This document shows, in pieces, positions 1 to 64,000 of a DNA stretch of 64,000 nt. This stretch comes from Caldilineaceae bacterium (GTDB taxonomy: Bacteria; Chloroflexota; Anaerolineae; Caldilineales; Caldilineaceae): positions 1 to 64,000 of the forward strand of contig JAJDXQ010000017.1 in NCBI GenBank assembly GCA_022823185.1, read 5' to 3'. The notes beneath the pieces were generated by a model, which saw only the letters and a list, made by a program, of their open reading frames with translations, did no database searches and had not been told where the DNA came from. A program made the position numbers and the translations under genes. Numbering within the stretch: position 1 is the first letter of the stretch; each line of letters opens with the position of its first letter.

Positions 1-289
1 CGCCGGGGTTGGCTTTTTCTCTCTCCTCTTCTGGGGTGTTCTGCCGTATGGGGTTTCTCTTGTGGGGGGGTAAACCCCCCGAAACGCCCCCCGCAAAAAC
101 ATGCCCCGCCGCCAGAGTGTCTCCACCCTTACGGGTATGTCTGCCGCCAGTTCCTGCCCACGCCCGCCTTCCCAATCCCCTGCCCTTCCCCCACCCTTCC
201 CACGCGGTTGACACAGCCGCTCCTCCCGGCGAAAATGGTCGCAGAGAAAGGAACCTGAACCCTGCCCCTTAACCGACAGGAGGCGCCCC
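1..289. other. Upstream noncoding stretch
   Basis: No supportable gene is seen. An 87-codon open frame here is low-complexity, proline-rich and unlike any family I recognise, so I treat it as chance. The last 15 bases carry a strong AGGAGG ribosome-binding site for the next gene. Confidence 0.5.
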
Positions 290-1279
290 ATGGGCCGCTT
301 TGCCAACATCAGCCTGGTCAACTTCCCCACCCTGCCTGCGGACGAGCCGGGACGGCTGCAAAAAACTTTGGACCGCATGTGCGGCTACGTCGTCGATGCC
401 GCCCAGGAGCAGAGCGACCTCGTCGCCTTCCCGGAAATCTGCAACTGCCTCGACACCGCAGACCAGTGGAACGCGGCCGAGGCTCTGGACGGGCCGACCA
501 TCGCCGCGCTCTCCCAGGCCGCCCGCCGGCATGAGCTCTACGTTGTCGCCCCGCTCCTGCTCGACGATGCCGGCCGCCGTTACAACTGCGCCGTGCTCAT
601 CGGCCGCCACGGCGAAATCGTCGGCATCTACCGCAAGAACTTCCCCACCCACGGCGAGCTGGCCAATGGTATCACGCCCGGTGTGGAAACGCCGGTCTTC
701 GAGACCGACTTCGGCCGCGTGGGGCTGTGCATCTGTTTCGATCTCAACTACTGGGAGGTCGGCGCCGGCCTCTGCCAGAACCGCGCCGAACTGGTGATCT
801 GGCCCTCCATGTGGGCCGGGGGCCGCATGTTGAGCAAATGGGCGATGGAGTTCGGCTTTAATATGGCCGCGGTCTGGAAAGAGCAGTCCACCTTCGTCGA
901 CGTGGCCGGCCGCGAAATCCTCGCCGTCAAACGCGAGGCCAGAGACCGCACCGGCCGTTCGCCCGTAGTCACCGCCCGAATCGACCTCGACCGCCGCCTG
1001 CTGCACCCCGACTATAACCTGGAAAACCTGAAAGCCCTCTTCGAACACTATGGGCCGACCGCAGCCTTTACCGAGTGGCTGAAGCAGGACTGTCACCTGA
1101 TCTTCGGTTCGCAAGTCCCGGGCGCCTCCAGCGATCAGCTGATCGAGGAGTTCGGTCTCGAGACGATGCGCGACTACCTTGCACGCGTGCGCCGCGACCG
1201 CAAAGCCGCGCTGGCCGCGGCGGCCGAACCGGTCTATGCCAACGGCCAGGCAGGCGCGCAGGACGGAGAGAGAATCTGA
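290..1279 (+). CDS. Carbon-nitrogen hydrolase (nitrilase superfamily)
   Basis: A 329-residue cytoplasmic enzyme expected to hydrolyse an amide or nitrile C-N bond. The nitrilase triad is visible: Glu in FPEIC near residue 46, Lys in YRKNFPTHGE near 117, and Cys in GLCICFDLNYWE near 150. The start is fixed by AGGAGG six bases upstream of the ATG. About 60 residues follow the core domain, longer than many family members, and I cannot assign a role to that tail. The stop overlaps the ATG of the following SDR gene by one base, so the two are almost certainly co-translated and may act in one catabolic pathway. The substrate cannot be told from sequence. Confidence 0.88.
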   Translation: MGRFANISLVNFPTLPADEPGRLQKTLDRMCGYVVDAAQEQSDLVAFPEICNCLDTADQWNAAEALDGPTIAALSQAARRHELYVVAPLLLDDAGRRYNCAVLIGRHGEIVGIYRKNFPTHGELANGITPGVETPVFETDFGRVGLCICFDLNYWEVGAGLCQNRAELVIWPSMWAGGRMLSKWAMEFGFNMAAVWKEQSTFVDVAGREILAVKREARDRTGRSPVVTARIDLDRRLLHPDYNLENLKALFEHYGPTAAFTEWLKQDCHLIFGSQVPGASSDQLIEEFGLETMRDYLARVRRDRKAALAAAAEPVYANGQAGAQDGERI

Positions 1280-2079
1280 TGTTACTGACAGATAAAACGG
1301 TCATTGTTACAGGCGCCGGCGGGGGTTTGGGCGCCGGCATCGCCGCGGTCTGCAGCCGCGAGGGCGCAAACGTTGTTGCGGCCGACATCCGCGGGCAGGC
1401 CGCGCGCGCTGTGGCCGACAGCCTGCCCGGCCATGCCCTGGCCGTCCACTGCGACGTCGGCGACGACGAGGCCCAGGCCAAGCTGGTGCAGAAGGCCGTC
1501 GCCGAATTCGGCCGCGTCGATGGCCTCGTCAACAACGCCGGCATCAACTTTGCCAAACCGTTCCTGGATACGACCGCGGAGGACTGGGAGCAGATCATCC
1601 GCGTCGACCTGCGCGCCGTCTTTTTCCTGACCCAAAAGACATGCCGGCAGATGCTGGGCCAGTCTCCCGGCGGCGGCAGCGTCGTCAACATCGCCAGCGT
1701 CCACGCGCACGCGGCTCTGCCCGGCGCCGGCCCCTACGACGCAGCCAAGGCCGGCGTCGTGATGATGGGCAAAAGCTTTGCCCTCGAAATGGCCCCGCAC
1801 AACATTCGCGTTAACGCAATCTCCCCCGGCCTGCTCGACACGCAGATCTGGCAGGACCTGCAGGACGCCGCGCCCAGCCCGGAGGAGTGCCTGGCCTTCT
1901 GGCGCACCAACATCCCCATCGGCCGCGTGATCGCACCGGAAGAGATCGGCGAGCTGGCGGCCTTCCTGCTCAGTGACCGCAGCGCCTCCATCACCGGCGC
2001 CAACATCTACGCCGACGGCGGCATGACCGCCCAACTCATCAGCCAGGAGCCCTACACCTCCAAGCCGATCGAAGGCTGA
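1279..2079 (+). CDS. SDR family NAD(P)-dependent oxidoreductase
   Basis: A classical short-chain dehydrogenase of 266 residues. The Rossmann glycine motif is in VTGAGGGLGAG near residue 11, NNAG is near 87, and the catalytic Ser and Tyr-x-x-x-Lys occur as NIASVHAH and PYDAAKAG. The C-terminal GANIYADGG is typical of the family. The frame is open a further 204 bases upstream, but only the ATG at 1279, overlapping the stop of the hydrolase, begins with the canonical MLLTDKTVIVTGAG start. Coupling implies a shared pathway; substrate unknown. Confidence 0.9.
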   Translation: MLLTDKTVIVTGAGGGLGAGIAAVCSREGANVVAADIRGQAARAVADSLPGHALAVHCDVGDDEAQAKLVQKAVAEFGRVDGLVNNAGINFAKPFLDTTAEDWEQIIRVDLRAVFFLTQKTCRQMLGQSPGGGSVVNIASVHAHAALPGAGPYDAAKAGVVMMGKSFALEMAPHNIRVNAISPGLLDTQIWQDLQDAAPSPEECLAFWRTNIPIGRVIAPEEIGELAAFLLSDRSASITGANIYADGGMTAQLISQEPYTSKPIEG

Positions 2080-2367
2080 GCGCAACCGGGAACCCCTTTG
2101 CGCCGCCAAACGCGCAATTCGCCAGAACGTAGACGGATCGTACCCAAATTGCCCGCGACATTACGCATCGTAAACGCACGCGCATCCACGGGAGAGAAGG
2201 CCCTCAAACCCCAGTCTGTCTCCCCACAGACTCGCCTGAATCGCGTTCCATTTCGGCGCTTGGCGCGGGCGAATTCGCGGTTTTCCTGTAGCCCGTTCCT
2301 GGTGTAAGATACTGGTCTGACACAGACTTCTAAACCGATTCAGATTTCCAGCTGAAACCGTGCGCCC
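2080..2367. other. Intergenic region with a dispersed 34-bp motif
   Basis: No convincing gene. It carries, at 2127-2160, a motif that recurs at 27295-27328 (listed separately). The MFS gene downstream has no clear Shine-Dalgarno, so it may be leaderless or its start less certain. Confidence 0.4.
2127..2160. repeat. Dispersed intergenic 34-bp motif, copy 1
   Basis: Shares ACGTAGAC-N-GATCGTAC-N2-A-N-ATTGCCCG-N2-ACA with 27295-27328, 28 of 34 positions by eye. Both copies lie outside genes. Function unknown; it could be a protein-binding site or a decayed mobile fragment. Confidence 0.45.
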
Positions 2368-3633
2368 ATGAAGAAACTCCTGTCTCTCTGGACAAACCGC
2401 CCCCGCTTCCATCATGATGTCAATATGCTCCTGATCGTCGTCGGGCTTGTGGCGGTCAGCTTTTTCGGCATCCAGACCTTTCTGAAGACCTTTTACGTTC
2501 TGCGCCTGGGCTACAGCATGGTCTTCTTCGGCATATTCAACTCAGCCAGCGCACTGAGCTACATGGTGATGAGCCTGCCCGCCGGCGCCCTGGGAGGCCG
2601 GCTGGGCTTGACGCGCACGATGCGCCTCGGCATCATTGTCACCGTCCTGGGCATGGCGATGCTGCCATTGACCGAATCGGCGCCGGCGTCCCTCAGCTAC
2701 TACTGGCCCGTTTTCTCGATGATGGTTGTCTCCGGCGGCTACGCCCTCTTCAGCATCAACATGGTGCCGGCGCTGATGGGGCTGACCTCTGACGAAAACC
2801 GCAACAGCGCCTACGCCATGACCGGCGTCCTGCGCGGCCTTGGCGCCTTCGTCGGCACTCCCTTTGCCGGCCTGCTGCCGGGCCTCATTGCATCCATGAT
2901 CGGCGTCGGACTCGACAGCCCCGCCCCGTATCGTCTGGCGCTTTGGCTGAGCCCTGCGGTTTTGCTGCTGGCCATTTTCCCCTTGATGCGCATCGGCGAT
3001 GCGGAGCGGAGCGGCAAACACGAAGAGAAACCGACTCTGCCGGGCTCCTTTCCCGTCGCCCCTGTCAGCCTGTTGATCCTCTTCGTCTGGTTCAGCCAGG
3101 CTGCCGGCGCCACCTGCTACTCCTTCTGCAATGCCTTTATGGACGTGGAGCTGCAACTGTCCACCTTTGCGATCGGGATCGTCTCCAGCGCGGGGCAGTT
3201 CGCCTCCATCTTCGCGCCCATGCTGCTGCCGATGCTCGCCCGCCGCCGCGGCAACGGCTGGACGCTCATGGCAACGACCATCGGAGGCGCCGCGACCATG
3301 ATCCCGCTCATTCTCATTCCCCAGTGGTTTGCCGCTGCCCTCGGCCAATTCGCCTCCATGGTCCTTTCGGCCGTGCGCATGCCCGCCCTTCAGGTCTATC
3401 AGATGGAGATGATCGAGAAGCACTGGCGTTCGCTGGCCTACGGCGCGGTAAACACGGCGATGGGCCTCAGCTTCGGACTGGTGAGCTTCGGGGGCGGCCA
3501 GATCATCGACAGGTGGGGCTATACCAGTCTCTTTACCCTGGGCGTGATCCTCTCCCTTTTCGGCGCCACCATCATGTGGATGATGTTGAAGCGGCCTACG
3601 CCGATGGTTGCAGCCCGGGGCGCGGTGCAGTAA
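2368..3633 (+). CDS. MFS transporter
   Basis: A 421-residue integral membrane protein with about twelve hydrophobic segments, a short Lys/Arg-rich cytoplasmic start and a hydrophilic central loop near residue 215 (GDAERSGKHEEKPT) separating two six-helix halves. This is the major facilitator layout. A Gly/Arg-rich loop between the second and third helices (GGRLGLTRTMRLG) matches the conserved MFS A-like motif. Substrate not predictable; the nearby hydrolase-SDR pair might supply or consume it, but a 288-base gap makes a shared transcript uncertain. Confidence 0.85.
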   Translation: MKKLLSLWTNRPRFHHDVNMLLIVVGLVAVSFFGIQTFLKTFYVLRLGYSMVFFGIFNSASALSYMVMSLPAGALGGRLGLTRTMRLGIIVTVLGMAMLPLTESAPASLSYYWPVFSMMVVSGGYALFSINMVPALMGLTSDENRNSAYAMTGVLRGLGAFVGTPFAGLLPGLIASMIGVGLDSPAPYRLALWLSPAVLLLAIFPLMRIGDAERSGKHEEKPTLPGSFPVAPVSLLILFVWFSQAAGATCYSFCNAFMDVELQLSTFAIGIVSSAGQFASIFAPMLLPMLARRRGNGWTLMATTIGGAATMIPLILIPQWFAAALGQFASMVLSAVRMPALQVYQMEMIEKHWRSLAYGAVNTAMGLSFGLVSFGGGQIIDRWGYTSLFTLGVILSLFGATIMWMMLKRPTPMVAARGAVQ

Positions 3634-3703
3634 CTCCTTAGACTTTACAAAAGAAAGGCAAGCGGTGCGAGCGCTGTGCGCTGCCATCCCGCGCCTTTGT
3701 TCC

Positions 3704-4735
3704 TTACAGCGCCAGCTCCGCCATCATGCGCACGGTTTCGATGCTGCCGGTCATCACCGTCAGCGTCGTGATCGGCGCCGCCTGCCACAGCTGCAGACGG
3801 TCGGCGATGCGGGCGCGGCTGCCGCACAGGGAGACCGCGTCGACCAGCGCATCCGGCACGGCCGCGACCGCGCCGGCCCGGTCGCCGGCCAGATAGCTTG
3901 TCTGGATCCGGTCAGCCGCCTCCTCAAAGCCGTAGCGGCAGGCCAGATTGTAGTAGAAATTCCTGCCCCTGCTCCCCATCCCGCCGATGTACAGGGCCAG
4001 CATCGGCTTGAGCTGCATCCAGCAACTCGCCAAATCGTCCCCCACCACCACGGCCGCGGCCGGCGCGATGTCGAACGCGGCCGGCCTGCCCTGCTCCCCG
4101 GCCAGCGTCCGTCCGGCAGTCACAGCCCCGGCGAACGTCGCGTGGTAATGCTCCGGCGCGAAGAAGATCGGCAGCCAGCCATCGGCCAGCTCCGCGGCCA
4201 GTTGCACATTTCGCGGGCCAATCGCGGCCAGGTAGATCGGCAGGTCCGCCCGCCCGTGCAGGATGCTCTTCAGCGGCTTGCCCAGCCCCACCGAACCGGG
4301 CCCGATGTAGGGCAATTGGTAGAACTCTCCCTCAAATGTGAGCGGCTCCTCACGCGCGAAAATGCGGCGCACGATTTCAATATATTCGCGCGTGCGGGCC
4401 AGCGGGCCGGCATAGCCGACGCCGTGCCAGCCCTCCACCACCTGCGGGCCGGAGACACCCAGCCCCAGCAGCATGCGCCCGCCCGACAGTTGGTCCAGCG
4501 TCATCGCGGTCATGGCCGTCATCGCCGGCGTCCGAGCCGCCATCTGCAGGATCGCCGTGCCCAGGTGAATCCGTTCGGTCTGCGCGCCGATCCACGCCAG
4601 GGGCGATACCGCGTCCGAGCCGTACGCCTCAGCCGTCCACACCGCGTCGTAGCCCAGCCGGTCCGCCTCGCGGATCAGCTCCAGCGGCAGCGCGATCTTC
4701 CCGCCCGAGTAACCAGTGTTGAGTCCCAATCGCAT
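3704..4735 (-). CDS. LLM class flavin/F420-dependent oxidoreductase
   Basis: A luciferase-like TIM-barrel oxidoreductase of 343 residues. The N-terminus [11 protein letters not shown], the [17 protein letters not shown] segment, the [15 protein letters not shown] strand and [18 protein letters not shown] are characteristic of the F420-dependent branch rather than the FMN-luciferase branch. The frame is open to 4837, but GGAGG lies five bases before the second of two adjacent ATGs (4735), which starts the conserved N-terminus. Many relatives use F420H2 to reduce organic substrates; the actual substrate is unknown. It sits 107 bases downstream of purN on the same strand and converges on the MFS gene. 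Confidence 0.88.
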
Positions 4736-4842
4736 CATCGCCTCCGAAGGCCAGGTGTACAGACCGGGCCGTCGTCTGTCAGAAAGGTAGTCCTGCCGGT
4801 TTTCGTTGTCGCCGTTGCCGTTGCCGCTGCCGGGCACATACG

Positions 4843-5436
4843 CTATCCGACCAGCTTTTGCAGGGTCTCCACCAGCAGGCGGTGCTCCACCGCGTGGATG
4901 CGTTCGGCCAGGGTTTCGTGGGTGTCGCCAGCACGAATCGGCACGGCCTGCTCCGCCAGCACAGGCCCCTCGTCCACGCGCGCATCCGGCACCAGGTGGA
5001 CCATCACGCCGGTCTGTTCGACTTCGCCGCGGGCAAAGGCCGCCAGCGCGTCGTCAATCGCGTGCGCGCCGGGGAACTGCCCGGGCAGCGCCGGGTGCAG
5101 ATTCACAACCCGGTTGGGAAAGCGGCCCAGAAACGCCTCGCTGAGGATGTGCATCCACCCGGCCAGCACCACCCAGTCCGGCGTGTACCCGTTCACCAGC
5201 GCGGCCAGTTCCGCGTCGTATTCGGCGCGACTGCGCTGCGCGTCCCGGTATGGTTTCAGCGGAAAGTACCGGTCGGGGACATGCGCCCGCCGCGCCCGCT
5301 CCAGCCCGTAAGCGGCCTTGCGATTGGAGACGACGACCGCTATCCGCGCGTCCAGACTGCCCGCCGCCACCGCGTCGATGATGGCCTGCAGATTCGATCC
5401 GTTGCCCGAAATGAGAACCGCCAGCTTGGATTTCAT
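4843..5436 (-). CDS. purN: Phosphoribosylglycinamide formyltransferase
   Basis: GAR transformylase, the third step of purine synthesis, transferring formyl from 10-formyl-THF to GAR. The 197-residue length is close to E. coli PurN (212). Visible family features are [14 protein letters not shown] at the start (phosphate-binding), the [16 protein letters not shown] segment carrying catalytic Asn and His, and the [22 protein letters not shown] segment with the catalytic Asp. I prefer the start [11 protein letters not shown] at 5436 over an ATG eight codons upstream because it matches the family and has an AGGGG-like site in front. Confidence 0.93.
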
Positions 5437-5603
5437 CGCGCCCCTGAAAGCAGGTAACATGGCTCTGTGGCACCGTCTACAGTATAATCGATCCCCATAC
5501 GCGGTGACCTATTCTTGCCGCCGGGGAATAGAGTCCCCATCCATATTGCAAACACGTTCCCCCGCAATCCGGTTTCCAATGCCGGGCATCATTTCCCCAT
5601 CAT

Positions 5604-6755
5604 ATGAACCGCAGCCGAATTCTGATTCTGATGAGCGATACCGGGGGCGGCCACCGCGCCAGCGCCCAGGCCCTGCAGGCCGCCTTCGCCGCCCGCTACC
5701 CTGGCCGGTTCGAGGTGGAGATCGTCGATCTGTGGACCGACTACACCCCTTGGCCCATCAACCGTTTTCCCCGCTTGTACAGCCCGATCATTGGTCGCGC
5801 TCTCTGGCTCTGGAAGCTGCTCTGGCTCGTCTTCGAAAATGAGCGGGGGCACTCTGCCTCGCTGCGCCTGGTCTATCTGCTCTGCCGCAACCGGCTGCGC
5901 AAGGTCCTGCAAGCGCATCGTCCGCATCTGATCATCTCCGTCCATCCGCTGATGCAGCACCTCGTTATGTGGATGCTGGAGCAGGAGGGCGCCGAGATTC
6001 CCTTCGCGACGGTCGTCACCGATCTGGCGTCCTTTCACCATGGTTGGTTCCATGCGCGGGCCGTGCGCTGTTTTGTCGCCAGCGAAGCCGCGGCCGAAGC
6101 AGCCCGCCGGCATGGCCTTCGCGCCCGCCTGCTCGGCCTGCCGGTCCGTCCCGCCTTTTCCCAACCGCTGCCAGATAAGGTGAAAGCGCGCGCCCGGTTA
6201 GGACTGGCAGAGGGCGGCTTTACGGCGCTGCTGCTCGGTGGCGGCGAGGGCATGGGCCCGGTCGCGGCCATCGCGCATGCGGTGGCCCGCCGGCTGGGAG
6301 CGGAGGGGAAAGATGCGCAACTGGTTGTCATCTGCGGCCGAAACGAGCGGCTGCGCCAGTCGCTGCAACGGTCAGATTGGCCGCTTCCGGCGCGGGTGTG
6401 CGGCTTTGTGGACAATATGGAGGAATGGATGGCCGCCAGCGACTGCGTGATCACCAAGGCCGGGCCGGGCACGATCGCAGAGGCGCTGATCTGCGGGCTG
6501 CCGATCCTCCTGAGTGGATTTATTCCCGGGCAGGAGTCGGGCAACGTGTCGTATGTGGTGGAGAACGGCGTCGGCGCCTATTGCGACTCGCCCGACGGCA
6601 TCGCCGCTATCGTCAGCAACTGGGTCGGCGGCAATGAACTGGCGCAGATGGCAGCCCGTGCCCGCGAGCTAGGTCGTCCCCGCGCCGCGTATGATATTGT
6701 CGATGAGATCGTGGCGCTTGTGGACGGGGAAATCGCCGAGGCAGAGGACAGTTGA
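5604..6755 (+). CDS. MGDG synthase-like glycosyltransferase
   Basis: A GT28-type enzyme of 383 residues resembling bacterial diacylglycerol glucosyl/galactosyltransferases. The N-terminus ILILMSDTGGGHRASAQAL is the MGDG_synth signature, the middle has the VVTDL-x-SFHHGWFH strand found in these enzymes, and the C-terminal half has VDNMEEWMAASDCVITKAGPGT-like nucleotide-sugar binding and ILLSGFIPGQESGNV. It likely glycosylates a membrane lipid at the inner leaflet. Acceptor and sugar are not certain; MurG-like activity is the main alternative but the MGDG signature makes it less likely. Confidence 0.85.
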   Translation: MNRSRILILMSDTGGGHRASAQALQAAFAARYPGRFEVEIVDLWTDYTPWPINRFPRLYSPIIGRALWLWKLLWLVFENERGHSASLRLVYLLCRNRLRKVLQAHRPHLIISVHPLMQHLVMWMLEQEGAEIPFATVVTDLASFHHGWFHARAVRCFVASEAAAEAARRHGLRARLLGLPVRPAFSQPLPDKVKARARLGLAEGGFTALLLGGGEGMGPVAAIAHAVARRLGAEGKDAQLVVICGRNERLRQSLQRSDWPLPARVCGFVDNMEEWMAASDCVITKAGPGTIAEALICGLPILLSGFIPGQESGNVSYVVENGVGAYCDSPDGIAAIVSNWVGGNELAQMAARARELGRPRAAYDIVDEIVALVDGEIAEAEDS

Positions 6756-6777
6756 CAGAGGATCATGAAAGGTACAT

Positions 6778-7035
6778 ATGCCGCGTACAACCAGGAAGAT
6801 TACCTTCTCTCTGCCTCGTGAGATGGCAGACCGGGTGGAAGAGATGGCAAAGCAAGAAGGCATTTCCCGCAGCGCGCTTCTGCGCGAAGCTCTGTCCCAT
6901 TACATGGAAGAGAATGAGTGGCAGCAATTTTTCCGTTACGGCGAACAGAGAACACGTGAGCAGAAGATCGGCCCTGAAGATGTCAGCCGCTTGGTGGAAG
7001 AGTACCGGGTAGACGTTGGTTCATTGCGGGCATGA
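6778..7035 (+). CDS. Ribbon-helix-helix (CopG-type) antitoxin
   Basis: An 85-residue protein. Residues 1-45 (TRKITFSLPREMADRVEEMA..EGISRSALLREAL) form a ribbon-helix-helix DNA-binding domain; the acidic C-terminal part (EDVSRLVEEYRVDVGS) is the usual toxin-binding tail of PIN-type modules. The stop overlaps the ATG of a following PIN start by four bases, the standard antitoxin-toxin arrangement. The toxin itself is cut off, so this antitoxin is now an orphan. Confidence 0.82.
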   Translation: MPRTTRKITFSLPREMADRVEEMAKQEGISRSALLREALSHYMEENEWQQFFRYGEQRTREQKIGPEDVSRLVEEYRVDVGSLRA

Positions 7036-7097
7036 GGGTCGTTCTCGATGTCGAAGTCATCCTATCTCGCTATCGCGACGAGCGCGTTCTTCCATGA
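7032..7097 (+). pseudogene. Truncated PIN-domain toxin start
   Basis: Begins ATG (7032) in a four-base overlap with the antitoxin and encodes MRVVLDVEVILS, close to the first strand of VapC/PIN toxins (usual form MRVVLDTNVLVSA). After about 8 codons the DNA becomes the reverse complement of the end of another antitoxin gene on the opposite strand, and a stop arrives at codon 22. The nuclease domain is gone, so no function is expected. Confidence 0.7.
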
Positions 7098-7290
7098 GTA
7101 GCGCTGCTGCCTCTACGCCAAGGTCGGTCTCGGGGCGTTGGGCCATATGTTTCCGCCATTCCCAATGCGCCAACTCTCTTTCTAAAACGGTGATCACCAC
7201 TGCGCGCATGGAGCAGTCGTTTTCACGCGCATAGCGGCGCAGCCGCTCGTGGAGAGTATCCGGCATGTTTCTGATCTGTAGGTTAGCCAT
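7057..7290 (-). CDS. FitA/VapB-like antitoxin, orphan
   Basis: A 77-residue ribbon-helix-helix protein starting MANLQIRNMPDTLHERLRRYA, the hallmark of FitA-like antitoxins that pair with a FitB/VapC PIN toxin. The frame is open to 7326, but the start at 7290 is the family one. A toxin would be expected immediately downstream (below 7057), yet that DNA is the start of an oppositely oriented PIN gene. The partner was lost at this junction. Whether the product still represses anything is unknown. Confidence 0.78.
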   Translation of the reverse strand: MANLQIRNMPDTLHERLRRYARENDCSMRAVVITVLERELAHWEWRKHMAQRPETDLGVEAAALLMEERARRDSEIG

Positions 7291-7350
7291 GCGATGACAA
7301 TAGCATGACACGCGGCGTGAAATCAAAGTTTTGGAGTGTGTGGAGTAACT

Positions 7351-7566
7351 TCAAAGTCCAACTGATCTTGCCCTTTGCAATGTCGGGTGGGACAAACGCA
7401 GGGCCATGTCGACTGACAGGTCGGCTTTCCCGTTTACCAGGCTTGACAATGCCTGCCGGCTTACGCCCAGCCTTTGCGCTGCCCGCGTCACCGTCAGTCC
7501 CAACGGTTCAAGGCAGTCCCACCTTATGATCTCTCCTGGATGGGGCGGGTTGTGCATGGGCATCAT
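7351..7566 (-). pseudogene. higA: Truncated HigA antitoxin, decayed copy
   Basis: The first about 60 residues ([29 protein letters not shown]..) match the intact HigA at 10288-10584 almost exactly, including the helix-turn-helix ([20 protein letters not shown]). At 7388 homology stops and 12 unrelated residues follow. The last 35 residues, which contain WLGLQTAYDLWQ in the intact copy, are missing. Confidence 0.8.
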
Positions 7567-7748
7567 TTGACCTCTATATTGACAGTCGACGTAATCAACG
7601 TCAACAGCATGACCGGCCTCGAAACGGAAGGTTACCCGCTAGTCGCCCGACACCGTAACGGCATAGGACCCCCGAAGCCCACCCGCTCGTGCATGCAGCC
7701 GGAATCCCGGAATATCCATATCGCTGTGCGTCCGTCTATCTTCGAGCA
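7388..7748. repeat. Direct repeat (higBA), left copy
   Basis: About 360 bases nearly identical to 10409-10769 in the same orientation. The offset is constant at 3021 bases, so there is no net insertion or deletion inside the aligned part. The pair flanks the DUF4143 ATPase and the IS. Confidence 0.85.
7571..7748 (-). pseudogene. higB: HigB toxin remnant
   Basis: This stretch aligns base for base with the C-terminal half of the intact higB at 10597-10875 (DIPGFRLHAL..., GNWRVTFRFEDGHA region) but carries substitutions that create a stop and a lost N-terminal half. It is adjacent to the truncated higA in the same order as the intact module, so the two are one decayed higBA copy. Confidence 0.75.
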
Positions 7749-7840
7749 CGGCAGAAGCCGAACAGGGGGCAATTGATCAAGATTTGGCTGCAAATTGCGC
7801 TGATACGCCGGCCCAACTCCAATACCCGTCAACGAAACAC

Positions 7841-9166
7841 TTAGGACATTTCCCAGAGCAGGCGCAGAGGTATCGCGTAAAGACCTTCGTCGAAGCGAAC
7901 GCTCGTTTCCCCATCGTAGAGAACCACCCCATTTGAGAAACGACTGCCTGCGGCTGCCTTGAGTTTGCGCAAGGCGCGGAAATCGGCTGCTTTCACAGTT
8001 GCGCCGGCCTTGATCTCGACGCCAGCCAGCGCGCGTGCCCCTCGTTCGAGGACAATATCCACTTCGGCGCCGTCTCTGTCCCGAAAGTGATAGAAGGAGA
8101 CAGGGTCGGCATGCCAACTGGCTTGACGCCGCAGTTCCTGATAAGCAAAGGTCTCCAGCATCTGTCCCAACAAGGTGCGGTCTACCGTGAGATCAGCAGC
8201 GCCTACACCCAGCAGAGTACAGGCCAGACCGGTATCACCAAGGTGGAGTTTGGGCGTCTTGATGAGCCGCTTCAGGCGATTGCTGTGCCAGGGCGGTAGC
8301 TTCTCCAGCAAAAACACTCGCTCTAGCAAGGTGACGTAATCTCGAACTGTGGTGCGACTGACTTGGAACGGAGCGGCCAACTCGGAGAGGTTAAAGAGAG
8401 TTGCTGTCTGCACAGCCGCGTGCCTCATCAGTCGCGGCAGCACGTCAAGGGAACGGATGCGGGCGATCTCAGGTATGTCCCGCTCCAACTGGGCATCGAG
8501 AAAGTTGCGATACCAGTTGGCGCGACGCCGGCCAGCCGGCCGCGCCAGAGCCGCGGGATACCCTCCCGACACGACCCGCTCGATGAGCGCGCTCCCCAGG
8601 CGCTCGGTGCGTCCGCTCTCGAATCCACGACCGAACAGGGAATCAAGAAAGCCTGGGGACCAGTCCGCGCCGCGGGTTGAATCCGGTCCTCCCTGCAACT
8701 CACACTGTGCCAGCGGATGCAGTCTGACCGTTTCCATCCGTCCGGCCAAAGAGTCTGACAGTGCCGGAGTCTGCAAAACGTTGCTCGAACCCGTCAGTAA
8801 GAAACGTCCGGGCAACCGCCTGCGGTCCACTTCAAGTTTCAAGGCGGCAAAGAGCGCAGGTACCCGCTGTACTTCGTCGAGGATAACCCGACCGGGCAGT
8901 TCGGCAACAAAGCCCAGCGGATCGGCCTCAGCGCCCGCGCGGACAACCTCATCATCAAAGGAGAAGTATATGTAGTCTTCGGGTATGCCGGATCGACGGC
9001 CAGACCGGCGGTTCCCCTCGGGCGAGTACTGTGAAGTGCAGACTAGCTGGGCTAGGGTGGTCTTGCCACACTGCCGCGGGCCCTGGATCAAAACGACCGG
9101 AGAGTCCTCCAGCGCCTCAACTAAACGCCGTTCGGCGAAACGCGGGTAAAGAATGTCCTCTGCCAT
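7841..9166 (-). CDS. ATP-binding protein, AAA_14/DUF4143 family
   Basis: A 441-residue ATPase. Walker A is GPRQCGKTT near residue 34, Walker B is RVILDEVQR near 98, and LTGSSNV follows as sensor-like motif; the C-terminal half (YQELRRQA..., FYHFRDRDGAEVDIVLE, VEIKAG) is the DUF4143 domain, which resembles a PD-(D/E)XK nuclease fold with D and ExK. The ATG at 9166 opens MAEDILYPRFAERRL, typical of the family; a TTG twelve codons upstream is possible. Members are common in mobile and toxin-antitoxin-rich regions and their function is not settled. Flanked here by duplicated higBA copies and an IS. Confidence 0.85.
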   Translation of the reverse strand: MAEDILYPRFAERRLVEALEDSPVVLIQGPRQCGKTTLAQLVCTSQYSPEGNRRSGRRSGIPEDYIYFSFDDEVVRAGAEADPLGFVAELPGRVILDEVQRVPALFAALKLEVDRRRLPGRFLLTGSSNVLQTPALSDSLAGRMETVRLHPLAQCELQGGPDSTRGADWSPGFLDSLFGRGFESGRTERLGSALIERVVSGGYPAALARPAGRRRANWYRNFLDAQLERDIPEIARIRSLDVLPRLMRHAAVQTATLFNLSELAAPFQVSRTTVRDYVTLLERVFLLEKLPPWHSNRLKRLIKTPKLHLGDTGLACTLLGVGAADLTVDRTLLGQMLETFAYQELRRQASWHADPVSFYHFRDRDGAEVDIVLERGARALAGVEIKAGATVKAADFRALRKLKAAAGSRFSNGVVLYDGETSVRFDEGLYAIPLRLLWEMS

Positions 9167-9235
9167 CGGCTGATTGTAACCTTTAGCTTCGGCTGATTGC
9201 AACCTTACTCCCCGGCTGATTGAGGGCTTCCCCTT
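9167..9235. repeat. Three 23-bp direct repeats
   Basis: The core CGGCTGATTG recurs at 9167, 9190 and 9213, exactly 23 bases apart; the first two units also share AACCTT. They sit directly in front of the ATPase start on the minus strand, where a regulator could bind. They might equally be slippage products. Confidence 0.6.
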
Positions 9236-9291
9236 CTACTGCCACTTTTCTGGAGCATCTGCCGTGCCGTAGCGATTGAACCCCTTTACCA

Positions 9292-10116
9292 GGGACCGTT
9301 GTCATTTCGGTTGAGCTAGATGAGTGTAGAAGCAAAGTGTAAGAAAGCCATGTAATGTCGTGCGAGTTTTTCGTAGCGAGTGAAGATGCGCCGGCGCCAC
9401 TTGATTTTGTTGATGAAACGTTCGACGTAGTTACGCTCTTTGTAGCGGATGCGGTCACAGTCCCGTGGTTGCTTGCGGCGGCCTCGGGGAGGGATGACCG
9501 CCTCAATCTGTTGGGCTGCGAGCAGGTCTCGCAGAGGGTCAGAGTCGTAGCCTTCGTCGGCGATGACAGCGTCAAACTCAAAGGAGGCAAGCAACGACTC
9601 AGCCTGGGTTATGTCATTGCGTTCACCTCCCGTCAATATGAACTTTAAGGGTAGGCCAAGGGCATCGACGAGGAGATGGATTTTGCTGCTGAATCCACCC
9701 CGGCTTCGCCCCAGGCACTGTTCTTGCTGTGGGCCCCCTTTTTTGAGCCGCCCGCTGCGCACATATGGGCACGCACAACTGTACTGTCCGGCATGACAGC
9801 AGCCATATCTGGGTCCTGAGCGAAATGCTTGAACATGTCGGCCCAGACACCGTTCTCTTCCCAGCGGGCAAAACGCTTGAAGACACTGTTCCACTTGCCA
9901 TAGCTGTCCGGTAATGCACGCCACTGGGCGCCGGTGCGCAGTATCCAGCAAACTGCCTCAACGAAACGGCGACACTGTTCCTCTTGCCCTGCGTAGGCAC
10001 GAGGGTGTCCTTGCAGAAACACGTACAATTTCTGCCACTGATAGTTGGCTATTCCATATGTAGACACCCTACTATCGTCGCTGAAGTGACAGAACACATC
10101 AAACGTCAACGAGACC
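9292..10116 (-). mobile_element. IS5-family (IS427-like) insertion sequence
   Basis: An element of about 825 bases whose only content is a two-frame DDE transposase. Candidate imperfect terminal inverted repeats start at 9292 and 10116 (GGGACCGTTGTCATTT against the reverse complement GGTCTCGTTGACGTTT). The right end abuts CTAG, compatible with the YTAR-type targets of this group, but the left flank reads CCAG, so the ends are tentative. Confidence 0.6.
9316..10109 (-). CDS. IS5-family transposase, read by -1 frameshift
   Basis: Two overlapping minus-strand frames (ORF1 10109 to 9645; ORF2 extending to 9316) together give one IS427-type transposase. ORF1 holds the N-terminal part with NYQWQKLYVFL, WILRTGAQWRALP and the first catalytic Asp in MPDSTVVRAH. 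ORF2 holds LGRSRGGFSSKIH, the second Asp in VIADEGYDSD, and the Glu in ERNYVERFINKIKWRRR. The frames join at A_AAA_AAG (9744 to 9738), the classical -1 slippery heptamer, in the correct phase and followed by GGGGCCC that could stall the ribosome. The element may therefore be active rather than broken. ORF1 lacks a clear ATG; a TTG or GTG start is likely. Confidence 0.78.
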
Positions 10117-10287
10117 TAGCGAGATGTTGGAATGGAACTAACAAAATGGACTGCAAGGTGGGACATAAATATCTACGTTGGGGTTTCATCAGAGGCTGTC
10201 TGCGAAATGAGACGAATCGGCGCCGCCTGTTTTGAAGATGAATAGAGACTGACGGGTTGCGTCTGGGAAGGCGGAATTCGTAGACGT

Positions 10288-10584
10288 CTACAATGAACTG
10301 GGCAACGCGAACTGCTCAACCTTGATCTCTTTGGTACGTTCGCGTACCTGCCACAAGTCATAAGCCGTCTGCAAGCCTAGCCAAGTCTCTGGAGAAGAGC
10401 CGAACGCTTGGGACAAACGCAGGGCCATGTCGACTGACAGGTCGGCTTTCCCGTTTACCAGGCTTGACAATGCCTGCCGGCTTACGCCCAGCCCTTGCGC
10501 TGCCCGCGTCACCGTCAGTCCCAACGGTTCAAGGCAGTCCCACCTTACGATCTTTCCTGGATGGGGCGGGTTGTGCATGGGCAT
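10288..10584 (-). CDS. higA: HigA-type antitoxin
   Basis: A 98-residue XRE-family helix-turn-helix protein. The start [15 protein letters not shown] is the canonical HigA/VapI opening; the HTH is [23 protein letters not shown], and the C-terminal FGSSPETWLGLQTAYDLWQV is the conserved end. It lies 12 bases downstream of higB, the toxin-first order of HigBA, and should neutralise HigB and repress the operon. Confidence 0.9.
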   Translation of the reverse strand: MPMHNPPHPGKIVRWDCLEPLGLTVTRAAQGLGVSRQALSSLVNGKADLSVDMALRLSQAFGSSPETWLGLQTAYDLWQVRERTKEIKVEQFALPSSL

Positions 10585-10769
10585 AATTTCACCTCTTTAA
10601 TGATAGTCGACGTAATCAACGTCAGCAGCATGACCATCCTCGAAACGGAAGGTTACCCGCCAGTTGCCCGACACCGTCACTGCATAGTAACCCCGAAGCC
10701 CTCCCGCTAGTGCATGCAGCCGGAATCCCGGTATATCCATATCGCGGGGCGTCCGACTTTGGTCGAGCA
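10409..10769. repeat. Direct repeat (higBA), right copy
   Basis: Matches 7388-7748 at a fixed offset of 3021. This copy lies in the intact higBA. Recombination between the copies would excise the ATPase and the IS. Confidence 0.85.
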
Positions 10770-10875
10770 TAGCAAGGATGCGTCTCAGTTTTCGAACGTG
10801 GCTTGGTGCCACTCGTCGCGATCCACGGCCATCGTAGAATGCCTTGAGGCCCCGGTGCTTGAAAGATAAGATCAC
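10597..10875 (-). CDS. higB: HigB-type toxin (RelE fold)
   Basis: A 92-residue RelE/HigB-like mRNA endonuclease. Visible family features are MILSFKHRGLKAFYDG at the start, HVRKLRRILAMLD in the helical part, DIPGFRLHALAG and the terminal GNWRVTFRFEDGHAADVDYVDYH. It starts at GTG; no ATG fits, and no strong ribosome-binding site is visible. Transcribed before higA. The paralogous copy at 7.6 kb is dead, making this the only complete module here. Confidence 0.88.
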   Translation of the reverse strand: MILSFKHRGLKAFYDGRGSRRVAPSHVRKLRRILAMLDQSRTPRDMDIPGFRLHALAGGLRGYYAVTVSGNWRVTFRFEDGHAADVDYVDYH

Positions 10876-11017
10876 ATTGGTAGTTGGTCGTGGTCACAAA
10901 ACAAGCGGCGGGAGCAGAGAGTCCATCGCCACGATATGGTCAATAATATACTAAGAATATCAGTCTTCAAAAGCATCATAGATACTTACGAGAGCGCTTA
11001 CGGGGGGTGCCTTTCGC

Positions 11018-11926
11018 TCAGTGTTGAGGGCCCTCAACCCCACCCACACGTCCGCAATAGTCCAACTGATGCGCCACATACATTAACTCCCCGCGGGCGA
11101 CCTGCCGCCGGCGCATGGCGAGCCACTCCCCGAACTCGCCAGCCTCCAATTCGGGATGCCCGCGCAGCGTCACTTCCACGAAGTGCAGGATGCAACTGAG
11201 AAAGTAGGCTTCGTCGTGGGGATAGGCCCCATCCAAAGCATGCACGACCCAATCGGAGCTGCCGGCCGCCAGCACCTCCGCACCGCACGCCCGCAAGGCG
11301 TGGAAGAGCCTGCGTCCGGTGCGGCTGTCGCCGGAGGGTTGCCCGTCGGTGATGCGCGTGTCCATCGAGCGGTGGTAGAGCGCTTCGATCTGGCCGTCCA
11401 GCGCCGGGTCGACTTCGGGCAGAAAGAGCGTCGCGCCGTCGAAGTTGATGCTGAAATAGAACAGACCGGCCGGACGCACCATCTGCAACAGGCTGGGCAG
11501 CGCCGTCGGCAGGTGCAGCAGGTCCAGCAGCGCGTGCGCGATGATCAGATCGAAGCGCTGCCTGTTTTCCCTCCGGGCCGCGAATGCGTAGAGGTCGGCC
11601 GTCTGCAATCGTACCTGCAGCCCCGCCTCCTTGCTCGAAGTCAGGTGCGCCAACCGCCGCCGGGCCGCCTCGATATTTTCCTCTTCGCTATCGATCGCAG
11701 TGTAGGCAACCTCATAGCTTGAGTCAGAAAACAACTCCCACTCGACAACGCGTTCGACCATCGTGCCGATGCCCGCGCCCACTTCGAGCACGCGCAAGGG
11801 CCGGTCCGGCGGCAGTGCGCCAGCCACAGCGTCGGCCAGCGTCTGCCAGACGCGCCGGTTGAGCGCGCGGTCGTCTACGGTGCGCTTGGAGGCCAGGTAG
11901 CGGGTGAAATCGAAGGCGTCGGTCAT
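11018..11926 (-). CDS. SAM-dependent methyltransferase
   Basis: A class I methyltransferase of 302 residues, last gene of the six-gene operon. Motif I is RVLEVGAGIGTM near residue 45, the acidic adenosine-contacting residue is in YTAIDSEEENI, and motif IV-like FDLIIAHALLDLL follows. The N-terminus (FTRYLASKRTVDDRALNRRVW) and the C-terminal ELMYVAHQLDY form a distinctive context-specific subfamily often annotated only as class I methyltransferase. Spaced 15 bases from the upstream glycosyltransferase, so the methyl acceptor is probably the operon product. Confidence 0.85.
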   Translation of the reverse strand: MTDAFDFTRYLASKRTVDDRALNRRVWQTLADAVAGALPPDRPLRVLEVGAGIGTMVERVVEWELFSDSSYEVAYTAIDSEEENIEAARRRLAHLTSSKEAGLQVRLQTADLYAFAARRENRQRFDLIIAHALLDLLHLPTALPSLLQMVRPAGLFYFSINFDGATLFLPEVDPALDGQIEALYHRSMDTRITDGQPSGDSRTGRRLFHALRACGAEVLAAGSSDWVVHALDGAYPHDEAYFLSCILHFVEVTLRGHPELEAGEFGEWLAMRRRQVARGELMYVAHQLDYCGRVGGVEGPQH

Positions 11927-11941
11927 GTCAGGCTCTGTTGG

Positions 11942-13045
11942 TCACCGGACGCAGGCTGCCAGGAACTCGCGTATCTTCGCCGCGGAGTCCGCCCAGCGCG
12001 GGTGGGAATCGAAGCGCTGCCGGGCGTTGCGGCCCAGCTCGGCCAGCTGCTCCCTGTCCTTGGCCAGGCCGGACAGATGCGCGGCGATGCCGTCCGCGTC
12101 CGCTGGCTCAACCGTGAATCCGTTGACGCCGTGGCTGACGATCTCGCCGCCGCCGCCGTGAACACCGGCCAGCGCCGGCAGGCCGAAGGCCATCGCCTCT
12201 AGGTATACAATCCCGAACCCCTCGTAAGACGGCGCCGCCAGCAGGTGCGCGGCGCTGTACTGCCGCGTCAGCTCGCCGTCCGATACGCGTCCGTGCAGGC
12301 GGATGTTCCCATCCAGTCCGGCTGCGTTGATCTGTTTGCGCACCCCGGCGGCATAAGCGCCATCAACCGCACTGTCTCCGATGACGTCCAGCCGCCAGTC
12401 TGTCCGCGGCAGACGGGTGAGCGCTGCGATCAGATGGTGCAGCCCCTTGCGCGGGATCAGATTGCCGACGAACAGGACGCGCAGCGGGCCAGCGTCGCTC
12501 TGCCTGGCGCGGATCAACTCGGCCGCCGCGCGCTCGTCCGGCGCCGGCAGATGGTCCGCGGCCGGGTACGCGACCACGCCGCCCAACGGAGCCAGGTTAT
12601 CACTCTCTCCTCGCAGTCCGGCCACCGCCTGCCGGGTCGTCCGGCTGTTGAAGATGAAGCCGTCCACCGAGCGCAGATAGGCGCGTTCGACCGCACGATA
12701 AAGCGGCAGCAGACGACGCGGGTGCTGTTCACTGCTGCGCAGGTGATGCACGATGCTGATCAGGGGATAGCGGGGTTGGCGCCGGCGCAGCCTCCGGTTG
12801 ACCAGCGCCAGCGATGGATGGTTCAACTCGTCCTGCAAGAGAATGTCCACGCGCAGGTCGCGCAAACGCCGGTGCAGGCGCAATGAGAGGTTGTCGGCCA
12901 GATGCGCCGGATAGCTGCGCCAGGGGAGCGACACGATCTCGACCGCATCGCCGGCCTGGCGCAGATGCTCGACCAGCTTGCGATCGTACAGATAGCCGCC
13001 AGAGAGGGTATCCAGGGAGCCGTAAATCAGCAGGCCGATGCGCAT
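11942..13045 (-). CDS. GT-B glycosyltransferase, family 4
   Basis: A 367-residue GT4-type enzyme. The N-terminal Rossmann half has GSLDTLSGGYLYDRKLVEHLR, a donor-independent acceptor loop, and the C-terminal half has LFVGNLIPRKGLHHLIAAL, then the retaining-GT motif around APSYEGFGIVYLEAMAFGLPALA (the E-x7-E type motif) and EIVSHGVNGFTVEP. It starts 19 bases after the PTPS gene. Predicted cytoplasmic; transfers an activated sugar, possibly onto the pterin- or pyrimidine-like product of the operon. Confidence 0.88.
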   Translation of the reverse strand: MRIGLLIYGSLDTLSGGYLYDRKLVEHLRQAGDAVEIVSLPWRSYPAHLADNLSLRLHRRLRDLRVDILLQDELNHPSLALVNRRLRRRQPRYPLISIVHHLRSSEQHPRRLLPLYRAVERAYLRSVDGFIFNSRTTRQAVAGLRGESDNLAPLGGVVAYPAADHLPAPDERAAAELIRARQSDAGPLRVLFVGNLIPRKGLHHLIAALTRLPRTDWRLDVIGDSAVDGAYAAGVRKQINAAGLDGNIRLHGRVSDGELTRQYSAAHLLAAPSYEGFGIVYLEAMAFGLPALAGVHGGGGEIVSHGVNGFTVEPADADGIAAHLSGLAKDREQLAELGRNARQRFDSHPRWADSAAKIREFLAACVR

Positions 13046-13064
13046 GGGCCGCGGGAGCTCGTGG

Positions 13065-13454
13065 TCAGCGGCCGCCGTTGCGCTCCACCCGGTAGGAGGC
13101 CCAGGCGATTTCGTTTTCCCAGATGCGGGCGGTGATCGCGCCGATATTGGCGGCGTTCAGGCCATCGGAAAAGCTGTTGCCTACGATGCGGCAAAAGTGC
13201 TCGATGCTCGGATTGAGGCCGTCGAATTCCGGCAGTTCATTGAGCGTCTTGTCGCGATAGCGGGCCGCCAACTCTTCCAACAGCTCCTCTACATGATCGA
13301 TATCCACCAGGTAGCCGTGCTGGTTCAGTTCCACGCCTTCCAAAAGAAACTCCAGCCGGTAGTGATGGGAATGCTTGTGATTTTCCGGCCCCCAGTCGCC
13401 GCCGATGAGAAAATGCTGGGCGACAAAGTCCCGCTGCACTGCCAATCTGTACAT
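13065..13454 (-). CDS. 6-pyruvoyltetrahydropterin synthase family protein
   Basis: A 129-residue T-fold enzyme of the PTPS/QueD family. The zinc-binding histidines are visible as FVAQHFLIGG and HSHHYRLEFLLEG. The usual catalytic Cys four residues before the HxH pair is replaced by Glu (E-N-H-K-H-S-H), as in PTPS-III enzymes that make 6-hydroxymethyl-dihydropterin. The C-terminal NPSIEHFCRIVGN and ARIWENEIAWASYR segments correspond to the PT-E and catalytic His/Glu regions. It lies between the dehydrogenase and glycosyltransferase in a co-directional operon with a GTP cyclohydrolase II, an unusual pairing since classical PTPS use GTP cyclohydrolase I product. Confidence 0.82.
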   Translation of the reverse strand: MYRLAVQRDFVAQHFLIGGDWGPENHKHSHHYRLEFLLEGVELNQHGYLVDIDHVEELLEELAARYRDKTLNELPEFDGLNPSIEHFCRIVGNSFSDGLNAANIGAITARIWENEIAWASYRVERNGGR

Positions 13455-13545
13455 CGAATCGATCCTTTCGTCCGGCGTCTTGGCTTCTGGCTTTCCGTCT
13501 TCAGCAGCGCGGTCGCGATGTTCACTGAAAACGAAGAACTGTTTG

Positions 13546-14640
13546 CTAGAAGTTGTAGTCGAGAATGACCTGCAAAGTCTGCTCCGGGCGGCTGTCGATC
13601 AGCTTGTAGGCTTCAGCGGCCTGCTCCAGCGGGAACCGGTGCGAGATCAGCTCCTCTGCCGGCAACTTTGCCAGCAGCTGCCAAGCGCTCTCCATGCGGC
13701 GGGCCTTCGTCCAGCGGCCGCGCAGGTGGGGAGCGACTGTGCTCACCTGGCTGCTGATCAGGCGGACGCGGTTGCGGTGAAAGGAGCCGCCCAACTGGAG
13801 CGCGGCCGCCTTGGTCCCGTACCAGGAGCCGACCACGATGCGGCTGTCGAAACCGGCTGCCGAGACCGCCGCATCCAAAGCAGTGGGCTGGCCCGAGAGT
13901 TCATAGAGCAGATCGACGCCGCGCCGTTCTCCCGCATCTGCCAGCGCCTCCTGCAGCAGGGCAGGGCCGCCGGCGCCGCTGGGGTCGATGGCTTCGCTCG
14001 CGCCCAGCCGCAGGGCCAGACGCCGCCGGCGCGGCAGTGGGTCCACCGCGATCAGCGCATCCAGCGGAAACTGTGCCAGCAGAGCGGTCGTCAGCAGCCC
14101 GACGACACCCAGCCCCATCACCGCGACCCGCTCGCCCACCAGCGGCGCGCCGTCCATCACCAGGTTGACGGCCGTCTCGGCATTGGGCAGCAGCGCGGCC
14201 TGCGCCGGCGGCATCCCTTCGGGCACCGGCAGGAGCGCCTGCGGGCTGGCGCAGAAGTGGCTCTCGTGGGGATGGAAGGCGAAGTAGTAACGGCTGTCCT
14301 TTGTGCCTGCTGCGTCTACTGATCCATCTGCTTCCGTTGTCTCTACCTGCCGAGCTAGCGGGCCGGCGCCTTCACAGATGCGCCCTACGCAAGCATAGCC
14401 GTACTTGAGCGGATAGCTTACTTCGCCGGTCAGCCCGGCAATCGAACTGTCAACGGCCATGCCGGCGGGGACCTGCCCGCGGTAAAAGAGCATCTCCGTG
14501 CCGGCGCTGATGGCGGAGACGACCGTTTCGATCAGCAGCTCGCCGTCCTGAGGCGGCGCCATCTCTTCCCCGCATACCTCGACCGCGCCCGGCGCTGTAA
14601 ACAGCACTGCACGCCGCTCGACACGATTGGAAGGATGCAT
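13546..14640 (-). CDS. Zinc-type alcohol dehydrogenase (MDR) homologue
   Basis: A 364-residue medium-chain dehydrogenase/reductase. The N-terminal GroES-like half includes VSAISAGTEMLFYRGQVP and YGYACVGRI; the nucleotide-binding half has VAVMGLGVVGLLTTALLAQFPLDALIAVDPLPRRR. The usual catalytic Cys-His zinc site is not evident (SAISAGTE replaces the Cys motif), so it may be a zinc-free member. The ATG overlaps the stop of the RibA-RibD fusion by one base (TAATG), indicating coupled translation with that enzyme. Confidence 0.85.
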   Translation of the reverse strand: MHPSNRVERRAVLFTAPGAVEVCGEEMAPPQDGELLIETVVSAISAGTEMLFYRGQVPAGMAVDSSIAGLTGEVSYPLKYGYACVGRICEGAGPLARQVETTEADGSVDAAGTKDSRYYFAFHPHESHFCASPQALLPVPEGMPPAQAALLPNAETAVNLVMDGAPLVGERVAVMGLGVVGLLTTALLAQFPLDALIAVDPLPRRRRLALRLGASEAIDPSGAGGPALLQEALADAGERRGVDLLYELSGQPTALDAAVSAAGFDSRIVVGSWYGTKAAALQLGGSFHRNRVRLISSQVSTVAPHLRGRWTKARRMESAWQLLAKLPAEELISHRFPLEQAAEAYKLIDSRPEQTLQVILDYNF

Positions 14641-16163
14641 TACGCGCCGGACCTGCCGTTCCGGGCAGTTCTCTCCCCGAACTCCCCCCACAGGACGGTA
14701 TCGGTCGCCAGCTGCACCTGCTGGACATTCTGCAGCCGCGGCATCACGGCGCCGGATTCGTCTCCCGCGCGCGCTGGCTGGATCACCTGGTATCCGCCCA
14801 GAAAGACCGGCGCGATCGTGATCACGGCATAGTCCGCCAAACCGTTTTCCAGGAAACTCGTCAGAACGCGGGCGCCCCCTTCGACCATCAGCGAACCGAT
14901 GCCCTCGGCGCCGAGTTGGGTGAGGAGCGCGGCCAAATCCACGCGGCCTTCACTGTCTGCGGGCAGAGTCAGGATACGTGCGCCGGCCTCTTCCAGGTGT
15001 CTACGGCGAGATGACCGCGCGCCCTCGGGCGTGGTCGCGATCCAGGCGCGGCCGTGCAGAAGACGGGCATCCGGCGGCATGCGCAGCAGGGAATCGACGA
15101 TCACCGGCTGGGGGCTGTCACCGGAAACCAGCCGCACCGTCAATGCGGGATTGTCGGCCAGCACCGTTTCGATGCCGACCAGAATCGCGCTGTGTACGGC
15201 CCGCAGCGCGTGGGTCATCGTCAGAGAGGCGGGGCCGCTGATAGGGAAGGCCGTTCCCTGATCGGTGGTGAGGCAACCGTCCAGGCTTTGGGCATAACTC
15301 AGGGTGACAAACGGCCAGGGAGAGAGAGGTGATGCATTCTTTCTCCCTTTTTCTCTTTCCTCACCGCGGACATGGCTCTGGATGCGGGTACGCAAGCCAT
15401 CGAGTTGCGGCCGATACGCTTCCGCCTGGCCATGCGTGAGCTGTTCACTCTCGCCACGCTTCTCTTCGCCCTCTTCGACTGTCTCCGGCTCGCCCTGCCC
15501 GTTCAGCCTGATGACGTGGCGCATCCGGGCGACCTTCGTCTCCAGATAGGCGCGGTTTTCCGGATTCGACCGCATCTGCAGGGGGATCCGTTCTCGCACG
15601 TCGATACCCAGCCCCGCCAGCCCTTCGATCTTGGCCGGGTTGTTCGTCAACAACCGCACCGACCGAACGTCCAACTCCTGCAGGATCAGGGCGGCGGCCG
15701 TATAGTCCCGCTCGTCGGCCTGGTGGCCCAAAAGCAGGTTGGCGTCAACCGTGTCATAGCCTTCATCCTGCAGATTGTAGGCGCGCAGCTTCTCCTCCAG
15801 GCCGATGCCCCGCCCCTCCTGCCGCAGATAGATGAGCGCGCCCCGTCCTTCCGCGGCGATCGCCTCTATCGCCCGCGTCAACTGCTCGCCGCAGTCGCAG
15901 CGTTGCGAGCCCAGCACGTCCCCGGTGAAACATTCCGAATGGATGCGGACAAGCAGATCCTCGCCCTCGGCGTCCCCGAGCACCAGGGCCAAGTGATTCT
16001 TTTCGTCCCACGCGCTGTAAAAGTGATGCAGGTAGAAAGCGCCGTCCGCAGTCGGGATGCGGGCCGTGACCGTACGTTTCACCGCCATCCGCGGGCGGCA
16101 AGGCGGGCCATTCTTCGATTCAGAGGAGCCCGGAGGGCGCCCGGCAACGGTTGTATCCGACAT
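14640..16163 (-). CDS. ribA: GTP cyclohydrolase II - RibD reductase fusion
   Basis: Two enzymes in one 507-residue chain. Residues about 27-225 are GTP cyclohydrolase II: zinc cysteines C78, C89 and C91 in ECFTGDVLGSQRCDCGEQL and the catalytic LRQEGRGIGLEEKLRAYNLQ. A charged linker of about 60 residues follows. Residues about 290-500 are a RibD_C/DHFR-like reductase (PFVTLSYAQSLDGCLTT, HALRAVHSAILVGIETVLADNP, LMVEGGARVLTSFL). Chemistry: GTP to 2,5-diamino-6-ribosylamino-pyrimidinone phosphate, then ribose-to-ribityl reduction. No RibB, deaminase, RibE or RibH is nearby and no FMN riboswitch precedes it, so the pathway may not be riboflavin. Start at 16163 or an internal ATG at 16088. Confidence 0.87.
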   Translation of the reverse strand: MSDTTVAGRPPGSSESKNGPPCRPRMAVKRTVTARIPTADGAFYLHHFYSAWDEKNHLALVLGDAEGEDLLVRIHSECFTGDVLGSQRCDCGEQLTRAIEAIAAEGRGALIYLRQEGRGIGLEEKLRAYNLQDEGYDTVDANLLLGHQADERDYTAAALILQELDVRSVRLLTNNPAKIEGLAGLGIDVRERIPLQMRSNPENRAYLETKVARMRHVIRLNGQGEPETVEEGEEKRGESEQLTHGQAEAYRPQLDGLRTRIQSHVRGEEREKGRKNASPLSPWPFVTLSYAQSLDGCLTTDQGTAFPISGPASLTMTHALRAVHSAILVGIETVLADNPALTVRLVSGDSPQPVIVDSLLRMPPDARLLHGRAWIATTPEGARSSRRRHLEEAGARILTLPADSEGRVDLAALLTQLGAEGIGSLMVEGGARVLTSFLENGLADYAVITIAPVFLGGYQVIQPARAGDESGAVMPRLQNVQQVQLATDTVLWGEFGERTARNGRSGA

Positions 16164-16182
16164 TTGCTTGTGGCGACTGGCG

Positions 16183-16809
16183 CTAGCTGAACCGTTCCTC
16201 CAGCCAGGGGTCCCCCTCCATGTGGTAACCGTAGCGTTCCCAAAAGCCGGGCTGGTCGCCGCGCAAAAACTCCAATCCCCGCAGCCATTTGGCGCTCTTC
16301 CAGAAATATTTCTTCGGCACCAGCAGCCGCAGAGGATAGCCGTGGTCCGGTTCGATCGCCTTGCCCTGATAGAGATAGGCGAGCATCGTGTCATCGTCGT
16401 CGAGCACATCCAGGGCGATATTTGTCGTATAGCCGCCGTCGCAATGGGCCATCACGTGTGTGGCTGCCGGGTCGACTTCGATGTGACGCAAAAACGCCCG
16501 CCACGGCACACCCGTCCAGGTCGTGTCCAGTTTGCTCCAGCGGGTAACGCAGTGGATGTCAACGGTCTGGGTTTTGGTCGGCAGCGCCATCAACTCATCC
16601 CAGGAGAAGCGCTTCTCCTGGGCAAGCCCGGAGATCGACAGGTCCCAACCATCCAGCGAGGCGTAATGAAAGGTCGGCCCGTAGGTCAACACCGGAAACT
16701 TTTTGGTTACAAACTGGCCCGGCGGCACCCGCTCTTCGCGGGGATTGGTGGGCAGATTCTTGACCCGCTTCAGCCGTTCGACTTTGCGAAAAGGATTTTC
16801 AATACGCAT
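16183..16809 (-). CDS. Sulfite oxidase-like molybdopterin oxidoreductase
   Basis: A 208-residue soluble protein containing only the molybdopterin-binding domain of the sulfite oxidase/YedY family. The molybdenum-ligating Cys is in [30 protein letters not shown] and [20 protein letters not shown] are also family motifs. No signal peptide or twin-arginine motif is visible, so it appears cytoplasmic, unlike MsrP. First gene of a six-gene operon, 19 bases upstream of the RibA-RibD fusion. Its substrate is unknown; it may oxidise or reduce the pathway intermediate. Confidence 0.85.
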
Positions 16810-16887
16810 CGTTTATCTCCATATCGCGGACAGTGAAAGTGAACCCCATCCCACTCTGCCGCAGTTGCAGTCGCTCACCGCGAGCCA

Positions 16888-18162
16888 CTAATCACCATCC
16901 ACCGCTTTAAAACGTTTGAGAATCAGGGAGGCGTTCTGGCCGCCGAGCCCGAAGCCGTTGCAGAGGCCTGCGTCGACCCGGCAGGAGCGGCTGACATTGG
17001 GCACGTAGTCAAGGTCGCAGTCCGGGTCTGGTTCGTTGTAGTTGATCGTCGGCGCGATGCGCTGCGTCTGCATCGCCTGCACCAGCGCGGCCGCGCTCTG
17101 CGCCCCGGCCGCGCCCATGGCGTGGCCGATGCTGCTCTTGAGGCTCGTGACAGGAATCGTATAGGCGTCCTCGCCGAAGATCCGTTTGATGGCCGCGGTC
17201 TCCGATCTGTCATTCAGAATTGTGCCGGTGCCGTGGGCCACGATCCAATCGATTTCATCGGTTCCGAGGCCGCTTTCGCGCAGCGCGATGCGCATACATT
17301 CGGTTGCCCCATGCCCGCCCGGGTCCGGCGCCACCATATCGAAGGCGTCTTCGCTCAGCCCATAGCCGGCGAACTCGGCCAGGATCTGCGCGCCGCGCGC
17401 CTGGGCATGTTCCAGCGATTCCAGCACAAACGCGGCCGCGCCCTCGCCCACGACCATGCCGTCCCTGTCGCCGCTGAAGGGGCGGCAGGCGGTTTCCGGC
17501 TCGTCGTTGCGCGTGCTGGCCGCGCCCAGGCGGCTGAAGGTGGAGATCGCCATCTTGGTCAGATACCCCTCGGCCCCCCCGGTCAGCATCACATCCGCCT
17601 CGCCGCGCTGGATGCGGCGCGCGGCTTCGCCGATGCTCGTGATTCCCGTGGCGCAGGCCGTCACCTGGCTATTCGTGGGCCCGGTGATGCCGCACTTGAT
17701 GGCGATAAATGTCGGCGCGCCGCTGATCAGCGCGGCCGTGGCGCTGGCCGGATTGAAACGCCTGGGCCCGTTTTCCTCCAGCTTTCGGCCCTCCTCCTCG
17801 ACAATGTCCCAGCCGCCGAAAGCCAGCCCCATCTCCACACCGACGCGGGAACGGTCCTCCTGCCCGAGGTCCAGCCCAGAGCGGGTCAGCGCTTCCTGTG
17901 TCGCCTTCCACGCCAGCTGCGTGCCGCGGCTGGTGCGGCGCACGTCCTTGCGGTCCATGTAGACGCGCGGGTCCCAGTCGTTGACACGGGCGGTGATCTG
18001 CGTTGGAAATCCGGTCGCGTCCCAGTGGGTGATCGGTCCGGTGCCGGATTTGCCGGCGATCAGCCCGGCCCACGAGCTTTCCAAATCATGGCCCAGAGGC
18101 GTCACCATCCCGATTCCGGTGACGACGATACGCCGGCCGGATCCCGTCTCATTTCCATTCAT
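16888..18162 (-). CDS. fabF: Beta-ketoacyl-ACP synthase II
   Basis: KAS II of fatty-acid elongation, 424 residues. The Cys-His-His triad is complete: C170 in VTACATGITS, H310 in VAHGTGTILND and H347 in SLKSSIGHAMGAAG. Start MNGNETGSGRRIVVTGIGM at 18162 is the natural one. The frame stays open another 62 codons only because the adjacent 7-bp tandem array is read as repeated VVSGQWS, which should be excluded. No other fab genes are near, so it is a stand-alone copy, possibly a second KAS for a specialised lipid. Confidence 0.9.
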   Translation of the reverse strand: MNGNETGSGRRIVVTGIGMVTPLGHDLESSWAGLIAGKSGTGPITHWDATGFPTQITARVNDWDPRVYMDRKDVRRTSRGTQLAWKATQEALTRSGLDLGQEDRSRVGVEMGLAFGGWDIVEEEGRKLEENGPRRFNPASATAALISGAPTFIAIKCGITGPTNSQVTACATGITSIGEAARRIQRGEADVMLTGGAEGYLTKMAISTFSRLGAASTRNDEPETACRPFSGDRDGMVVGEGAAAFVLESLEHAQARGAQILAEFAGYGLSEDAFDMVAPDPGGHGATECMRIALRESGLGTDEIDWIVAHGTGTILNDRSETAAIKRIFGEDAYTIPVTSLKSSIGHAMGAAGAQSAAALVQAMQTQRIAPTINYNEPDPDCDLDYVPNVSRSCRVDAGLCNGFGLGGQNASLILKRFKAVDGD

Positions 18163-18219
18163 CGCAAAGTTTCTCGTTCTTCTTCCGCGCAAGCCGCGAA
18201 TTGGTCGTCCATGGTGTTT

Positions 18220-18341
18220 CTGACCACTGACCACTGACCACTGACCACTGACCACTGACCACTGACCACTGACCACTGACCACTGACCACTGACCACTGA
18301 CCACTGACCACTGACCACTGACCACTGACCACTGACCACTG
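18220..18341. repeat. Tandem array of 7-bp unit CTGACCA
   Basis: About 17 uninterrupted units (122 bases) between fabF and the carbamoyltransferase gene, ending four bases before the latter's stop codon. Perfect heptamer iteration with no spacers, so a microsatellite, not a CRISPR. Copy number should vary between strains. Being a multiple of neither 3 nor 2 it shifts frame with each unit gained or lost. Confidence 0.97.
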
Positions 18342-18344
18342 CCG

Positions 18345-19322
18345 TCACCGCATTGTCAGCGCCATAACCGCCTTCTGCGCGTGCATGCGGTTCTCCGCCT
18401 CATCGTATACGATCGACTGGGGCCCGTCGATGACCTCATCGGTGACTTCGATGTTGCGGTCGGCTGGCAGGCAGTGCATATACAGCGCGTTTTCGTTGGC
18501 CAGGGCCATGCGACGGCCGTCGGTGATCCAGTCGGTGTACTGGCTGCCGATCCGGGCGCTCTCGTCGTCGTCGTCGGTCGTGAGCAGGGCGCCCCAACTC
18601 TTGGGGTAGAGGATGTCGGCGCCCTTGAACCCGGCGTCGAAATCGTCGAGAATCTCGAAACTGCCCCCGTGCTGTCCGACATTGTCCTGGGCCTGTTGGA
18701 TGATGTCCGGCATCAGCTTGTATTCGGGCGGATGGGTCAGCCGCACGTTCATGCCGAAACGGGTCATCTGCAGAATCAAGCTCTGCGGCACCGAAATCGG
18801 CTTCTGGTAGCTGCTTGCATAGGCCCAGCTGACGTTGATCGTCTTGCCCCGCGGATCGCCGACCTTTTCAATGATCGTCATCAGATCGGCCAGGATCTGG
18901 AACGGATGATAGATGTCGCACTGCATGTTCAGCACCGGCGCCCGGCTGGCGTCCGCCACGCTGTTGATGTAGCTGTTGCCGATGCCCCAGTCGCACTGCC
19001 GGATGGCGATGCCGTCATAGTACCGCCCGAAGATCTCACCGATCTCCTTGCCGGTGTCGCCATGGCTGATCTGCGTTGTTTCGTGGTCGATGAATGCCGC
19101 GTGCCCCCCCAGCTGCGCCATCCCGGCCTCAAAGCTGGAGCGGGTGCGCGTGCTGGTGAAGAAGAAGAGCATGGCCAGCGCTTTGTCGCGCAAAAGCGGG
19201 TGGCCGATCCCCAGCGCACGCTCCCGTTTGAGCGTTAGGGCAACGTCCAGGACCGTCTCGATCTCCTCCTTCGAGAAGTCCATGTCACTGACAAAACTGC
19301 GACCGCGCAAATCGGTTTGCAT
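18345..19322 (-). CDS. ygeW: Knotted carbamoyltransferase, YgeW-like
   Basis: A 325-residue transcarbamoylase. The carbamoyl-phosphate loop is STRTRSSFE near residue 56; the second-substrate loop is MHCLPADRN near 285. Segments LNMQCDIYHPFQILADL, VSWAYASSYQKPISVPQ and MTRFGMNVRLTHPPEYKLMPDI match the YgeW/knotted group rather than plain ornithine transcarbamoylase. YgeW function is unproven; relatives occur in purine-breakdown clusters with carbamate kinase. A carbamate kinase is indeed the next gene upstream in the same direction (131-base gap), so together they may turn a carbamoylated compound plus phosphate into carbamoyl phosphate and then ATP. Confidence 0.85.
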   Translation of the reverse strand: MQTDLRGRSFVSDMDFSKEEIETVLDVALTLKRERALGIGHPLLRDKALAMLFFFTSTRTRSSFEAGMAQLGGHAAFIDHETTQISHGDTGKEIGEIFGRYYDGIAIRQCDWGIGNSYINSVADASRAPVLNMQCDIYHPFQILADLMTIIEKVGDPRGKTINVSWAYASSYQKPISVPQSLILQMTRFGMNVRLTHPPEYKLMPDIIQQAQDNVGQHGGSFEILDDFDAGFKGADILYPKSWGALLTTDDDDESARIGSQYTDWITDGRRMALANENALYMHCLPADRNIEVTDEVIDGPQSIVYDEAENRMHAQKAVMALTMR

Positions 19323-19453
19323 TCGATCCTGCTCCTGACTGTATGTTAGAGATTTCGTACCCGGTTTTCAGTAACTGCAACTCCACTCGTTCACACTGCG
19401 CGCGCCGCCATCCATGCGCGGCGGGACCAATAACGAAAAGCTGACGGCAAAAA

Positions 19454-20455
19454 CTATAAACTGATCCGCGTTCCAGTCTCTCCTGCCAGCGCTCGTCCCA
19501 GATTCTGCGGATTGGTGATCAGGCAGCGGGCGCGGGGATTGGCGCTGCTTTCCAGAAATTCGATGCAGGCCTCGATCTTGGGCTGCATACTGCCGGCGGC
19601 AAAGTGCCCCTCCTCCCGGTACCGTTTGGCTTCGGCAACGGTGAGATGACCCAGATCGACCTGTTCGGGCTTGCCAAAGTTCAGGGCCACCTTTTCCACG
19701 CCGGTGCTGATCAGAAACAGGTCGGCCTCCAAATCGACCGCCAGCAGGCCGCTCGCCATATCCTTGTCGATCACCGCGGAGACGCCCCGCAGTTGGCCGC
19801 AGGCGTCGCGCACAACCGGTATGCCGCCGCCGCCGCAGGCCACGACCACCCAGCCCATCTCGATCGCCTGGCGAACCGCCTCGATTTCGACGATCTCCAC
19901 CGGCCTCGGGCTGGAAACAACCCGCCGCCAGCCGCGCCCGGCATCCTCGACAACGTGCCAGCCCCTGCTCTCAAAACTGCGGGCCGTCTCTTCATCCAGA
20001 AAGCTGCCGATCGGCTTGGATGGACTGTCGAAGGCGGGGTCGTCCTCGTCCACACGCGTCTGCGTGATGATCGTCGTGGTCTCGCGCTGGATCTGGCGCG
20101 CGTGGAAGTCGTTGTTGAGCGCCTGCTGCAGCATAAAGCCGATGCTGCCCTGCGTGTCCGCGACGACCAGCGTGAGGGGAATCGTGTGGACTTCGCCAAG
20201 GGCCAGCTCGTTCCGCCGCAGGATGAACCCTACCTGCGGCCCGTTGCCGTGCGTGACCACGACGCCCTGCCAGCCGTTCTCAATCATCTCGGCAATCTGC
20301 CCGGTCGTCTCATGCACGGCATCCCACTGGTGGACGATCTCAGGCCGGCTGCTGTCGGCGATGAGGGAGTTGCCGCCGATGGCAACGACAGCCAGATTGG
20401 TTGCGGGTTGGGGCGAGCTGTCGTCGGCGGCCAAATGGGCGTGGTGATCTGTCAT
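19454..20455 (-). CDS. arcC: Carbamate kinase
   Basis: Converts carbamoyl phosphate plus ADP to carbamate and ATP. 333 residues, close to the usual 310. Visible: NLAVVAIGGNSLI at the N-terminus (phosphate-binding), GVVVTHGNGPQVGFIL, VVACGGGGIPVVRD and VIDKDMASGLLAVDLEADLFLISTGVEKV, ending with AAGSMQPKIEACIEFL, all family signatures. The frame extends to 20761, but MTDHHAHLAADDSS at 20455 is the plausible start. Paired with the YgeW-type gene downstream; no arginine deiminase is seen. Confidence 0.92.
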   Translation of the reverse strand: MTDHHAHLAADDSSPQPATNLAVVAIGGNSLIADSSRPEIVHQWDAVHETTGQIAEMIENGWQGVVVTHGNGPQVGFILRRNELALGEVHTIPLTLVVADTQGSIGFMLQQALNNDFHARQIQRETTTIITQTRVDEDDPAFDSPSKPIGSFLDEETARSFESRGWHVVEDAGRGWRRVVSSPRPVEIVEIEAVRQAIEMGWVVVACGGGGIPVVRDACGQLRGVSAVIDKDMASGLLAVDLEADLFLISTGVEKVALNFGKPEQVDLGHLTVAEAKRYREEGHFAAGSMQPKIEACIEFLESSANPRARCLITNPQNLGRALAGETGTRISL

Positions 20456-20675
20456 TGTCGGCTTCGGTGTCCGAACGCAAATCAACTGTCGATCAGCGGA
20501 TGCGGTCCAATGATTATAAGAATCGGCGCCATAAAAGTCAATGCAGATTCCTGCGCGCCGCGTTAAGCAGAGACACCTTCCGGCGGCTGCGCAGGAGAGT
20601 ATGGGATGGCGTACGATGGATTTGCTGTGTGTTTTCAGAGGGGGGTGGGGCAGGCGGATCGGAGGAACCGCTCCA

Positions 20676-22133
20676 TCACAAAACCTGGTTCGCGGCGCGG
20701 CTTTCGGGGTCTGATCCATCCTGTATTGGGACTGGAGCCTGAGGAGGTCCGGCCTGCGCAAGCGGCAGCCGAATGGAAAATGTGCTGCCCAGCCCCACGC
20801 CTGCGCTGGTCACTTCGATCTCGCCGTCGTGGGCCCTGACAAGCGCTTGCGCGATGGCCAACCCCAGTCCAACGCCACCGGTGTCTCGCGTTCGATTCTT
20901 GTCGACCCGGTAGAAGCGGTCGAAGACGCGTGAAATCTCCTCTGGCGCGATGCCGTCGCCGCTATCGGACACATCAATCGCGGCTGTCCCGTCTTCCGCT
21001 CGCAATGACAGCGTGATGACCCCGCCGGTCTGCGTGTGCTGCAACGCGTTTGCCAGCAGATTCTGCAATGTCTGGGCGAACCGTATGCGGTCAACGGCGG
21101 CAAAAACGGGTGCGTCCGGCAACCCGGTATCGAGAGAGACGTTCTTTTCTCCCGCCAATGGGGCAAAGAGCTCTGCAATCTCTTCCAGCAGGACCGCCAG
21201 ATCTCCGGGCGTGCGGTGCAGCGGCAACTGGCGGGCCTCCGCCTGGGCCAACAGCCGCAGGTCGTCCACCAGTTGGTGCAGATGGCGGGTCTGGTCATAC
21301 AGGCGGGCAATCTCCTTCTTTTCCATGGGGTAGACATCGTCCAGAATCGCCCGCAGATTGCCTTGCAGAACGGTGAGGGGGGTGCGCAGTTCGTGGGCAA
21401 TGTCGTTCAACATGCTGCTGCGCAGCGTCTCCGCCTCTTCTAACGCTACAGCCATTCTGTTGAAGGAATTCGACACATCTCGCATCTCGGCACTCCCCTG
21501 TTCGGCCACGCGAAAGCTGAGATCGCGCCGGGCGATGGCCTGCGTCCCGTTCACAAGATGAATGAGGGGCGCAGAAAGCCAGCGACTGACCAGCATGCCA
21601 AAGACGATCGCCAGCACCGCGCCGAGGAGAAGAACCTGCAGCATAAATTCCCTGGTCCGTTCGGCAAAACCTGGCGGGATGTCATCCGGTGGCGCAAAAT
21701 CAAATGGACGTCCGGACGGGTCTTCCCGCTGGATCAGATCGAGGAAGCCAACGACGCGCCCATCGACGCTGATGGGCAGGGCCTCCTGCAACTGGGACGC
21801 CTCCAGGCTGCTCGGCCTGTCCGCGCCCGCGGTTGTGTAGAGAATCTGGCCCTCCGGGTCCGCCAGGATAAGAACTCTCCTGGCGGCGGCGTTGAAAAAG
21901 AGCGCGGAATCAACCCCTTCCAGCAGTGGAGACACGCCCTGCCAACTTCCGCTGCCGGCATAGTACGCCTCCAGATGATCAATCAGGCCAGCCGGTCTGG
22001 AAAAATAGAAAAGGGCCAGCGAGCGCAGATTGTTGTCGGCGAGGTACACGCGCGCTGTGTATGAAATGGTTCCAAAGCTGATGATAACGATTGCCGCGAA
22101 TGCCAGGCTGAGCCGCACCCATAGCCGGTTCAT
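20676..22133 (-). CDS. Sensor histidine kinase (HAMP, HisKA, HATPase)
   Basis: Membrane-bound kinase of 485 residues. One transmembrane helix at about residues 7-27, an extracytoplasmic sensor to about 160, a second helix at about 165-187, a HAMP linker (SRWLSAPLIHLVNGTQAIARRD), the phospho-acceptor H247 in NDIAHELRTPLT, and HATPase motifs N (NLLANALQHTQ), G1 (DSGDGIAPEE), F and G2 (GGVGLGLAIAQAL). Its start overlaps the response-regulator stop by four bases. Placed at the end of the exporter operon, so it probably senses the exporter's substrate or envelope stress. Confidence 0.92.
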   Translation of the reverse strand: MNRLWVRLSLAFAAIVIISFGTISYTARVYLADNNLRSLALFYFSRPAGLIDHLEAYYAGSGSWQGVSPLLEGVDSALFFNAAARRVLILADPEGQILYTTAGADRPSSLEASQLQEALPISVDGRVVGFLDLIQREDPSGRPFDFAPPDDIPPGFAERTREFMLQVLLLGAVLAIVFGMLVSRWLSAPLIHLVNGTQAIARRDLSFRVAEQGSAEMRDVSNSFNRMAVALEEAETLRSSMLNDIAHELRTPLTVLQGNLRAILDDVYPMEKKEIARLYDQTRHLHQLVDDLRLLAQAEARQLPLHRTPGDLAVLLEEIAELFAPLAGEKNVSLDTGLPDAPVFAAVDRIRFAQTLQNLLANALQHTQTGGVITLSLRAEDGTAAIDVSDSGDGIAPEEISRVFDRFYRVDKNRTRDTGGVGLGLAIAQALVRAHDGEIEVTSAGVGLGSTFSIRLPLAQAGPPQAPVPIQDGSDPESRAANQVL

Positions 22134-22831
22134 TCCCGCTCTCCCGCCAGCCGGTAACCGACGCCGTAAACCGTTTGGATAAGCTTCGGCTTGCGAGGAT
22201 CGCTCTCGATTTTGCGCCGCAGGTTTCTGATATGGCTGTCCAGCATCCGATCGACGCCGTCGTAGTCGTACCCCAATGCCCTATCCATCAGCTCCGAACG
22301 GGTGAAGACATAGCCGGGGCTTTCCATTAGCGTCTGCAGCAGGCTGAACTCGGTAGGCGTCAATTCTACGGCTGACCCCCGCACCCGCACGTTGCGCCGC
22401 TCTATGTCCATCTGCAGAGCGCCAGAAGCCAGCGCCGGCGTCCGCGGCGCCGCCCTCTGTGTGCGCCGCAGCAGCGCCCGTACGCGGGCCACCACTTCGC
22501 GCGGATTGAACGGCTTGGTGACATAGTCGTCCGCGCCCAGCTCCAGGCCGACGATCTTGTCCGTATCCTCGACCCGTGCTGTCAGCATGATAATCAGCGT
22601 GTTCGCCAGCTTCGCATCCCCGCGGACCATGCGCGTGATTTCCCAGCCGTCCCTGTCCGGCAGCATCAGATCCAGCAAGACCAGCGCAGGCGACTCCCGC
22701 CGCAGCGCATGCAGCGCGCGCTCGCCGTCATAGGCGACGGACACCGCGTACCGCTCCCGCTCCAGGTAGCTGCGCAGCAAGCGAACGATTTCGCGGTCAT
22801 CGTCTACAATCAGTATGCGTTCCTCGGCCAT
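22130..22831 (-). CDS. OmpR-family response regulator
   Basis: A 233-residue two-domain regulator. The receiver domain has acidic pocket IVDDDRE, phospho-acceptor D54 in LVLLDLMLPDRDG, and the switch Lys in DDYVTKPFNPRE. The winged-helix DNA-binding domain ends RNLRRKIESDPRKPKLIQTVYGVGYRL. The open frame continues to 23290, but the start at 22831 (MAEERILIVDDD) is required by the family. The 4-base overlap with the kinase gene means coupled translation. Likely target: the MacAB-like operon just upstream. Confidence 0.93.
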   Translation of the reverse strand: MAEERILIVDDDREIVRLLRSYLERERYAVSVAYDGERALHALRRESPALVLLDLMLPDRDGWEITRMVRGDAKLANTLIIMLTARVEDTDKIVGLELGADDYVTKPFNPREVVARVRALLRRTQRAAPRTPALASGALQMDIERRNVRVRGSAVELTPTEFSLLQTLMESPGYVFTRSELMDRALGYDYDGVDRMLDSHIRNLRRKIESDPRKPKLIQTVYGVGYRLAGERE

Positions 22832-22997
22832 AGGCCCGTTATAGCCTGTTCCTCCTGCAAGGGCAAGTTGCTCGACCGGCATGGGTTCGGGCTCCCTCAA
22901 GTCTGCGGGGCCCAGATTTCCAGAATCTGAACCCCTGTTGATCCAGCGCGATCCGCTCCCGCAGCCTGCGCCGCTCACAACTGCGCGCGCTCGTTTT

Positions 22998-24641
22998 CTA
23001 CGGACGCCCGCCGCCCGCGCCTTGCGCGCCCGGGGGCGGCCCCCCGGAGAAGGGAACCCATTCGTCCTCCTGCTTGACGAAGGTGGTGGCGCCCAGCACT
23101 GCATCGCCGCCCTGCAACTGAGTGGAACGGACAACGGTCCACTCGCCCTGGACTCCCTCCACAACGACCGCGACCGGCAGCATCTGGTCGTCGCTCGCCT
23201 TGAGCACAACCGTCTCGCCGTCATACGCCTGCACTGCGGTCGTGGGCACCAGCCAGCGGGCATCCGCCATTTCGCTGCGCAGGGTGGCAACAGCCGTCAT
23301 GCCCGGTCGCACCCCTTCCAGGGCTTCATCGATCAGCCGCACCGTCACCGGGTAGTCGATCACGCCCTCTTTCGCATTGCTTGTGGGTTCGATGCCGCTG
23401 ATCATCCCGGCAAAGACCCTTTCGGGGAAGGCATCGATCGAGATGTCCGCCAGTTGACCGACGCTGATCTTGGGAATGTCGACTTCGGCGACATCGATGG
23501 TCAACTGAAGCTGGCCCAGGTCCGCCACCGTAATCGCGACAGTGCCCGCTGATATCCGGTCGCTTTCATCTACGTTGACCTGTAGAACAGTGCCGGCGGC
23601 CGGGGCGTTCAGATCCGCTTTCACCAGGTCGAGCCTTGCCTCCAGCAGGGTCAGCTGGGCCTGCTCGATCGACAACCGCGCCAGTTCCACATCTGTTTCA
23701 TCCGCGCCGCGCAACAGTGCGTCCAGCCTGGACTGGGCCGCAGCGACCTGCGCCTGCGCCGCCGCGATGTTCACGGCCGTCGGTCCGGCCACCAGATCAT
23801 CCAACTGCTGCTGCGCGGTCTGGGCCTGGCTCAGCGCCGCCTGCAAATCCGCCTGTGAAGCCGGCGCGACTGCCTCCTCATAGGCGGCCAGCGCCGATTC
23901 GTAGGAGATGGTCGACTGCTGCAACTGGGCCGCCTGCCGCGTCATGCCTACATCCTCGCGCCAGGCTACCTTGTCATACTCGGTCTGGGCTTCCTGCATG
24001 GCGACGCGGGCGTTATCCACTGCGGCCGCCAGCTGGATCCGTTCATTCTCGCTGGCCCCATCCCGGAGGTCACTGTATTTCGCCCATGCCGAGGCCGCGC
24101 TGCTGCGCGCCGCGGCCAGTTCCCCTTCGCTGGCTCCGTTCTGCACTTCTGCCAGATTTTCCTCCGCCGACTTCAGCTCCGCCGCGGCCGCGGCAAGCTC
24201 CGCCGCATCGGCGTCCGCCAACAGATTTTCGAGCTGCAGTTCAGCTGACGTCAGATTGAGGCCTGCCTGGTCCACCGCCCGGCGCAGGTCTCCCCGCTCC
24301 AGCGCCACCAGCAGATCGCCGCTGCCGACCTCGTCGCCCACCTCCACCAACACCTCTTCCACGTAGCCGTTCACCTGGGCTACCACCTGCGCTGTATCCA
24401 CCAGCTCGATATTTCCGGCCGCAGTAACCCGGTCGACCGCCGTATCCGCCGGGCGGATGACCGTGGTCCTGATGCTGGCCGCCGGCTCCGTTCCGGATAC
24501 CGGCTCCGCGATGGCCGCCGTCTCCCTTCCGGCTGCCGTCTGTTCCGGCGCAGCGATGCCGAGGAAACCTGCCGCGCCAACGCCCAGCCCAACGCCGACC
24601 ACCACAGCGCCCAGAATGAACAAGATAGTTCTACGTTTCAT
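22998..24641 (-). CDS. HlyD-family efflux adaptor (MacA-like)
   Basis: Periplasmic-adaptor-type protein of 547 residues. N-terminal membrane anchor (RRTILFILGAVVVGVGLGVGAAGFLG), a lipoyl half (VNGYVEEVLVEVGDEVGSGDLLVALE), a long Ala/Gln-rich coiled coil (about residues 145-345), the second lipoyl half (APAAGTVLQVNVDESDRIS) and a beta-barrel domain, finishing in a Gly/Pro tail. The start at 24641 has AAAGGAG eight bases upstream; an ATG six codons earlier would contain that site. The long coiled coil in a presumed single-membrane phylum is notable. It follows the MacB-like permease by 142 bases. Confidence 0.9.
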   Translation of the reverse strand: MKRRTILFILGAVVVGVGLGVGAAGFLGIAAPEQTAAGRETAAIAEPVSGTEPAASIRTTVIRPADTAVDRVTAAGNIELVDTAQVVAQVNGYVEEVLVEVGDEVGSGDLLVALERGDLRRAVDQAGLNLTSAELQLENLLADADAAELAAAAAELKSAEENLAEVQNGASEGELAAARSSAASAWAKYSDLRDGASENERIQLAAAVDNARVAMQEAQTEYDKVAWREDVGMTRQAAQLQQSTISYESALAAYEEAVAPASQADLQAALSQAQTAQQQLDDLVAGPTAVNIAAAQAQVAAAQSRLDALLRGADETDVELARLSIEQAQLTLLEARLDLVKADLNAPAAGTVLQVNVDESDRISAGTVAITVADLGQLQLTIDVAEVDIPKISVGQLADISIDAFPERVFAGMISGIEPTSNAKEGVIDYPVTVRLIDEALEGVRPGMTAVATLRSEMADARWLVPTTAVQAYDGETVVLKASDDQMLPVAVVVEGVQGEWTVVRSTQLQGGDAVLGATTFVKQEDEWVPFSGGPPPGAQGAGGGRP

Positions 24642-24783
24642 ATGAATGCTCCTTTCCATCGATAAAATCGTCTACCGTCTGTTGCATAATTCGCCGCATT
24701 CGATGCGCGGCCGTAAGGGACTCCGGATGCCTTCAGCCGGGAAGTAGGACAACTGCCCCTTCGACTTCTCCCCGGCACGCGCA

Positions 24784-26022
24784 TCACTCGTATCGCAACG
24801 CCTCAATCGGATCCAGCTGGGTCGCGCGCATCGCCGGATACAGCCCGAAGACCAACCCGCAGCCGGCGCTGACGCCCACAGCCATGAGCACTGCGTCGAC
24901 CCCTATCAAAAGGTCGAAAGAGAAGTTGGGGATTCTTGACACCAGCAGGGCCGCCCCGTAGCTGATCGCGATTCCTATCAGCCCCCCCAGCAGCGTCAGC
25001 ACCAGCGACTCGATCAGAAACTGCAGCAGAACGTCGCTGGTGTGCGCGCCCAGCGCCTTGCGCAGGCCGATCTCCTTGGTGCGCTCCGTGACCGATACAA
25101 GCATGATGTTCATGATGCCGATGCCGCCTACCACCAGACTGATGGCAGCGATGCTGCTCAGCAGCAGCGTAAGCGTGCCGGTGACGGTGTCGATCGTTTC
25201 CAGCAGGCTGGCCTGTGTGCTGATGCTAAAGTCATTGTCGTCCTCCTCATTCAGTCCATGACGCAGACGCAAGGTCTGTTCGATCTGCAGTTCGGCTGCC
25301 TCCACCCGCTCTTCACTCAACGCATCGGCTGATATCGATGTAACAACATATTCGCCCCGGTAGCGGGGCACGTTGAAGACCCGCCCGTGGGCCGCGCCAA
25401 TCGGGATGAACGCGCTCTCGTCATTGCTGCCGAAACCCGCATTGCCGCTCTCTTCCAGCACACCGACGACCGTGTACGGTTCCCCACTGATGCGCACGCT
25501 CTCACCTACAACCTGCGTGCGCTCGAAAAGATCGGATGCCACGGTCGTCCCGATGACGATCACATTGTTCATCTGCGTGACTTCTTCCTCCGTAAGAAAA
25601 CGGCCCTCGGCCATCTCCAATCTGAGGACATCGGCATAGGCCGCCGTCGTCCCTGTCACCCGGACCTGCGAGTTGTTGCTGCCGGCGACCAGTTGGAGGT
25701 TGCCCGCATATTGGGGTACGACCTCAACAACATCCGGATGGAATGCGGGGTCGGCAAGCGCCTTTACGTCGCCCATGGTCAATGTCTGAACCGGGCTGCC
25801 GGCGCCCTCTCCTTCGGTCTCTGTGACCGGGCTGATCGTCAACCGTGTTGTGCCCTGGCTGGCGACTTCGCCCAGAATGCTCTCTGACGCGCCGCGACCG
25901 ATACCCAGTATTGTGAGGACCGCGGCCACGCCGATGATGATGCCCAGCATCGTCAGGCTGGCCCGCATCTTGTTGGCAGCGATGCTGTCGAAAGCGACCG
26001 GAAAATATCTAAACAGCTTCAT
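24784..26022 (-). CDS. MacB-like ABC transporter permease
   Basis: A 412-residue FtsX/MacB-type permease: first transmembrane helix at about 18-40 (MRASLTMLGIIIGVAAVLTILGIG), a MacB_PCD extracytoplasmic domain of about 220 residues, and three C-terminal helices of the FtsX domain (SSIAAISLVVGGIGIMNIMLVSVTERTKEIGLRKALGA, the diagnostic segment). Start at 26022 has GGGGAGA six bases before it, in the end of the ATPase gene with which it overlaps by 14 bases. Exports lipophilic drugs, peptides or lipoproteins; substrate not known. Confidence 0.92.
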   Translation of the reverse strand: MKLFRYFPVAFDSIAANKMRASLTMLGIIIGVAAVLTILGIGRGASESILGEVASQGTTRLTISPVTETEGEGAGSPVQTLTMGDVKALADPAFHPDVVEVVPQYAGNLQLVAGSNNSQVRVTGTTAAYADVLRLEMAEGRFLTEEEVTQMNNVIVIGTTVASDLFERTQVVGESVRISGEPYTVVGVLEESGNAGFGSNDESAFIPIGAAHGRVFNVPRYRGEYVVTSISADALSEERVEAAELQIEQTLRLRHGLNEEDDNDFSISTQASLLETIDTVTGTLTLLLSSIAAISLVVGGIGIMNIMLVSVTERTKEIGLRKALGAHTSDVLLQFLIESLVLTLLGGLIGIAISYGAALLVSRIPNFSFDLLIGVDAVLMAVGVSAGCGLVFGLYPAMRATQLDPIEALRYE

Positions 26023-26815
26023 GGATCGTCTCCCCAATCTGCTCCATCACGGCAGGCCGCGGCAGCGGCGCAAGCGCGGGCTCCCTTAGCCCGTTGGTTC
26101 CTCCAGACGCAGCAGCTGCCGCCGCGCCGCGCGTATCGGAGATGATGGCGCCGTCCCGCATGGTAATTACGCGCCGGGCCCGGTCGGCGACCTCCTGGTC
26201 GTGTGTAATGATGATCAGGGTCAGTCCTTCCGCGTGCAGCTTCTCAAAGAGTGTCATTACCTCTTCGCCGGTGCGTGTGTCGAGCGCGCCGGTCGGTTCG
26301 TCCGCCAGCAGCAGGCCGGGCCGGTTCACGAGCGCGCGGGCGATGGCCACCCGCTGCTGCTGGCCGCCCGAAAGCTCCTCCGGCTTGTGGTCTGCGCGGT
26401 CAGCCAGGCCCACCTGCGCCAGCGCTTCCAACGCCCGCTGGCGAGAGGCGCTGCGAGCGATTCCCGCGTAGAAAAGCGGCAGCTCCACCTGCCGCCAGGC
26501 AGGCGCACGCGCCAGCAGGTTAAACTGCTGGAATACGAATCCAATCTCCCTGTTGCGCAGATCCGCCAGCTGCCTGCCGGTCAGGTCGCCGGCGCTATGG
26601 CCGCGAATCTGATAGACCCCGTCGGTGGGTCGGTCCAATAGACCGACAATGTTCATCAGCGTGCTCTTGCCGGAACCGCTGGTGCCGACGATCGCAACGT
26701 ATTCCCCCTCGTCTATTGAAAGGGAGACACCGTCCAATGCGAGGACCTTCGTCTCCCCCATCTGATAGACTTTCGTTACCTCCTGCATGTCGATCAGCGC
26801 TGACGGACCGGGCAT
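26009..26815 (-). CDS. MacB-type ABC transporter ATPase
   Basis: A 268-residue nucleotide-binding subunit of the LolD/MacB group. Walker A GTSGSGKST near residue 44, Q-loop FVFQQFNLL, signature LSGGQQQRVAIARAL, Walker B LLLADEPTGALD and H-loop IIITHDQEV are intact. AGGAGA seven bases upstream of the ATG supports the start. First gene of a minus-strand set ATPase-permease-adaptor-regulator-kinase; the two-component pair probably controls the exporter. Confidence 0.93.
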   Translation of the reverse strand: MPGPSALIDMQEVTKVYQMGETKVLALDGVSLSIDEGEYVAIVGTSGSGKSTLMNIVGLLDRPTDGVYQIRGHSAGDLTGRQLADLRNREIGFVFQQFNLLARAPAWRQVELPLFYAGIARSASRQRALEALAQVGLADRADHKPEELSGGQQQRVAIARALVNRPGLLLADEPTGALDTRTGEEVMTLFEKLHAEGLTLIIITHDQEVADRARRVITMRDGAIISDTRGAAAAAASGGTNGLREPALAPLPRPAVMEQIGETIHEAV

Positions 26816-27524
26816 ATCTCTGTCTCCTGTAGCAGAAACGCGAAAGATTGCGGAACGGGTGCGACCATGGGCCGCAACCCGGCCACTGTCTTGACTCTCT
26901 GCAGGATAACGCTGAAATCTGGAAAAAATCTGGAGATGAAACAGAGGAATTGGGGAGGATGTCTCTGCGGTGACGCGGCCGTAACGCGAAGCTGCGGAAA
27001 TGCGCCGGCCTCAGAGGCCGGAAAACGAGGATACAGGCGCTGATGGACCGTGTGAAGCGGAGGCGGGAACCGGGCCCGCTGACGACGGGTTCGGGCAGGC
27101 GCCGGCGGCTGGCCGCGCCCTTGCAAACCGCCCCGGTCCGCCGCTTTCCTGCGGCAGTTCCTGGTGGCCAGAGGCGCGTGGTGAGACAGTCTTTCGCTCT
27201 GGGCGCGGAGGGCTGCCGGTGGAGTGGCGCCTGGGCGTTGCGCCGTGCCCTACGCGTCGCTGCGCGCCTGCGGCGGATCAGCGCTGCCAGCTATACGTAG
27301 ACAGATCGTACGGATATTGCCCGGAACAGACTTTGCCGCGATGTTCAGCGCATTCCAGGGGCAAAAACAGCCCCCCCACCAGTGTATTTGACCGCTGCCC
27401 CTTCAGTGGATCGCACCCGTTTCAGGACAAATCCCGCACAGCGCGGCGATTGACCAACCGGAAATCGCTGGGATATGATTTTTCTGTGAGGGTCTGCTGT
27501 TCCGATGCGCCGCGCCGGCGCCGA
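26816..27524. other. 709-base noncoding region
   Basis: No gene with family features in any frame. It should hold the promoter of the exporter operon on the minus strand, though I cannot pick a convincing box pair. A small hairpin CCGGCCT-N3-AGGCCGG lies at 27005-27021, and the dispersed 34-bp motif lies at 27295-27328. Confidence 0.5.
27295..27328. repeat. Dispersed intergenic 34-bp motif, copy 2
   Basis: Partner of 2127-2160; see that entry. Same orientation, 25 kb apart, in an otherwise empty region. Confidence 0.45.
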
Positions 27525-28334
27525 TCAGTCGTTCTGCACGCTCGCGATCGTCTCTCGCAGAAAAGCGACCGACTGCGCCAGCGCTGCTTTCGGGTCGCCC
27601 GCCACCCGGCATTCGTAGGTCAGATAGCCTTTGAATCCGATGTCGGCCAGGGCCTGAATGCCCGCCCGCCAGTCGATGTCACCGAGGCCCGGTTGGATGC
27701 GCGTATTGTCTGCCACGTGGACATGACCGATGTACGGGCCTATCTTACGGATCGTCGCCGGCGTGTCGACTTCCTCGATGTGCATGTGGAAGAAATCGGT
27801 CAGCAGGGCCACCCCAGGAGGATCCCCTGCCTTCTGGATTATCTCCACCCCGTCCTCCTGTCGCCGCAGCAAATGTTGCTCATAGCGGTTGAGAGGCTCT
27901 AACAAAAGCAGTGTGCCATGACTGTGGGCGAACGCGGCCAGTTCCCGCGTGATCTCGACCAGCAGCTCTTTTTCCAGTGCCACTGCATCCTTGAGCGGCG
28001 AGAGATCGGGCAGCCGGGGTGGGCCGAAAATGGGAGGCACAATCTGCCCGACCGCGTCGAAATGGCCGCAGGCTTCCAGATTGCGCTTGGATTCGTCGAT
28101 GCTGGCCTGGCGTTTGACCGGGTCCGGGTCGAGCCAATCGAAGGTGGCCTGGCCGCAAATGGACGATATGCGCACGGTGCGATTGCGGAACGCGGCCTCG
28201 TATTCGCTGATACGGTCATAGAGGCGCGACCGGCCCTGGACTTCGACACCGTCGATCAGCAGCGCCTCGGCGCAGTCGAGCTTCTCGTTCAGCGTTTCGC
28301 CCGGCAGCAGGTTTTCCTGTATTGAGATGTGCAT
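27525..28334 (-). CDS. Sugar phosphate isomerase/epimerase (AP_endonuc_2)
   Basis: A 269-residue xylose-isomerase-like TIM barrel. Metal-binding Glu and His of the family are visible as LLLEPLNRYEQHLLRR (Glu), LLTDFFHMHIEE (Asp/His), GHVHVADNTRIQPGLGDIDW (His) and YLTYECRVAG (Glu). Such enzymes interconvert ketoses, aldoses or hydroxypyruvate/tartronate semialdehyde, or act like IolE/IolI. The genes of the next 6 kb encode a Gfo/Idh/MocA oxidoreductase, a TPP enzyme and a 2-hydroxyacid dehydrogenase, which suggests sugar-acid or inositol-like catabolism. Confidence 0.85.
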   Translation of the reverse strand: MHISIQENLLPGETLNEKLDCAEALLIDGVEVQGRSRLYDRISEYEAAFRNRTVRISSICGQATFDWLDPDPVKRQASIDESKRNLEACGHFDAVGQIVPPIFGPPRLPDLSPLKDAVALEKELLVEITRELAAFAHSHGTLLLLEPLNRYEQHLLRRQEDGVEIIQKAGDPPGVALLTDFFHMHIEEVDTPATIRKIGPYIGHVHVADNTRIQPGLGDIDWRAGIQALADIGFKGYLTYECRVAGDPKAALAQSVAFLRETIASVQND

Positions 28335-28579
28335 GGGGTCTCCTTTAAGACGAGCGGTCCCGTCGTCAAAATGATGTTGCGCGATCTATCTTGGCAGAGC
28401 AGTGCAAAGGCGCCGGCGCGCTTCCCTGCTTCAGATTGTCACGACATGAGCCCTTTTTCCCGCTCGCGATGCCTGCGTGTGTGTTCCCAGCATCCATATA
28501 GCGATGCGAAAGGGCATGTGATACACTCAAATACCGGTTTGCACTGTCTTTTATTGCCTGTGATTGCGTCCAGGGCGCG

Positions 28580-29497
28580 TTGGCGTCAACGACCGCCGGC
28601 AATCCGCTATCTTGTAGAGCGAATCTCTTCTGCAAAGTGATAGACCACAGTTCACCGCGCTCCTCCCAACCGGGAGCGCACTCGACAAATCCCGATGACG
28701 ATGGCGACTGGGTCCCTGAAACGCCCTCCGCCTCCGAGCGAAATGCCGCCGGACCGGGCGGCGGTACACACCCGCGCGCAGAGAGCGATGCGGCAGGTCA
28801 TCAATCAAACGCGCTCACAATCCACCGGCGCCAGACACCCGTTCTGAGACCGGAAGTCATTATCGAGATTCCTCCGCCTGTCAACAAGACCCGGCGTTAT
28901 GTCTGGTTGGGCGCAGCGATCACCCCCCTGATCATCACGCTAATCGCGCTTTCCGCGCTGGCGATTCGGTCCCAGAACACGTCCACCATCACGGCGCAAG
29001 AGGCAACCGTGGAGGCGCGCGTTGCCATGCGTCTGGCGGAAGAGCGGGCCAAGGACCACCCCCAATACGCCGCCACCGCCGCGTTGGAGGCAACCGTGGA
29101 GGCGCGGGTCGCGATGCGCCTGGCCGAAGAACGGACCGTCCGGGCGCAGCAATCGCCGGCGATCGCGTCGTCTGCGGGGGAACCGACTGTGGGCCTGACC
29201 GCCGACACCGCCGCGGCGCCCCCTGCCGCACCTCTCTACGCCCGCTCAGCTGTCGTGTTGAATCTTCGCCGGGGCCCCGGTGAAAACTACGAATCGCTCG
29301 GCCTGATTCCGCCCGGAGAACAGCTGCGCCTGCTCGGCCGTACCGTCGACAGCGGCTGGTTCTATGTCGCGAAGACCGCTAGTGTCTCGATCGAAGAAGA
29401 GCAGGGATGGGTGGCAGGCTGGCTGGTCGATGTCCCCGGAGATCCAATGCTTCTCGACGTCGTATCCCCCAACCCGCTCGCGACGCAGAGGGAGTAG
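28580..29497 (+). CDS. Membrane-anchored bacterial SH3-domain protein
   Basis: Up to 305 residues. A low-complexity cytoplasmic N-terminus, one transmembrane helix at about residues 108-128 (WLGAAITPLIITLIALSALAIR), a duplicated helical segment ATVEARVAMRLAEER (two copies, 34 residues apart), a Pro/Ala linker and a C-terminal SH3b domain (VLNLRRGPGENYESLGLIPPGEQLRLLGRT...GWVAGWLVDV). SH3b domains bind peptidoglycan or peptides outside the cell. The start is not certain: a TTG at 28580 or a GTG at 28637; no ATG or clear ribosome-binding site precedes the membrane segment. Confidence 0.72.
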   Translation: MASTTAGNPLSCRANLFCKVIDHSSPRSSQPGAHSTNPDDDGDWVPETPSASERNAAGPGGGTHPRAESDAAGHQSNALTIHRRQTPVLRPEVIIEIPPPVNKTRRYVWLGAAITPLIITLIALSALAIRSQNTSTITAQEATVEARVAMRLAEERAKDHPQYAATAALEATVEARVAMRLAEERTVRAQQSPAIASSAGEPTVGLTADTAAAPPAAPLYARSAVVLNLRRGPGENYESLGLIPPGEQLRLLGRTVDSGWFYVAKTASVSIEEEQGWVAGWLVDVPGDPMLLDVVSPNPLATQRE

Positions 29498-29596
29498 CGG
29501 TCGAGAACAGGGAAAAGACCCTCGCGCGTTTCTTCCAATACGGCAACGCGCCTGATGCGCGCATAGCGCGTAACGGCAGCGTCCCTGCCGGCCGCC

Positions 29597-30868
29597 CTAC
29601 AGCCCCAACGCGTCGTCGATCTCTTCCTGGTAGGCGCGCGCCGCGCCCGACAACACCTCCTCAAGCGCAACGGCACGCCCGACGGCTGCGGACTCATAGG
29701 CGCCCAGAATCGCCGCCACCGCGACCATGCCGTCGCGGCCGTCGACCTCCGGCGCACGCCCTTGCAGAACCGCCTCAGCGAAGTCGTGGTACTCGATCGC
29801 CAGCAGGCGGGCGTCCAGCGCCATCTCGGCATGGGCTACGTCGGGCAGATCATAGACGACGCCGTCCGCGCCGAACAATCGAGCGGTGACGTCGTTCAGA
29901 GAGAAGTCGGGCAGCAGACTCAGGATCTCCTTGCCCTCCAATGTCCGCTCCGCCAGTTGCAGCCGCGCCGCGCCGCCGGTCCGGTCCCGGGGCACGTCCA
30001 GCGCGCCCCAGCGCCCGTGAACACTGCGCTCGAAACGGCTGCTCCCCCGGCCCCCGCCCAGGTGCGAGAACTGTACGGTCGCGCCGGACTGCATCGCGTA
30101 CTGGGCGAGGATTGAGTCCTCGCCCGTGGCCTCAACCTCCTCCGGGTAGGTGGGGGTCTGCTCCCGGTAAGAGATCAGCGGGTGATTCTCGGCGGCGGGA
30201 CGGCGCCGGACCGGTTCCACGATCAGCCCCCGCCCGAAGATGCGCTCGTATTCCCCCAGATAGTAGCGGATGATGTCGGCGTAATGCACGCCCATGTCCA
30301 GGCCGATCGCCCCCTTCTCCTTCAGATGCCGCCAGGGGGTGGCAGCCATCACGTCGTTGCCGCCGAGCGATGTCTGAATCATCAGCAGAGGGTCGCCCAG
30401 CAGTCCGGCGTCAATGACCGCGCGCGCCATCCGGTTGACCGGATCGCGGCGGTAGTTTTCCGCGGTCGCCAGCACCGCGCCGCTCCGTTCTGCCGCGTCG
30501 ATGATGCGCTGACAGGCCCGGATGGTGATGCCCAGGGGTTTCTCCACCAGCGCGTGTTTGCCGGCCTCCAGCGCGGCCGATGCAATCTCATGGTGGCTGG
30601 AGCCGTCGGTCACCACATCGACGGCGGCAATGTCCGGGTGGGCCAGCATCCGGTCGAGGTCGGTGAAGATCAGCGGCTTGCGATCAAACAGGCGCTCCAC
30701 CTCGCCTGCGATGCGCTCGGCATTGGCGCGGTTGATGTCGCAGACCGCCATCAACTCCACGTTCGACATGCCGGTCTCTTCCAGCGTCTGGTACGCGATC
30801 GTGTGGCGATGGCCCATGCCGCCGCAACCCACGACACAGATGGGAACTCGTTCACTGTTCTGGCTCAT
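29597..30868 (-). CDS. Gfo/Idh/MocA family oxidoreductase
   Basis: A 423-residue NAD(P)-dependent sugar dehydrogenase-type enzyme. The Rossmann motif is VVGCGGMGHRH at residues 13-23 and the conserved EKPLGITI (catalytic Lys) is near residue 98, followed by the ENYRRDPV segment and the second (GFO_C) domain with GLDMGVHYADIIRYYLGE (the usual D-x-x-x-H motif). The family acts on sugars, inositols and bile pigments; the substrate here is open. It is preceded on the same strand by a TPP enzyme gene with a strong hairpin between. Confidence 0.88.
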   Translation of the reverse strand: MSQNSERVPICVVGCGGMGHRHTIAYQTLEETGMSNVELMAVCDINRANAERIAGEVERLFDRKPLIFTDLDRMLAHPDIAAVDVVTDGSSHHEIASAALEAGKHALVEKPLGITIRACQRIIDAAERSGAVLATAENYRRDPVNRMARAVIDAGLLGDPLLMIQTSLGGNDVMAATPWRHLKEKGAIGLDMGVHYADIIRYYLGEYERIFGRGLIVEPVRRRPAAENHPLISYREQTPTYPEEVEATGEDSILAQYAMQSGATVQFSHLGGGRGSSRFERSVHGRWGALDVPRDRTGGAARLQLAERTLEGKEILSLLPDFSLNDVTARLFGADGVVYDLPDVAHAEMALDARLLAIEYHDFAEAVLQGRAPEVDGRDGMVAVAAILGAYESAAVGRAVALEEVLSGAARAYQEEIDDALGL

Positions 30869-30885
30869 CGGTCCGTCCTTGCCTG

Positions 30886-30915
30886 CGCTGGCCGGTTACG
30901 CGCAACCGGCCAGCG
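30886..30915 (-). terminator. Intercistronic hairpin
   Basis: A perfect 12-bp stem, CGCTGGCCGGTT pairing with AACCGGCCAGCG, with a 6-base loop, between the TPP-enzyme gene and the oxidoreductase gene. No T-tract follows, so it is more likely an RNA-stability element or partial attenuator than a full terminator. Confidence 0.6.
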
Positions 30916-30946
30916 TCCATTTGTACCTATCCACGATTCACTGCCG

Positions 30947-32581
30947 TTACATATGCTTCGGGATCTCCGTCTCCTTCGCGGTGATGAACTCCAGCAGCGC
31001 CGGCACGCCTTCCTCTGTCTTTTGGATGCCGCGTTCGATCGCGGGGATGATCTGGTCCGCTGTCTCGATTCTCTCGCCGTAGCCGCCGAACGCCTCGGCC
31101 ATCTTGGCGTAGTTGCCGGAGATGTCGGTGGAGCCGTACTTCTCCTGAGAGACCGGCATGATCGGAATCTCGATCGCCATCGAGAAGTTGTTGAACAGGA
31201 CCGACAGGATGGGGATGCGCTCCCGCACCGCGGTCTCAAAGTCCATGCCGGTGAAGCCGATCGCGGCGTCGCCCCACACGTTGATGCAGAGCTTGTCCGG
31301 GCAGGCCAGCTTGGCGCCCATCGCCAGGCCCAGGCCGTAGCCCAGCTGTGTCGTCTTGCCCCAGCCGATATAGGAGAGCGGCGTGATCGATTTCCAGAAG
31401 GGCGAAAGCTGATCGCGCGGGCTGCCGGCGTCATGCGTGATGATGGTATTGGCCACATCGACGGTGTCGTAGAGATCGCGAATCACCCGGTAGGGGGAGA
31501 GCGGAGCGCTGTCGCTGTTGAGCTTGGCCGCCCACTCAGCCTCCCATTTGCCATTGATCTCTGCAATTTTGGCGGCGACACCGGCCCCGCGGCCGCGCGG
31601 CTGCCCGCCCAGCCGTTCCGACACAGCCTCGATCAGCGCGCGCAGCGTAAGATCGGCGTCGCCGATGAGGGCGTGCTGGGACGCGACATCTTTGTTGATG
31701 TCGGCCGGATCCAGGGTGGCGTGAATGATCGTCTTGCCGGCCGGCATGCGCACACCGAAGTTGGTGAAGCTGAAACTGCAGCCGATGCCAAAAATCACGT
31801 CGGCGTTCGTCAGGAACTCGCCCACGGCCCGCGTATGGGAGCGGTTGGCCGAGCCGAGGCTCAGAGGATGCGTCTCGGGGAAAGCGCTCTTGCCGTTGAG
31901 CGTGGTTGTCACCGGCGCTTCCAGCAGCTCGGTCAGCTCTTTCAGGGCGTCCCACGCCTTGGCATAGTGGACACCCTGGCCGGCATAAAGCACCGGCCTT
32001 TCCGCCGCCGCCAGCATATCCGCCGCCTTTTGCACATCTGCCGGATCCGGCCCGTAGCGCAGCCGTTTCACGGGTTTGTAGTCGAACTCCTCAACTTCGG
32101 CAGAGGAGATATCGGCAGGAATCTCCACCAGGGCCGGGCGCGGCCGCCCGTTGCGCACCGCCGCGAACGCCCGCCGCATCGCGTCCGCCGTCATCTCCGG
32201 CGTTGTCAGCTGCTCGCTCGATTTGGTGACGGAGGCATAGCTCTGTGCAGAGTTGAAATTGGGCTGCACCTGGTTGATTGGCCGCGGATAGCCGCCGGGC
32301 AGAACGACGATCGGGGCGGAATCGCCGAATGCCTGCGCAACGCCGCCGAATGCGTTCTCGGAGCCGGGACCGGACTGCATGCAGAAGACGCCGATCTTGT
32401 CGCCCGAGCTCAAGCGGCTGATGGCGTCCGCCATGTGCAGACCAATACGCTCCTGACGCACGATGATTGTGCGGATGTCCAGTTTGGCCGCCGATTCGAT
32501 GAGGTAGTTGACAGGATAGGCGAAAAGGATCTCGGTGCCCTCCTCTTTCAAGCAGTGGGCGATAACGTCAACGACTTGCAT
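30947..32581 (-). CDS. Thiamine pyrophosphate-dependent enzyme
   Basis: A 544-residue member of the acetolactate synthase/benzoylformate decarboxylase superfamily. The N-terminal pyrimidine-binding domain has the catalytic Glu in TIIVRQERIGLHMADA; a central domain (residues about 195-330) and the C-terminal PP domain with Mg2+ motif GDAAIGFTGMDFETAVRERIPILSVLFNN are present. It lacks features that would single out ALS, oxalyl-CoA decarboxylase or IolD. The next genes upstream and downstream act on hydroxyacids and sugars, so a decarboxylase or C-C lyase in a sugar-acid route is a fair guess. Confidence 0.88.
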   Translation of the reverse strand: MQVVDVIAHCLKEEGTEILFAYPVNYLIESAAKLDIRTIIVRQERIGLHMADAISRLSSGDKIGVFCMQSGPGSENAFGGVAQAFGDSAPIVVLPGGYPRPINQVQPNFNSAQSYASVTKSSEQLTTPEMTADAMRRAFAAVRNGRPRPALVEIPADISSAEVEEFDYKPVKRLRYGPDPADVQKAADMLAAAERPVLYAGQGVHYAKAWDALKELTELLEAPVTTTLNGKSAFPETHPLSLGSANRSHTRAVGEFLTNADVIFGIGCSFSFTNFGVRMPAGKTIIHATLDPADINKDVASQHALIGDADLTLRALIEAVSERLGGQPRGRGAGVAAKIAEINGKWEAEWAAKLNSDSAPLSPYRVIRDLYDTVDVANTIITHDAGSPRDQLSPFWKSITPLSYIGWGKTTQLGYGLGLAMGAKLACPDKLCINVWGDAAIGFTGMDFETAVRERIPILSVLFNNFSMAIEIPIMPVSQEKYGSTDISGNYAKMAEAFGGYGERIETADQIIPAIERGIQKTEEGVPALLEFITAKETEIPKHM

Positions 32582-32716
32582 GCTATGGTCTCCTTAAGTG
32601 TGATCCCAATCTGATACGACGGTCTTCGCAAGGGCTGCAATATGGAAATTCGGGACTTTCGCCTGCTGCCGGGCAACGTGAAATTCGGTAAAGCGCGTTG
32701 CCCGGGCAGACGCGCA

Positions 32717-33667
32717 TCAGAAGCCGCGTTCGATACTTACTGTATTCTGTAGCGGTTCGCCATTCACAAAGCGCTTCAAGTTGCCGCTCAAAATGCGCGC
32801 GACATTGGCCGAGGTCTGGACTGACGAGGGGGAACTGTGCGGCGTGATCAACAGGTTGGGCGCGTCCCACAGCGGATCGTCCGCCGGCAGCGGTTCCGTG
32901 GCGGCCACATCTAGCGCCGCGCCGGCCAGCCTGCCCTCCTCCAGCATCCGGATCAGAGTCGGCTCATGGATGATGCCCCCGCGCGAGATGACGAGGAAAA
33001 AGGCATCCTGTTTCAGGAGGGCCAGTTCGTCCGGCCCGATCATGCCCCGCGTCTCGGCCGTGATGGGAACCGTCACAACCACCACGTCCGACTCCCGCAA
33101 CAGCGCCGGCATCCCGTCCATCAGCTGCAGATCGGAGACATAGTCCGGCTTCTCCATGGGATTGACGTCGACCGCGATGACATCCATCTCGAAGGCCGCC
33201 GCCCGTTTCGCGATCTCGCGGCCGATATTCCCCAGGCCGACGATGCCCATCTTCAGACCAACCAGACCGAACAGCCGCGTGCCTTCGGGCACCCCCCACT
33301 CGTGCCGTTGTTGCGCTTTATAGAGGGGACCGAACCCGCGCGTGAGGAACACCAGCATCCCCATCGTATGCTCTGCAATCGTGGTGGCGTGCGCGCCGCG
33401 TGTATTGCACACGGTTATCCCCCGCTTCGCCAGCTCCGGCGCGTTGCGCATCCATTCGACACCTGCGCTGGGAGACTGAATCCAGCGCAGGTTGGGCGCA
33501 GCCTGCAGCTGGCTGCTGTTCATCGGGCCGAAGGCGGCCTCAGCGTCGGCGGCCTTCGCCGCGATATCCTCGGCTGTATCGGCAAACACGAACTCCACCT
33601 GCGGAAAATCCTCCCGGAAGCCGTCCACAAATCTCATGACCCACTGTCCTGTGATCAGAACTTTCAT
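32717..33667 (-). CDS. D-2-hydroxyacid dehydrogenase
   Basis: A 316-residue NAD-dependent enzyme. Substrate-site residues occur in GVEWMRNAPELA and the NAD fold in GIVGLGNIGREIAKRA; the catalytic Arg is in FLVISRGGIIHEPTL, Glu in LDVAATEPLPADDPLW, and the His in LLITPHSSPSS. The start at 33667 has GGAGAG six bases before it, whereas an ATG four codons upstream would overlap that site. Could reduce glyoxylate, hydroxypyruvate or another 2-keto acid made by the neighbouring pathway. Confidence 0.9.
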   Translation of the reverse strand: MKVLITGQWVMRFVDGFREDFPQVEFVFADTAEDIAAKAADAEAAFGPMNSSQLQAAPNLRWIQSPSAGVEWMRNAPELAKRGITVCNTRGAHATTIAEHTMGMLVFLTRGFGPLYKAQQRHEWGVPEGTRLFGLVGLKMGIVGLGNIGREIAKRAAAFEMDVIAVDVNPMEKPDYVSDLQLMDGMPALLRESDVVVVTVPITAETRGMIGPDELALLKQDAFFLVISRGGIIHEPTLIRMLEEGRLAGAALDVAATEPLPADDPLWDAPNLLITPHSSPSSVQTSANVARILSGNLKRFVNGEPLQNTVSIERGF

Positions 33668-33704
33668 TGTGCTCTCCATCGTTTGGCGGGACGCTGTCGT
33701 GAAA

Positions 33705-33751
33705 AGTGGTTAGTGGGGCTGTTATCCACGAGCCGTTTTCCACTAACCACT
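33705..33751. repeat. 12-bp perfect inverted repeat
   Basis: AGTGGTTAGTGG at 33705-33716 pairs with CCACTAACCACT at 33740-33751 across 23 bases. The right arm continues ACTGAGG and the sequence is related to the CTGACCA heptamer array at 18.2 kb. It lies directly upstream of the dehydrogenase gene, so it could be an operator or a remnant of a repeat family. Confidence 0.6.
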
Positions 33752-33903
33752 GAGGTTTTGTCATTATACATCAGAATGGCATCGGCGCAGTATAGGCGCG
33801 CGTTCAGCGGGAGGGCAGAACGCCGGTCAACAGCAGTGGTCAGAAGGCGCGCCGGCGACTTCAGCCCATGCACGGCGGCAAGCCTGAACCGCCGTCGATG
33901 ATT

Positions 33904-33932
33904 TTGTGGCTGAAACTGCGTTGTGCTATAGT
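33904..33932 (+). promoter_or_regulatory. Probable promoter of tRNA-Val
   Basis: TTGTGG at 33904-33909 and TATAGT at 33927-33932 with a 17-base spacer, 15 bases before the tRNA 5' end. Confidence 0.6.
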
Positions 33933-33947
33933 TGACTTTCAGTATCC

Positions 33948-34022
<75 letters not shown>

Positions 34023-34242
34023 CTTGGCCGTTGTCGAACAATGGCGTTCGGCAAGTTGCCGCCGGCTGCACAGCCCTTTGGAGAGTTCATCGTAAGGCTG
34101 GAAAGCATACGTTGTCACTTTTTTTGCCGAACACACCTCACTTGATGGCTCGGTGCAGGTATGTTCGGTATATTTCTGTGACACTCTTACTTTCGACTGA
34201 GTTATGCCGGCACGCATAGAAGAGCGCTACAGGAGGGTGTTA

Positions 34243-35976
34243 ATGCGCAATCATAGGATTTTGTTCAGACTGGCAGCCGTATTGGTGGCCGCCGCCGTAT
34301 TTGTATCCGGCTGCTATCACTACATGCCGTCCCATTCACAGATGGATCGTGCCGTCACCAAGCCAGGCCGGCAGCTCTCGAAGGCCGACCGCCCCGGTTA
34401 CACGGTCGCCATGGTCGAGAAGGCGATTCGGCTCCACGATGCCAAGGGGCGGGAAGCGACGCTCGACTATTATAATTCGTCGGAGAGCGTGGATGGCGAA
34501 TGGTATGTTTTCATCGCAGACGAGAACGATGAAATCGTCGCCCACCCCAATCCTGACGTGCTGGGAGAAAGTTTGCATGGCCCTACAGGTGTGGATATCA
34601 CCGGCTATCGCCATGGCGAAGTGATAGCCAGCGCCACTGAAGAGGGAATGTGGGTCGATTATATCTTCCTCAACCTTGCCTCCGGCAACCAGGAGTACAA
34701 ACATACCTGGGTGGTGCGCCACGATGGGTTGATTTTTGCCTCCGGCTGGTATCAGATTTTGCCCGACCTGTCCCAGAGCGGCCCCACCAAAGCGGACCGG
34801 CCGGGCTACACGGCGGCTATGGTCGAGCAGGCCCTGCAGCGTTATGAGGCTGAAGGGCGAGAGGCGACGGTCGACTACTACAACACGCCCGAAAGTGTGG
34901 ACGGCGAGTGGTATGTCTTTATCTTCGATGAGAGCGACCGGCTAATCGCCCACGCCAACCCGGATCTGCTGGGTATGGACCTGAAGGGTGACCTGGGGGT
35001 GGATGTCACCGGTTACCGCTTCGGCGACCTGATGCTCACCGCGACCGAAGAGGGGGTGTGGGTCGACTATCTCTTCCTCAACCTTGCCACCGGAAACCAG
35101 GAGTACAAGCATTCCTGGGTGGTCAGGCATGATGGACTGCTGTTCGGTTCCGGTTGGTACCAGGTTCAGCCCACGCTGAGTCCGGCCGCTACCAAGGCGG
35201 ACCGGCCGGGCTACACGGTGGCTATGGTCGAGCAGGCTTTGCAGCGTTATGAGGCCGAAGGGCGAGAGGCGACGGTCGACTACTACAATACGCCGGAAAG
35301 CGTGGACGGCGAGTGGTATGTCTTTATCTTTGATGAGAGCGACCAGCTGATCGCCCACGCCAACCCGGATCTGTTGGGCATGGACCTGAAGGGTGACCTG
35401 GGGGTGGATGTCACCGGCTACCGCTTCGGCGACCTGATGCTCACTGCAACCGAAGAGGGGATATGGGTCGACTATCTCTTCCGCAACCTTGCCAGCGGCA
35501 TCCAGGAGTACAAACATTCCTGGGTGGTCAGGCGTGACGGGCTGCTGTTCGGCTCCGGCTGGTACCAGGCGATGCCCAGTCTGGCTACGGCCGTTACCAA
35601 GGCGCAACCGGCCGAATACACGGTCGCCGTGGTGGATAGGGCGCTTCGCTACTACAAGGCCTATGGCCGGGAAGAGGCGGTCGCCTACTACAACACGCCG
35701 GAAAGCGTGGACGGGGAGTGGTATGTTTACATCTTTGACGAGGATGATCAGCTGATCGCCCACGCCAACCCGGATCTGCTAGGTATGGATCTGAAGGAAG
35801 AGCTGGGCCTGGACTCCACCGGCTATCATTTCGGCGACGACATGGTGAATGCGACGGAGGCTGGTTTGTGGGTACATTATGTATTCGTCAACCCTGCCAC
35901 CGGCGAGGAGGAGACCAAACATTCCTGGACCGTGCGCCACGACGGACTGCTCATTGGCTCGGGCTGGTATGAATAG
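34243..35976 (+). CDS. Lipoprotein with four tandem Cache-like domains
   Basis: A 577-residue exported protein. The start at 34243 has AGGAGG 6-7 bases before it; a signal sequence leads to a lipobox Cys (VSGC, residue 25), so it should be membrane-anchored outside the cytoplasm. Four repeats begin near residues 46, 182, 317 and 452 (period 135-136). Each has GYTVAMVE, GREA(T)xxYYN, ESVDGEWYVFI-D, HANPDLLG and a YKHSWVVR-DGLLFGSGWYQ ending, matching single-Cache (Cache_2-type) ligand-binding folds. Repeats 2 and 3 are nearly identical in DNA, a recent duplication. No kinase, methyl-accepting or cyclase output domain is present, so it is a free-standing multi-site binding protein rather than a receptor. 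Confidence 0.82.
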   Translation: MRNHRILFRLAAVLVAAAVFVSGCYHYMPSHSQMDRAVTKPGRQLSKADRPGYTVAMVEKAIRLHDAKGREATLDYYNSSESVDGEWYVFIADENDEIVAHPNPDVLGESLHGPTGVDITGYRHGEVIASATEEGMWVDYIFLNLASGNQEYKHTWVVRHDGLIFASGWYQILPDLSQSGPTKADRPGYTAAMVEQALQRYEAEGREATVDYYNTPESVDGEWYVFIFDESDRLIAHANPDLLGMDLKGDLGVDVTGYRFGDLMLTATEEGVWVDYLFLNLATGNQEYKHSWVVRHDGLLFGSGWYQVQPTLSPAATKADRPGYTVAMVEQALQRYEAEGREATVDYYNTPESVDGEWYVFIFDESDQLIAHANPDLLGMDLKGDLGVDVTGYRFGDLMLTATEEGIWVDYLFRNLASGIQEYKHSWVVRRDGLLFGSGWYQAMPSLATAVTKAQPAEYTVAVVDRALRYYKAYGREEAVAYYNTPESVDGEWYVYIFDEDDQLIAHANPDLLGMDLKEELGLDSTGYHFGDDMVNATEAGLWVHYVFVNPATGEEETKHSWTVRHDGLLIGSGWYE

Positions 35977-36020
35977 ACCTTCGTCGGGCGCCCTCTGGGT
36001 GCGTTGATAAGGCTGAAACG

Positions 36021-36054
36021 CAGGGGCGCTCGACCGGGCGCCCCTGTTTTTCTT
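36021..36054 (+). terminator. Rho-independent terminator
   Basis: Nine-bp stem CAGGGGCGC / GCGCCCCTG with an 8-base loop, followed at once by TTTTTCTT. Ends the Cache lipoprotein transcript. Confidence 0.92.
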
Positions 36055-36103
36055 GCGCGCCCTTTCAGAACAGATTTAGCCGCAACATATTTGCAGGTGT
36101 TTT

Positions 36104-37351
36104 ATGCTGATTGACGGGCTACCCCACGGGAGCGCAGTGCAGGCCGCTGGCGCGGCCTACGCCGGCAAACTCGATCAACTTATCGACCTCTGCATCGCCA
36201 TTCAGCAGATCCCCGCCCCCACCTGCGCCGAGACTGAACGGGCCGCGTGGGTGGAAAATCGTATGCGGGCCATCGGCCTGGCCGACGTGACGCGAGACCG
36301 GTTGGGCAACGTCTATGGACGGGTCCGCGGACGAGGCCCGCAGGCCCAACCCGCCCTGCTCGTGTCCGCCCATACCGATACCGTCTTTCCGCCTGACACC
36401 GACCTGCGCCTGCGCCGTCTGGACAATGGGATCATCCGCGGGCCGGGCATCGGCGACAACTCGGCCGGCGTTGCCGGCCTGCTCGCCCTGGCCGAAACTT
36501 TGACGCAACTTGCTCCACCGCCCGTCGACATCTGGCTGGCCGCGAATTCGATGGAAGAGGGGGTGGGCGACCTGCGCGGCATGCGCCAGGTCGTGGACCG
36601 GCTGGCCGCTGAATGGAACGGCGCCGGTCCTGAGGCAGATTCTTCTCGCAGCAGCCGCGGCGCGTTGGGCGCCGTGATCGTGCTTGAAGGGATGGGCCTG
36701 GGCCGCATCGTGCACCAGGCGCTGGGCGCGCGGCGCTATCGTATATCCGCCGCCGCGCCGGGGGGGCACAGTTGGGGTGATTTCGGCGCGGCCAGCGCCG
36801 TTCACGGGCTGGTGCTGCTGGCAGAGGAGATCGTAAGATTGCAGGTCCCCCAGACACCGCGAACCACCTTCAATATCGGCCGCATCGGCGGCGGCGTCTC
36901 CGTCAATTCCATCGCCCAGGAGGCGTGGATGGAGCTGGACCTGCGCAGCGAATCGCCCGAAACCCTGGCCTGGCTGGACGAGCGGATCGGGCAGATCGTA
37001 GAGCGCCGCGCGCATGCGCACCGCATCGATGATGACGGCCTGACGCTGCGCCGCGAACAGATCGGCAATCGGCCCGCCGGCGAACTCCCTTTTCAGCATC
37101 CACTCGTACAGGCCGCCTCCACGGTTCTGCAGGAGCTCGGTGTTAAGGGACGCAGTGATGGGCGCATCAGCAGCACCGATGCCAATGTGCCTCTCAGCCG
37201 CAACATTCCTGCCGTCTGTGTGGGCCTGACCGAAGGCGGCGACGCCCATCGTCTGAGTGAATGGATCGACCCATTGCCGTTGGTAAAGGGGATGCAGCAG
37301 TTGCTCTACCTTACATGGTGGAGCGCTGCGTGGTTGACCCGTCGCGGTTAG
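36104..37351 (+). CDS. M20 family metallopeptidase
   Basis: A 415-residue zinc peptidase of the ArgE/DapE/carboxypeptidase G2 group. Metal ligands and catalytic residues appear in order: His and Asp in LLVSAHTDTVF, bridging Asp in GPGIGDNSAGVAG, catalytic Glu plus ligand Glu in NSMEEGVGDLRG, and a C-terminal ligand His in GGDAHRLSEW. The lid/dimerisation domain holds APGGHSWGDFG. Substrate not predictable: a dipeptide, N-acyl amino acid or amino-acid conjugate. Confidence 0.9.
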   Translation: MLIDGLPHGSAVQAAGAAYAGKLDQLIDLCIAIQQIPAPTCAETERAAWVENRMRAIGLADVTRDRLGNVYGRVRGRGPQAQPALLVSAHTDTVFPPDTDLRLRRLDNGIIRGPGIGDNSAGVAGLLALAETLTQLAPPPVDIWLAANSMEEGVGDLRGMRQVVDRLAAEWNGAGPEADSSRSSRGALGAVIVLEGMGLGRIVHQALGARRYRISAAAPGGHSWGDFGAASAVHGLVLLAEEIVRLQVPQTPRTTFNIGRIGGGVSVNSIAQEAWMELDLRSESPETLAWLDERIGQIVERRAHAHRIDDDGLTLRREQIGNRPAGELPFQHPLVQAASTVLQELGVKGRSDGRISSTDANVPLSRNIPAVCVGLTEGGDAHRLSEWIDPLPLVKGMQQLLYLTWWSAAWLTRRG

Positions 37352-37472
37352 CGGCAAACCCCGGTGGCCGGTGGTTTTCCTTTCCACGGGCCGCGATTCA
37401 CTTCGCGTCAACTTTGCGAAGTGGCAGCGTATCGCAGTACCACAACCACTGTAGTTCACAGGAGCAACGGAG

Positions 37473-39290
37473 ATGGCTAGCAGTAAAATCGATGGCCTGT
37501 ATAAAATTCGCCATAGCGCAGCCCACGTGATGGCGCAGGCGGTGTTGGAACTCTATCCCGAGGCCAAGTATGCGATCGGACCGCCAATCGACAACGGCTT
37601 CTACTACGACTTCGATCTCGGCGTCACCCAGGATGGTACGCCGCGCACCTTCCGGCCGGACGATCTGAAAACGATTGAGAAGCGCATGCGCCAGATTATC
37701 GGCGGCAAGCATCAGTTTGCCTATCGCGAGGTAAGCGCCGACGAGGCCCGCCGGCTCTTCGCCGACCAGCCCTACAAACTGGAGCTGATCGACGGCCTGG
37801 CCCAGGGCGAAATCGACGAATACGGCAACGAAGCGGCTGAAAAACCGGTCATCAGCACCTACAAGCATGATACCTTCGAAGACCTCTGCCGGGGCCCCCA
37901 TGTGGAGCATACCGGCAGGATCGTCGCCGACGCCTTCAAGCTGCTCAGTGTGGCCGGCGCCTACTGGCGGGGCGACGAGAAAAATCCCATGCTGCAGCGC
38001 ATCTACGGCACTGCCTGGGGCAATCGCAAAGAGCTGAGGAAGCATCTCGATCAGCTCGAAGAGGCCAAAAAGCGGGATCACCGCAAGCTGGGCCGCGAAC
38101 TGGAGATCTTTATCTTCGAAGAGGAGGTCGGGCCGGGTCTGCCCCTCTGGCTGCCGCGCGGCGCCATCATCATCGAGGAACTCGAACGCCTGGCCAAAGA
38201 GACCGAAGAGGCGGCCGGCTACGATCGCGTGCGCACGCCCCATCTCACCAAGGAGGACCTCTTCCTGCGCAGCGGACATCTCGACTTTTTCAAGGACGAT
38301 ATGTACCCGCCCATGGAGATGGATGGCGTCACCTATTATGTGAAACCGATGAACTGCCCGATGCATCACAAGATCTTCGGCTCCAAGCTGCGCAGCTACC
38401 GCGAAATGCCTGTGCGGCTGGCCGAGTACGGAACCTGCTACCGCTATGAGCAGAGCGGGGAACTCTTCGGGCTGATGCGCGTCCGTTCCATGCAGATGAA
38501 TGACGCCCACATCTACTGCACCCAGGAACAGTTTGCCGAGGAGTTCATGCGGGTCATCGATCTGTACAAGCTTTACTTCGAACTGTTCGAAATCGACCGT
38601 TTTGTCATGCGTCTTAGCACGCACCACCCCAAAAAGCTGGGCGACAAGTACGTCGACAACCGCCCCCTCTGGGAGCAGACCGAGGAGATGGTGCGCCAGG
38701 CCATGACCGAGGGCAACGTGCCGTTTGTCGAGGAGCCGGACGAGGCTGCCTTCTACGGCCCCAAGATCGACGTGCAGATCTGGAGCGCGATCGGCCGCGA
38801 GTTCACCCTCGCCACCAACCAGGTCGACTTCGCCCAGCCGGAAAGGCTGGATCTCTCCTATATCAACGCCGCCGGCGAGGAGGAGATCCCGCTGTGCATT
38901 CACCGGGCCCCGCTCAGCACGCATGAACGCATGATCGGCTTCCTCATCGAACATTACGGCGGCAACTTCCCGGTCTGGCTGTCGCCCGAACAGGTGCGGG
39001 TCATTCCTGTTACATCGGCGCACAACGCGTACGCAGAGCAGATAGAGAAGCGCCTTGCCGATGCCGGCGCGCGCGTGTCCGCCGACCTGAGCAGCGACCG
39101 CATGAACAACAAGATCCGGCTGGCCCAGGGCATGAAGGTGCCCTATATGCTGATCGTCGGCGATCGCGAGGTTGCAGAGGAGACCGTCTCGTTGCGCCGT
39201 CGCGACGGCGCCCGCCAGAATGGAATGCCGGTGGAAGAGTTCGTCGCACTCGTCGCGCAGCGCATCGCCAGCCGCGCCAAGACCCTGTAG
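37473..39290 (+). CDS. thrS: Threonyl-tRNA synthetase
   Basis: Charges tRNA-Thr. The 605-residue protein starts directly in the N2 editing domain (IRHSAAHVMAQAV, with HxxxH and CRGPHVEHTG near residue 140), then the class II core with motif 1-3 and zinc ligands Cys (MNCPMHHKIF) and two His (STHHPKK region, HRAPLSTHERMIG), then the anticodon-binding domain. The N-terminal TGS (N1) domain of about 60 residues present in E. coli ThrRS is absent, and no frame upstream supplies it. AGGAG lies nine bases before the ATG. Confidence 0.95.
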   Translation: MASSKIDGLYKIRHSAAHVMAQAVLELYPEAKYAIGPPIDNGFYYDFDLGVTQDGTPRTFRPDDLKTIEKRMRQIIGGKHQFAYREVSADEARRLFADQPYKLELIDGLAQGEIDEYGNEAAEKPVISTYKHDTFEDLCRGPHVEHTGRIVADAFKLLSVAGAYWRGDEKNPMLQRIYGTAWGNRKELRKHLDQLEEAKKRDHRKLGRELEIFIFEEEVGPGLPLWLPRGAIIIEELERLAKETEEAAGYDRVRTPHLTKEDLFLRSGHLDFFKDDMYPPMEMDGVTYYVKPMNCPMHHKIFGSKLRSYREMPVRLAEYGTCYRYEQSGELFGLMRVRSMQMNDAHIYCTQEQFAEEFMRVIDLYKLYFELFEIDRFVMRLSTHHPKKLGDKYVDNRPLWEQTEEMVRQAMTEGNVPFVEEPDEAAFYGPKIDVQIWSAIGREFTLATNQVDFAQPERLDLSYINAAGEEEIPLCIHRAPLSTHERMIGFLIEHYGGNFPVWLSPEQVRVIPVTSAHNAYAEQIEKRLADAGARVSADLSSDRMNNKIRLAQGMKVPYMLIVGDREVAEETVSLRRRDGARQNGMPVEEFVALVAQRIASRAKTL

Positions 39291-39314
39291 GCAAGACGGC
39301 CCCAGCCGCGTGAC

Positions 39315-39354
39315 AGGATGCCGCCAGAAGTTTGGACACCTCTGGCGGCATCCT
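39315..39354 (+). terminator. thrS terminator hairpin
   Basis: Perfect 14-bp stem AGGATGCCGCCAGA / TCTGGCGGCATCCT with a 12-base loop, 24 bases after the thrS stop. Only a weak T-tract (CTTCAATT) follows. Confidence 0.75.
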
Positions 39355-39651
39355 CTTCAATTGGCCGCGACCAGACAAGAAAACTGCGCGTCAGACTACG
39401 TCCCACCGCATCCCCTGAACGCCCCAAACGAGACAACAACTGTTCAACGACCCGGGACAAAGTCGCTCCTCCTTTACTGGGCGCATCCCCCAAACGCTCT
39501 CCCTCTGCAATCCGCTCCCTCATCCTGTACAACAGGATACCCCCCACCAGCCCGCCATCGTGCGCGCTTCATCCTGTAAATCCCCGGCAATCCTGCAAAT
39601 CCTGGATCAGACAGCGCCCACATAATCTGGCACACACCCCTTTTTTCGTGT

Positions 39652-39680
39652 TTGACGTAACACTTTTGCAATGCTATACT
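39652..39680 (+). promoter_or_regulatory. infC operon promoter
   Basis: TTGACG and TATACT with exactly 17 bases between, an almost consensus sigma-70 promoter, about 180 bases upstream of infC. Confidence 0.85.
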
Positions 39681-39860
39681 CGCGGATGTTTTACAGTCGA
39701 TCGTTTTCCACCGTTTTATTCTGGCAGCAGCCCCTTTTTGAATCAGGTTGTTCAATGCGCTACCACGAGAATTTCCGAGCGCAAAGACTTTCCTACTCAT
39801 TACGGGAGAGGGCTTCCGTAGCCATGCTGCCGCGGGCAACCAACCCAAAGGAGATCAGGA

Positions 39861-40373
39861 ATTAGCAGAAACACCACACGAATCAATCACCGGATTCGTA
39901 CGCGCGAGGTGCGGGTCATCGATGAAGTCGGGGCGCAACTCGGCATCATGGATGTTCAGGCCGCTCTGCGGGCCGCCGAGGACAGAGACTTGGATCTTGT
40001 AGAAGTTGCGCCGAATGCCAATCCGCCGGTCTGCCGGTTTATGGATTACGGCAAGTACCTCTATGAGAGACAGAAACGAGAGCGGGAATCGCGCAGGGCC
40101 CAAAAGCAGATCGAGATCAAGGAAGTGCGCTTGCGGCCCAAAACAGGCGAACATGATATTCAGGTCGTTCTCAACAAGGCGAGAAAGTTCCTGAAGGATG
40201 GCGCCAAAGTGCGGGTTCGCATTCGTTTCCGCGGTCGCGAAATCGTCCACCGCGATATTGCTCTCGACCTGATGAAACGGGTGACCGAAGAGCTGGCAGA
40301 CGAAGCGGTCGTAGAGTCTCGCCCAGGCTTCGAGGGCCGCAGCATGGTGATGCTTCTCGCCCCAGCCGCGTAG
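39861..40373 (+). CDS. infC: Translation initiation factor IF-3
   Basis: 170 residues. The frame starts at an ATT codon: AAGGAG lies seven bases before ATT at 39861, and translation from there (I-S-R-N-T-T-R-I-N-H-R-I-R-T-R-E-V) gives the full conserved N-terminus leading into VRVIDEVGAQLGIMD. Starting at the in-frame GTG 48 bases later would remove the N-domain's first strand. IF3 recognises and discriminates against AUU, which gives autoregulation in E. coli; this gene seems to use the same device. C-domain motifs EIKEVRLRPKTGEHD and KVRVRIRFRGRE are present. Heads infC-rpmI-rplT. Confidence 0.95.
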   Translation: MSRNTTRINHRIRTREVRVIDEVGAQLGIMDVQAALRAAEDRDLDLVEVAPNANPPVCRFMDYGKYLYERQKRERESRRAQKQIEIKEVRLRPKTGEHDIQVVLNKARKFLKDGAKVRVRIRFRGREIVHRDIALDLMKRVTEELADEAVVESRPGFEGRSMVMLLAPAA

Positions 40374-40605
40374 CCCAAACCTCTCAGCCGTCCGTGCCGC
40401 CGCCTGTCTGATTTGGCGCCCGGCGGCCGGTATGCTATTATCAAGGCTTGCATAACGCTCTCCGTTGCGTATGCGCGGACGGGCGTTGTCATGTCTGGTG
40501 CGCCCTCTCCTGAAGAGGGCGCGATTTCAGTTAAGCCGCTGCATCGTAATGTGCAGTCTCAATGCGCCGCTTTGCTATCGGGCGCGGGAATGTCCGAGAA
40601 GACCT

Positions 40606-40794
40606 ATGCCAAAGATGAAGAGCCATAAGGGCGCGCAGAAGCGCTTCCGCGTAACGAAGAACGGTAAGTTGCTGCGCCGGAAACAGGGCGGCAACCACCT
40701 GCGCCGCAAGAAGCGCAAGGTCAGCGACTACCGCCACAAAATTACAAGCCCGAACAAAGGTCAGGCCGTAGCGGCCAAAAAGTTGGTCTCCTAA
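40606..40794 (+). CDS. rpmI: 50S ribosomal protein L35
   Basis: A basic 62-residue protein. MPKMKSHKGAQKRFRVT at the start and RRKKRKVSDYRHK are the family signature. The frame is open further upstream but only this ATG gives the L35 start. Between infC and rplT, in the canonical order. The 232-base gap after infC is longer than in most operons and may hold regulatory sequence. Confidence 0.95.
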   Translation: MPKMKSHKGAQKRFRVTKNGKLLRRKQGGNHLRRKKRKVSDYRHKITSPNKGQAVAAKKLVS

Positions 40795-40949
40795 ACCTGT
40801 CTCGACCGGATCGGTGACCTGACAGAACGCAAAGCGCTCTTTCTTGCCCGGCCCGATTACAGATTTCATCGCCCATCCATGCAGGCGGGACAGACCCGGA
40901 AGAGGCTCACGCCCGGTCATCGCAATCGTTAGACACGAGGATTCAAATA

Positions 40950-41306
40950 ATGGCACGTTCCAGACCAAAAGTGTACGCGCACAGGCGCCACAAAAAGGTG
41001 CTCAAGTTTACGAAAGGGCAGTTCGGTAGCCGCTCCAAGCTCTTCAAGCGCGCCAACGAGGCGATGATCAGGTCACTCGCCTTTGCCTATCGCGACCGCC
41101 GCAGCCGCAAACGTGATTTCCGCCGGCTGTGGATTACCCGCATCAATGCCGCGGCCCGGCTCAATGGCCTCAACTACAGTCATCTGATCCACGGGCTCAA
41201 GAAGGCCGACGTACAGGTAGACCGCAAAGTGCTGGCCGATATCGCCGCAAACGACGCAGACGGTTTCAGCGCGCTGGCCGACCTGGCCAAAAGCCAGTTG
41301 AACTGA
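40950..41306 (+). CDS. rplT: 50S ribosomal protein L20
   Basis: 118 residues, exact family length. HRRHKKVLKFTKGQFG and FRRLWITRINAAARLNGLNYSHLIHGL are diagnostic. GAGGA lies eight bases before the ATG. L20 often represses its own operon by binding the leader; the 155 bases before it are empty and might serve as a site, but no structure is evident to me. Confidence 0.96.
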   Translation: MARSRPKVYAHRRHKKVLKFTKGQFGSRSKLFKRANEAMIRSLAFAYRDRRSRKRDFRRLWITRINAAARLNGLNYSHLIHGLKKADVQVDRKVLADIAANDADGFSALADLAKSQLN

Positions 41307-41384
41307 TCTGTTGCGCTGCCGCTTCGCCGGTTGAACCTGTTTTCGCAACGGCCGCCAGGCCGCCTGACAATTCAGAGCGCAGAT

Positions 41385-41411
41385 AGCAGAGACATTCGTC
41401 TCTGCTTTTTT
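41385..41411 (+). terminator. Terminator of the rpmI-rplT transcript
   Basis: Nine-bp stem AGCAGAGAC / GTCTCTGCT with loop ATTC, followed by TTTTTT. A textbook Rho-independent terminator. Confidence 0.93.
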
Positions 41412-41505
41412 GTCCGATTTGCCCGGCGCCGGCAGCCGATTCGCCCCAATCCCCCGGTGTCGACGCCGTCATTCACTTCGAAGAGCCTGCGTTCCAGATT
41501 GCTGA

Positions 41506-42309
41506 ATGAAAGAGATCACCAGCGCCAGCAATCCACAGATCAAACTGGCGGCAAAGCTGCGCCGCCGCCGCCAGCGGCAAGCCCATCGCCTCTGCCTGCT
41601 GGAGGGGATGCGCCTGGTGCAGGACGCCCTCACCATCGGCGCAGACTTCCACAGCTGTTTCATCACCGCCGCCGCCGCAGACGCGCAGCCGGACCTGGCG
41701 GCGCAGCTCCAGCGGGCCTGTCCCCTCTACCTGGTTCCCCCCAAAATTCTTGACAAGATCAGCGAGACCGTGTCGCCGCAGAGCATTGTGGCCGTCACCG
41801 CCATGCCGGAGCTGCCCCTGCCTGCTGAGGCCGCGCTCTCCCTCATCCTGGACGGCGTGCAGGATCCCGGCAATGCCGGCTCGCTCCTGCGCACAGCCGC
41901 CGCGGCCGGCGTTGACCAGGTCCTGTTCGCGCCCGGCTGCGTGGACCCGTTCAACGGCAAAGTCCTGCGGGCAGCGATGGGCGCGCACTTTCGCGTTCCA
42001 ATTCGCGCCCTGGAAGACTGGGACGCGGTCTGGGCCGCTCTGCCCGCGGGCCAGGCCCTCTATGTCGCCAGCGCCGAGGGCGCCATCCGCTACGATGAGG
42101 TTGACTGGGGCGAGCCGTCGGCGCTCGCGCTGGGCAGCGAGGCGCACGGCGTGAGTTCTCAGATGCGGGAAAGAGCCGCGGCCGTAGCCGTTCCAATGGC
42201 CGCCGCGACCGAATCGCTCAATGTTGCCGCGGCCGGCGCGGTCATGCTCTTCGAGGCCGCGCGGCAGCGCCGGAACGCATGGCAGGGGCGCCCGCGCGGA
42301 GGCCCATAG
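41506..42309 (+). CDS. SpoU-family RNA 2'-O-methyltransferase
   Basis: A 267-residue TrmH/RlmB-type enzyme that methylates a ribose in rRNA or tRNA with SAM. The N-terminal substrate-binding domain (ASNPQIKLAAKLRRRRQRQAHRLCLLEG) precedes the knotted SPOUT domain: LILDGVQDPGNAGSLLRTAAAAGVD (motif 1), LALGSEAHGVS (motif 2) and AVPMAAATESLNVAAAGAVMLFEAAR (motif 3). Position just after rplT makes rRNA a likely target, e.g. the TsnR/RlmB-like group. Confidence 0.92.
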   Translation: MKEITSASNPQIKLAAKLRRRRQRQAHRLCLLEGMRLVQDALTIGADFHSCFITAAAADAQPDLAAQLQRACPLYLVPPKILDKISETVSPQSIVAVTAMPELPLPAEAALSLILDGVQDPGNAGSLLRTAAAAGVDQVLFAPGCVDPFNGKVLRAAMGAHFRVPIRALEDWDAVWAALPAGQALYVASAEGAIRYDEVDWGEPSALALGSEAHGVSSQMRERAAAVAVPMAAATESLNVAAAGAVMLFEAARQRRNAWQGRPRGGP

Positions 42310-42446
42310 CGGTCGATGCGAAGCGCCGCATGCAGACGCCTTTTTCCCTGGGCGCAGCGAAGAGCGCTTTGACAACCATCTGGCCGCGGGATACACTAAT
42401 CTTCTTCAGAGCGGCCTCTCTTCCTTGAGGGGTTCGGGAGGGATGA

Positions 42447-43181
42447 ATGGAACTGACAAGTCTGCTCGGCTACATCCTGGTTGGCCTGCTGTTCGGCTGG
42501 ATCGGCTCGACCCTGGTTGAGTGGGTCTGGTATCGGGGACGGCGCAGGCGCGTCGATCTGTCGACCGCGTCGTCCGGCACGCGAGCCGCTTCGCCGCTGC
42601 CCGCCGGGCCTGCCGCGCACAGCTATGGCATGCCGCCCGCGCCGGCAGCTGAGGCGGCCGCGCAGCCGGGACGCCGGCGCGGGCGCCAGGATGAGCGGAC
42701 TGGCGCGCGCCCCGTGCAGGACCTTTCGAACCGGCCGGACAACCTCACCGCGATCCACGGCATCGGCGACCTCCATGAGCGCCGCCTCTATCAGGTCGGC
42801 ATCTTCACCTGGGATCAGCTTTCCCGCGTCGATGCCGAAACGCTGCAACAGATCACCCACGCGCTGCCCGGCAGCGACACCCGCGCCTGGACCGAGCAGG
42901 CCCGCAAGCTGGCCCAGGCCAACCATCGCATCGGCGCGATCTACGATGGCCCTCTTCCCGAAGACCTGACCCGCATCAACGGCGTTGATCAGGTGTATGA
43001 GGACGAGCTTTACGCCGCCGGCATCTTCACCTACCGGCAGCTGGCCGAGTGCGCGCCGGACGAACTGGCCCGCATCATCCCGGCCCGCCTGGCAGGCGAA
43101 GAACTCGATTTCGCCAGCTGGGTCGCCCAGGCCGATTTTCTGCGCGATGAATATTACGCGGACGAGCCGCCCATCCTTTAG
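42447..43181 (+). CDS. Membrane-anchored helix-hairpin-helix protein
   Basis: A 244-residue protein: an N-terminal transmembrane helix (LLGYILVGLLFGWIGSTLVEW), a Pro/Ala/Arg-rich linker to about residue 95, then two helix-hairpin-helix (DUF4332-like) units: LTAIHGIGDLHERRLYQVGIFTWDQL and LTRINGVDQVYEDELYAAGIFTYRQL. Such units usually bind DNA or mediate protein contacts; here they would be held at the membrane. GGAGG five bases before the ATG. Function not known. Confidence 0.8.
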   Translation: MELTSLLGYILVGLLFGWIGSTLVEWVWYRGRRRRVDLSTASSGTRAASPLPAGPAAHSYGMPPAPAAEAAAQPGRRRGRQDERTGARPVQDLSNRPDNLTAIHGIGDLHERRLYQVGIFTWDQLSRVDAETLQQITHALPGSDTRAWTEQARKLAQANHRIGAIYDGPLPEDLTRINGVDQVYEDELYAAGIFTYRQLAECAPDELARIIPARLAGEELDFASWVAQADFLRDEYYADEPPIL

Positions 43182-43183
43182 TT

Positions 43184-43681
43184 CCTGTCCGATAGCGCCA
43201 GCTGCGCGAAATGCTATCTGAAGGCAGGAAGAAGAAGCATCGCCAGGTCGTTGTCCAAGCGCTTTACCGCGCTGGAGCGGCAGCCTTCTGAACCGGCCCA
43301 ACCGGCTTCATATCGTTGTGATCGACACCATCCACACTTACTCCTGTCGGAATGCTGGCGCCACCGGTCAGCAGGCTACGCGATGTGCCCGTCTTGCCTC
43401 TGTCCGCAGGGTCTGGGCCAGTCCCCTCACTCCCCGAACGGAGCTGTCGTCATGGCTCCGTTCACTGCCTGCCAATCCCACCGTATGCCGCGTAACTCGT
43501 GGAATATGGTCACCCCCTGCCGCCGCAGTCTCCCGAAGACTCCGCTTTTGAGCCAGCGCTGATGGCGGTCATGCACGGCGCGCCGTACGTTCGCGGTATA
43601 TCCTTCCTCTATACAGAAATGGAGAACGCGGAAAGGATGCGCCAAACGATGACGCAAGGTCATTTGGCGCTATCGGACAGG
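43184..43681 (-). mobile_element. Degenerate IS with intact 17-bp terminal repeats
   Basis: CCTGTCCGATAGCGCCA at 43184-43200 is the exact reverse complement of 43665-43681. Between them a minus-strand frame (43663 to 43427) encodes WLKSGVFGRLRRQGVTIFHELRGIRWDWQAVNGAMTTAPFGE, broken into pieces, clearly the N-terminal part of an IS5-like transposase; after it the frame is lost and the rest of the transposase is deleted. At 498 bases it could still be moved by an enzyme in trans. Confidence 0.82.
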
Positions 43682-43821
43682 CGCTGAATCCTGTCAGCGG
43701 CAGACGCGCCTGGACGCAGGAGATCTGTGGAGCGTCCGGAGATTTTCTGTCTCATCGGCAAGATGGTACAGTCAACAAGAGCAGTTTGGAAGCGGGTAAG
43801 CAAATTGACGGGAACCCGGTG

Positions 43822-43850
43822 TTGACACCGCTGGCGGTTGGTGTTACACT
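43822..43850 (+). promoter_or_regulatory. Promoter of the zinc operon
   Basis: TTGACA (43822-43827) and TACACT (43845-43850) with a 17-base spacer. The predicted start of transcription falls inside the adjacent dyad operator. Confidence 0.85.
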
Positions 43851-43853
43851 GTT

Positions 43854-43877
43854 TCTATTGCAATAGTTTGCAATAGA
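43854..43877 (+). promoter_or_regulatory. Probable Zur operator
   Basis: Perfect dyad TCTATTGCAA-N4-TTGCAATAGA, AT-rich like Fur-family boxes, placed over the expected transcription start and 10 bases before the regulator's ATG. It fits autorepression plus control of the downstream zinc genes. The metal assignment rests on the operon. Confidence 0.82.
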
Positions 43878-43887
43878 AAAAAATACC

Positions 43888-44325
43888 ATGACCTGCAATA
43901 CCACAGAGATCAATCGACAGTTGCGCAAAGCTGGCTACCGGGTCACGCCCCAACGCCAGCTCATCCTGGAGGCTGTCTGTCAACTCGGTGAGCATGTCAC
44001 GCCCGAAACGGTGTACGACCATGTACACCGCATCGCTCCCACACTGAGCCGGGCAACTGTTTACCGGGTTCTGCACTTTCTGACAGAACAGCGCATCCTG
44101 GCGATGGTGCATATGGCCGACGGCCGGCTTGCCTACGAAATGTCCGGCCACGAACCGCATCACCACCTCGTCTGCCGCACCTGCGACGGCTTGCTTGAGC
44201 TGCCGCACAGCGTCTTGCAGTCGTTTCGCCGGGCGATGGAGACCCAATACGACTTTGAGATCGACGTAAGTCATGTCTCATTCTTTGGGCACTGCGCCGA
44301 CTGCCGCAGCTCTGCCGGCGCCTGA
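43888..44325 (+). CDS. zur: Fur-family regulator, probably Zur
   Basis: A 145-residue Fur-type repressor: winged helix (GYRVTPQRQLILEAV, TLSRATVYRVLHFL) followed by the dimerisation domain with HHHLVCRTCDGLLELP, containing the first CxxC, and FFGHCADCRSS, the second. The two CxxC pairs form the structural zinc site. Zinc specificity is inferred from the following zinc transporter; ferric or peroxide types are less likely in this position. The gene lies behind its own dyad operator. Confidence 0.87.
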   Translation: MTCNTTEINRQLRKAGYRVTPQRQLILEAVCQLGEHVTPETVYDHVHRIAPTLSRATVYRVLHFLTEQRILAMVHMADGRLAYEMSGHEPHHHLVCRTCDGLLELPHSVLQSFRRAMETQYDFEIDVSHVSFFGHCADCRSSAGA

Positions 44326-44375
44326 CGTCGATTGTGGGGCACACGCCGCCATCCTGGCGAAAGGGTACACGTAAG

Positions 44376-46673
44376 ATGTTTCACTCGCTTCGAAATTTGT
44401 CATCGGTTCTGGCAATTCTGTTCCTCCTGGCCGCCTGCGCCCCAGTCGCGCCGGCAAGTGTCCAGCCAACCGAGGAGGAGTCGCCCTCCGGGTCGCCGAT
44501 CCAGGTGGTGACAACCACCAACTTTGTGGCTGATTGGGCTCGGGTTGTCGGTGGAAACAGGGTAGAGGTCTTCAGCCTGCTTCCAGTGGGCGGCGATCCG
44601 CACACGTTTCTGCCAGGCGCACGCGACGTTGCCAGGGTAGCTGACGCGGATGTTGTGTTGACTGTCGGTCTCGGCCTGGAGGCCGATTGGCTGGAGGATC
44701 TGTTACACAACGCCAGCGCAGACGAGTCCAGGATCGTCGCGCTTGGTGACAGCGTCGATCCCATCGAGTTTGCCATGGTCGATATGCATGACGATCACGG
44801 GGACGAGCACGGCCATGCCGAGGATGAGCACGAGGATGAGCACGGCCATGCCGAGGATGAGCACGAGGACGAGCACGGCCATGACGAGATGATCATGGGG
44901 CGTTTGCTCGTTGCGGATGCGGAAGAAGCGCACCTCTCCGTCATCGATCTATCCACCGGTGACGTTGACAGCGGAATCTTCGAGGTCGCCGCGCCCAGCG
45001 CGACCGTGCACCCCAGCCCCACTCACCGCTACGCCATTGTCCTCGCCCGCGGGCCGGAGGACGGCGACGACCGGATCCATATCTTCGACAGCGGCGTCTT
45101 CCTCGTCGAGCACGACGATCACTACGACCTCGTCACCCGGCCCGTCTCCCGTCATGCGTTGGAGATCGCTGACGAGCAGCCGGTCCATTATGTCAACAGC
45201 TACGGCTGGACCGCGATCTTCGCAGACATCAGCGGTCACGCCATCCTGATCAACGAGGCCGACATGGCGAACTCACGCGGCGACTATGAGCCGATCGTGC
45301 TCGAGGCCGGACCGCAGCATGGCGCCGCGCTTGTCATCTCGGACGAGCATGTCGTTGTTACCACGAAGAATCCCGACTACCCCGAGAATTCCAACGACAG
45401 CCTGCCTGTTGGCGTGGAAGTTCGCGACTTCAGTGATCAGGTCGTCTACGACGCCAGCAATCGCTCATGCCCTGGCATGCACGGTGAGTCCCACAATGAG
45501 CATGGCGTCGCCTTGGGATGCACCGGCGGCGTGCTCTTCCTCCACACTCACGATGGCGAGTACGAGTACGAGTTCATCGCCAATCCGCCGGAGATGCGCG
45601 AAGGTTCTCGGATCGGGTCGGTCTACGGTCACCACCACGTCGAGCATTTCTTCGGCAAGGCCTCCTACTTCGACGGGCAGGGCTGGGCCGACGATGGCAT
45701 TTGGCTGATCGACGTGGACCACAGCGAAATGCGCCAGGTGTTCAGCGAGCCAAGCGTTTCCACGAAGTTCTCCAGCGATGGCGAGCTGCTCTACGTGCTC
45801 GGCGCTGACGGTGTGCTGCACGCGCTGGACGCGCATGACGGCGAACTGCTCGAGACCATGGAGTTGGTCGGGCCTGGTGACGCCGGTCGTCCTGCGTTCA
45901 TCGTTGTTGGCGAGTGGCTCTACGTCTCCGACCCCAACAGCGGCCACGTCCTGGCCGTCCACCTTGAAGAGATGGAGATCGAGGGGGAGTGGGAAGTCGG
46001 CGGCGCGCCGTCGAGCCTGGCGTTCATCGGAGTCGCCGACTCAGGCGGCGCGCCCGATGAAGGCCATGACGAACACGAAGAGGACGAGCACGGCCATGAC
46101 GAGCACGAAGAGGACGAACACGGCCATGAAGGGCACGACCACGGCCCTCTGGATCCTCACTTCTGGTTCGATCCGATCCGGGTGAAGGTCGCAGTTAACG
46201 AAGTGGCCGCCCGGCTTTCAGCTGTCGACCCTGAAGGCGCGGAGACCTACCTTCGAAACGCCGCAGAGTATGGGGAGCAGCTCGACGAGCTTCACGCCTG
46301 GGTCCAGGAGCAGGTAAGTACTGTGGCGCCGGAGCGCAGACTGCTGGTAACATCACACGACAGCTTCTCCTACTTGGCAGAGCTTTATGGGTTTGAGGTA
46401 GTTGGGCTGGTGATACCGTCTCTTGCAACGCACGTGGAGCCGTCCGCGGAGCACATTGTGGACGTGGTCGAGGTGGTTCGGGAGCACGATATACCAGCAG
46501 TGTTTGGTGAGACGACAGTCAGCGAGAGGCTGGCGCAGACCATAGCAAACGAGACGGGAGCGGAGCTGGTCCGGCTCTATTCTGGTTCCCTTGGGCCGGA
46601 GGACAGCGGCGCTGACACCTATCTTGGCATGGTGCGAACAAACGTAGAACGCATTGTTGAGGCATTGAGATGA
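44376..46673 (+). CDS. Zinc-binding lipoprotein with inserted AztD-like domain
   Basis: A 765-residue chimera. Residues 1-21 are a lipoprotein signal (FLLAAC). Residues 30-135 and about 590-765 are the two lobes of a ZnuA/AztC zinc-binding protein: H76 in GGDPHTF, H595 in LDPHFWFDP, H661 in VTSHDSFSYL and an acidic C-terminal ligand. Instead of one His loop there are two, 137-170 and 561-590 (both built of HGHAEDEHEDE / HDEHEEDEHGH), and between them about 380 residues that match AztD, the beta-propeller zinc chaperone: SGVFLVEHDDHYDL, EQPVHYVNSYGW, CPGMHGESHN, ALGCTGGVLFL and SDPNSGHVL. AztD normally is a separate protein passing zinc to AztC. Upstream frame from 44334 is dropped because the signal starts at 44376. 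Stop overlaps znuC by four bases. Confidence 0.88.
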   Translation: MFHSLRNLSSVLAILFLLAACAPVAPASVQPTEEESPSGSPIQVVTTTNFVADWARVVGGNRVEVFSLLPVGGDPHTFLPGARDVARVADADVVLTVGLGLEADWLEDLLHNASADESRIVALGDSVDPIEFAMVDMHDDHGDEHGHAEDEHEDEHGHAEDEHEDEHGHDEMIMGRLLVADAEEAHLSVIDLSTGDVDSGIFEVAAPSATVHPSPTHRYAIVLARGPEDGDDRIHIFDSGVFLVEHDDHYDLVTRPVSRHALEIADEQPVHYVNSYGWTAIFADISGHAILINEADMANSRGDYEPIVLEAGPQHGAALVISDEHVVVTTKNPDYPENSNDSLPVGVEVRDFSDQVVYDASNRSCPGMHGESHNEHGVALGCTGGVLFLHTHDGEYEYEFIANPPEMREGSRIGSVYGHHHVEHFFGKASYFDGQGWADDGIWLIDVDHSEMRQVFSEPSVSTKFSSDGELLYVLGADGVLHALDAHDGELLETMELVGPGDAGRPAFIVVGEWLYVSDPNSGHVLAVHLEEMEIEGEWEVGGAPSSLAFIGVADSGGAPDEGHDEHEEDEHGHDEHEEDEHGHEGHDHGPLDPHFWFDPIRVKVAVNEVAARLSAVDPEGAETYLRNAAEYGEQLDELHAWVQEQVSTVAPERRLLVTSHDSFSYLAELYGFEVVGLVIPSLATHVEPSAEHIVDVVEVVREHDIPAVFGETTVSERLAQTIANETGAELVRLYSGSLGPEDSGADTYLGMVRTNVERIVEALR

Positions 46674-47437
46674 ACCCCACCCCGTACCCACACGCCGCGA
46701 GAATGTCGCTTCGCGACGTATCTGTAGAGTTCGATGGGCAGATGGCCCTGCGAAACGTCTCATTCGACGTAGATGCGGGGACGCTGATGGGCGTTGTAGG
46801 ACCAAACGGAGCCGGCAAGAGCACCCTGTTCAATGCGATTGCCGGGCTCCTCCCGGTTCGCCGGGGGAAGGTGACCCTTCACCGTGTGGATCGGAAAGGT
46901 GGAGCGTTGGCCTACGTGCCTCAGCGAGAGAGCGTCAACTGGCGCTTCCCTGTGACCGCCATGGACGTTGTCATGATGGGCCGGTGCTGCAGGCTGGGAT
47001 GGTGCCGGCGACCCGGGAAGAGAGATCGCGAGCTTGTCGACGCGTGCCTGTGCCGTGTGGGTCTGTGGGACCATCGCTCCGCTCTGATGACGGAGCTTTC
47101 GGGAGGGCAGAGGCAGCGGGTATTCGTAGCCAGGGCGCTCACCCAGGAGGCAACTGTGCTTCTTCTGGATGAGGCTTTCAGCGGCGTTGACGCGGGCGCC
47201 CAGGAAGGCCTCGTAGAGGTCCTCCAAACGGTGCGCAATGAAGGGCGCATCGTTCTGCTGGCAACCCACGACCTGACCAACCTGGCCGGTCGCTTCGACC
47301 AGGTGTTGTGTCTGAACCGCCATGTGTGCGCCTGCGGCCCGCCCGACGAGGTGTTTACGTCCGAGGTCATGGAGCAGTTGTACGGCGCCCACGGTGTGCG
47401 CCTCACGATCGACGGGGAGGGTGGCAAGAGGAGGTGA
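46670..47437 (+). CDS. znuC: Zinc ABC transporter ATPase (ZnuC/AztA-like)
   Basis: A 255-residue ATPase. Walker A GPNGAGKST near residue 44, Q-loop YVPQRESVNWRFP (the QR-x-x-NW pattern of manganese/zinc importers), signature LSGGQRQRVFVARAL, Walker B VLLLDEAFSGVD and H-loop LLATHDLTNL are intact. ATGA overlap with the lipoprotein gene, GTGA overlap with the permease gene: one coupled import system. Confidence 0.93.
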   Translation: MNPTPYPHAARMSLRDVSVEFDGQMALRNVSFDVDAGTLMGVVGPNGAGKSTLFNAIAGLLPVRRGKVTLHRVDRKGGALAYVPQRESVNWRFPVTAMDVVMMGRCCRLGWCRRPGKRDRELVDACLCRVGLWDHRSALMTELSGGQRQRVFVARALTQEATVLLLDEAFSGVDAGAQEGLVEVLQTVRNEGRIVLLATHDLTNLAGRFDQVLCLNRHVCACGPPDEVFTSEVMEQLYGAHGVRLTIDGEGGKRR

Positions 47438-48252
47438 TAGAGTTCTTTGTCGCCCCACTCGAGTACGGCTTCATGGTGAGGGCCCTTATCGGCTCGGTGC
47501 TTGTGGGCGTGATGTGTCCCCTGGTTGGCGCGTACGTCGTCACCAGGAACCTCGCCTTCATGGGGGACGCACTCGCTCACGCCGTGTTGCCGGGAATGGT
47601 GCTTGGGTTCATCGTGGGCATCAACCCGGCCATAGCCGCCGTTCCAACAGGCGTTGCCGTTGCCGTGCTGGTCAGGATTGTGAGCCGGCGTGCGGGCTTC
47701 AGCACCGATACTTCGATAGGCATCCTCTTTGCGGCCATGTTTGCGCTGGGGCTTGCGATGCTGTCGCTCTCAACGACGATTCGGGTCGATATGGAGGACC
47801 TGCTCCTGGGGCAGCTCCTGGCCATATCTCCGACCGACATCTATGTGTCCCTTGGGATAACCATAATGGTCATCCTGGGGCTATTCGCCCTACACCACTG
47901 GCTGCTGTTTGCGAGCTTTGACCCCGTGGGGTCGCAGGTTGTCGGCGCCCGTGCCAACATTGTCGATTACGTTTTGCTGGTAATGCTTGCCCTCGTAATC
48001 GTGATAGGAATTCAGGCGGCCGGGGTCATTCTGGTCATGGCGATGTTGGTGACACCTGCTGCCACGGCCTATCTGTTGGTGAGGCGATTTGTCTCGATGA
48101 TGATGGCGGCCGCGGCGATAGGGACCGCGGCCGCCGTGACCGGCCTTTACATCTCCTACCACTTCAATCTGCCCCCCGGTCCTGCCATGACCCTGGTCGC
48201 AAGCGGGATATTCGCGCTGGCAATCTCATTCAAGCGAAGAGTGCCCGCCTGA
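47434..48252 (+). CDS. znuB: Zinc ABC transporter permease (ZnuB/AztB-like)
   Basis: A 272-residue ABC-3 type permease with about eight membrane helices. MCPLVGAYVVTRNLAFMGDALAHAVLPG is the family signature. It starts at GTG 47434, overlapping the znuC stop by four bases; an ATG 13 codons later would lose the first helix start. In-frame open sequence goes back to 47308, within znuC, and is not real. The last 181 bases of this gene plus 14 after are copied at 52.2 kb. Confidence 0.92.
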   Translation: MIEFFVAPLEYGFMVRALIGSVLVGVMCPLVGAYVVTRNLAFMGDALAHAVLPGMVLGFIVGINPAIAAVPTGVAVAVLVRIVSRRAGFSTDTSIGILFAAMFALGLAMLSLSTTIRVDMEDLLLGQLLAISPTDIYVSLGITIMVILGLFALHHWLLFASFDPVGSQVVGARANIVDYVLLVMLALVIVIGIQAAGVILVMAMLVTPAATAYLLVRRFVSMMMAAAAIGTAAAVTGLYISYHFNLPPGPAMTLVASGIFALAISFKRRVPA

Positions 48253-48266
48253 GAATCCTCTTCCCG
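48072..48266. repeat. znuB tail, direct repeat copy A
   Basis: 195 bases matched by 52181-52375 (offset 4109, no gaps). Seven substitutions and one inverted 9-base loop separate the copies. In this copy the hairpin arms are 48105-48115 and 48125-48135 and the loop 48116-48124 reads CGATAGGGA. Confidence 0.95.
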
Positions 48267-48403
48267 AAAGCCGCTCGTCCGAAGCCGTCGTGGGAGACCG
48301 CCCGGCGCCCCCACCGGAACAGCCTCAGGGGCTATGTCTGGACGAAGGCTATGAGGGCCCTATGCTTAGTTGGGGAAGGCCGGTTTCTTGAAGCGCAGGC
48401 AGT

Positions 48404-48428
48404 CATGTACGCCCATAACGAGTACATG
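48404..48428 (+). promoter_or_regulatory. Dyad upstream of the COG0523 gene group
   Basis: CATGTAC-N11-GTACATG, 34 bases before the next gene. It could be an operator for the downstream genes. Unlike the Zur dyad in sequence, so if functional it binds another regulator. Confidence 0.35.
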
Positions 48429-48462
48429 CACCGATAGACAACAGAAGACAGAGAGGACAAAG

Positions 48463-49626
48463 ATGTTGAATTTGCCCGTTGATTGGGGAACGTTATGGCT
48501 AGGGGGCTTCTGCCCGGTGGAGGCGCTCGGTGGGTTGCCGGTGCGCGGCGCAGATTATGCCGCGCATCCACCGCTGGATGCGCGGCTGACCCTGCCTGCT
48601 AACACAGCTTTACACGCCGAGGTGACGCTTGAAGAGGCAGAAGCGACATGGTCGGAACGCCTGGGCGGCGCATGGGTTGTGCTGGTGCGCGATGCCTACC
48701 GCGCTCGCCGCTTACTGCATCAGGCGGCGGGGATTCGGCCAGGCGAATGGGTCGGTGTCCCGGCAAATGCCAGCCATGAGCTGGCGGAGTCGGTAAAGCG
48801 CCATAAGGCGCTGCCGCGCTTTGTGGACTTTGACGCGCATCTGCGGCTCGCGCCGTCCAGTACGCGCTTCACCTGGACGCAGGTGGTGCGCGGGTTGTGG
48901 CAGCCGCAGAAAGCTAAGTGGCTCGACTGCGCTGACACCCTGCCTACGCCCGGCGCGGCAGAACGCCCGGCGGTGACGCTGTACGGCTTACATCTGCCCG
49001 ATGCTGATGACTGCCCCGGTGCGTTGCTGGCATTCAGTGATGAGACACTCTATGCAGAGGTGAGAGCTTTGCGTCAACCCGCTGACTGCCCGAACGCAGC
49101 GCAGGCCTTGGCGCAATGTGACCGTCTGCCGGAACTGGCAGCGCGGCAAAGCGCGAATCTGGCGGAGGTGCGGCGCGGGTTGCGTGAAGCCGCCGGGCTG
49201 GTGACACACGAGCCGAACAAGCTGGCGCTGGCAACCGCGGTCGCGGTGCAGATTCCACTAGAAAGCGATGTCGCCACCTTTTACGCCTACGTTGTGCAGG
49301 AAAATACGCCCGTGCGCTGGCTGCCACAGATTCGGCCTTTGCATTATGCCGCGCTGGGTGCTGACGGCGCGCCCGATCACCTGGGAACGGCGGCGAACCT
49401 CGCCCGCTGGATGTGCGTCCCGGTGGGGCCGGATTACACCTTTGAGGAGATCAAACATGGCGTGCTGGGCATCGTCAAAGCGGCGGAATATCTCGGTGTG
49501 CGCTGGCGCATCAATCCCGCCTATGCTGCCGAGTACGCCTCCTTGATGGATCGCACCTATGGCGCAGGGCATGATGCCTACCGTCCCTTGTTCGCGCTGG
49601 ATGAAGCCATCGCAGCGGGAGATTAG
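48463..49626 (+). CDS. Putative DegT/DnrJ aminotransferase-fold protein
   Basis: A 387-residue soluble protein not assignable with confidence. Part of it reads like the large domain of DegT/DnrJ PLP enzymes: YRARRLLHQAAGIRPGEWVGVPANASHELAESVKRH, then FVDFDAHLRLAPSS and, later, PGALLAFSDETLYAEVRALRQP, which recalls the stretch after the PLP-lysine. The catalytic Lys expected just before that stretch is not visible (GLHLPDADDC there), so it may be an inactive relative. GAGAGGA precedes the ATG by six bases. It runs in the same direction as a 33-residue ORF, a COG0523 GTPase and a WD40 protein. Confidence 0.5.
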   Translation: MLNLPVDWGTLWLGGFCPVEALGGLPVRGADYAAHPPLDARLTLPANTALHAEVTLEEAEATWSERLGGAWVVLVRDAYRARRLLHQAAGIRPGEWVGVPANASHELAESVKRHKALPRFVDFDAHLRLAPSSTRFTWTQVVRGLWQPQKAKWLDCADTLPTPGAAERPAVTLYGLHLPDADDCPGALLAFSDETLYAEVRALRQPADCPNAAQALAQCDRLPELAARQSANLAEVRRGLREAAGLVTHEPNKLALATAVAVQIPLESDVATFYAYVVQENTPVRWLPQIRPLHYAALGADGAPDHLGTAANLARWMCVPVGPDYTFEEIKHGVLGIVKAAEYLGVRWRINPAYAAEYASLMDRTYGAGHDAYRPLFALDEAIAAGD

Positions 49627-49628
49627 CC

Positions 49629-49730
49629 ATGCAGCCGCTCCCCATCAACGGGATGCTGCATCAGTTCAAGACCGCGCTGACGCGGGCGCTCATTGAAGCG
49701 CTGTCCGCCGAAAGCGATAACAACAGTTGA
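49629..49730 (+). CDS. Small ORF, 33 residues, unknown
   Basis: Starts two bases after the preceding stop with GGGAGA seven bases upstream and ends 18 bases before the COG0523 start. MQPLPINGMLHQFKTALTRA then a helical, acidic end. I recognise no family, but its tight fit between two genes and plausible ribosome-binding site argue for a real peptide. Confidence 0.5.
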   Translation: MQPLPINGMLHQFKTALTRALIEALSAESDNNS

Positions 49731-49747
49731 AAAGAGGAGACAGGAGC

Positions 49748-51106
49748 ATGATGAATGCAGTTGAAACACGAGTGCCAGTGACCGTTCTGACGGGCTTTCT
49801 GGGGGCAGGCAAAACCACGTTACTCAACCGCGTTCTGACCGAAAATCACGGGAAGAGAATCGCGGTGATCGAAAATGAGTTCGGCGAGATCGGCATCGAT
49901 AACGATCTGGTCATTGGCGCGGAAGAAGAGATCTTCGAAATGAACAACGGATGCATCTGCTGCACCGTTCGGGGTGATTTGATTCGCATTCTCAGTCATC
50001 TGATGAAGCGCCGCGATAAGTTCGATTACATCATGGTCGAAACCACCGGCATGGCGGATCCCGGTCCCGTCGCCCAGACCTTCTACGTGGATGATGATAT
50101 GCAGGACAAGCTGTTGCTGGATGCGATTGTCACAGTGGTAGATGCCAAACACATCTGGGAACACATCGACGACAGCGATGAGGCAAAAGAACAGGTAGCC
50201 TTTGCTGATGTGATCCTGCTCAATAAGATCGATCTGGTTGCCCCGGAAGACCTCGACAGACTCGAAGCACGCATCAAAAGCATGAACAGCATGGCGAAAA
50301 TATGCCGCACCCGCGACGCGGTGGTCGAGATGGACAACATTCTCAATGTGGGTGGCTTCAACCTCGACCGGGCGCTGGAAATCGACCCGAAGTTCATGGA
50401 GCCAGAGTACCCGTTCGAATGGTCGGGTATCTATGAACTGAGCGCCGGGAGTTACGAATGGGTGATGGGTGAGGGCCCTGACCCGGCCATGGGGGCCGCG
50501 CTGCTGCCGCTGTCAAATAGTGGAATGCCGGCGAAGGAAGCGACGCTGATGGACGCCGTACTGACCTTCTCTGAAGATGAGCAGGCAGTGCAGGCAGGCG
50601 AAGCGCTGCGCCTCGGCAAAGGACAACACAACCAGCTCGTGCTGAACGGAAAAGGCGAGACCGTCTTCAACTTCGTGATTCAGCGGCAGGGCTGTTACAT
50701 GCTGTTCACCGAGCATCACCCTGATGAATTCGACGCGCACCTGTGCGGCACGGATGCCGTGCTTGCCCCGCTCGAAACCCGCGAGTACAAGCCCGACCAT
50801 GAACACGACGAAGAAGTGACTTCTGTTGGGATCACCCTCCCCGGTGATTTTCACCTGGAGAGGCTCAATGACTGGTTAGGCCAGCTGCTGCGCGTGCATG
50901 GACAGGACATCTTCCGTATGAAAGGCGTGTTGAGCGTGCGCGGCTGGGAAGAGCGCTTCGTATTTCAGGGGGTGCATATGCTCTTTGACGGCCGCCCGGA
51001 TCGTCCGTGGGCGAATGAACTGCGTCAAAACAAGATGGTTTTCATCGGGCGCAACCTGGATCGGGCTGCGCTGGATGAAGGCTTTCGCGCATGTCTCGTG
51101 TCATGA
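49748..51106 (+). CDS. COG0523-family GTPase (metallochaperone)
   Basis: A 452-residue G3E-family GTPase. Walker A GFLGAGKTTLLN near residue 16, Mg2+/switch ENEFGEIGIDN, the metal motif GCICC in NNGCICCTVRGDL, Walker B-like VETTGMADP, base-specificity NKIDLV, and a C-terminal CobW_C domain with RMKGVLSV and ERFVFQGVHMLFD. Two His/Glu clusters (HEHDEE near residue 355) suit zinc handling. Members such as ZagA, YciC and ZNG1 deliver zinc to client enzymes during shortage. AGAGGAGA seven bases before the ATG at 49748. Confidence 0.9.
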   Translation: MMNAVETRVPVTVLTGFLGAGKTTLLNRVLTENHGKRIAVIENEFGEIGIDNDLVIGAEEEIFEMNNGCICCTVRGDLIRILSHLMKRRDKFDYIMVETTGMADPGPVAQTFYVDDDMQDKLLLDAIVTVVDAKHIWEHIDDSDEAKEQVAFADVILLNKIDLVAPEDLDRLEARIKSMNSMAKICRTRDAVVEMDNILNVGGFNLDRALEIDPKFMEPEYPFEWSGIYELSAGSYEWVMGEGPDPAMGAALLPLSNSGMPAKEATLMDAVLTFSEDEQAVQAGEALRLGKGQHNQLVLNGKGETVFNFVIQRQGCYMLFTEHHPDEFDAHLCGTDAVLAPLETREYKPDHEHDEEVTSVGITLPGDFHLERLNDWLGQLLRVHGQDIFRMKGVLSVRGWEERFVFQGVHMLFDGRPDRPWANELRQNKMVFIGRNLDRAALDEGFRACLVS

Positions 51107-52146
51107 TGCGGCGCATAGGCAGGCGCAAACCGCCGCAGCCATCGCTCAAGGCAATATGGCGTACCAACATTGACGATCATCCGATTGGGCTAGCATGGTC
51201 GCCGGATGGCAAACTGTTGGCAGCGGCGGGTGTGTCCGGACCAATCACGCTGTCTTATGGCGCAGACGGCGCAGAACAGCGCAAGCTACCCGGCCATCCC
51301 CTCGGCACGATGGCAATTTCGTGGCACAAAGACAGTCGTCTCCTCGCCAGTGTCGGGCAGGATGGCAAGGTGCGGCTGTGGGATACCAAGACAGGAACGC
51401 AGACCTCTGAAATGGCAGGCGGCGCAAGCTGGGTGGAGCGTGTCGCTTTCAGCCCTGCGGGCGATCTGCTTGTGTCTGCCGCCGGGCGCAAATTGCGAAT
51501 GTGGGACGCCACCGGGGAATTGAACTGCGAATATCCCGATGCGAACAGCACCATTACTGACATCAAGTGGCGCTCTGATGGCAAAAAGTTCGCCATCTCT
51601 GCCTACAATGGCGTCGTGCTGTATGGCCCCCCCAAAGCGGAGCCACTCCACCGTTTCGAATGGCAGGGTTCGACACTCACATTGGAATGGAGTCCCGATG
51701 GAAAGCACATTGCAACTGGCGACCAGGACTCGACAGTGCATTTCTGGCACGTTGAGTCCGGGCAGGATTTGCAAATGTGGGGCTACGAAACGAAGGTGCT
51801 GGAACTGGCATGGAGCTTCAATAGTCGCTATCTGGCGACCGGCGGCGGGACTCAGGCGGTGATCTGGGACTGTTCCGGCAAGGGGCCGGAAAACACTCGA
51901 CCAATCATGCTGGAAGGGCATCAGCGCCTCATCAAGCATCTGAAGTTTCAACGGCGGGGTATGCTGCTGGCTTCCGGTGGTAACGATGGTCTGCTGGCAA
52001 TCTGGAAAATCGAGAAGAAGAAGCCCGTTTTGCTGGCGGATGCGATGTTCAAGAGCCCAATTGCCGGCTTGGCCTGGTCACCGGATGATCGCCGTATCGC
52101 GGTGTCAGATGAGAGTGGTTTCCTGTCGATAGCGGCAGCGCAGTGA
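51091..52146 (+). CDS. WD40 beta-propeller protein
   Basis: A 351-residue soluble protein of WD40-type repeats. Repeats end in typical form: VRLWDTKTG, LRMWDATGE, VHFWHVESG, AVIWDCSGKG, LAIWKIEKKK, with LAWSPDGKLLAAAG, MAISWHKDSRLLASVGQ and LEWSPDGKHIATGD strands. About seven blades are expected. No signal peptide, so cytoplasmic. The start overlaps the COG0523 gene by 16 bases, suggesting a physical or functional tie to the GTPase, for example as a client scaffold. Confidence 0.85.
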   Translation: MSRVMMRRIGRRKPPQPSLKAIWRTNIDDHPIGLAWSPDGKLLAAAGVSGPITLSYGADGAEQRKLPGHPLGTMAISWHKDSRLLASVGQDGKVRLWDTKTGTQTSEMAGGASWVERVAFSPAGDLLVSAAGRKLRMWDATGELNCEYPDANSTITDIKWRSDGKKFAISAYNGVVLYGPPKAEPLHRFEWQGSTLTLEWSPDGKHIATGDQDSTVHFWHVESGQDLQMWGYETKVLELAWSFNSRYLATGGGTQAVIWDCSGKGPENTRPIMLEGHQRLIKHLKFQRRGMLLASGGNDGLLAIWKIEKKKPVLLADAMFKSPIAGLAWSPDDRRIAVSDESGFLSIAAAQ

Positions 52147-52180
52147 TTATGGGAAACGTGTTGCACATAAGATATTCCCC

Positions 52181-52375
52181 TCTGTTGGTGAGACATTTTG
52201 TCTCGATGATGATGGCGGCCGCGGTCCCTATCGCCGCGGCCGCCGTGACCAGCCTCTACATCTCCTACCACTTCAATCTGCCCCCTGGTCCTGCCATGAC
52301 CCTGGTCGCAAGCGGGATATTCGCGCTGGCAATCTCATTCAGGCGAAGAGTGCCCGCCTGAGAATCCTCTTCCCG
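52181..52375 (+). pseudogene. znuB: znuB 3' fragment, direct repeat copy B
   Basis: Copy of the last 181 bases of znuB (ending at stop 52359-52361) plus 14 bases after, preceded by unrelated DNA. A 72-codon open frame remains but carries only the last two helices. Hairpin arms at 52214-52224 and 52234-52244; loop 52225-52233 reads TCCCTATCG, the exact reverse complement of copy A's loop. Confidence 0.93.
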
Positions 52376-52429
52376 GCGGAAAAGAAGCGCCAAACGATGA
52401 CGCAAGGCCATTCAGGGTCATCGGATAGG
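52376..52429 (-). mobile_element. IS end fragment, related to 43628-43681
   Basis: Aligns without gaps to the right end of the IS at 43.2 kb, including GCGCCAAACGATGACGCAAG, at an offset of 8748. The terminal repeat is worn (CATCGGATAGG). It begins at the first base after the znuB repeat. Confidence 0.82.
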
Positions 52430-52489
52430 CACTTGGCCTGCTCCCTGCTTGTCGAATCGGCAGCCGCCTCGTTTGCCTGCAGTCAAAGT

Positions 52490-52518
52490 TTGCCCTCATC
52501 CACCCCGTAGGCTAAAAT
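52490..52518 (+). promoter_or_regulatory. Probable promoter of tRNA-Lys
   Basis: TTGCCC and TAAAAT with a 17-base spacer, 16 bases before the tRNA. Confidence 0.55.
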
Positions 52519-52534
52519 TGAGAGCCGTTGCCGC

Positions 52535-52607
52535 GGGTCCCTAGCTCAATTGGTAGAGCAACGGCCTTTTAAGCCGTGGGTTCTGGGTTCGAGTCCCAGG
52601 GGGCTCA
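52535..52607 (+). tRNA. tRNA-Lys (anticodon TTT)
   Basis: Acceptor GGGTCCC with GGGGCTC (two G-U type pairs), D-arm GCTC..GAGC, anticodon stem ACGGC/GCCGT around CTTTTAA (anticodon TTT), T-arm CTGGG-TTCGAGT-CCCAG, discriminator A. CCA not encoded. Confidence 0.93.
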
Positions 52608-52652
52608 TTGAGGAGAGTCCGGACTGCGTCTTCGCCTGCAACAGGCGCACGA

Positions 52653-52690
52653 AAAGCAGAGCGCTTGCGCTCTGCTTTCTTGTTTTCTAC
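52653..52690 (+). terminator. Terminator after tRNA-Lys
   Basis: AAAGCAGAGCGC followed almost directly by GCGCTCTGCTTT, then CTTGTTTT. A strong hairpin, likely effective in both directions. Confidence 0.85.
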
Positions 52691-52752
52691 GGTTTTTCGG
52701 TCCCCGGCTGCAAACGGGACTTGCCACAACGCTGGTCGCTGAATCCGTTTCG

Positions 52753-53700
52753 CTACCGGCTGGGTCTGCCCGCTCTGGCCAGGCCGCTCTGCCACTCTCT
52801 GCCCTTCCGGCCCGCATAGAGCATGTAGTAGGCGTCCCCGGCCTCAAAGACCTGGGGCGTGAGGATACCGTCGCAGTCCCATGCCCCGCGGTCCGCGGCG
52901 GGCGTGAAGATCGGGTTGTGCGGGTTCGTCTCAAATTCGCGGAAGTCCCGCGTGCGCACATGCCCGATCTGCCATATTTCGTCGTCCTGTGCGCGGCCGC
53001 CGTACAGGATATGGAAGTAGCGCGGTCCTTTGAAGATCTCCGCCTCGCGCACGCCGCTGCTGTCCCAGGCCAGACCGCTGCCGCTGAAGATGGGATTGGC
53101 CTCGTCCTTGGTGACGGCCGCGGGGTCACTCGTCGGCGCGGTCGCGTGGCAAATAACCGGATTCCCTTCCGACTCGCCGGTGTAGATGATATGGATCGTG
53201 TCGCCGTCGACCACCGCAGAGGGGTGCGACGAGCCTGCGCTCTCGTGAGGCGTGTCCGCGGGAATCACGGGCGTCCGGAGCACGCGCGTCCATGCGCCGA
53301 AATCGCCGTCGCCTACCAATAGCCCCGTCTGCTTGGGAGGCTTAAGCCGCCGGCCAAGATAATAGACATAGAACCGGCCGTCGGCAGGATTTTGGAAAGG
53401 GTAAGGGTACTCGACGGTGAAATCGTCAAAGCCGGCCTGCGAGGGCATCAGGACAGGGTTCCTCGGGTCGTGGGTGACGGCTGCGGGGTCGCTTGCCGGC
53501 GCGGCGCTGTGCATCAGCATCCAGTAGTTGTCCTTTCTGCGTCTGCCCCACAGGTAGTGGACCGTGCCGCCCACGACGATGGCGTGCGCGGCCGCAGCCC
53601 ACTCGGGCGGTTCGCAGAAAAAGATCGGGTTGCCTTCCCCAATCCGTTCAAAACTGGCGAACAGGTCGAACGGAATCTCATCATGCGCTGATCTGTCCAT
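52753..53700 (-). CDS. Five-bladed beta-propeller glycosidase-like protein
   Basis: A 315-residue protein resembling GH43/GH32/GH130-type propellers: repeated blades around DPAAVTHDPRNPVLMPSQAGFDDFTVEYPYPF, GRFYVYYLGRR, SSHPSAVVDGDTIHIIYTGES, REAEIFKGPRYFHILYGG and DGILTPQVFEAGDAYYMLYAG. The frame is open to 53832, but ATG 53700 has AGGAGA in front. Catalytic residues cannot be assigned surely, so it may be a hydrolase or a phosphorylase. No signal peptide. It ends a sugar-uptake cluster on the minus strand. Confidence 0.78.
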   Translation of the reverse strand: MDRSAHDEIPFDLFASFERIGEGNPIFFCEPPEWAAAAHAIVVGGTVHYLWGRRRKDNYWMLMHSAAPASDPAAVTHDPRNPVLMPSQAGFDDFTVEYPYPFQNPADGRFYVYYLGRRLKPPKQTGLLVGDGDFGAWTRVLRTPVIPADTPHESAGSSHPSAVVDGDTIHIIYTGESEGNPVICHATAPTSDPAAVTKDEANPIFSGSGLAWDSSGVREAEIFKGPRYFHILYGGRAQDDEIWQIGHVRTRDFREFETNPHNPIFTPAADRGAWDCDGILTPQVFEAGDAYYMLYAGRKGREWQSGLARAGRPSR

Positions 53701-53744
53701 TCTGTCTCCTGAAGTTGAAAAAGCCGGTAACCGGGAACGGAAAA

Positions 53745-55372
53745 CTACCCCAGAGCCCAGCCCACCAGGTTGCTGAAGAGCCGCTCCGCCACCGGATCTT
53801 TGCCCAGGTTCTCGACGAGCCGGTGTGTACACAGGATGTAACTGCCTTCACCGTGCGCGATCTGCGTCAGGTCGGCGCCGTGGAAGGCCGCGGTCACGCC
53901 GATGTAATTCTGCTTGTGCTTCAGTCCGGCGTGCCAGTCGTAAGTGACGTTGCCGCTGATCCAGTCCGTTTCCGGCTTCACAATCGACCAGCGCGAAACC
54001 ACATCCCGGTACTCTTGCCCCATCAGGCAGGCCGATGGCAGCCCGTCGTAGACCGGGTGCTCGCGCACAACGTGGCTGCACGGCGTCCAAAGGCCCTTGC
54101 CACTGTAATAGGTCACCGCGAACGGCAGGAGAGTATCCTTTGAGAGGAATTTCTCCATGCGAAACTTGGTTCCCAGAGCGTTCTCCGGCGGCATGCCGAG
54201 GAAGATGGCCGTCCCGCCGCCGCCGACCCACTGCGCCAGTTCGGTAAAGACCGGCTGCTCCTCGCCGCCCCAGCCATTCAGATTCACCAGCGTCCGGTGA
54301 TCACGGGGCGTTCGCCCCGAAAATGGCGTGGATCGCAGGTCAGAACCGGCCAGGTAGGCGCCCAGCGCGCCGTCGAGATCGATCAGCGCTACATCTTGCT
54401 CGGGGAGGGCCGATCCTTCCTGCGCCAGCACATAGAAGCTGGAGTCGTTGCTTGTAACTGTGTCTGCGCCACTGTGGAACGCGACCTCGACCAGGCAGCG
54501 CCCCGCCAGGCCGTCGGTGGCGACGGGATACTCACCCAGATCGACAATGCCTGCCGGCAGTGTTGTCTCTTCGCTGTGGTCGAGCAGGCGCCGCCCGTCG
54601 CTGGCCGTGACCTGAAGCGAGAGCTTGCCCGCCACTGCCTCCTCGTCGTTGACCGACGTCAACAGGACTTGCACCGCCTGCCCCGCGTAGACATTCTGCG
54701 CGCTGGGGCGAATCGCGATATAGCGGTCGGCAAAGGTCTCCTGAATCGCGTAATAGGCGCGCTTGGGGTTGCGGAAATTGTCGATCAGGCCGGCGCCCAC
54801 GATCCAGTCGCCGTCGTTCAGAGAGTGAATGCCGATGCCGGCGATGTCGGCATTGATTCGGCAGGCCTCGGCCATCAGCTTGTTGCCGGTGTAGTGGACC
54901 TCCTGGCAGGCGAGCATGAAGTCGTGGAAGGTCGGGAAGACTTCATCCAGCCCGGTCCGTTCATAGACCGCCAGGTAGGAGTCGTGCAGACGTTCATGGA
55001 TGCGGTAGTCCGGCGTGATGGGGTTGCCTTCGCGCCGGTACCGGGCCATGTTGGCTTCCAGGTCGGGGATGCTGCCGTAACCCAGCTCGGAGATGTTGGT
55101 CAGCAGGCCGGGCTCGATGTGGCTGCGCGTATGCTGTCCGAGCGAAGTGCGCCCCATCGCCTCCAATTGCTCTTCCGTCTTGCCCAGCAGCATCAGATTG
55201 TCGTAGTTCTGCTGTGCGAAGGGCGTGCCCGGGTAGTCGTGGACATCGTTGATCAGCGTCGGCTCGTATGAGCCGGGCAGGTAGACGCTGCACAGTCCGG
55301 CAAAGCCGCCGGCTTCGTCGATGATCAGCCGTGTGGGATCGAGCTCGCGCGCCTTCAGCTCCGGTAACAGGC
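53745..55372 (-). pseudogene. GH2-like glycosidase lacking its N-terminal part
   Basis: About 540 codons of coding sequence. Reading continues without a stop from the end of the permease gene: ELKARELDPTRLIIDEAGGF and YEPTLINDVHDYPGTPF precede the first ATG (55193). The remainder has the GH2-type nucleophile region (NISELGYGSIPD), then beta-sandwich domains and a C-terminal GATase-like part (LNGWGGEEQPVFTELAQWVGGGGT). The N-terminal sugar-binding domain and the strand carrying the acid/base Glu are absent, cut exactly where the permease gene ends. A start at 55193 would give 482 residues, unlikely to be active. Confidence 0.75.
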
Positions 55373-56284
55373 CTATCCCTTCAGTCCGCTGAGAGCGACG
55401 CCGCGTACGATATGGCGCTGCAGCGCCAGGAAGAGGATGATAACCGGAATGATAGCCAGTGTTGAGCCGGCCATCTGCAGTTCATACTGGTTGCTCTCCT
55501 GCACGCGCAGGTTGGCGATCGCGATCGGGAGTGTCCACTTCAGGCGGTCGGTCAGGATCATGATGCCCCAGAGGAGATCATCCCACGCCCAGTCGAAGAC
55601 AAAGATGGCCAGAACCGCCATAATCGGCTTGCTCAGCGGCAGAACGATCCGCCAGTAGACGCCGAGCGCCGAACTGCCGTCTACGGTCGCGGCATCGATC
55701 AGCTCGTCAGGAATGCCCAGCATGAACTGCTTGGTGAGGAAGATGCCGAATGTGCCGGTGAGGAAGGGGATGATCATGCCGCTGTAGGAGTTGAGCATGC
55801 CCAGCTTTGCCACCAACACATAGCGGGGAATCAGCGTAAGAAAACCGGGGATCATCATGGTCGAGAGCAGGAGCATGAAGACGATGTCCCGGCCCGGCCA
55901 GCGCAGCTTGCCGAAGGTGTACCCGCCCCACGTGCAGGTGAAGATGTTGGCGATCGTCACACAGGAAGTGATGATGAGGCTGTTGCCAAAGACGCGCCAG
56001 AACTTCATCACTTCAATCGTCTCTACATAGTTATTGACGCGCCACTGGGTGGGCCAGAACTGAAGCGGAATAGCCGAAATCTCGGCCTGGGTCTTGAAGC
56101 TGGCCAGGAGCATCCACACGCCCGGTGTAACCATGAAAACCAGGCCGAGCAGAATCACGCCCCACAAAAAGAATTGCCCGCCAATCCAGCGCAGCGCGCG
56201 CAGACGCCGGATTGCGGCCAGCTGACGGGCGCGTCCTGTGGGTTCAAGCGTCGAAACCGAAGTGTCTGTTGTCGTTGCAGACAT
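55373..56284 (-). CDS. Carbohydrate ABC permease, MalG-like
   Basis: A 303-residue inner-membrane permease with six helices. The EAA loop that contacts the ATPase is ELIDAATVDGSSALGVYWRIVLPLSKP. The N-terminal extension (about 30 residues) is cytoplasmic. No ATPase gene is in the cluster, so it must use an MsmK/UgpC-type ATPase encoded elsewhere. Confidence 0.92.
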   Translation of the reverse strand: MSATTTDTSVSTLEPTGRARQLAAIRRLRALRWIGGQFFLWGVILLGLVFMVTPGVWMLLASFKTQAEISAIPLQFWPTQWRVNNYVETIEVMKFWRVFGNSLIITSCVTIANIFTCTWGGYTFGKLRWPGRDIVFMLLLSTMMIPGFLTLIPRYVLVAKLGMLNSYSGMIIPFLTGTFGIFLTKQFMLGIPDELIDAATVDGSSALGVYWRIVLPLSKPIMAVLAIFVFDWAWDDLLWGIMILTDRLKWTLPIAIANLRVQESNQYELQMAGSTLAIIPVIILFLALQRHIVRGVALSGLKG

Positions 56285-56330
56285 TGCTATCTTCCTTGCT
56301 CACGCTTCGCCGAGTGCGCAGCAGATGTGC

Positions 56331-57266
56331 TCAATAGTAGGACGTCAATCCTCCCTCACGGAAGAGACGCAGCTGGATTACAGTGATAACGAGAATGACC
56401 GCGAACAGGTAAACCGCTTGCGTCGTGGCGTAGCCAAACCGCAAGAATTGGAACGCCGTCATGTAGACCCAATAAACGACCACATTGGTGGCGTTGGCCG
56501 GGCCGCCCTGTGTCATGATGAAAATCGGCGAAAAGACCTGCAGACTGCCGATCACCGTGACAACGATCACAAAAAGCAGCGTAGGCTTCAGAAGCGGCAG
56601 GGTGATTTTCCAGAACCGCTGCCAGCCGGTCGCGCCGTCCACCCTGGCCGCCTCGTAGTACTCCTCTGGGATCGCCTTCAGGCCGGCCAGAAAGATCACC
56701 ATGTACCAGCCCAGCCCTTTCCAGACCACCATCAGCGAGATCGAGTAGAGCGCGATATCGGGGTTGATCAACCAGCGCACCGGGGGAATGTTCACGAAGC
56801 TCAGGATCTGGTTCAGGAAGCCGTAGCGCACCTGGAACATGAGACCCCAAAGCAACGCCATCGCGGTCATCGGCAGCATGACCGGCAGGTAGTAGGTGGA
56901 GCGGACAAAGCCGACGAATTTGGTGACCCCGTTCAGAACCAGCGCCAGCATCAGCCCCACGATGACGCCGCTGCCGACAACAACGATGGCGTAAACAAAG
57001 GTGTTGCGAAACGACCCGAGAAATTTCTCATCTCCCGCGACCTCGGTAACGTTGCCCAAGCCCACAAACTCGGCCTGGGTGAGTGGTCCAAAGCCGTTCC
57101 ATTTGAAGAACATCATCGCCAGGGAGGCCAGAATCGGGCCGAACACAAAGATGGTGAAATAGATCAGGATGGGGGCCGCGAACAGCCACCCTGTGGCAGC
57201 CTGAATAAATGATCGGCGCCGCCAGAATGGCGTGGTATGGGTTTGGGCTGCTGATGCGACGGCCAT
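56331..57266 (-). CDS. Carbohydrate ABC permease, MalF-like
   Basis: A 311-residue permease with six helices and EAA loop EEYYEAARVDGATGWQRFWKITLPLLKP. GGAGGAG five bases before the ATG. Partner of the MalG-like gene 46 bases downstream; imports a sugar delivered by the upstream solute-binding protein. Confidence 0.92.
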   Translation of the reverse strand: MAVASAAQTHTTPFWRRRSFIQAATGWLFAAPILIYFTIFVFGPILASLAMMFFKWNGFGPLTQAEFVGLGNVTEVAGDEKFLGSFRNTFVYAIVVVGSGVIVGLMLALVLNGVTKFVGFVRSTYYLPVMLPMTAMALLWGLMFQVRYGFLNQILSFVNIPPVRWLINPDIALYSISLMVVWKGLGWYMVIFLAGLKAIPEEYYEAARVDGATGWQRFWKITLPLLKPTLLFVIVVTVIGSLQVFSPIFIMTQGGPANATNVVVYWVYMTAFQFLRFGYATTQAVYLFAVILVITVIQLRLFREGGLTSYY

Positions 57267-57362
57267 ACAGCTCCTCCTGCGAACAAGCTGGACCGAGACA
57301 GGGTCCGTGTAACGAGTTCAGTTCTACGTAGTCTGGCAGTTGGCTGAAAAACGGACAACTTG

Positions 57363-57402
57363 CCGCGGACGCAGCGCCTTTTTGCGCGCGCTGCGTCCGC
57401 GG
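57363..57402 (-). terminator. 15-bp intercistronic hairpin
   Basis: Perfect stem CCGCGGACGCAGCGC / GCGCTGCGTCCGCGG with 10-base loop between the solute-binding protein and permease genes. No T-run directly after it in the minus direction, so a partial attenuator or 3'-end stabiliser that raises binding-protein output over permeases. Confidence 0.75.
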
Positions 57403-57441
57403 AAGCGTTTGCGCTGTGATGTATCGTTTCCGCTGCGGGCG

Positions 57442-58791
57442 TTAGAACTCCCGGTCGCCCTCCGTCCGGTCCAGAATCTCCTGCAGCTGCGGCTCGAGAT
57501 CGGCAAGGGCAGGCTCCACGTCCTTCTGCTGCAGCAGAACCGCCTGCACAGTTTCCTTGATCGCCTGGTTCAACTCGCCGTCGCCCAGCGCCTTCAGTCC
57601 GGGGTGGGGCCTGGTGATCGGGGTCGTCTCAATCGCGTATCCCTGGCTCATGGCGTCCGACCAGCCTTCGATCGGAGTCGGGTAGTCCAACGGCGCGGGA
57701 AGCGAACCGATCGTCTCGACGATAAAGCGGGAGAATGGCATATCCGGCCCATGCATCATCCAGCGGATGAACTTGAAGGCCTCCTCCGGGTGTTCCGTGC
57801 TCCTGTCGGCCAGGATCTCCCAACCGCCCGACTGGATCGTCGGGTCGACGCCGCTGCGGCCGCGCACGTGGGTGACGCCCAGGTCTTCGAAGATCTCCTC
57901 TGCGCCGCCGTCGCGCAGCACAATCAGCGGGTACCACGGCTCGATCTCGGTCATGAAGGCCAGGCCGTTCTGCCAGGCCTCGTTGTAGGTGACCTCGCCG
58001 ATCTGCGTGGAACCGTCGTCGACCATGCCCCGCCACCAGCCGAGACCGAAGGCTGCCTCCGGCGTATTCACCGTGACCGTGCGCGGGATATCGCCCTCAA
58101 ACTCGTAGAGTTCGCCGCCGCTGCGCCAGACGATGCCGGGGAAATGGAAGTTGGGCTGATAACCGTCGTGATTAAAGGTGTAGCCGTAGAACTTGATGCC
58201 GTCTTCCTCACGCGTGAGGGCTTTGGCCAGGTCGCGCAACTCCTCCATCGTTTCGGGAATCTCGCTGATCCCCTCCTCTTCCAGGACAGAGCGCCGGTAG
58301 ATCAGCGCCGCCGCCTGGTGTTCGGTCGGGTAGGCCCAGATCTTGCCCTGGAAGGTCATGCGGTCGACAGCCGCGCCGATATAGTTGTCGCTCACATAGG
58401 CCTGGTCCTCATCCGGCATCTCCAGCGCCACCTCGTTGGAGACCAGTTCCAGGATGGGGATGGCGGTGTGATAGGTGTCCGGCCCGGTGCCGGCCATGCG
58501 CGTGGCCGTCATCTTCTGGCGATATTCGCCGCCGGGTACGGTTTCGATCGTCACGTTAATGTTGTCGGCCGCGCCGCCGTCGGCGTTGTAGCTATCGATC
58601 ATCTCCTGGGCGCGTTCGCCGGCCGCGCCGCCCCAGTGGAACCAGATTGTCAGCTCGGTGGCCGCCGCGCTGGGTTCCGCGGCGCCCCCGCCGTCAGCCG
58701 CAGGCGCTGCCGGGGCTGCGCAACCGACCAGGGCAAGGCCAAGGCTGCCTGCGCCCATAGTTTTCAGAAGTTGTCGTCTCGAGAGATTCAT
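57442..58791 (-). CDS. Sugar ABC solute-binding lipoprotein
   Basis: A 449-residue family 1 extracellular binding protein. The N-terminus SRRQLLKTMGAGSLGLALVGCAAP combines a twin-arginine-like motif with a lipobox Cys (residue 24), so it is exported, possibly by Tat, and lipid-anchored. A short Ala/Gly/Glu linker leads to LTIWFHWGGAAGERAQEMIDSYN, typical of maltose/multiple-sugar binding proteins. First gene of the transporter; AGGAG ten bases upstream. Confidence 0.92.
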   Translation of the reverse strand: MNLSRRQLLKTMGAGSLGLALVGCAAPAAPAADGGGAAEPSAAATELTIWFHWGGAAGERAQEMIDSYNADGGAADNINVTIETVPGGEYRQKMTATRMAGTGPDTYHTAIPILELVSNEVALEMPDEDQAYVSDNYIGAAVDRMTFQGKIWAYPTEHQAAALIYRRSVLEEEGISEIPETMEELRDLAKALTREEDGIKFYGYTFNHDGYQPNFHFPGIVWRSGGELYEFEGDIPRTVTVNTPEAAFGLGWWRGMVDDGSTQIGEVTYNEAWQNGLAFMTEIEPWYPLIVLRDGGAEEIFEDLGVTHVRGRSGVDPTIQSGGWEILADRSTEHPEEAFKFIRWMMHGPDMPFSRFIVETIGSLPAPLDYPTPIEGWSDAMSQGYAIETTPITRPHPGLKALGDGELNQAIKETVQAVLLQQKDVEPALADLEPQLQEILDRTEGDREF

Positions 58792-58853
58792 CGGGAGCTG
58801 CTCCTTTGATGTAGATGGGTAAGAAGGGTGATGCGACGGTTACATTTAGTAGA

Positions 58854-59714
58854 TCAAGCCCTGGGCTCCAGCCCCAAAAGCTGTTTGCCCAGCCCGGTCA
58901 ACTGCGCCGGTTTGCCGAACTTCTGCTCGAGCTGGCGCGGGTCGCCCGGAAAAGCTTTGCCGCGCGGCGGGAGCCGTTCCTGCCAGGCTCTGATGCGGTA
59001 CTGTCGTTCTTCCTCGTCTCTGGGCGGGTACATGGTGATGTACTGGGCCAGCCGCGGTCGCGTGCTGTGGTTGCGGCTGTTGCCGTGGGGCAGCAGGCTG
59101 TCCCAGATCAGAAAATCACCCGCCTTGCCCGGGATCGTCCTGATGTCCAGCCCTTCCGGGTCGGGCAGGCGCGGGTTGCGGTCCGCGGGTTGCGTCTTGA
59201 CCCATTCATGGAACTGCCTGTGGAAGCCGGGCGCGCACTGGAAGCCGCCCTGGTCGGCAGTTGTATCCGTCAGGTAGAGGACGCCCTGGACCATGCGCGG
59301 CAGGGGCCTCAAGGTTGTGTCGAGGTCCCAGTGGAACATGCCGTTATAGTCCCAGTCGGGCGAGCGCGCCGGCGGGTTCATGTTGGCGCGGTCGATGCTG
59401 ACCCACAGCTCTTCCTGCTGCCACACATCGGCGAACGCCTGGTAGATTCTGGGGTGCTGGCGGTTGTCCCAAAGGGCCTGGTGGTGGTACATCTCCAGCA
59501 TGCCGGCGCGGCTCACGGGGGCCTGGTACCAGGTTTCCGGGTCGTCGCGGTCGACCTGGAGGAACGCCCAGATCGCGTCGATCACCGCGTTCAGATTTTC
59601 CTGCGGCACCGCGTTGGGGATGATGACATAACCGTTCTCTTCCCAGAACGTGCGCTGCGCAGGGGAGAGAAGGCGGTCCTTTACCGGGTGTTCATGGCGT
59701 ATGGCAACGGTCAT
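58854..59714 (-). CDS. Phytanoyl-CoA dioxygenase (PhyH) family protein
   Basis: A 286-residue non-haem iron, 2-oxoglutarate-dependent oxygenase. Iron ligands are the His and Asp of MFHWDLD and the distal His in LLPHGNSRNHS; the 2-oxoglutarate Arg is in HSTRPRLAQYI. Start at 59714 (MTVAIRHEHPVK) is preferred over an upstream frame start. PhyH genes are frequent in environmental Chloroflexota next to sugar transport genes, where they may open or demethylate unusual sugars or osmolytes. Upstream of the transporter on the same strand. Confidence 0.88.
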   Translation of the reverse strand: MTVAIRHEHPVKDRLLSPAQRTFWEENGYVIIPNAVPQENLNAVIDAIWAFLQVDRDDPETWYQAPVSRAGMLEMYHHQALWDNRQHPRIYQAFADVWQQEELWVSIDRANMNPPARSPDWDYNGMFHWDLDTTLRPLPRMVQGVLYLTDTTADQGGFQCAPGFHRQFHEWVKTQPADRNPRLPDPEGLDIRTIPGKAGDFLIWDSLLPHGNSRNHSTRPRLAQYITMYPPRDEEERQYRIRAWQERLPPRGKAFPGDPRQLEQKFGKPAQLTGLGKQLLGLEPRA

Positions 59715-59842
59715 GGCGCGCTCTCGGTGACGGGATATAATGAAGTTTTTTTCGGCGGCTGCGGCGAATTCTATCAGAAGAGAGCCTGACGGAGCAAGTT
59801 TTATGCTGTTATGTGCCAGGGCCGGGACCACTGGGCGGGCTG

Positions 59843-61366
59843 TCAGGCGCCTGAAGCCGTGAGTTGATCTGCGATGCTTTTGAGGCTGTCGACGACGGAG
59901 TCGAGTACATCGTCATGTTCGGTGGCGGCCGGCACATCGATAGGGGTGAAGTGTCTCCAGCCGACTCTTACTACATTGGCTTTAAGGCTACCCAATCTTT
60001 CAGAGTCATCATAGTTGAGCCTGAGCCACAGAGGAGTGGTTTCTTCCTGCGCCCAAGCAGTAAAGTCAATGCCTAGCCAAGTTTCCACCCCACCAAGCTG
60101 AAAGGACCATCCGTAGCCTCTCAAGTTTGGTTTCTTCACTGCGTTCTGCAGAAAACCAGCCTTTTCTCCGCCGACAATTGCCCTGTCAATGATCCCATGC
60201 AATCTTACTACTCCTTGCGCATGCCTTGGCTCCAACTCCTCCAGACTCCAAGGGAGGAAAGTGTAAGGGTTTACCCGGTTGGCGGATCTGCTCAACTGTA
60301 TTGTGCTGAATTCGTCTACCGCGACCGGCACGATATTTGGGTCAAGTCTTCTGGCAAAATTATTCAAACAGTTGACCACGGCATACAACCTCTCATCATA
60401 ATCGACCCCGGCCGGCAATTCAATTGGATAACGAAAATCCCAACCTTGGCCAGGGTCAAACAGTTCATCGGTCAGTTCGGCCTCTTTCATTCGGGGACGG
60501 TTGTTCTTACCAAATCTAAGCCACAACGGTGTACTGTCATACTTCGCCCATGCGAAAACTTCAGCCCCAAACCACACCAGCATACCACCAAGCCGAACAT
60601 TCTTGCCGTAGCCCCCCCCACCCCCTTTTGCAGCTTTACCTGAGGTCAGGAATCCGGCATTTTCGCAGCAACTGATCGCGTCGTCAATCAGTCTTTTTAA
60701 GCCCACTATGCGTTTGGCTAACGCCGATTCCAACTTACCCGGATTCCAGGGCAGGGAAGGATCAGGTTCCGCGTGATCGGTCAGGCCGCGCAACTGTCTG
60801 ATATCGGCAGCAACAGCAGCATCCCCTGCACTGTTGGCCTGCGTTTCCATAAGGTCTAGCAGGGTGTTCCAGTTGGTCAGGATGAGGCGACGCTTCCCGC
60901 AGGATACGGTAGCGGCCCGCAATGCTCCCTTCTGTATTGTTTTGCTCAATTTAAATTCCTTTTCGGCCAAATCACAGAGTTCCGGCCAAACTTGCTCCAG
61001 CCGGGCCGCTGGCGCCACAAAGAGAAGGGCGGAAGACTTGTCTTTAGTCAACTGTCTGAGGTACTCGTTCGGCTGGTTTGGAGTCAAATCAGCCCAGAAC
61101 TTGGCTTCAATCAGCACACGCTCGACATCCTCGTCGTCATAGCCGACGAGGTCTGGTCGAGCTCTAGTCTCCCCGGTAACTTGGGTCTCCACTCTTGCAA
61201 TTGAGTTGATACACGTGTCACCATCGCGCAGCGTCTCTACTAGCGCGTTCCGGGCCTCCCGCGACCGGGACAAGATATAGCCCAAAGCTTCGACGGCCAC
61301 ATTTTCGACCTGACCTTGTAGCTTGTTGAGTACAACATGAGCGAAAAGTGTCGATCCCGATGACAT
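59843..61366 (-). CDS. PD-(D/E)XK nuclease with duplicated C-terminal domain
   Basis: A 507-residue protein of unknown role. The N-terminal 190 residues include RARPDLVGYDDED then VLIEAKFWADLTPNQPNEYLRQL, the D...ExK core of restriction-type nucleases, and LLFVAPAARLEQVWPELCDLA. Two C-terminal units follow, with LGGMLVWFGAEVFAWAKYDSTPLWLR near residue 260 and LGGVETWLGIDFTAWAQEETTPLWLR near 424: an internal duplication of about 150 residues. AGAGGAC seven bases before ATG 61366. Base composition is lower in GC than its neighbours, hinting at transfer. A defence role against phage DNA is a guess. Confidence 0.75.
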   Translation of the reverse strand: MSSGSTLFAHVVLNKLQGQVENVAVEALGYILSRSREARNALVETLRDGDTCINSIARVETQVTGETRARPDLVGYDDEDVERVLIEAKFWADLTPNQPNEYLRQLTKDKSSALLFVAPAARLEQVWPELCDLAEKEFKLSKTIQKGALRAATVSCGKRRLILTNWNTLLDLMETQANSAGDAAVAADIRQLRGLTDHAEPDPSLPWNPGKLESALAKRIVGLKRLIDDAISCCENAGFLTSGKAAKGGGGGYGKNVRLGGMLVWFGAEVFAWAKYDSTPLWLRFGKNNRPRMKEAELTDELFDPGQGWDFRYPIELPAGVDYDERLYAVVNCLNNFARRLDPNIVPVAVDEFSTIQLSRSANRVNPYTFLPWSLEELEPRHAQGVVRLHGIIDRAIVGGEKAGFLQNAVKKPNLRGYGWSFQLGGVETWLGIDFTAWAQEETTPLWLRLNYDDSERLGSLKANVVRVGWRHFTPIDVPAATEHDDVLDSVVDSLKSIADQLTASGA

Positions 61367-61438
61367 GCCAAATGTCCTCTCGTGTGTTGCGGGCTTCTCA
61401 CCCGCTGTTATATTCCGCAATGCCAACCGTCCGAGCCG

Positions 61439-62023
61439 TTAGGCATCCCCGTCCATACGGTCGATCATGCCGTGCAACTGGCGGATATCAGCCTCCGCTT
61501 CCCCATCCCCGGCACCACTGACCACTCTCTCCATAAACTCCAGCAGCGCGTCCCAACTGGTCAGCATCAATCGCCGCTCTCCACCTGACACCGTCGCGGC
61601 GCGTAGATCGCCTGGCGTCGTCGCGCCGATTATCGTAAACTGCTCATCCGCCCGGCGGCACAGCTCCGGCCACAACCTTGCCAGCCGCGCCGCCGGCGCA
61701 ACGAACAGCAGCGCCGCGGGCCGGTCCAAAGGCAACTGCTTGAAATACGCGTTCGGCTGGTTTGGGGTCAGGTCGGTCCAGCACATGGCTTGGACCAGCA
61801 CCCGCACGGCGCCGTCGCTGTCATAGCCGGCCAGGCCCGGGCGTTCTCCTTCCATGCCAATATCCAGGCCGCGCACACCGGCAAGAGTGCCGACCGCCGT
61901 GCCGCCCTCCCGAAGCGTACTCGCCAAGGCACTGCGCGCCGCTTCCGAGCGAGAGAGAGTTCGCCCCAAGGCATCAACGACAGCGTCTTCAGATTTGCCG
62001 GACCGGGTCGCATCAGTGGACAT
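61439..62023 (-). CDS. Catalytically dead paralogue of the nuclease domain
   Basis: A 194-residue protein matching only the N-terminal domain of the next gene: LSRSEAARSALASTLREGGT, LTPNQPNAYFKQL, ALLFVAPAARLARLWPELCRRA, and LRAATVSGGERRLMLTSWDALLEFME. The three catalytic positions are changed: PD becomes PG (ERPGLAGY), and EAK becomes QAM (VLVQAMCW). Its GC content is high, as in the surrounding genome, unlike the active copy. It lies 72 bases upstream of the active nuclease in the same direction. It may act as a subunit, inhibitor or antitoxin-like partner, or simply be decaying. Confidence 0.8.
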   Translation of the reverse strand: MSTDATRSGKSEDAVVDALGRTLSRSEAARSALASTLREGGTAVGTLAGVRGLDIGMEGERPGLAGYDSDGAVRVLVQAMCWTDLTPNQPNAYFKQLPLDRPAALLFVAPAARLARLWPELCRRADEQFTIIGATTPGDLRAATVSGGERRLMLTSWDALLEFMERVVSGAGDGEAEADIRQLHGMIDRMDGDA

Positions 62024-62189
62024 GGTGAAGGACCTTTCCTATCTTTCGTGCGTCAAGCTGTTTCGCCGGCAATGAGGATTGCAGAAACGAGCGGCAGGGC
62101 CGGCAGGCAACCGCACAGCCAACGAGGATCCTCTGGGATGCATTCTTCTTTGAACGGTTTGTGTGGGAGGAGGTTGTTGCTATGTGTGC

Positions 62190-63203
62190 TCAGGAGGACT
62201 GCCGGCGCAGACGGGCCGGCTCTGCCTTCATCTTTCGGAGCCGCTCTTCAGCTTCTCTGCGGGCTGCAGCTTCCTTTTCCGCTCGTTGTACTATCATTGC
62301 GAGCCGATGTTCTGCCGCTTGGCGCGCCGCAGCTTCTACATCCGCGCGCTGCGTGGCAGCTTCAGCCCTTTTGACAGCGATCTGATAGCCGGGCAATACA
62401 TACCCGGAATAGACATCATCCAGAGCCAGCTTTTCCAAATCCGGCTGGCGCTGCATATCCTCCAACCGAAACTGTAACCCCGGCAATACCTCCGAGCCGA
62501 CGATGCCCACGGCATCCGGCTGAATCTCCTCGTAGCTTCCCCCCGCGATGAGGCGGTAGAAGCGCATGTGCTCGCCGCTGGGGTCGAGAATGAAGTACTC
62601 CTTCACCCCGGCCAGCGCATAGTCCCGCCTCTTCTCTTCCGTATCCCTGAGCACCTCAGCCGGCGTGGAATCGGAGATCGCCTCCACAACCAAATCGCAG
62701 ACTCCGTCAAAATGACGCCGGTCCACACCGCCCCACGGCACCGGATTGCTGGTCAGAATCACGCCGATGTCCGGCTTACTCACCGCCTTGCGCTGCCCGG
62801 AGGGCTCCGCGGGGTCCTCAATCGTCAGGACAAAGCCGGTCTCCAGATTGATCAGCTTTGCAATGGGGAATGTACTGATATAACGGCGTAACAGTTGGAG
62901 AAACCAGTTGCAGAGGTCGAGTTGCGGCGCGTTGTGTGAGGGTTTGGCCTCCAGTCTGCCGTTGTTCCATTCGTAGCTTACGTCAATGTCCCGGTATGGG
63001 TTCTCATACCACCTGGACCAGTATTCTTCCAGGGTGACGTAGCGGCCGTCGTCGGGGGCGAAAGGATTGATAGACTCACCGGGCGAGGCAGGAGGTCCTG
63101 CCTGCATGGACGAGCCTGCAGGCTCAGACAAATCTGTTTTGGCCGCCTGGGATGTATCTGTCTGCGATTGGGAACTGTCGTGCAAGGTTTCTCTGGATTC
63201 CAT
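62190..63203 (-). CDS. Uma2-family endonuclease with coiled-coil tail
   Basis: A 337-residue protein. Residues about 55-250 are the Uma2 (DUF820) PD-(D/E)XK domain: YVTLEEYWSRW, SKPDIGVIL (the PD), DLVVEAISDSTP (the E) and EKRRDYALAGVKEYFILDP (the K-containing helix and strand). A 75-residue C-terminal coiled coil rich in Ala, Arg and Glu (EAATQRADVEAAARQAAEHR...) follows. Uma2 proteins are expanded in cyanobacteria and Chloroflexota; their cellular role is not known. Confidence 0.87.
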   Translation of the reverse strand: MESRETLHDSSQSQTDTSQAAKTDLSEPAGSSMQAGPPASPGESINPFAPDDGRYVTLEEYWSRWYENPYRDIDVSYEWNNGRLEAKPSHNAPQLDLCNWFLQLLRRYISTFPIAKLINLETGFVLTIEDPAEPSGQRKAVSKPDIGVILTSNPVPWGGVDRRHFDGVCDLVVEAISDSTPAEVLRDTEEKRRDYALAGVKEYFILDPSGEHMRFYRLIAGGSYEEIQPDAVGIVGSEVLPGLQFRLEDMQRQPDLEKLALDDVYSGYVLPGYQIAVKRAEAATQRADVEAAARQAAEHRLAMIVQRAEKEAAARREAEERLRKMKAEPARLRRQSS

Positions 63204-63261
63204 GCTGCCTCCTCCGGCATTGCGGCTGCGCGCAAAACAGACTACGAGCTTGCATTCTATC

Positions 63262-63289
63262 GCGACTGTAGCCGAGCAGCTACAGTCGC
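63262..63289 (-). terminator. Hairpin between the Uma2 genes
   Basis: Perfect 11-bp stem GCGACTGTAGC / GCTACAGTCGC with 6-base loop. No T-run, so termination efficiency is uncertain. Confidence 0.6.
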
Positions 63290-63474
63290 TTGGCGACCCC
63301 AGTGCGACCGCAACCTACACTGTAACGTCCTGAGAAAGGAGTCGCAGTTCCGGCCAGCAGGTTTGCGTTGTGGGGCGATTTCGGGGCCACACGCGCCGCG
63401 ACCGAGAGGGTTCTTTGAGGGTACAATCACCTGCGAACGGGCTGTGCCTGACAAGAGTGCCCGGCTCTGCGTAT

Positions 63475-64000
63475 TCAGGAGGATTGCCGGCGCAAGCGGT
63501 CCAACTCGTCAGCCATCGCCCGTATCCGCTCATCGGCTTCTCGGCGAGCGGCTGCTTCCTCCTCCAGTCGTCGCTGTGTCTCCGCAGACTGTTGTTCCGC
63601 CGCTTGGCGCGCTGTGGCTTCCGCATCGGCTCGCTGTGCCTCCGAATCGGCTCGTTGCGCTTCCTCTTCAGTTCGCTGCTCTGCGGCTCGACGGTCAGCA
63701 GCCTCCTTCTCCGCTCGTTGCTCCGCCGCTTGACGCGCTGTGGCTTCCGCATCGGCTCGCTGCGCCTCCGAATCGGCTCGCTGTGCTTCCTCTTCAGTTC
63801 GTTGCTCCGCTGTTTGGCGCGCTGTAGCTTCAACTGCAGCCCTCTTGACAGCGACCTGATAGCCGGGTATCACAAACCCGGAATAGACATCGTTCAGCGC
63901 CAGCACCGCCATATCCGTCTGCCGTTCCAGATCCTCCAACCGAAACTGCAACCCCGGCAACACGTCCGAACCGATGACGCCCTCGGCATCGGGCTGTATT
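63475..64000 (-). CDS. Second Uma2-family protein, cut by window edge
   Basis: Only the last about 175 residues are inside the window; the frame is open to the edge and reads QPDAEGVIGSDVLPGLQFRLEDLERQ, the same as the end of the Uma2 domain in the neighbouring gene. The coiled-coil tail is longer than in the neighbour because a 27-residue segment (AEQRTEEEAQRADSEAQR...) is present twice, with matching DNA repeats at about 63606-63690 and 63730-63815. Confidence 0.82.
   Translation of the reverse strand, partial: IQPDAEGVIGSDVLPGLQFRLEDLERQTDMAVLALNDVYSGFVIPGYQVAVKRAAVEATARQTAEQRTEEEAQRADSEAQRADAEATARQAAEQRAEKEAADRRAAEQRTEEEAQRADSEAQRADAEATARQAAEQQSAETQRRLEEEAAARREADERIRAMADELDRLRRQSS

Follow-up and report, generated by a model that had tools for sequence, protein, structure and literature searches.

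A zinc-receptor lipoprotein with a predicted AztD-type metallochaperone domain in its D-loop, and the putative exchange of this domain between receptors of Chloroflexota

The window, i.e. the whole 64,000-nt stretch of Caldilineaceae DNA analysed here, encodes a lipoprotein in which, judging by sequence comparison, the D-loop of a three-histidine receptor of the ZnuA/AztC type hosts a beta-propeller homologous to the zinc chaperone AztD. The product is probably a zinc receptor with a built-in, tethered donor, in which AztD site 2 would load the receptor cleft within one molecule. It also seems reasonably likely that the AztD domain is a cassette repeatedly exchanged, always at the same loop, among zinc receptors that are not orthologous, a modular intramolecular hand-over having been rewired via His-coding repeats.

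Background

Homologs of the two parts are the separate partners AztC and AztD of the AztABCD transporter of Paracoccus denitrificans (PDB 5w56/5w57, 6ck1). The D-loop of P. denitrificans AztC, with its three histidines, is required to accept zinc from AztD, and a published docking model places it, as a free hairpin, inside the AztD pore; the zinc of site 2 alone is transferred, association is rate-limiting, and site 2 sits on an extension built from a hairpin and both terminal strands (PMC6689063, PMC7463823). The Paracoccus AztD ligands are His124, His167 and His218 in site 1 and His99, His102, Asp104 and His408 in site 2, the C-terminal ligand His408 being kept in 68% of AztD homologues (PMC6689063). 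Because the two proteins separate quickly, transfer from AztD to AztC is known via a docking model. With a one-chain version from nature, open to crystallisation, mutagenesis and kinetic measurement, the geometry of transfer becomes directly testable, as does the question whether the D-loop must really enter the AztD pore. The fusion would also illustrate how a metallochaperone evolves from a free partner to an exchangeable built-in part, at the very loop that mediates the interaction.

Results and discussion

Domain organization of the fusion protein

The reading frame is uninterrupted from ATG to TGA (Table 1). Pfam ZnuA (PF01297) matches the product twice (combined E 2.1e-80; 270 bits, cut-off 29), with no Pfam match between the two stretches, and the NCBIfam AztC profile falls on the two outer parts. 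The NCBIfam AztD profile (NF038015) covers residues 179-550 (E 8e-40). When the middle was analysed in isolation, it matched positions 1-353 of the 356 in this profile (E 1.5e-40), and the only PDB sequences retrieved were 6cmk (1.2e-20) and 6ck1 (3e-17), both AztD. The first-pass annotation, made from the sequence alone, had recognized two receptor lobes in one frame with H76, H595 and H661 and an AztD-like middle; the residues are correct and the identity of the middle is upheld. The scores of the middle (139 bits, AztD cut-off 400) and of the receptor (247 bits, AztC cut-off 350) lie below the curated NCBIfam cut-offs, so both are homologous domains and not equivalogs of AztD and AztC; the receptor, with its Gly737, failed the AztC-equivalog test.

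The AlphaFold model of the whole fusion has a pLDDT of 69, with both linkers below 50. A structure search with it returned AztD entries 6n01, 6cmk and 6ck1 as the top PDB matches (best E 2.9e-24, TM 0.76-0.79 by target length), followed by metal receptors including YfeA and AztC. The predicted fold of the middle is an AztD-like beta-propeller. Domain orientation is not fixed by AlphaFold (two models, pTM 0.49), and at this pTM no orientation is claimed.

Table 1 Features of the fusion gene and its neighbourhood in window coordinates
Feature	Coordinates	Strand	Basis
Inverted repeat, 12-bp arms, TTTCTATTGCAA-TAGT-TTGCAATAGAAA, behind the TTGACA-17-TACACT promoter of the Fur-family gene	43852..43879		
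Fur-family metal regulator, Zur-like by context	43888..44325	+	PF01475, 7e-24
Fusion lipoprotein gene, AztD in receptor, 765 aa (P0001)	44376..46673	+	ORF, Pfam, NCBIfam
Signal peptide and lipobox LAAC, lipidated Cys21	44376..44438	+	sequence
Receptor N-lobe, ZnuA/AztC-type; zinc ligand His76 at 44601-44603	44439..44780	+	profiles
Linker 1, His/Asp/Glu repeat, first half of D-loop, residues 136-174	44781..44897	+	sequence; model low-confidence/disordered
24-bp direct repeat GAGGACGAGCACGGCCATGACGAG, left of insert	44865..44888	+	
AztD-homologous beta-propeller domain (predicted), residues 175-552 (378 residues)	44898..46031	+	profile, PDB sequences, fold
AztD site 2 (transfer) motif H246-D-D-H249-Y-D251, equivalent to Paracoccus His99/His102/Asp104	45111..45128	+	alignment, PMC6689063
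AztD site 1 ligands H271, H315, H369, equivalent to Paracoccus His124/His167/His218	45186..45482	+	alignment
Linker 2, His/Asp/Glu repeat, second half of D-loop, residues 553-592	46032..46151	+	sequence; model
Identical 24-bp direct repeat GAGGACGAGCACGGCCATGACGAG, right of insert	46080..46103	+	
Receptor C-lobe; ligands His595, His661; usual fourth ligand Asp is Gly737	46152..46670	+	profile, alignment
ABC transporter ATPase, same operon; start codon overlaps fusion stop	46670..47437	+	profiles
ABC-3 metal permease, GTG start inferred	47434..48252	+	PF00950, 6.7e-71
CobW/COG0523-type GTPase, usual aztD neighbour	49727..51106	+	profile

Zinc ligands of the two domains

In an alignment with 6ck1, whose residue numbering agrees with the published Paracoccus AztD ligands, all six core AztD zinc ligands are present in the fusion. 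His408 has no fixed equivalent: the first histidine stands 12 residues past the core, in linker 2, and stand-alone AztD relatives have a terminal histidine ~6 residues past the core, at the His408 place. The analysis set left after a profile check of both lobes comprised 40 fused and 12 stand-alone proteins. Among these 52 AztD domains the equivalents of His99, His102 and Asp104 are conserved in 52/52, 51/52 and 52/52, respectively, and site 1 is partly lost in three (L004, L005 and L020). Retention of site 2 with loss of site 1 in a few domains is what one would expect if selection acts on transfer from site 2.

The receptor zinc site of the fusion is formed by H76, H595 and H661, and these histidines are retained in nearly all receptor backbones (defined below). 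Zinc is favoured as the metal, because the third histidine is replaced by Glu in the manganese receptor PsaA. At the position of ligand Asp279 of AztC, however, the fusion receptor has Gly737 (codon 46584-46586). Gly instead of Asp as the fourth position of the cluster A-I metal site is found in most backbone-A receptors, both with and without the insert; the Asp is retained in L119 and L064/L065.

The insertion point and the flanking repeats

The insertion point can be placed precisely, inside the D-loop, since the same operon of close relatives in the genus contains an uninterrupted receptor. In the one-contig genome G414 the order Fur - receptor - ABC - permease - ORF - CobW is the same as in the window, and one long loop of Asp-Glu-His repeats joins the lobes of the uninserted receptor, whose C-lobe is 92% identical to that of the fusion. 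Genome G410 (OY282376.1) holds inserted and uninserted copies ~4.8 kb apart. Long His loops, of up to ~100 residues, are a feature of the uninserted receptors. Together with the profiles, these empty-site relatives support the earlier claim of an AztD-type domain within the D-loop of a ZnuA/AztC receptor.

Both linkers are composed almost exclusively of His, Asp, Glu and Gly, and share the exact 24-bp repeat, which sits within His-coding arrays; the near-identical composition of the two loops had been noticed before and is confirmed. A short-linker form is seen in L020, with linkers of 16 and 18 residues. The repeats may allow the domain to be inserted, exchanged and lost, and we infer that the cassette has moved by recombination in the flanking His/Asp/Glu-coding repeats. 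The first-pass annotation assumed that the His loop had been duplicated, which is not established: splitting of one repeat loop explains the two flanks equally well, and so does recombination with the N-terminal His tract of a stand-alone AztD.

At locus L008 (1298-7758) the Fur and receptor genes are tandemly duplicated; the uninserted copy is accompanied by ABC and permease genes, and the second receptor copy has AztD inserted and no ABC/permease of its own. At L051 607-2022 (G094, Chloroflexota) the same D-loop contains a different domain of ~100 residues with no family match.

Distribution of the fusion

The fusion was found in 11/17 genomes of the genus, in 5/400 genomes sampled across the phylum and, judged by reading-frame length, in 27/343 genomes of the class Dehalococcoidia. 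AztD is borne by 36 of these 343 genomes, 27 having the fusion and 9 only a stand-alone AztD, with both forms present in 2. The 40 fused proteins originate from many Chloroflexota assemblies, including the single-contig genomes G410 (OY282376.1) and G713; some of the fused genes have no adjacent ABC gene. The open frame and the recurrence of the fusion in many independent assemblies, single-contig ones included, rule out a frameshift or an assembly chimera, possibilities that the first reading had raised.

The AztD matches listed on plasmids outside Chloroflexota were separate genes or unannotated. On pTB1 of Thermus brockianus the receptor gene is directly followed by an AztD homologue, with a gene for a GTP-binding protein one gene further on; this arrangement is a split version of the fusion. 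In the papers searched, few of them subscription papers or preprints, we found no description of an AztC-AztD fusion, and the suggestion that the fusion is new stands to that extent.

The stand-alone AztD lipoproteins of Dehalococcoidia (L098, L101-L108, L111-L113) have a propeller ~50% identical to that of the fusion, the same ligands and a tract rich in His and Asp, here at the N-terminus. They differ in having a C-terminal histidine at the His408 place and no receptor around them. A stand-alone AztD-like propeller with a weak score, seemingly without the HxxHxD motif of site 2, is encoded at L076 6914-8401 (G094).

Discordant histories of insert and receptor

Inserts and receptors do not share one phylogeny. 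The window protein and that of Dehalococcoidia L016 are 72% identical in the insert and 32% in the C-lobe, whereas comparison with L004/L005 (f35) gives 35-37% for the insert and 76-79% for the C-lobe. When C-lobes were grouped at a 48% identity threshold, six receptor backbones (A to F) were obtained, and on the insert tree the backbone must have changed 8 times or more, and the state (fused or stand-alone) at least twice. In AU tests, holding all backbone-A inserts together was rejected (p 5.3e-5), as was grouping the receptor lobes as in the insert tree (p 4.0e-6); an earlier, smaller test, on the grouping of Caldilineaceae, f35 and APA_bin_32, fell short of significance (p 0.19). A difference between slow and fast evolution does not account for the tree conflict, given that different pairs show opposite identity ratios and the AU tests are strong.

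Within the genus, dS is 0.10-0.17 for the insert versus 0.2-0.4 (0.21-0.40) for the lobes, and GC3 is 0.80 versus 0.62-0.78, values consistent with a later spread of the insert. Its dN/dS of 0.07-0.29 indicates purifying selection on the AztD domain. In L008 the lobes cluster with uninserted receptors and the insert is of the genus type. The stand-alone AztD is also a lipoprotein, and some stand-alone proteins nest among the fused inserts in the tree. Since the module occurs in six backbones and as a stand-alone lipoprotein, it behaves as an exchangeable cassette, and the trees point to its transfer between receptors. The first-pass interpretation is partly supported: AztD within the D-loop is retained, whereas the commonness of the fusion and the shuffling of the module between receptors had been missed.

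Proposed mode of action and its alternatives

In the mechanism that we propose, zinc would be captured by the AztD domain at site 2, while site 1 and the linkers would serve as a reserve; the zinc of site 2 would be passed straight into the H76/H595/H661 cleft of the same molecule, and the loaded receptor would then supply the ABC permease encoded next door. As both AztD termini are joined to the D-loop, site 2 should lie beside the cleft and the slow encounter step would be removed. In the fusion the two halves of the D-loop continue into the AztD termini, and the geometry must therefore depart at least partly from that of the docking model. The first reading credited the receptor with storing, loading and sensing its own zinc; storing and loading may reasonably be deduced from AztD/AztC biochemistry, but sensing is unsupported.

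The AztD domain and the linkers might instead act as a surface sponge that only raises the local amount of bound zinc, by storing it or scavenging it from the surroundings, the receptor taking up dissociated metal with no directed hand-over. Each AztD has two high-affinity sites, the linkers are very rich in histidine, uninserted receptors have long His loops too, and a storage role of site 1 has been discussed (PMC6689063). We nevertheless regard this explanation as unlikely, because it is the transfer site that is most conserved while site 1 decays in three proteins, every insertion lies in the loop on which transfer depends, and donor and acceptor are natural partners. The near-invariance of site 2 across copies diverged to 35% identity speaks against a passive store and also against structural re-use. 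In the latter case the domain would serve for docking, as a lid or as a spacer, e.g. to keep the receptor close to the permease or to the cell surface, and its zinc binding would be incidental. That the D-loop also hosts the ~225-residue insert of TIGR03772 proteins and the unrelated insert of L051 indicates that it tolerates domains of various kinds, yet re-use of this sort appears quite improbable. Repeats in the flanking DNA could promote slippage and misassembly, but a neutral insertion or an assembly or annotation artefact, to which we assign a negligible probability, is refuted by the comparative data: the insert is under purifying selection, and 40 fused proteins on six backbones come from many genomes and assemblies, some of them single-contig.

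Comparison with known systems

The fusion locus resembles AztABCD in its operon company, with ABC ATPase, permease, Fur-type regulator and CobW GTPase in common, and in the six core ligands of sites 1 and 2. The difference is that AztC and AztD are two proteins that meet transiently, whereas the fusion is one polypeptide with AztD placed within the D-loop that mediates transfer. TIGR03772, an anchored-repeat ABC substrate-binding protein, belongs to the ZnuA family of receptors and contains a large insertion between its lobes too, at the same place (profile matches of the lobes at 1-85 and 311-483 of 486), but its ~225 inserted residues have no match in the fusion protein. Its insert is presumably an actinobacterial surface-protein domain and not AztD. 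The streptococcal AdcA (ZnuA-like plus ZinT) is likewise a zinc receptor fused to a second zinc-binding domain, which is thought to pass zinc via the His-rich loop (PMC7858048); that domain is, however, ZinT, which follows the receptor C-terminally via a linker of 11 residues and does not lie within the His-rich loop. The Pfam scan found no AdcA-like C-terminal ZinT domain in the fusion, which ends with the receptor C-lobe. With these precedents, what appears to be new is the AztD insert, with its unusual evolutionary pattern.

Operon context and a candidate operator

The palindrome in front of the Fur-family gene is probably an autoregulatory operator of this regulator. A genome-wide regulon was rejected, as searches with the operator-like palindrome gave only single places at up to 3 mismatches. 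Versions resembling TTGTTGCnAATTnTnGCAACAA occur in sister loci and also at another Fur gene of this genome, located on contig C28. There a second metal-uptake locus (L077 5418-10615) has a Fur gene 88% identical to that of the window and holds two or three additional ZnuA-type receptors. Between the permease and CobW genes of the window lies an ORF of 388 aa (48460-49626), 90-93% identical in sister loci, whose sole family match is a sub-threshold one to DegT-aminotransferase.
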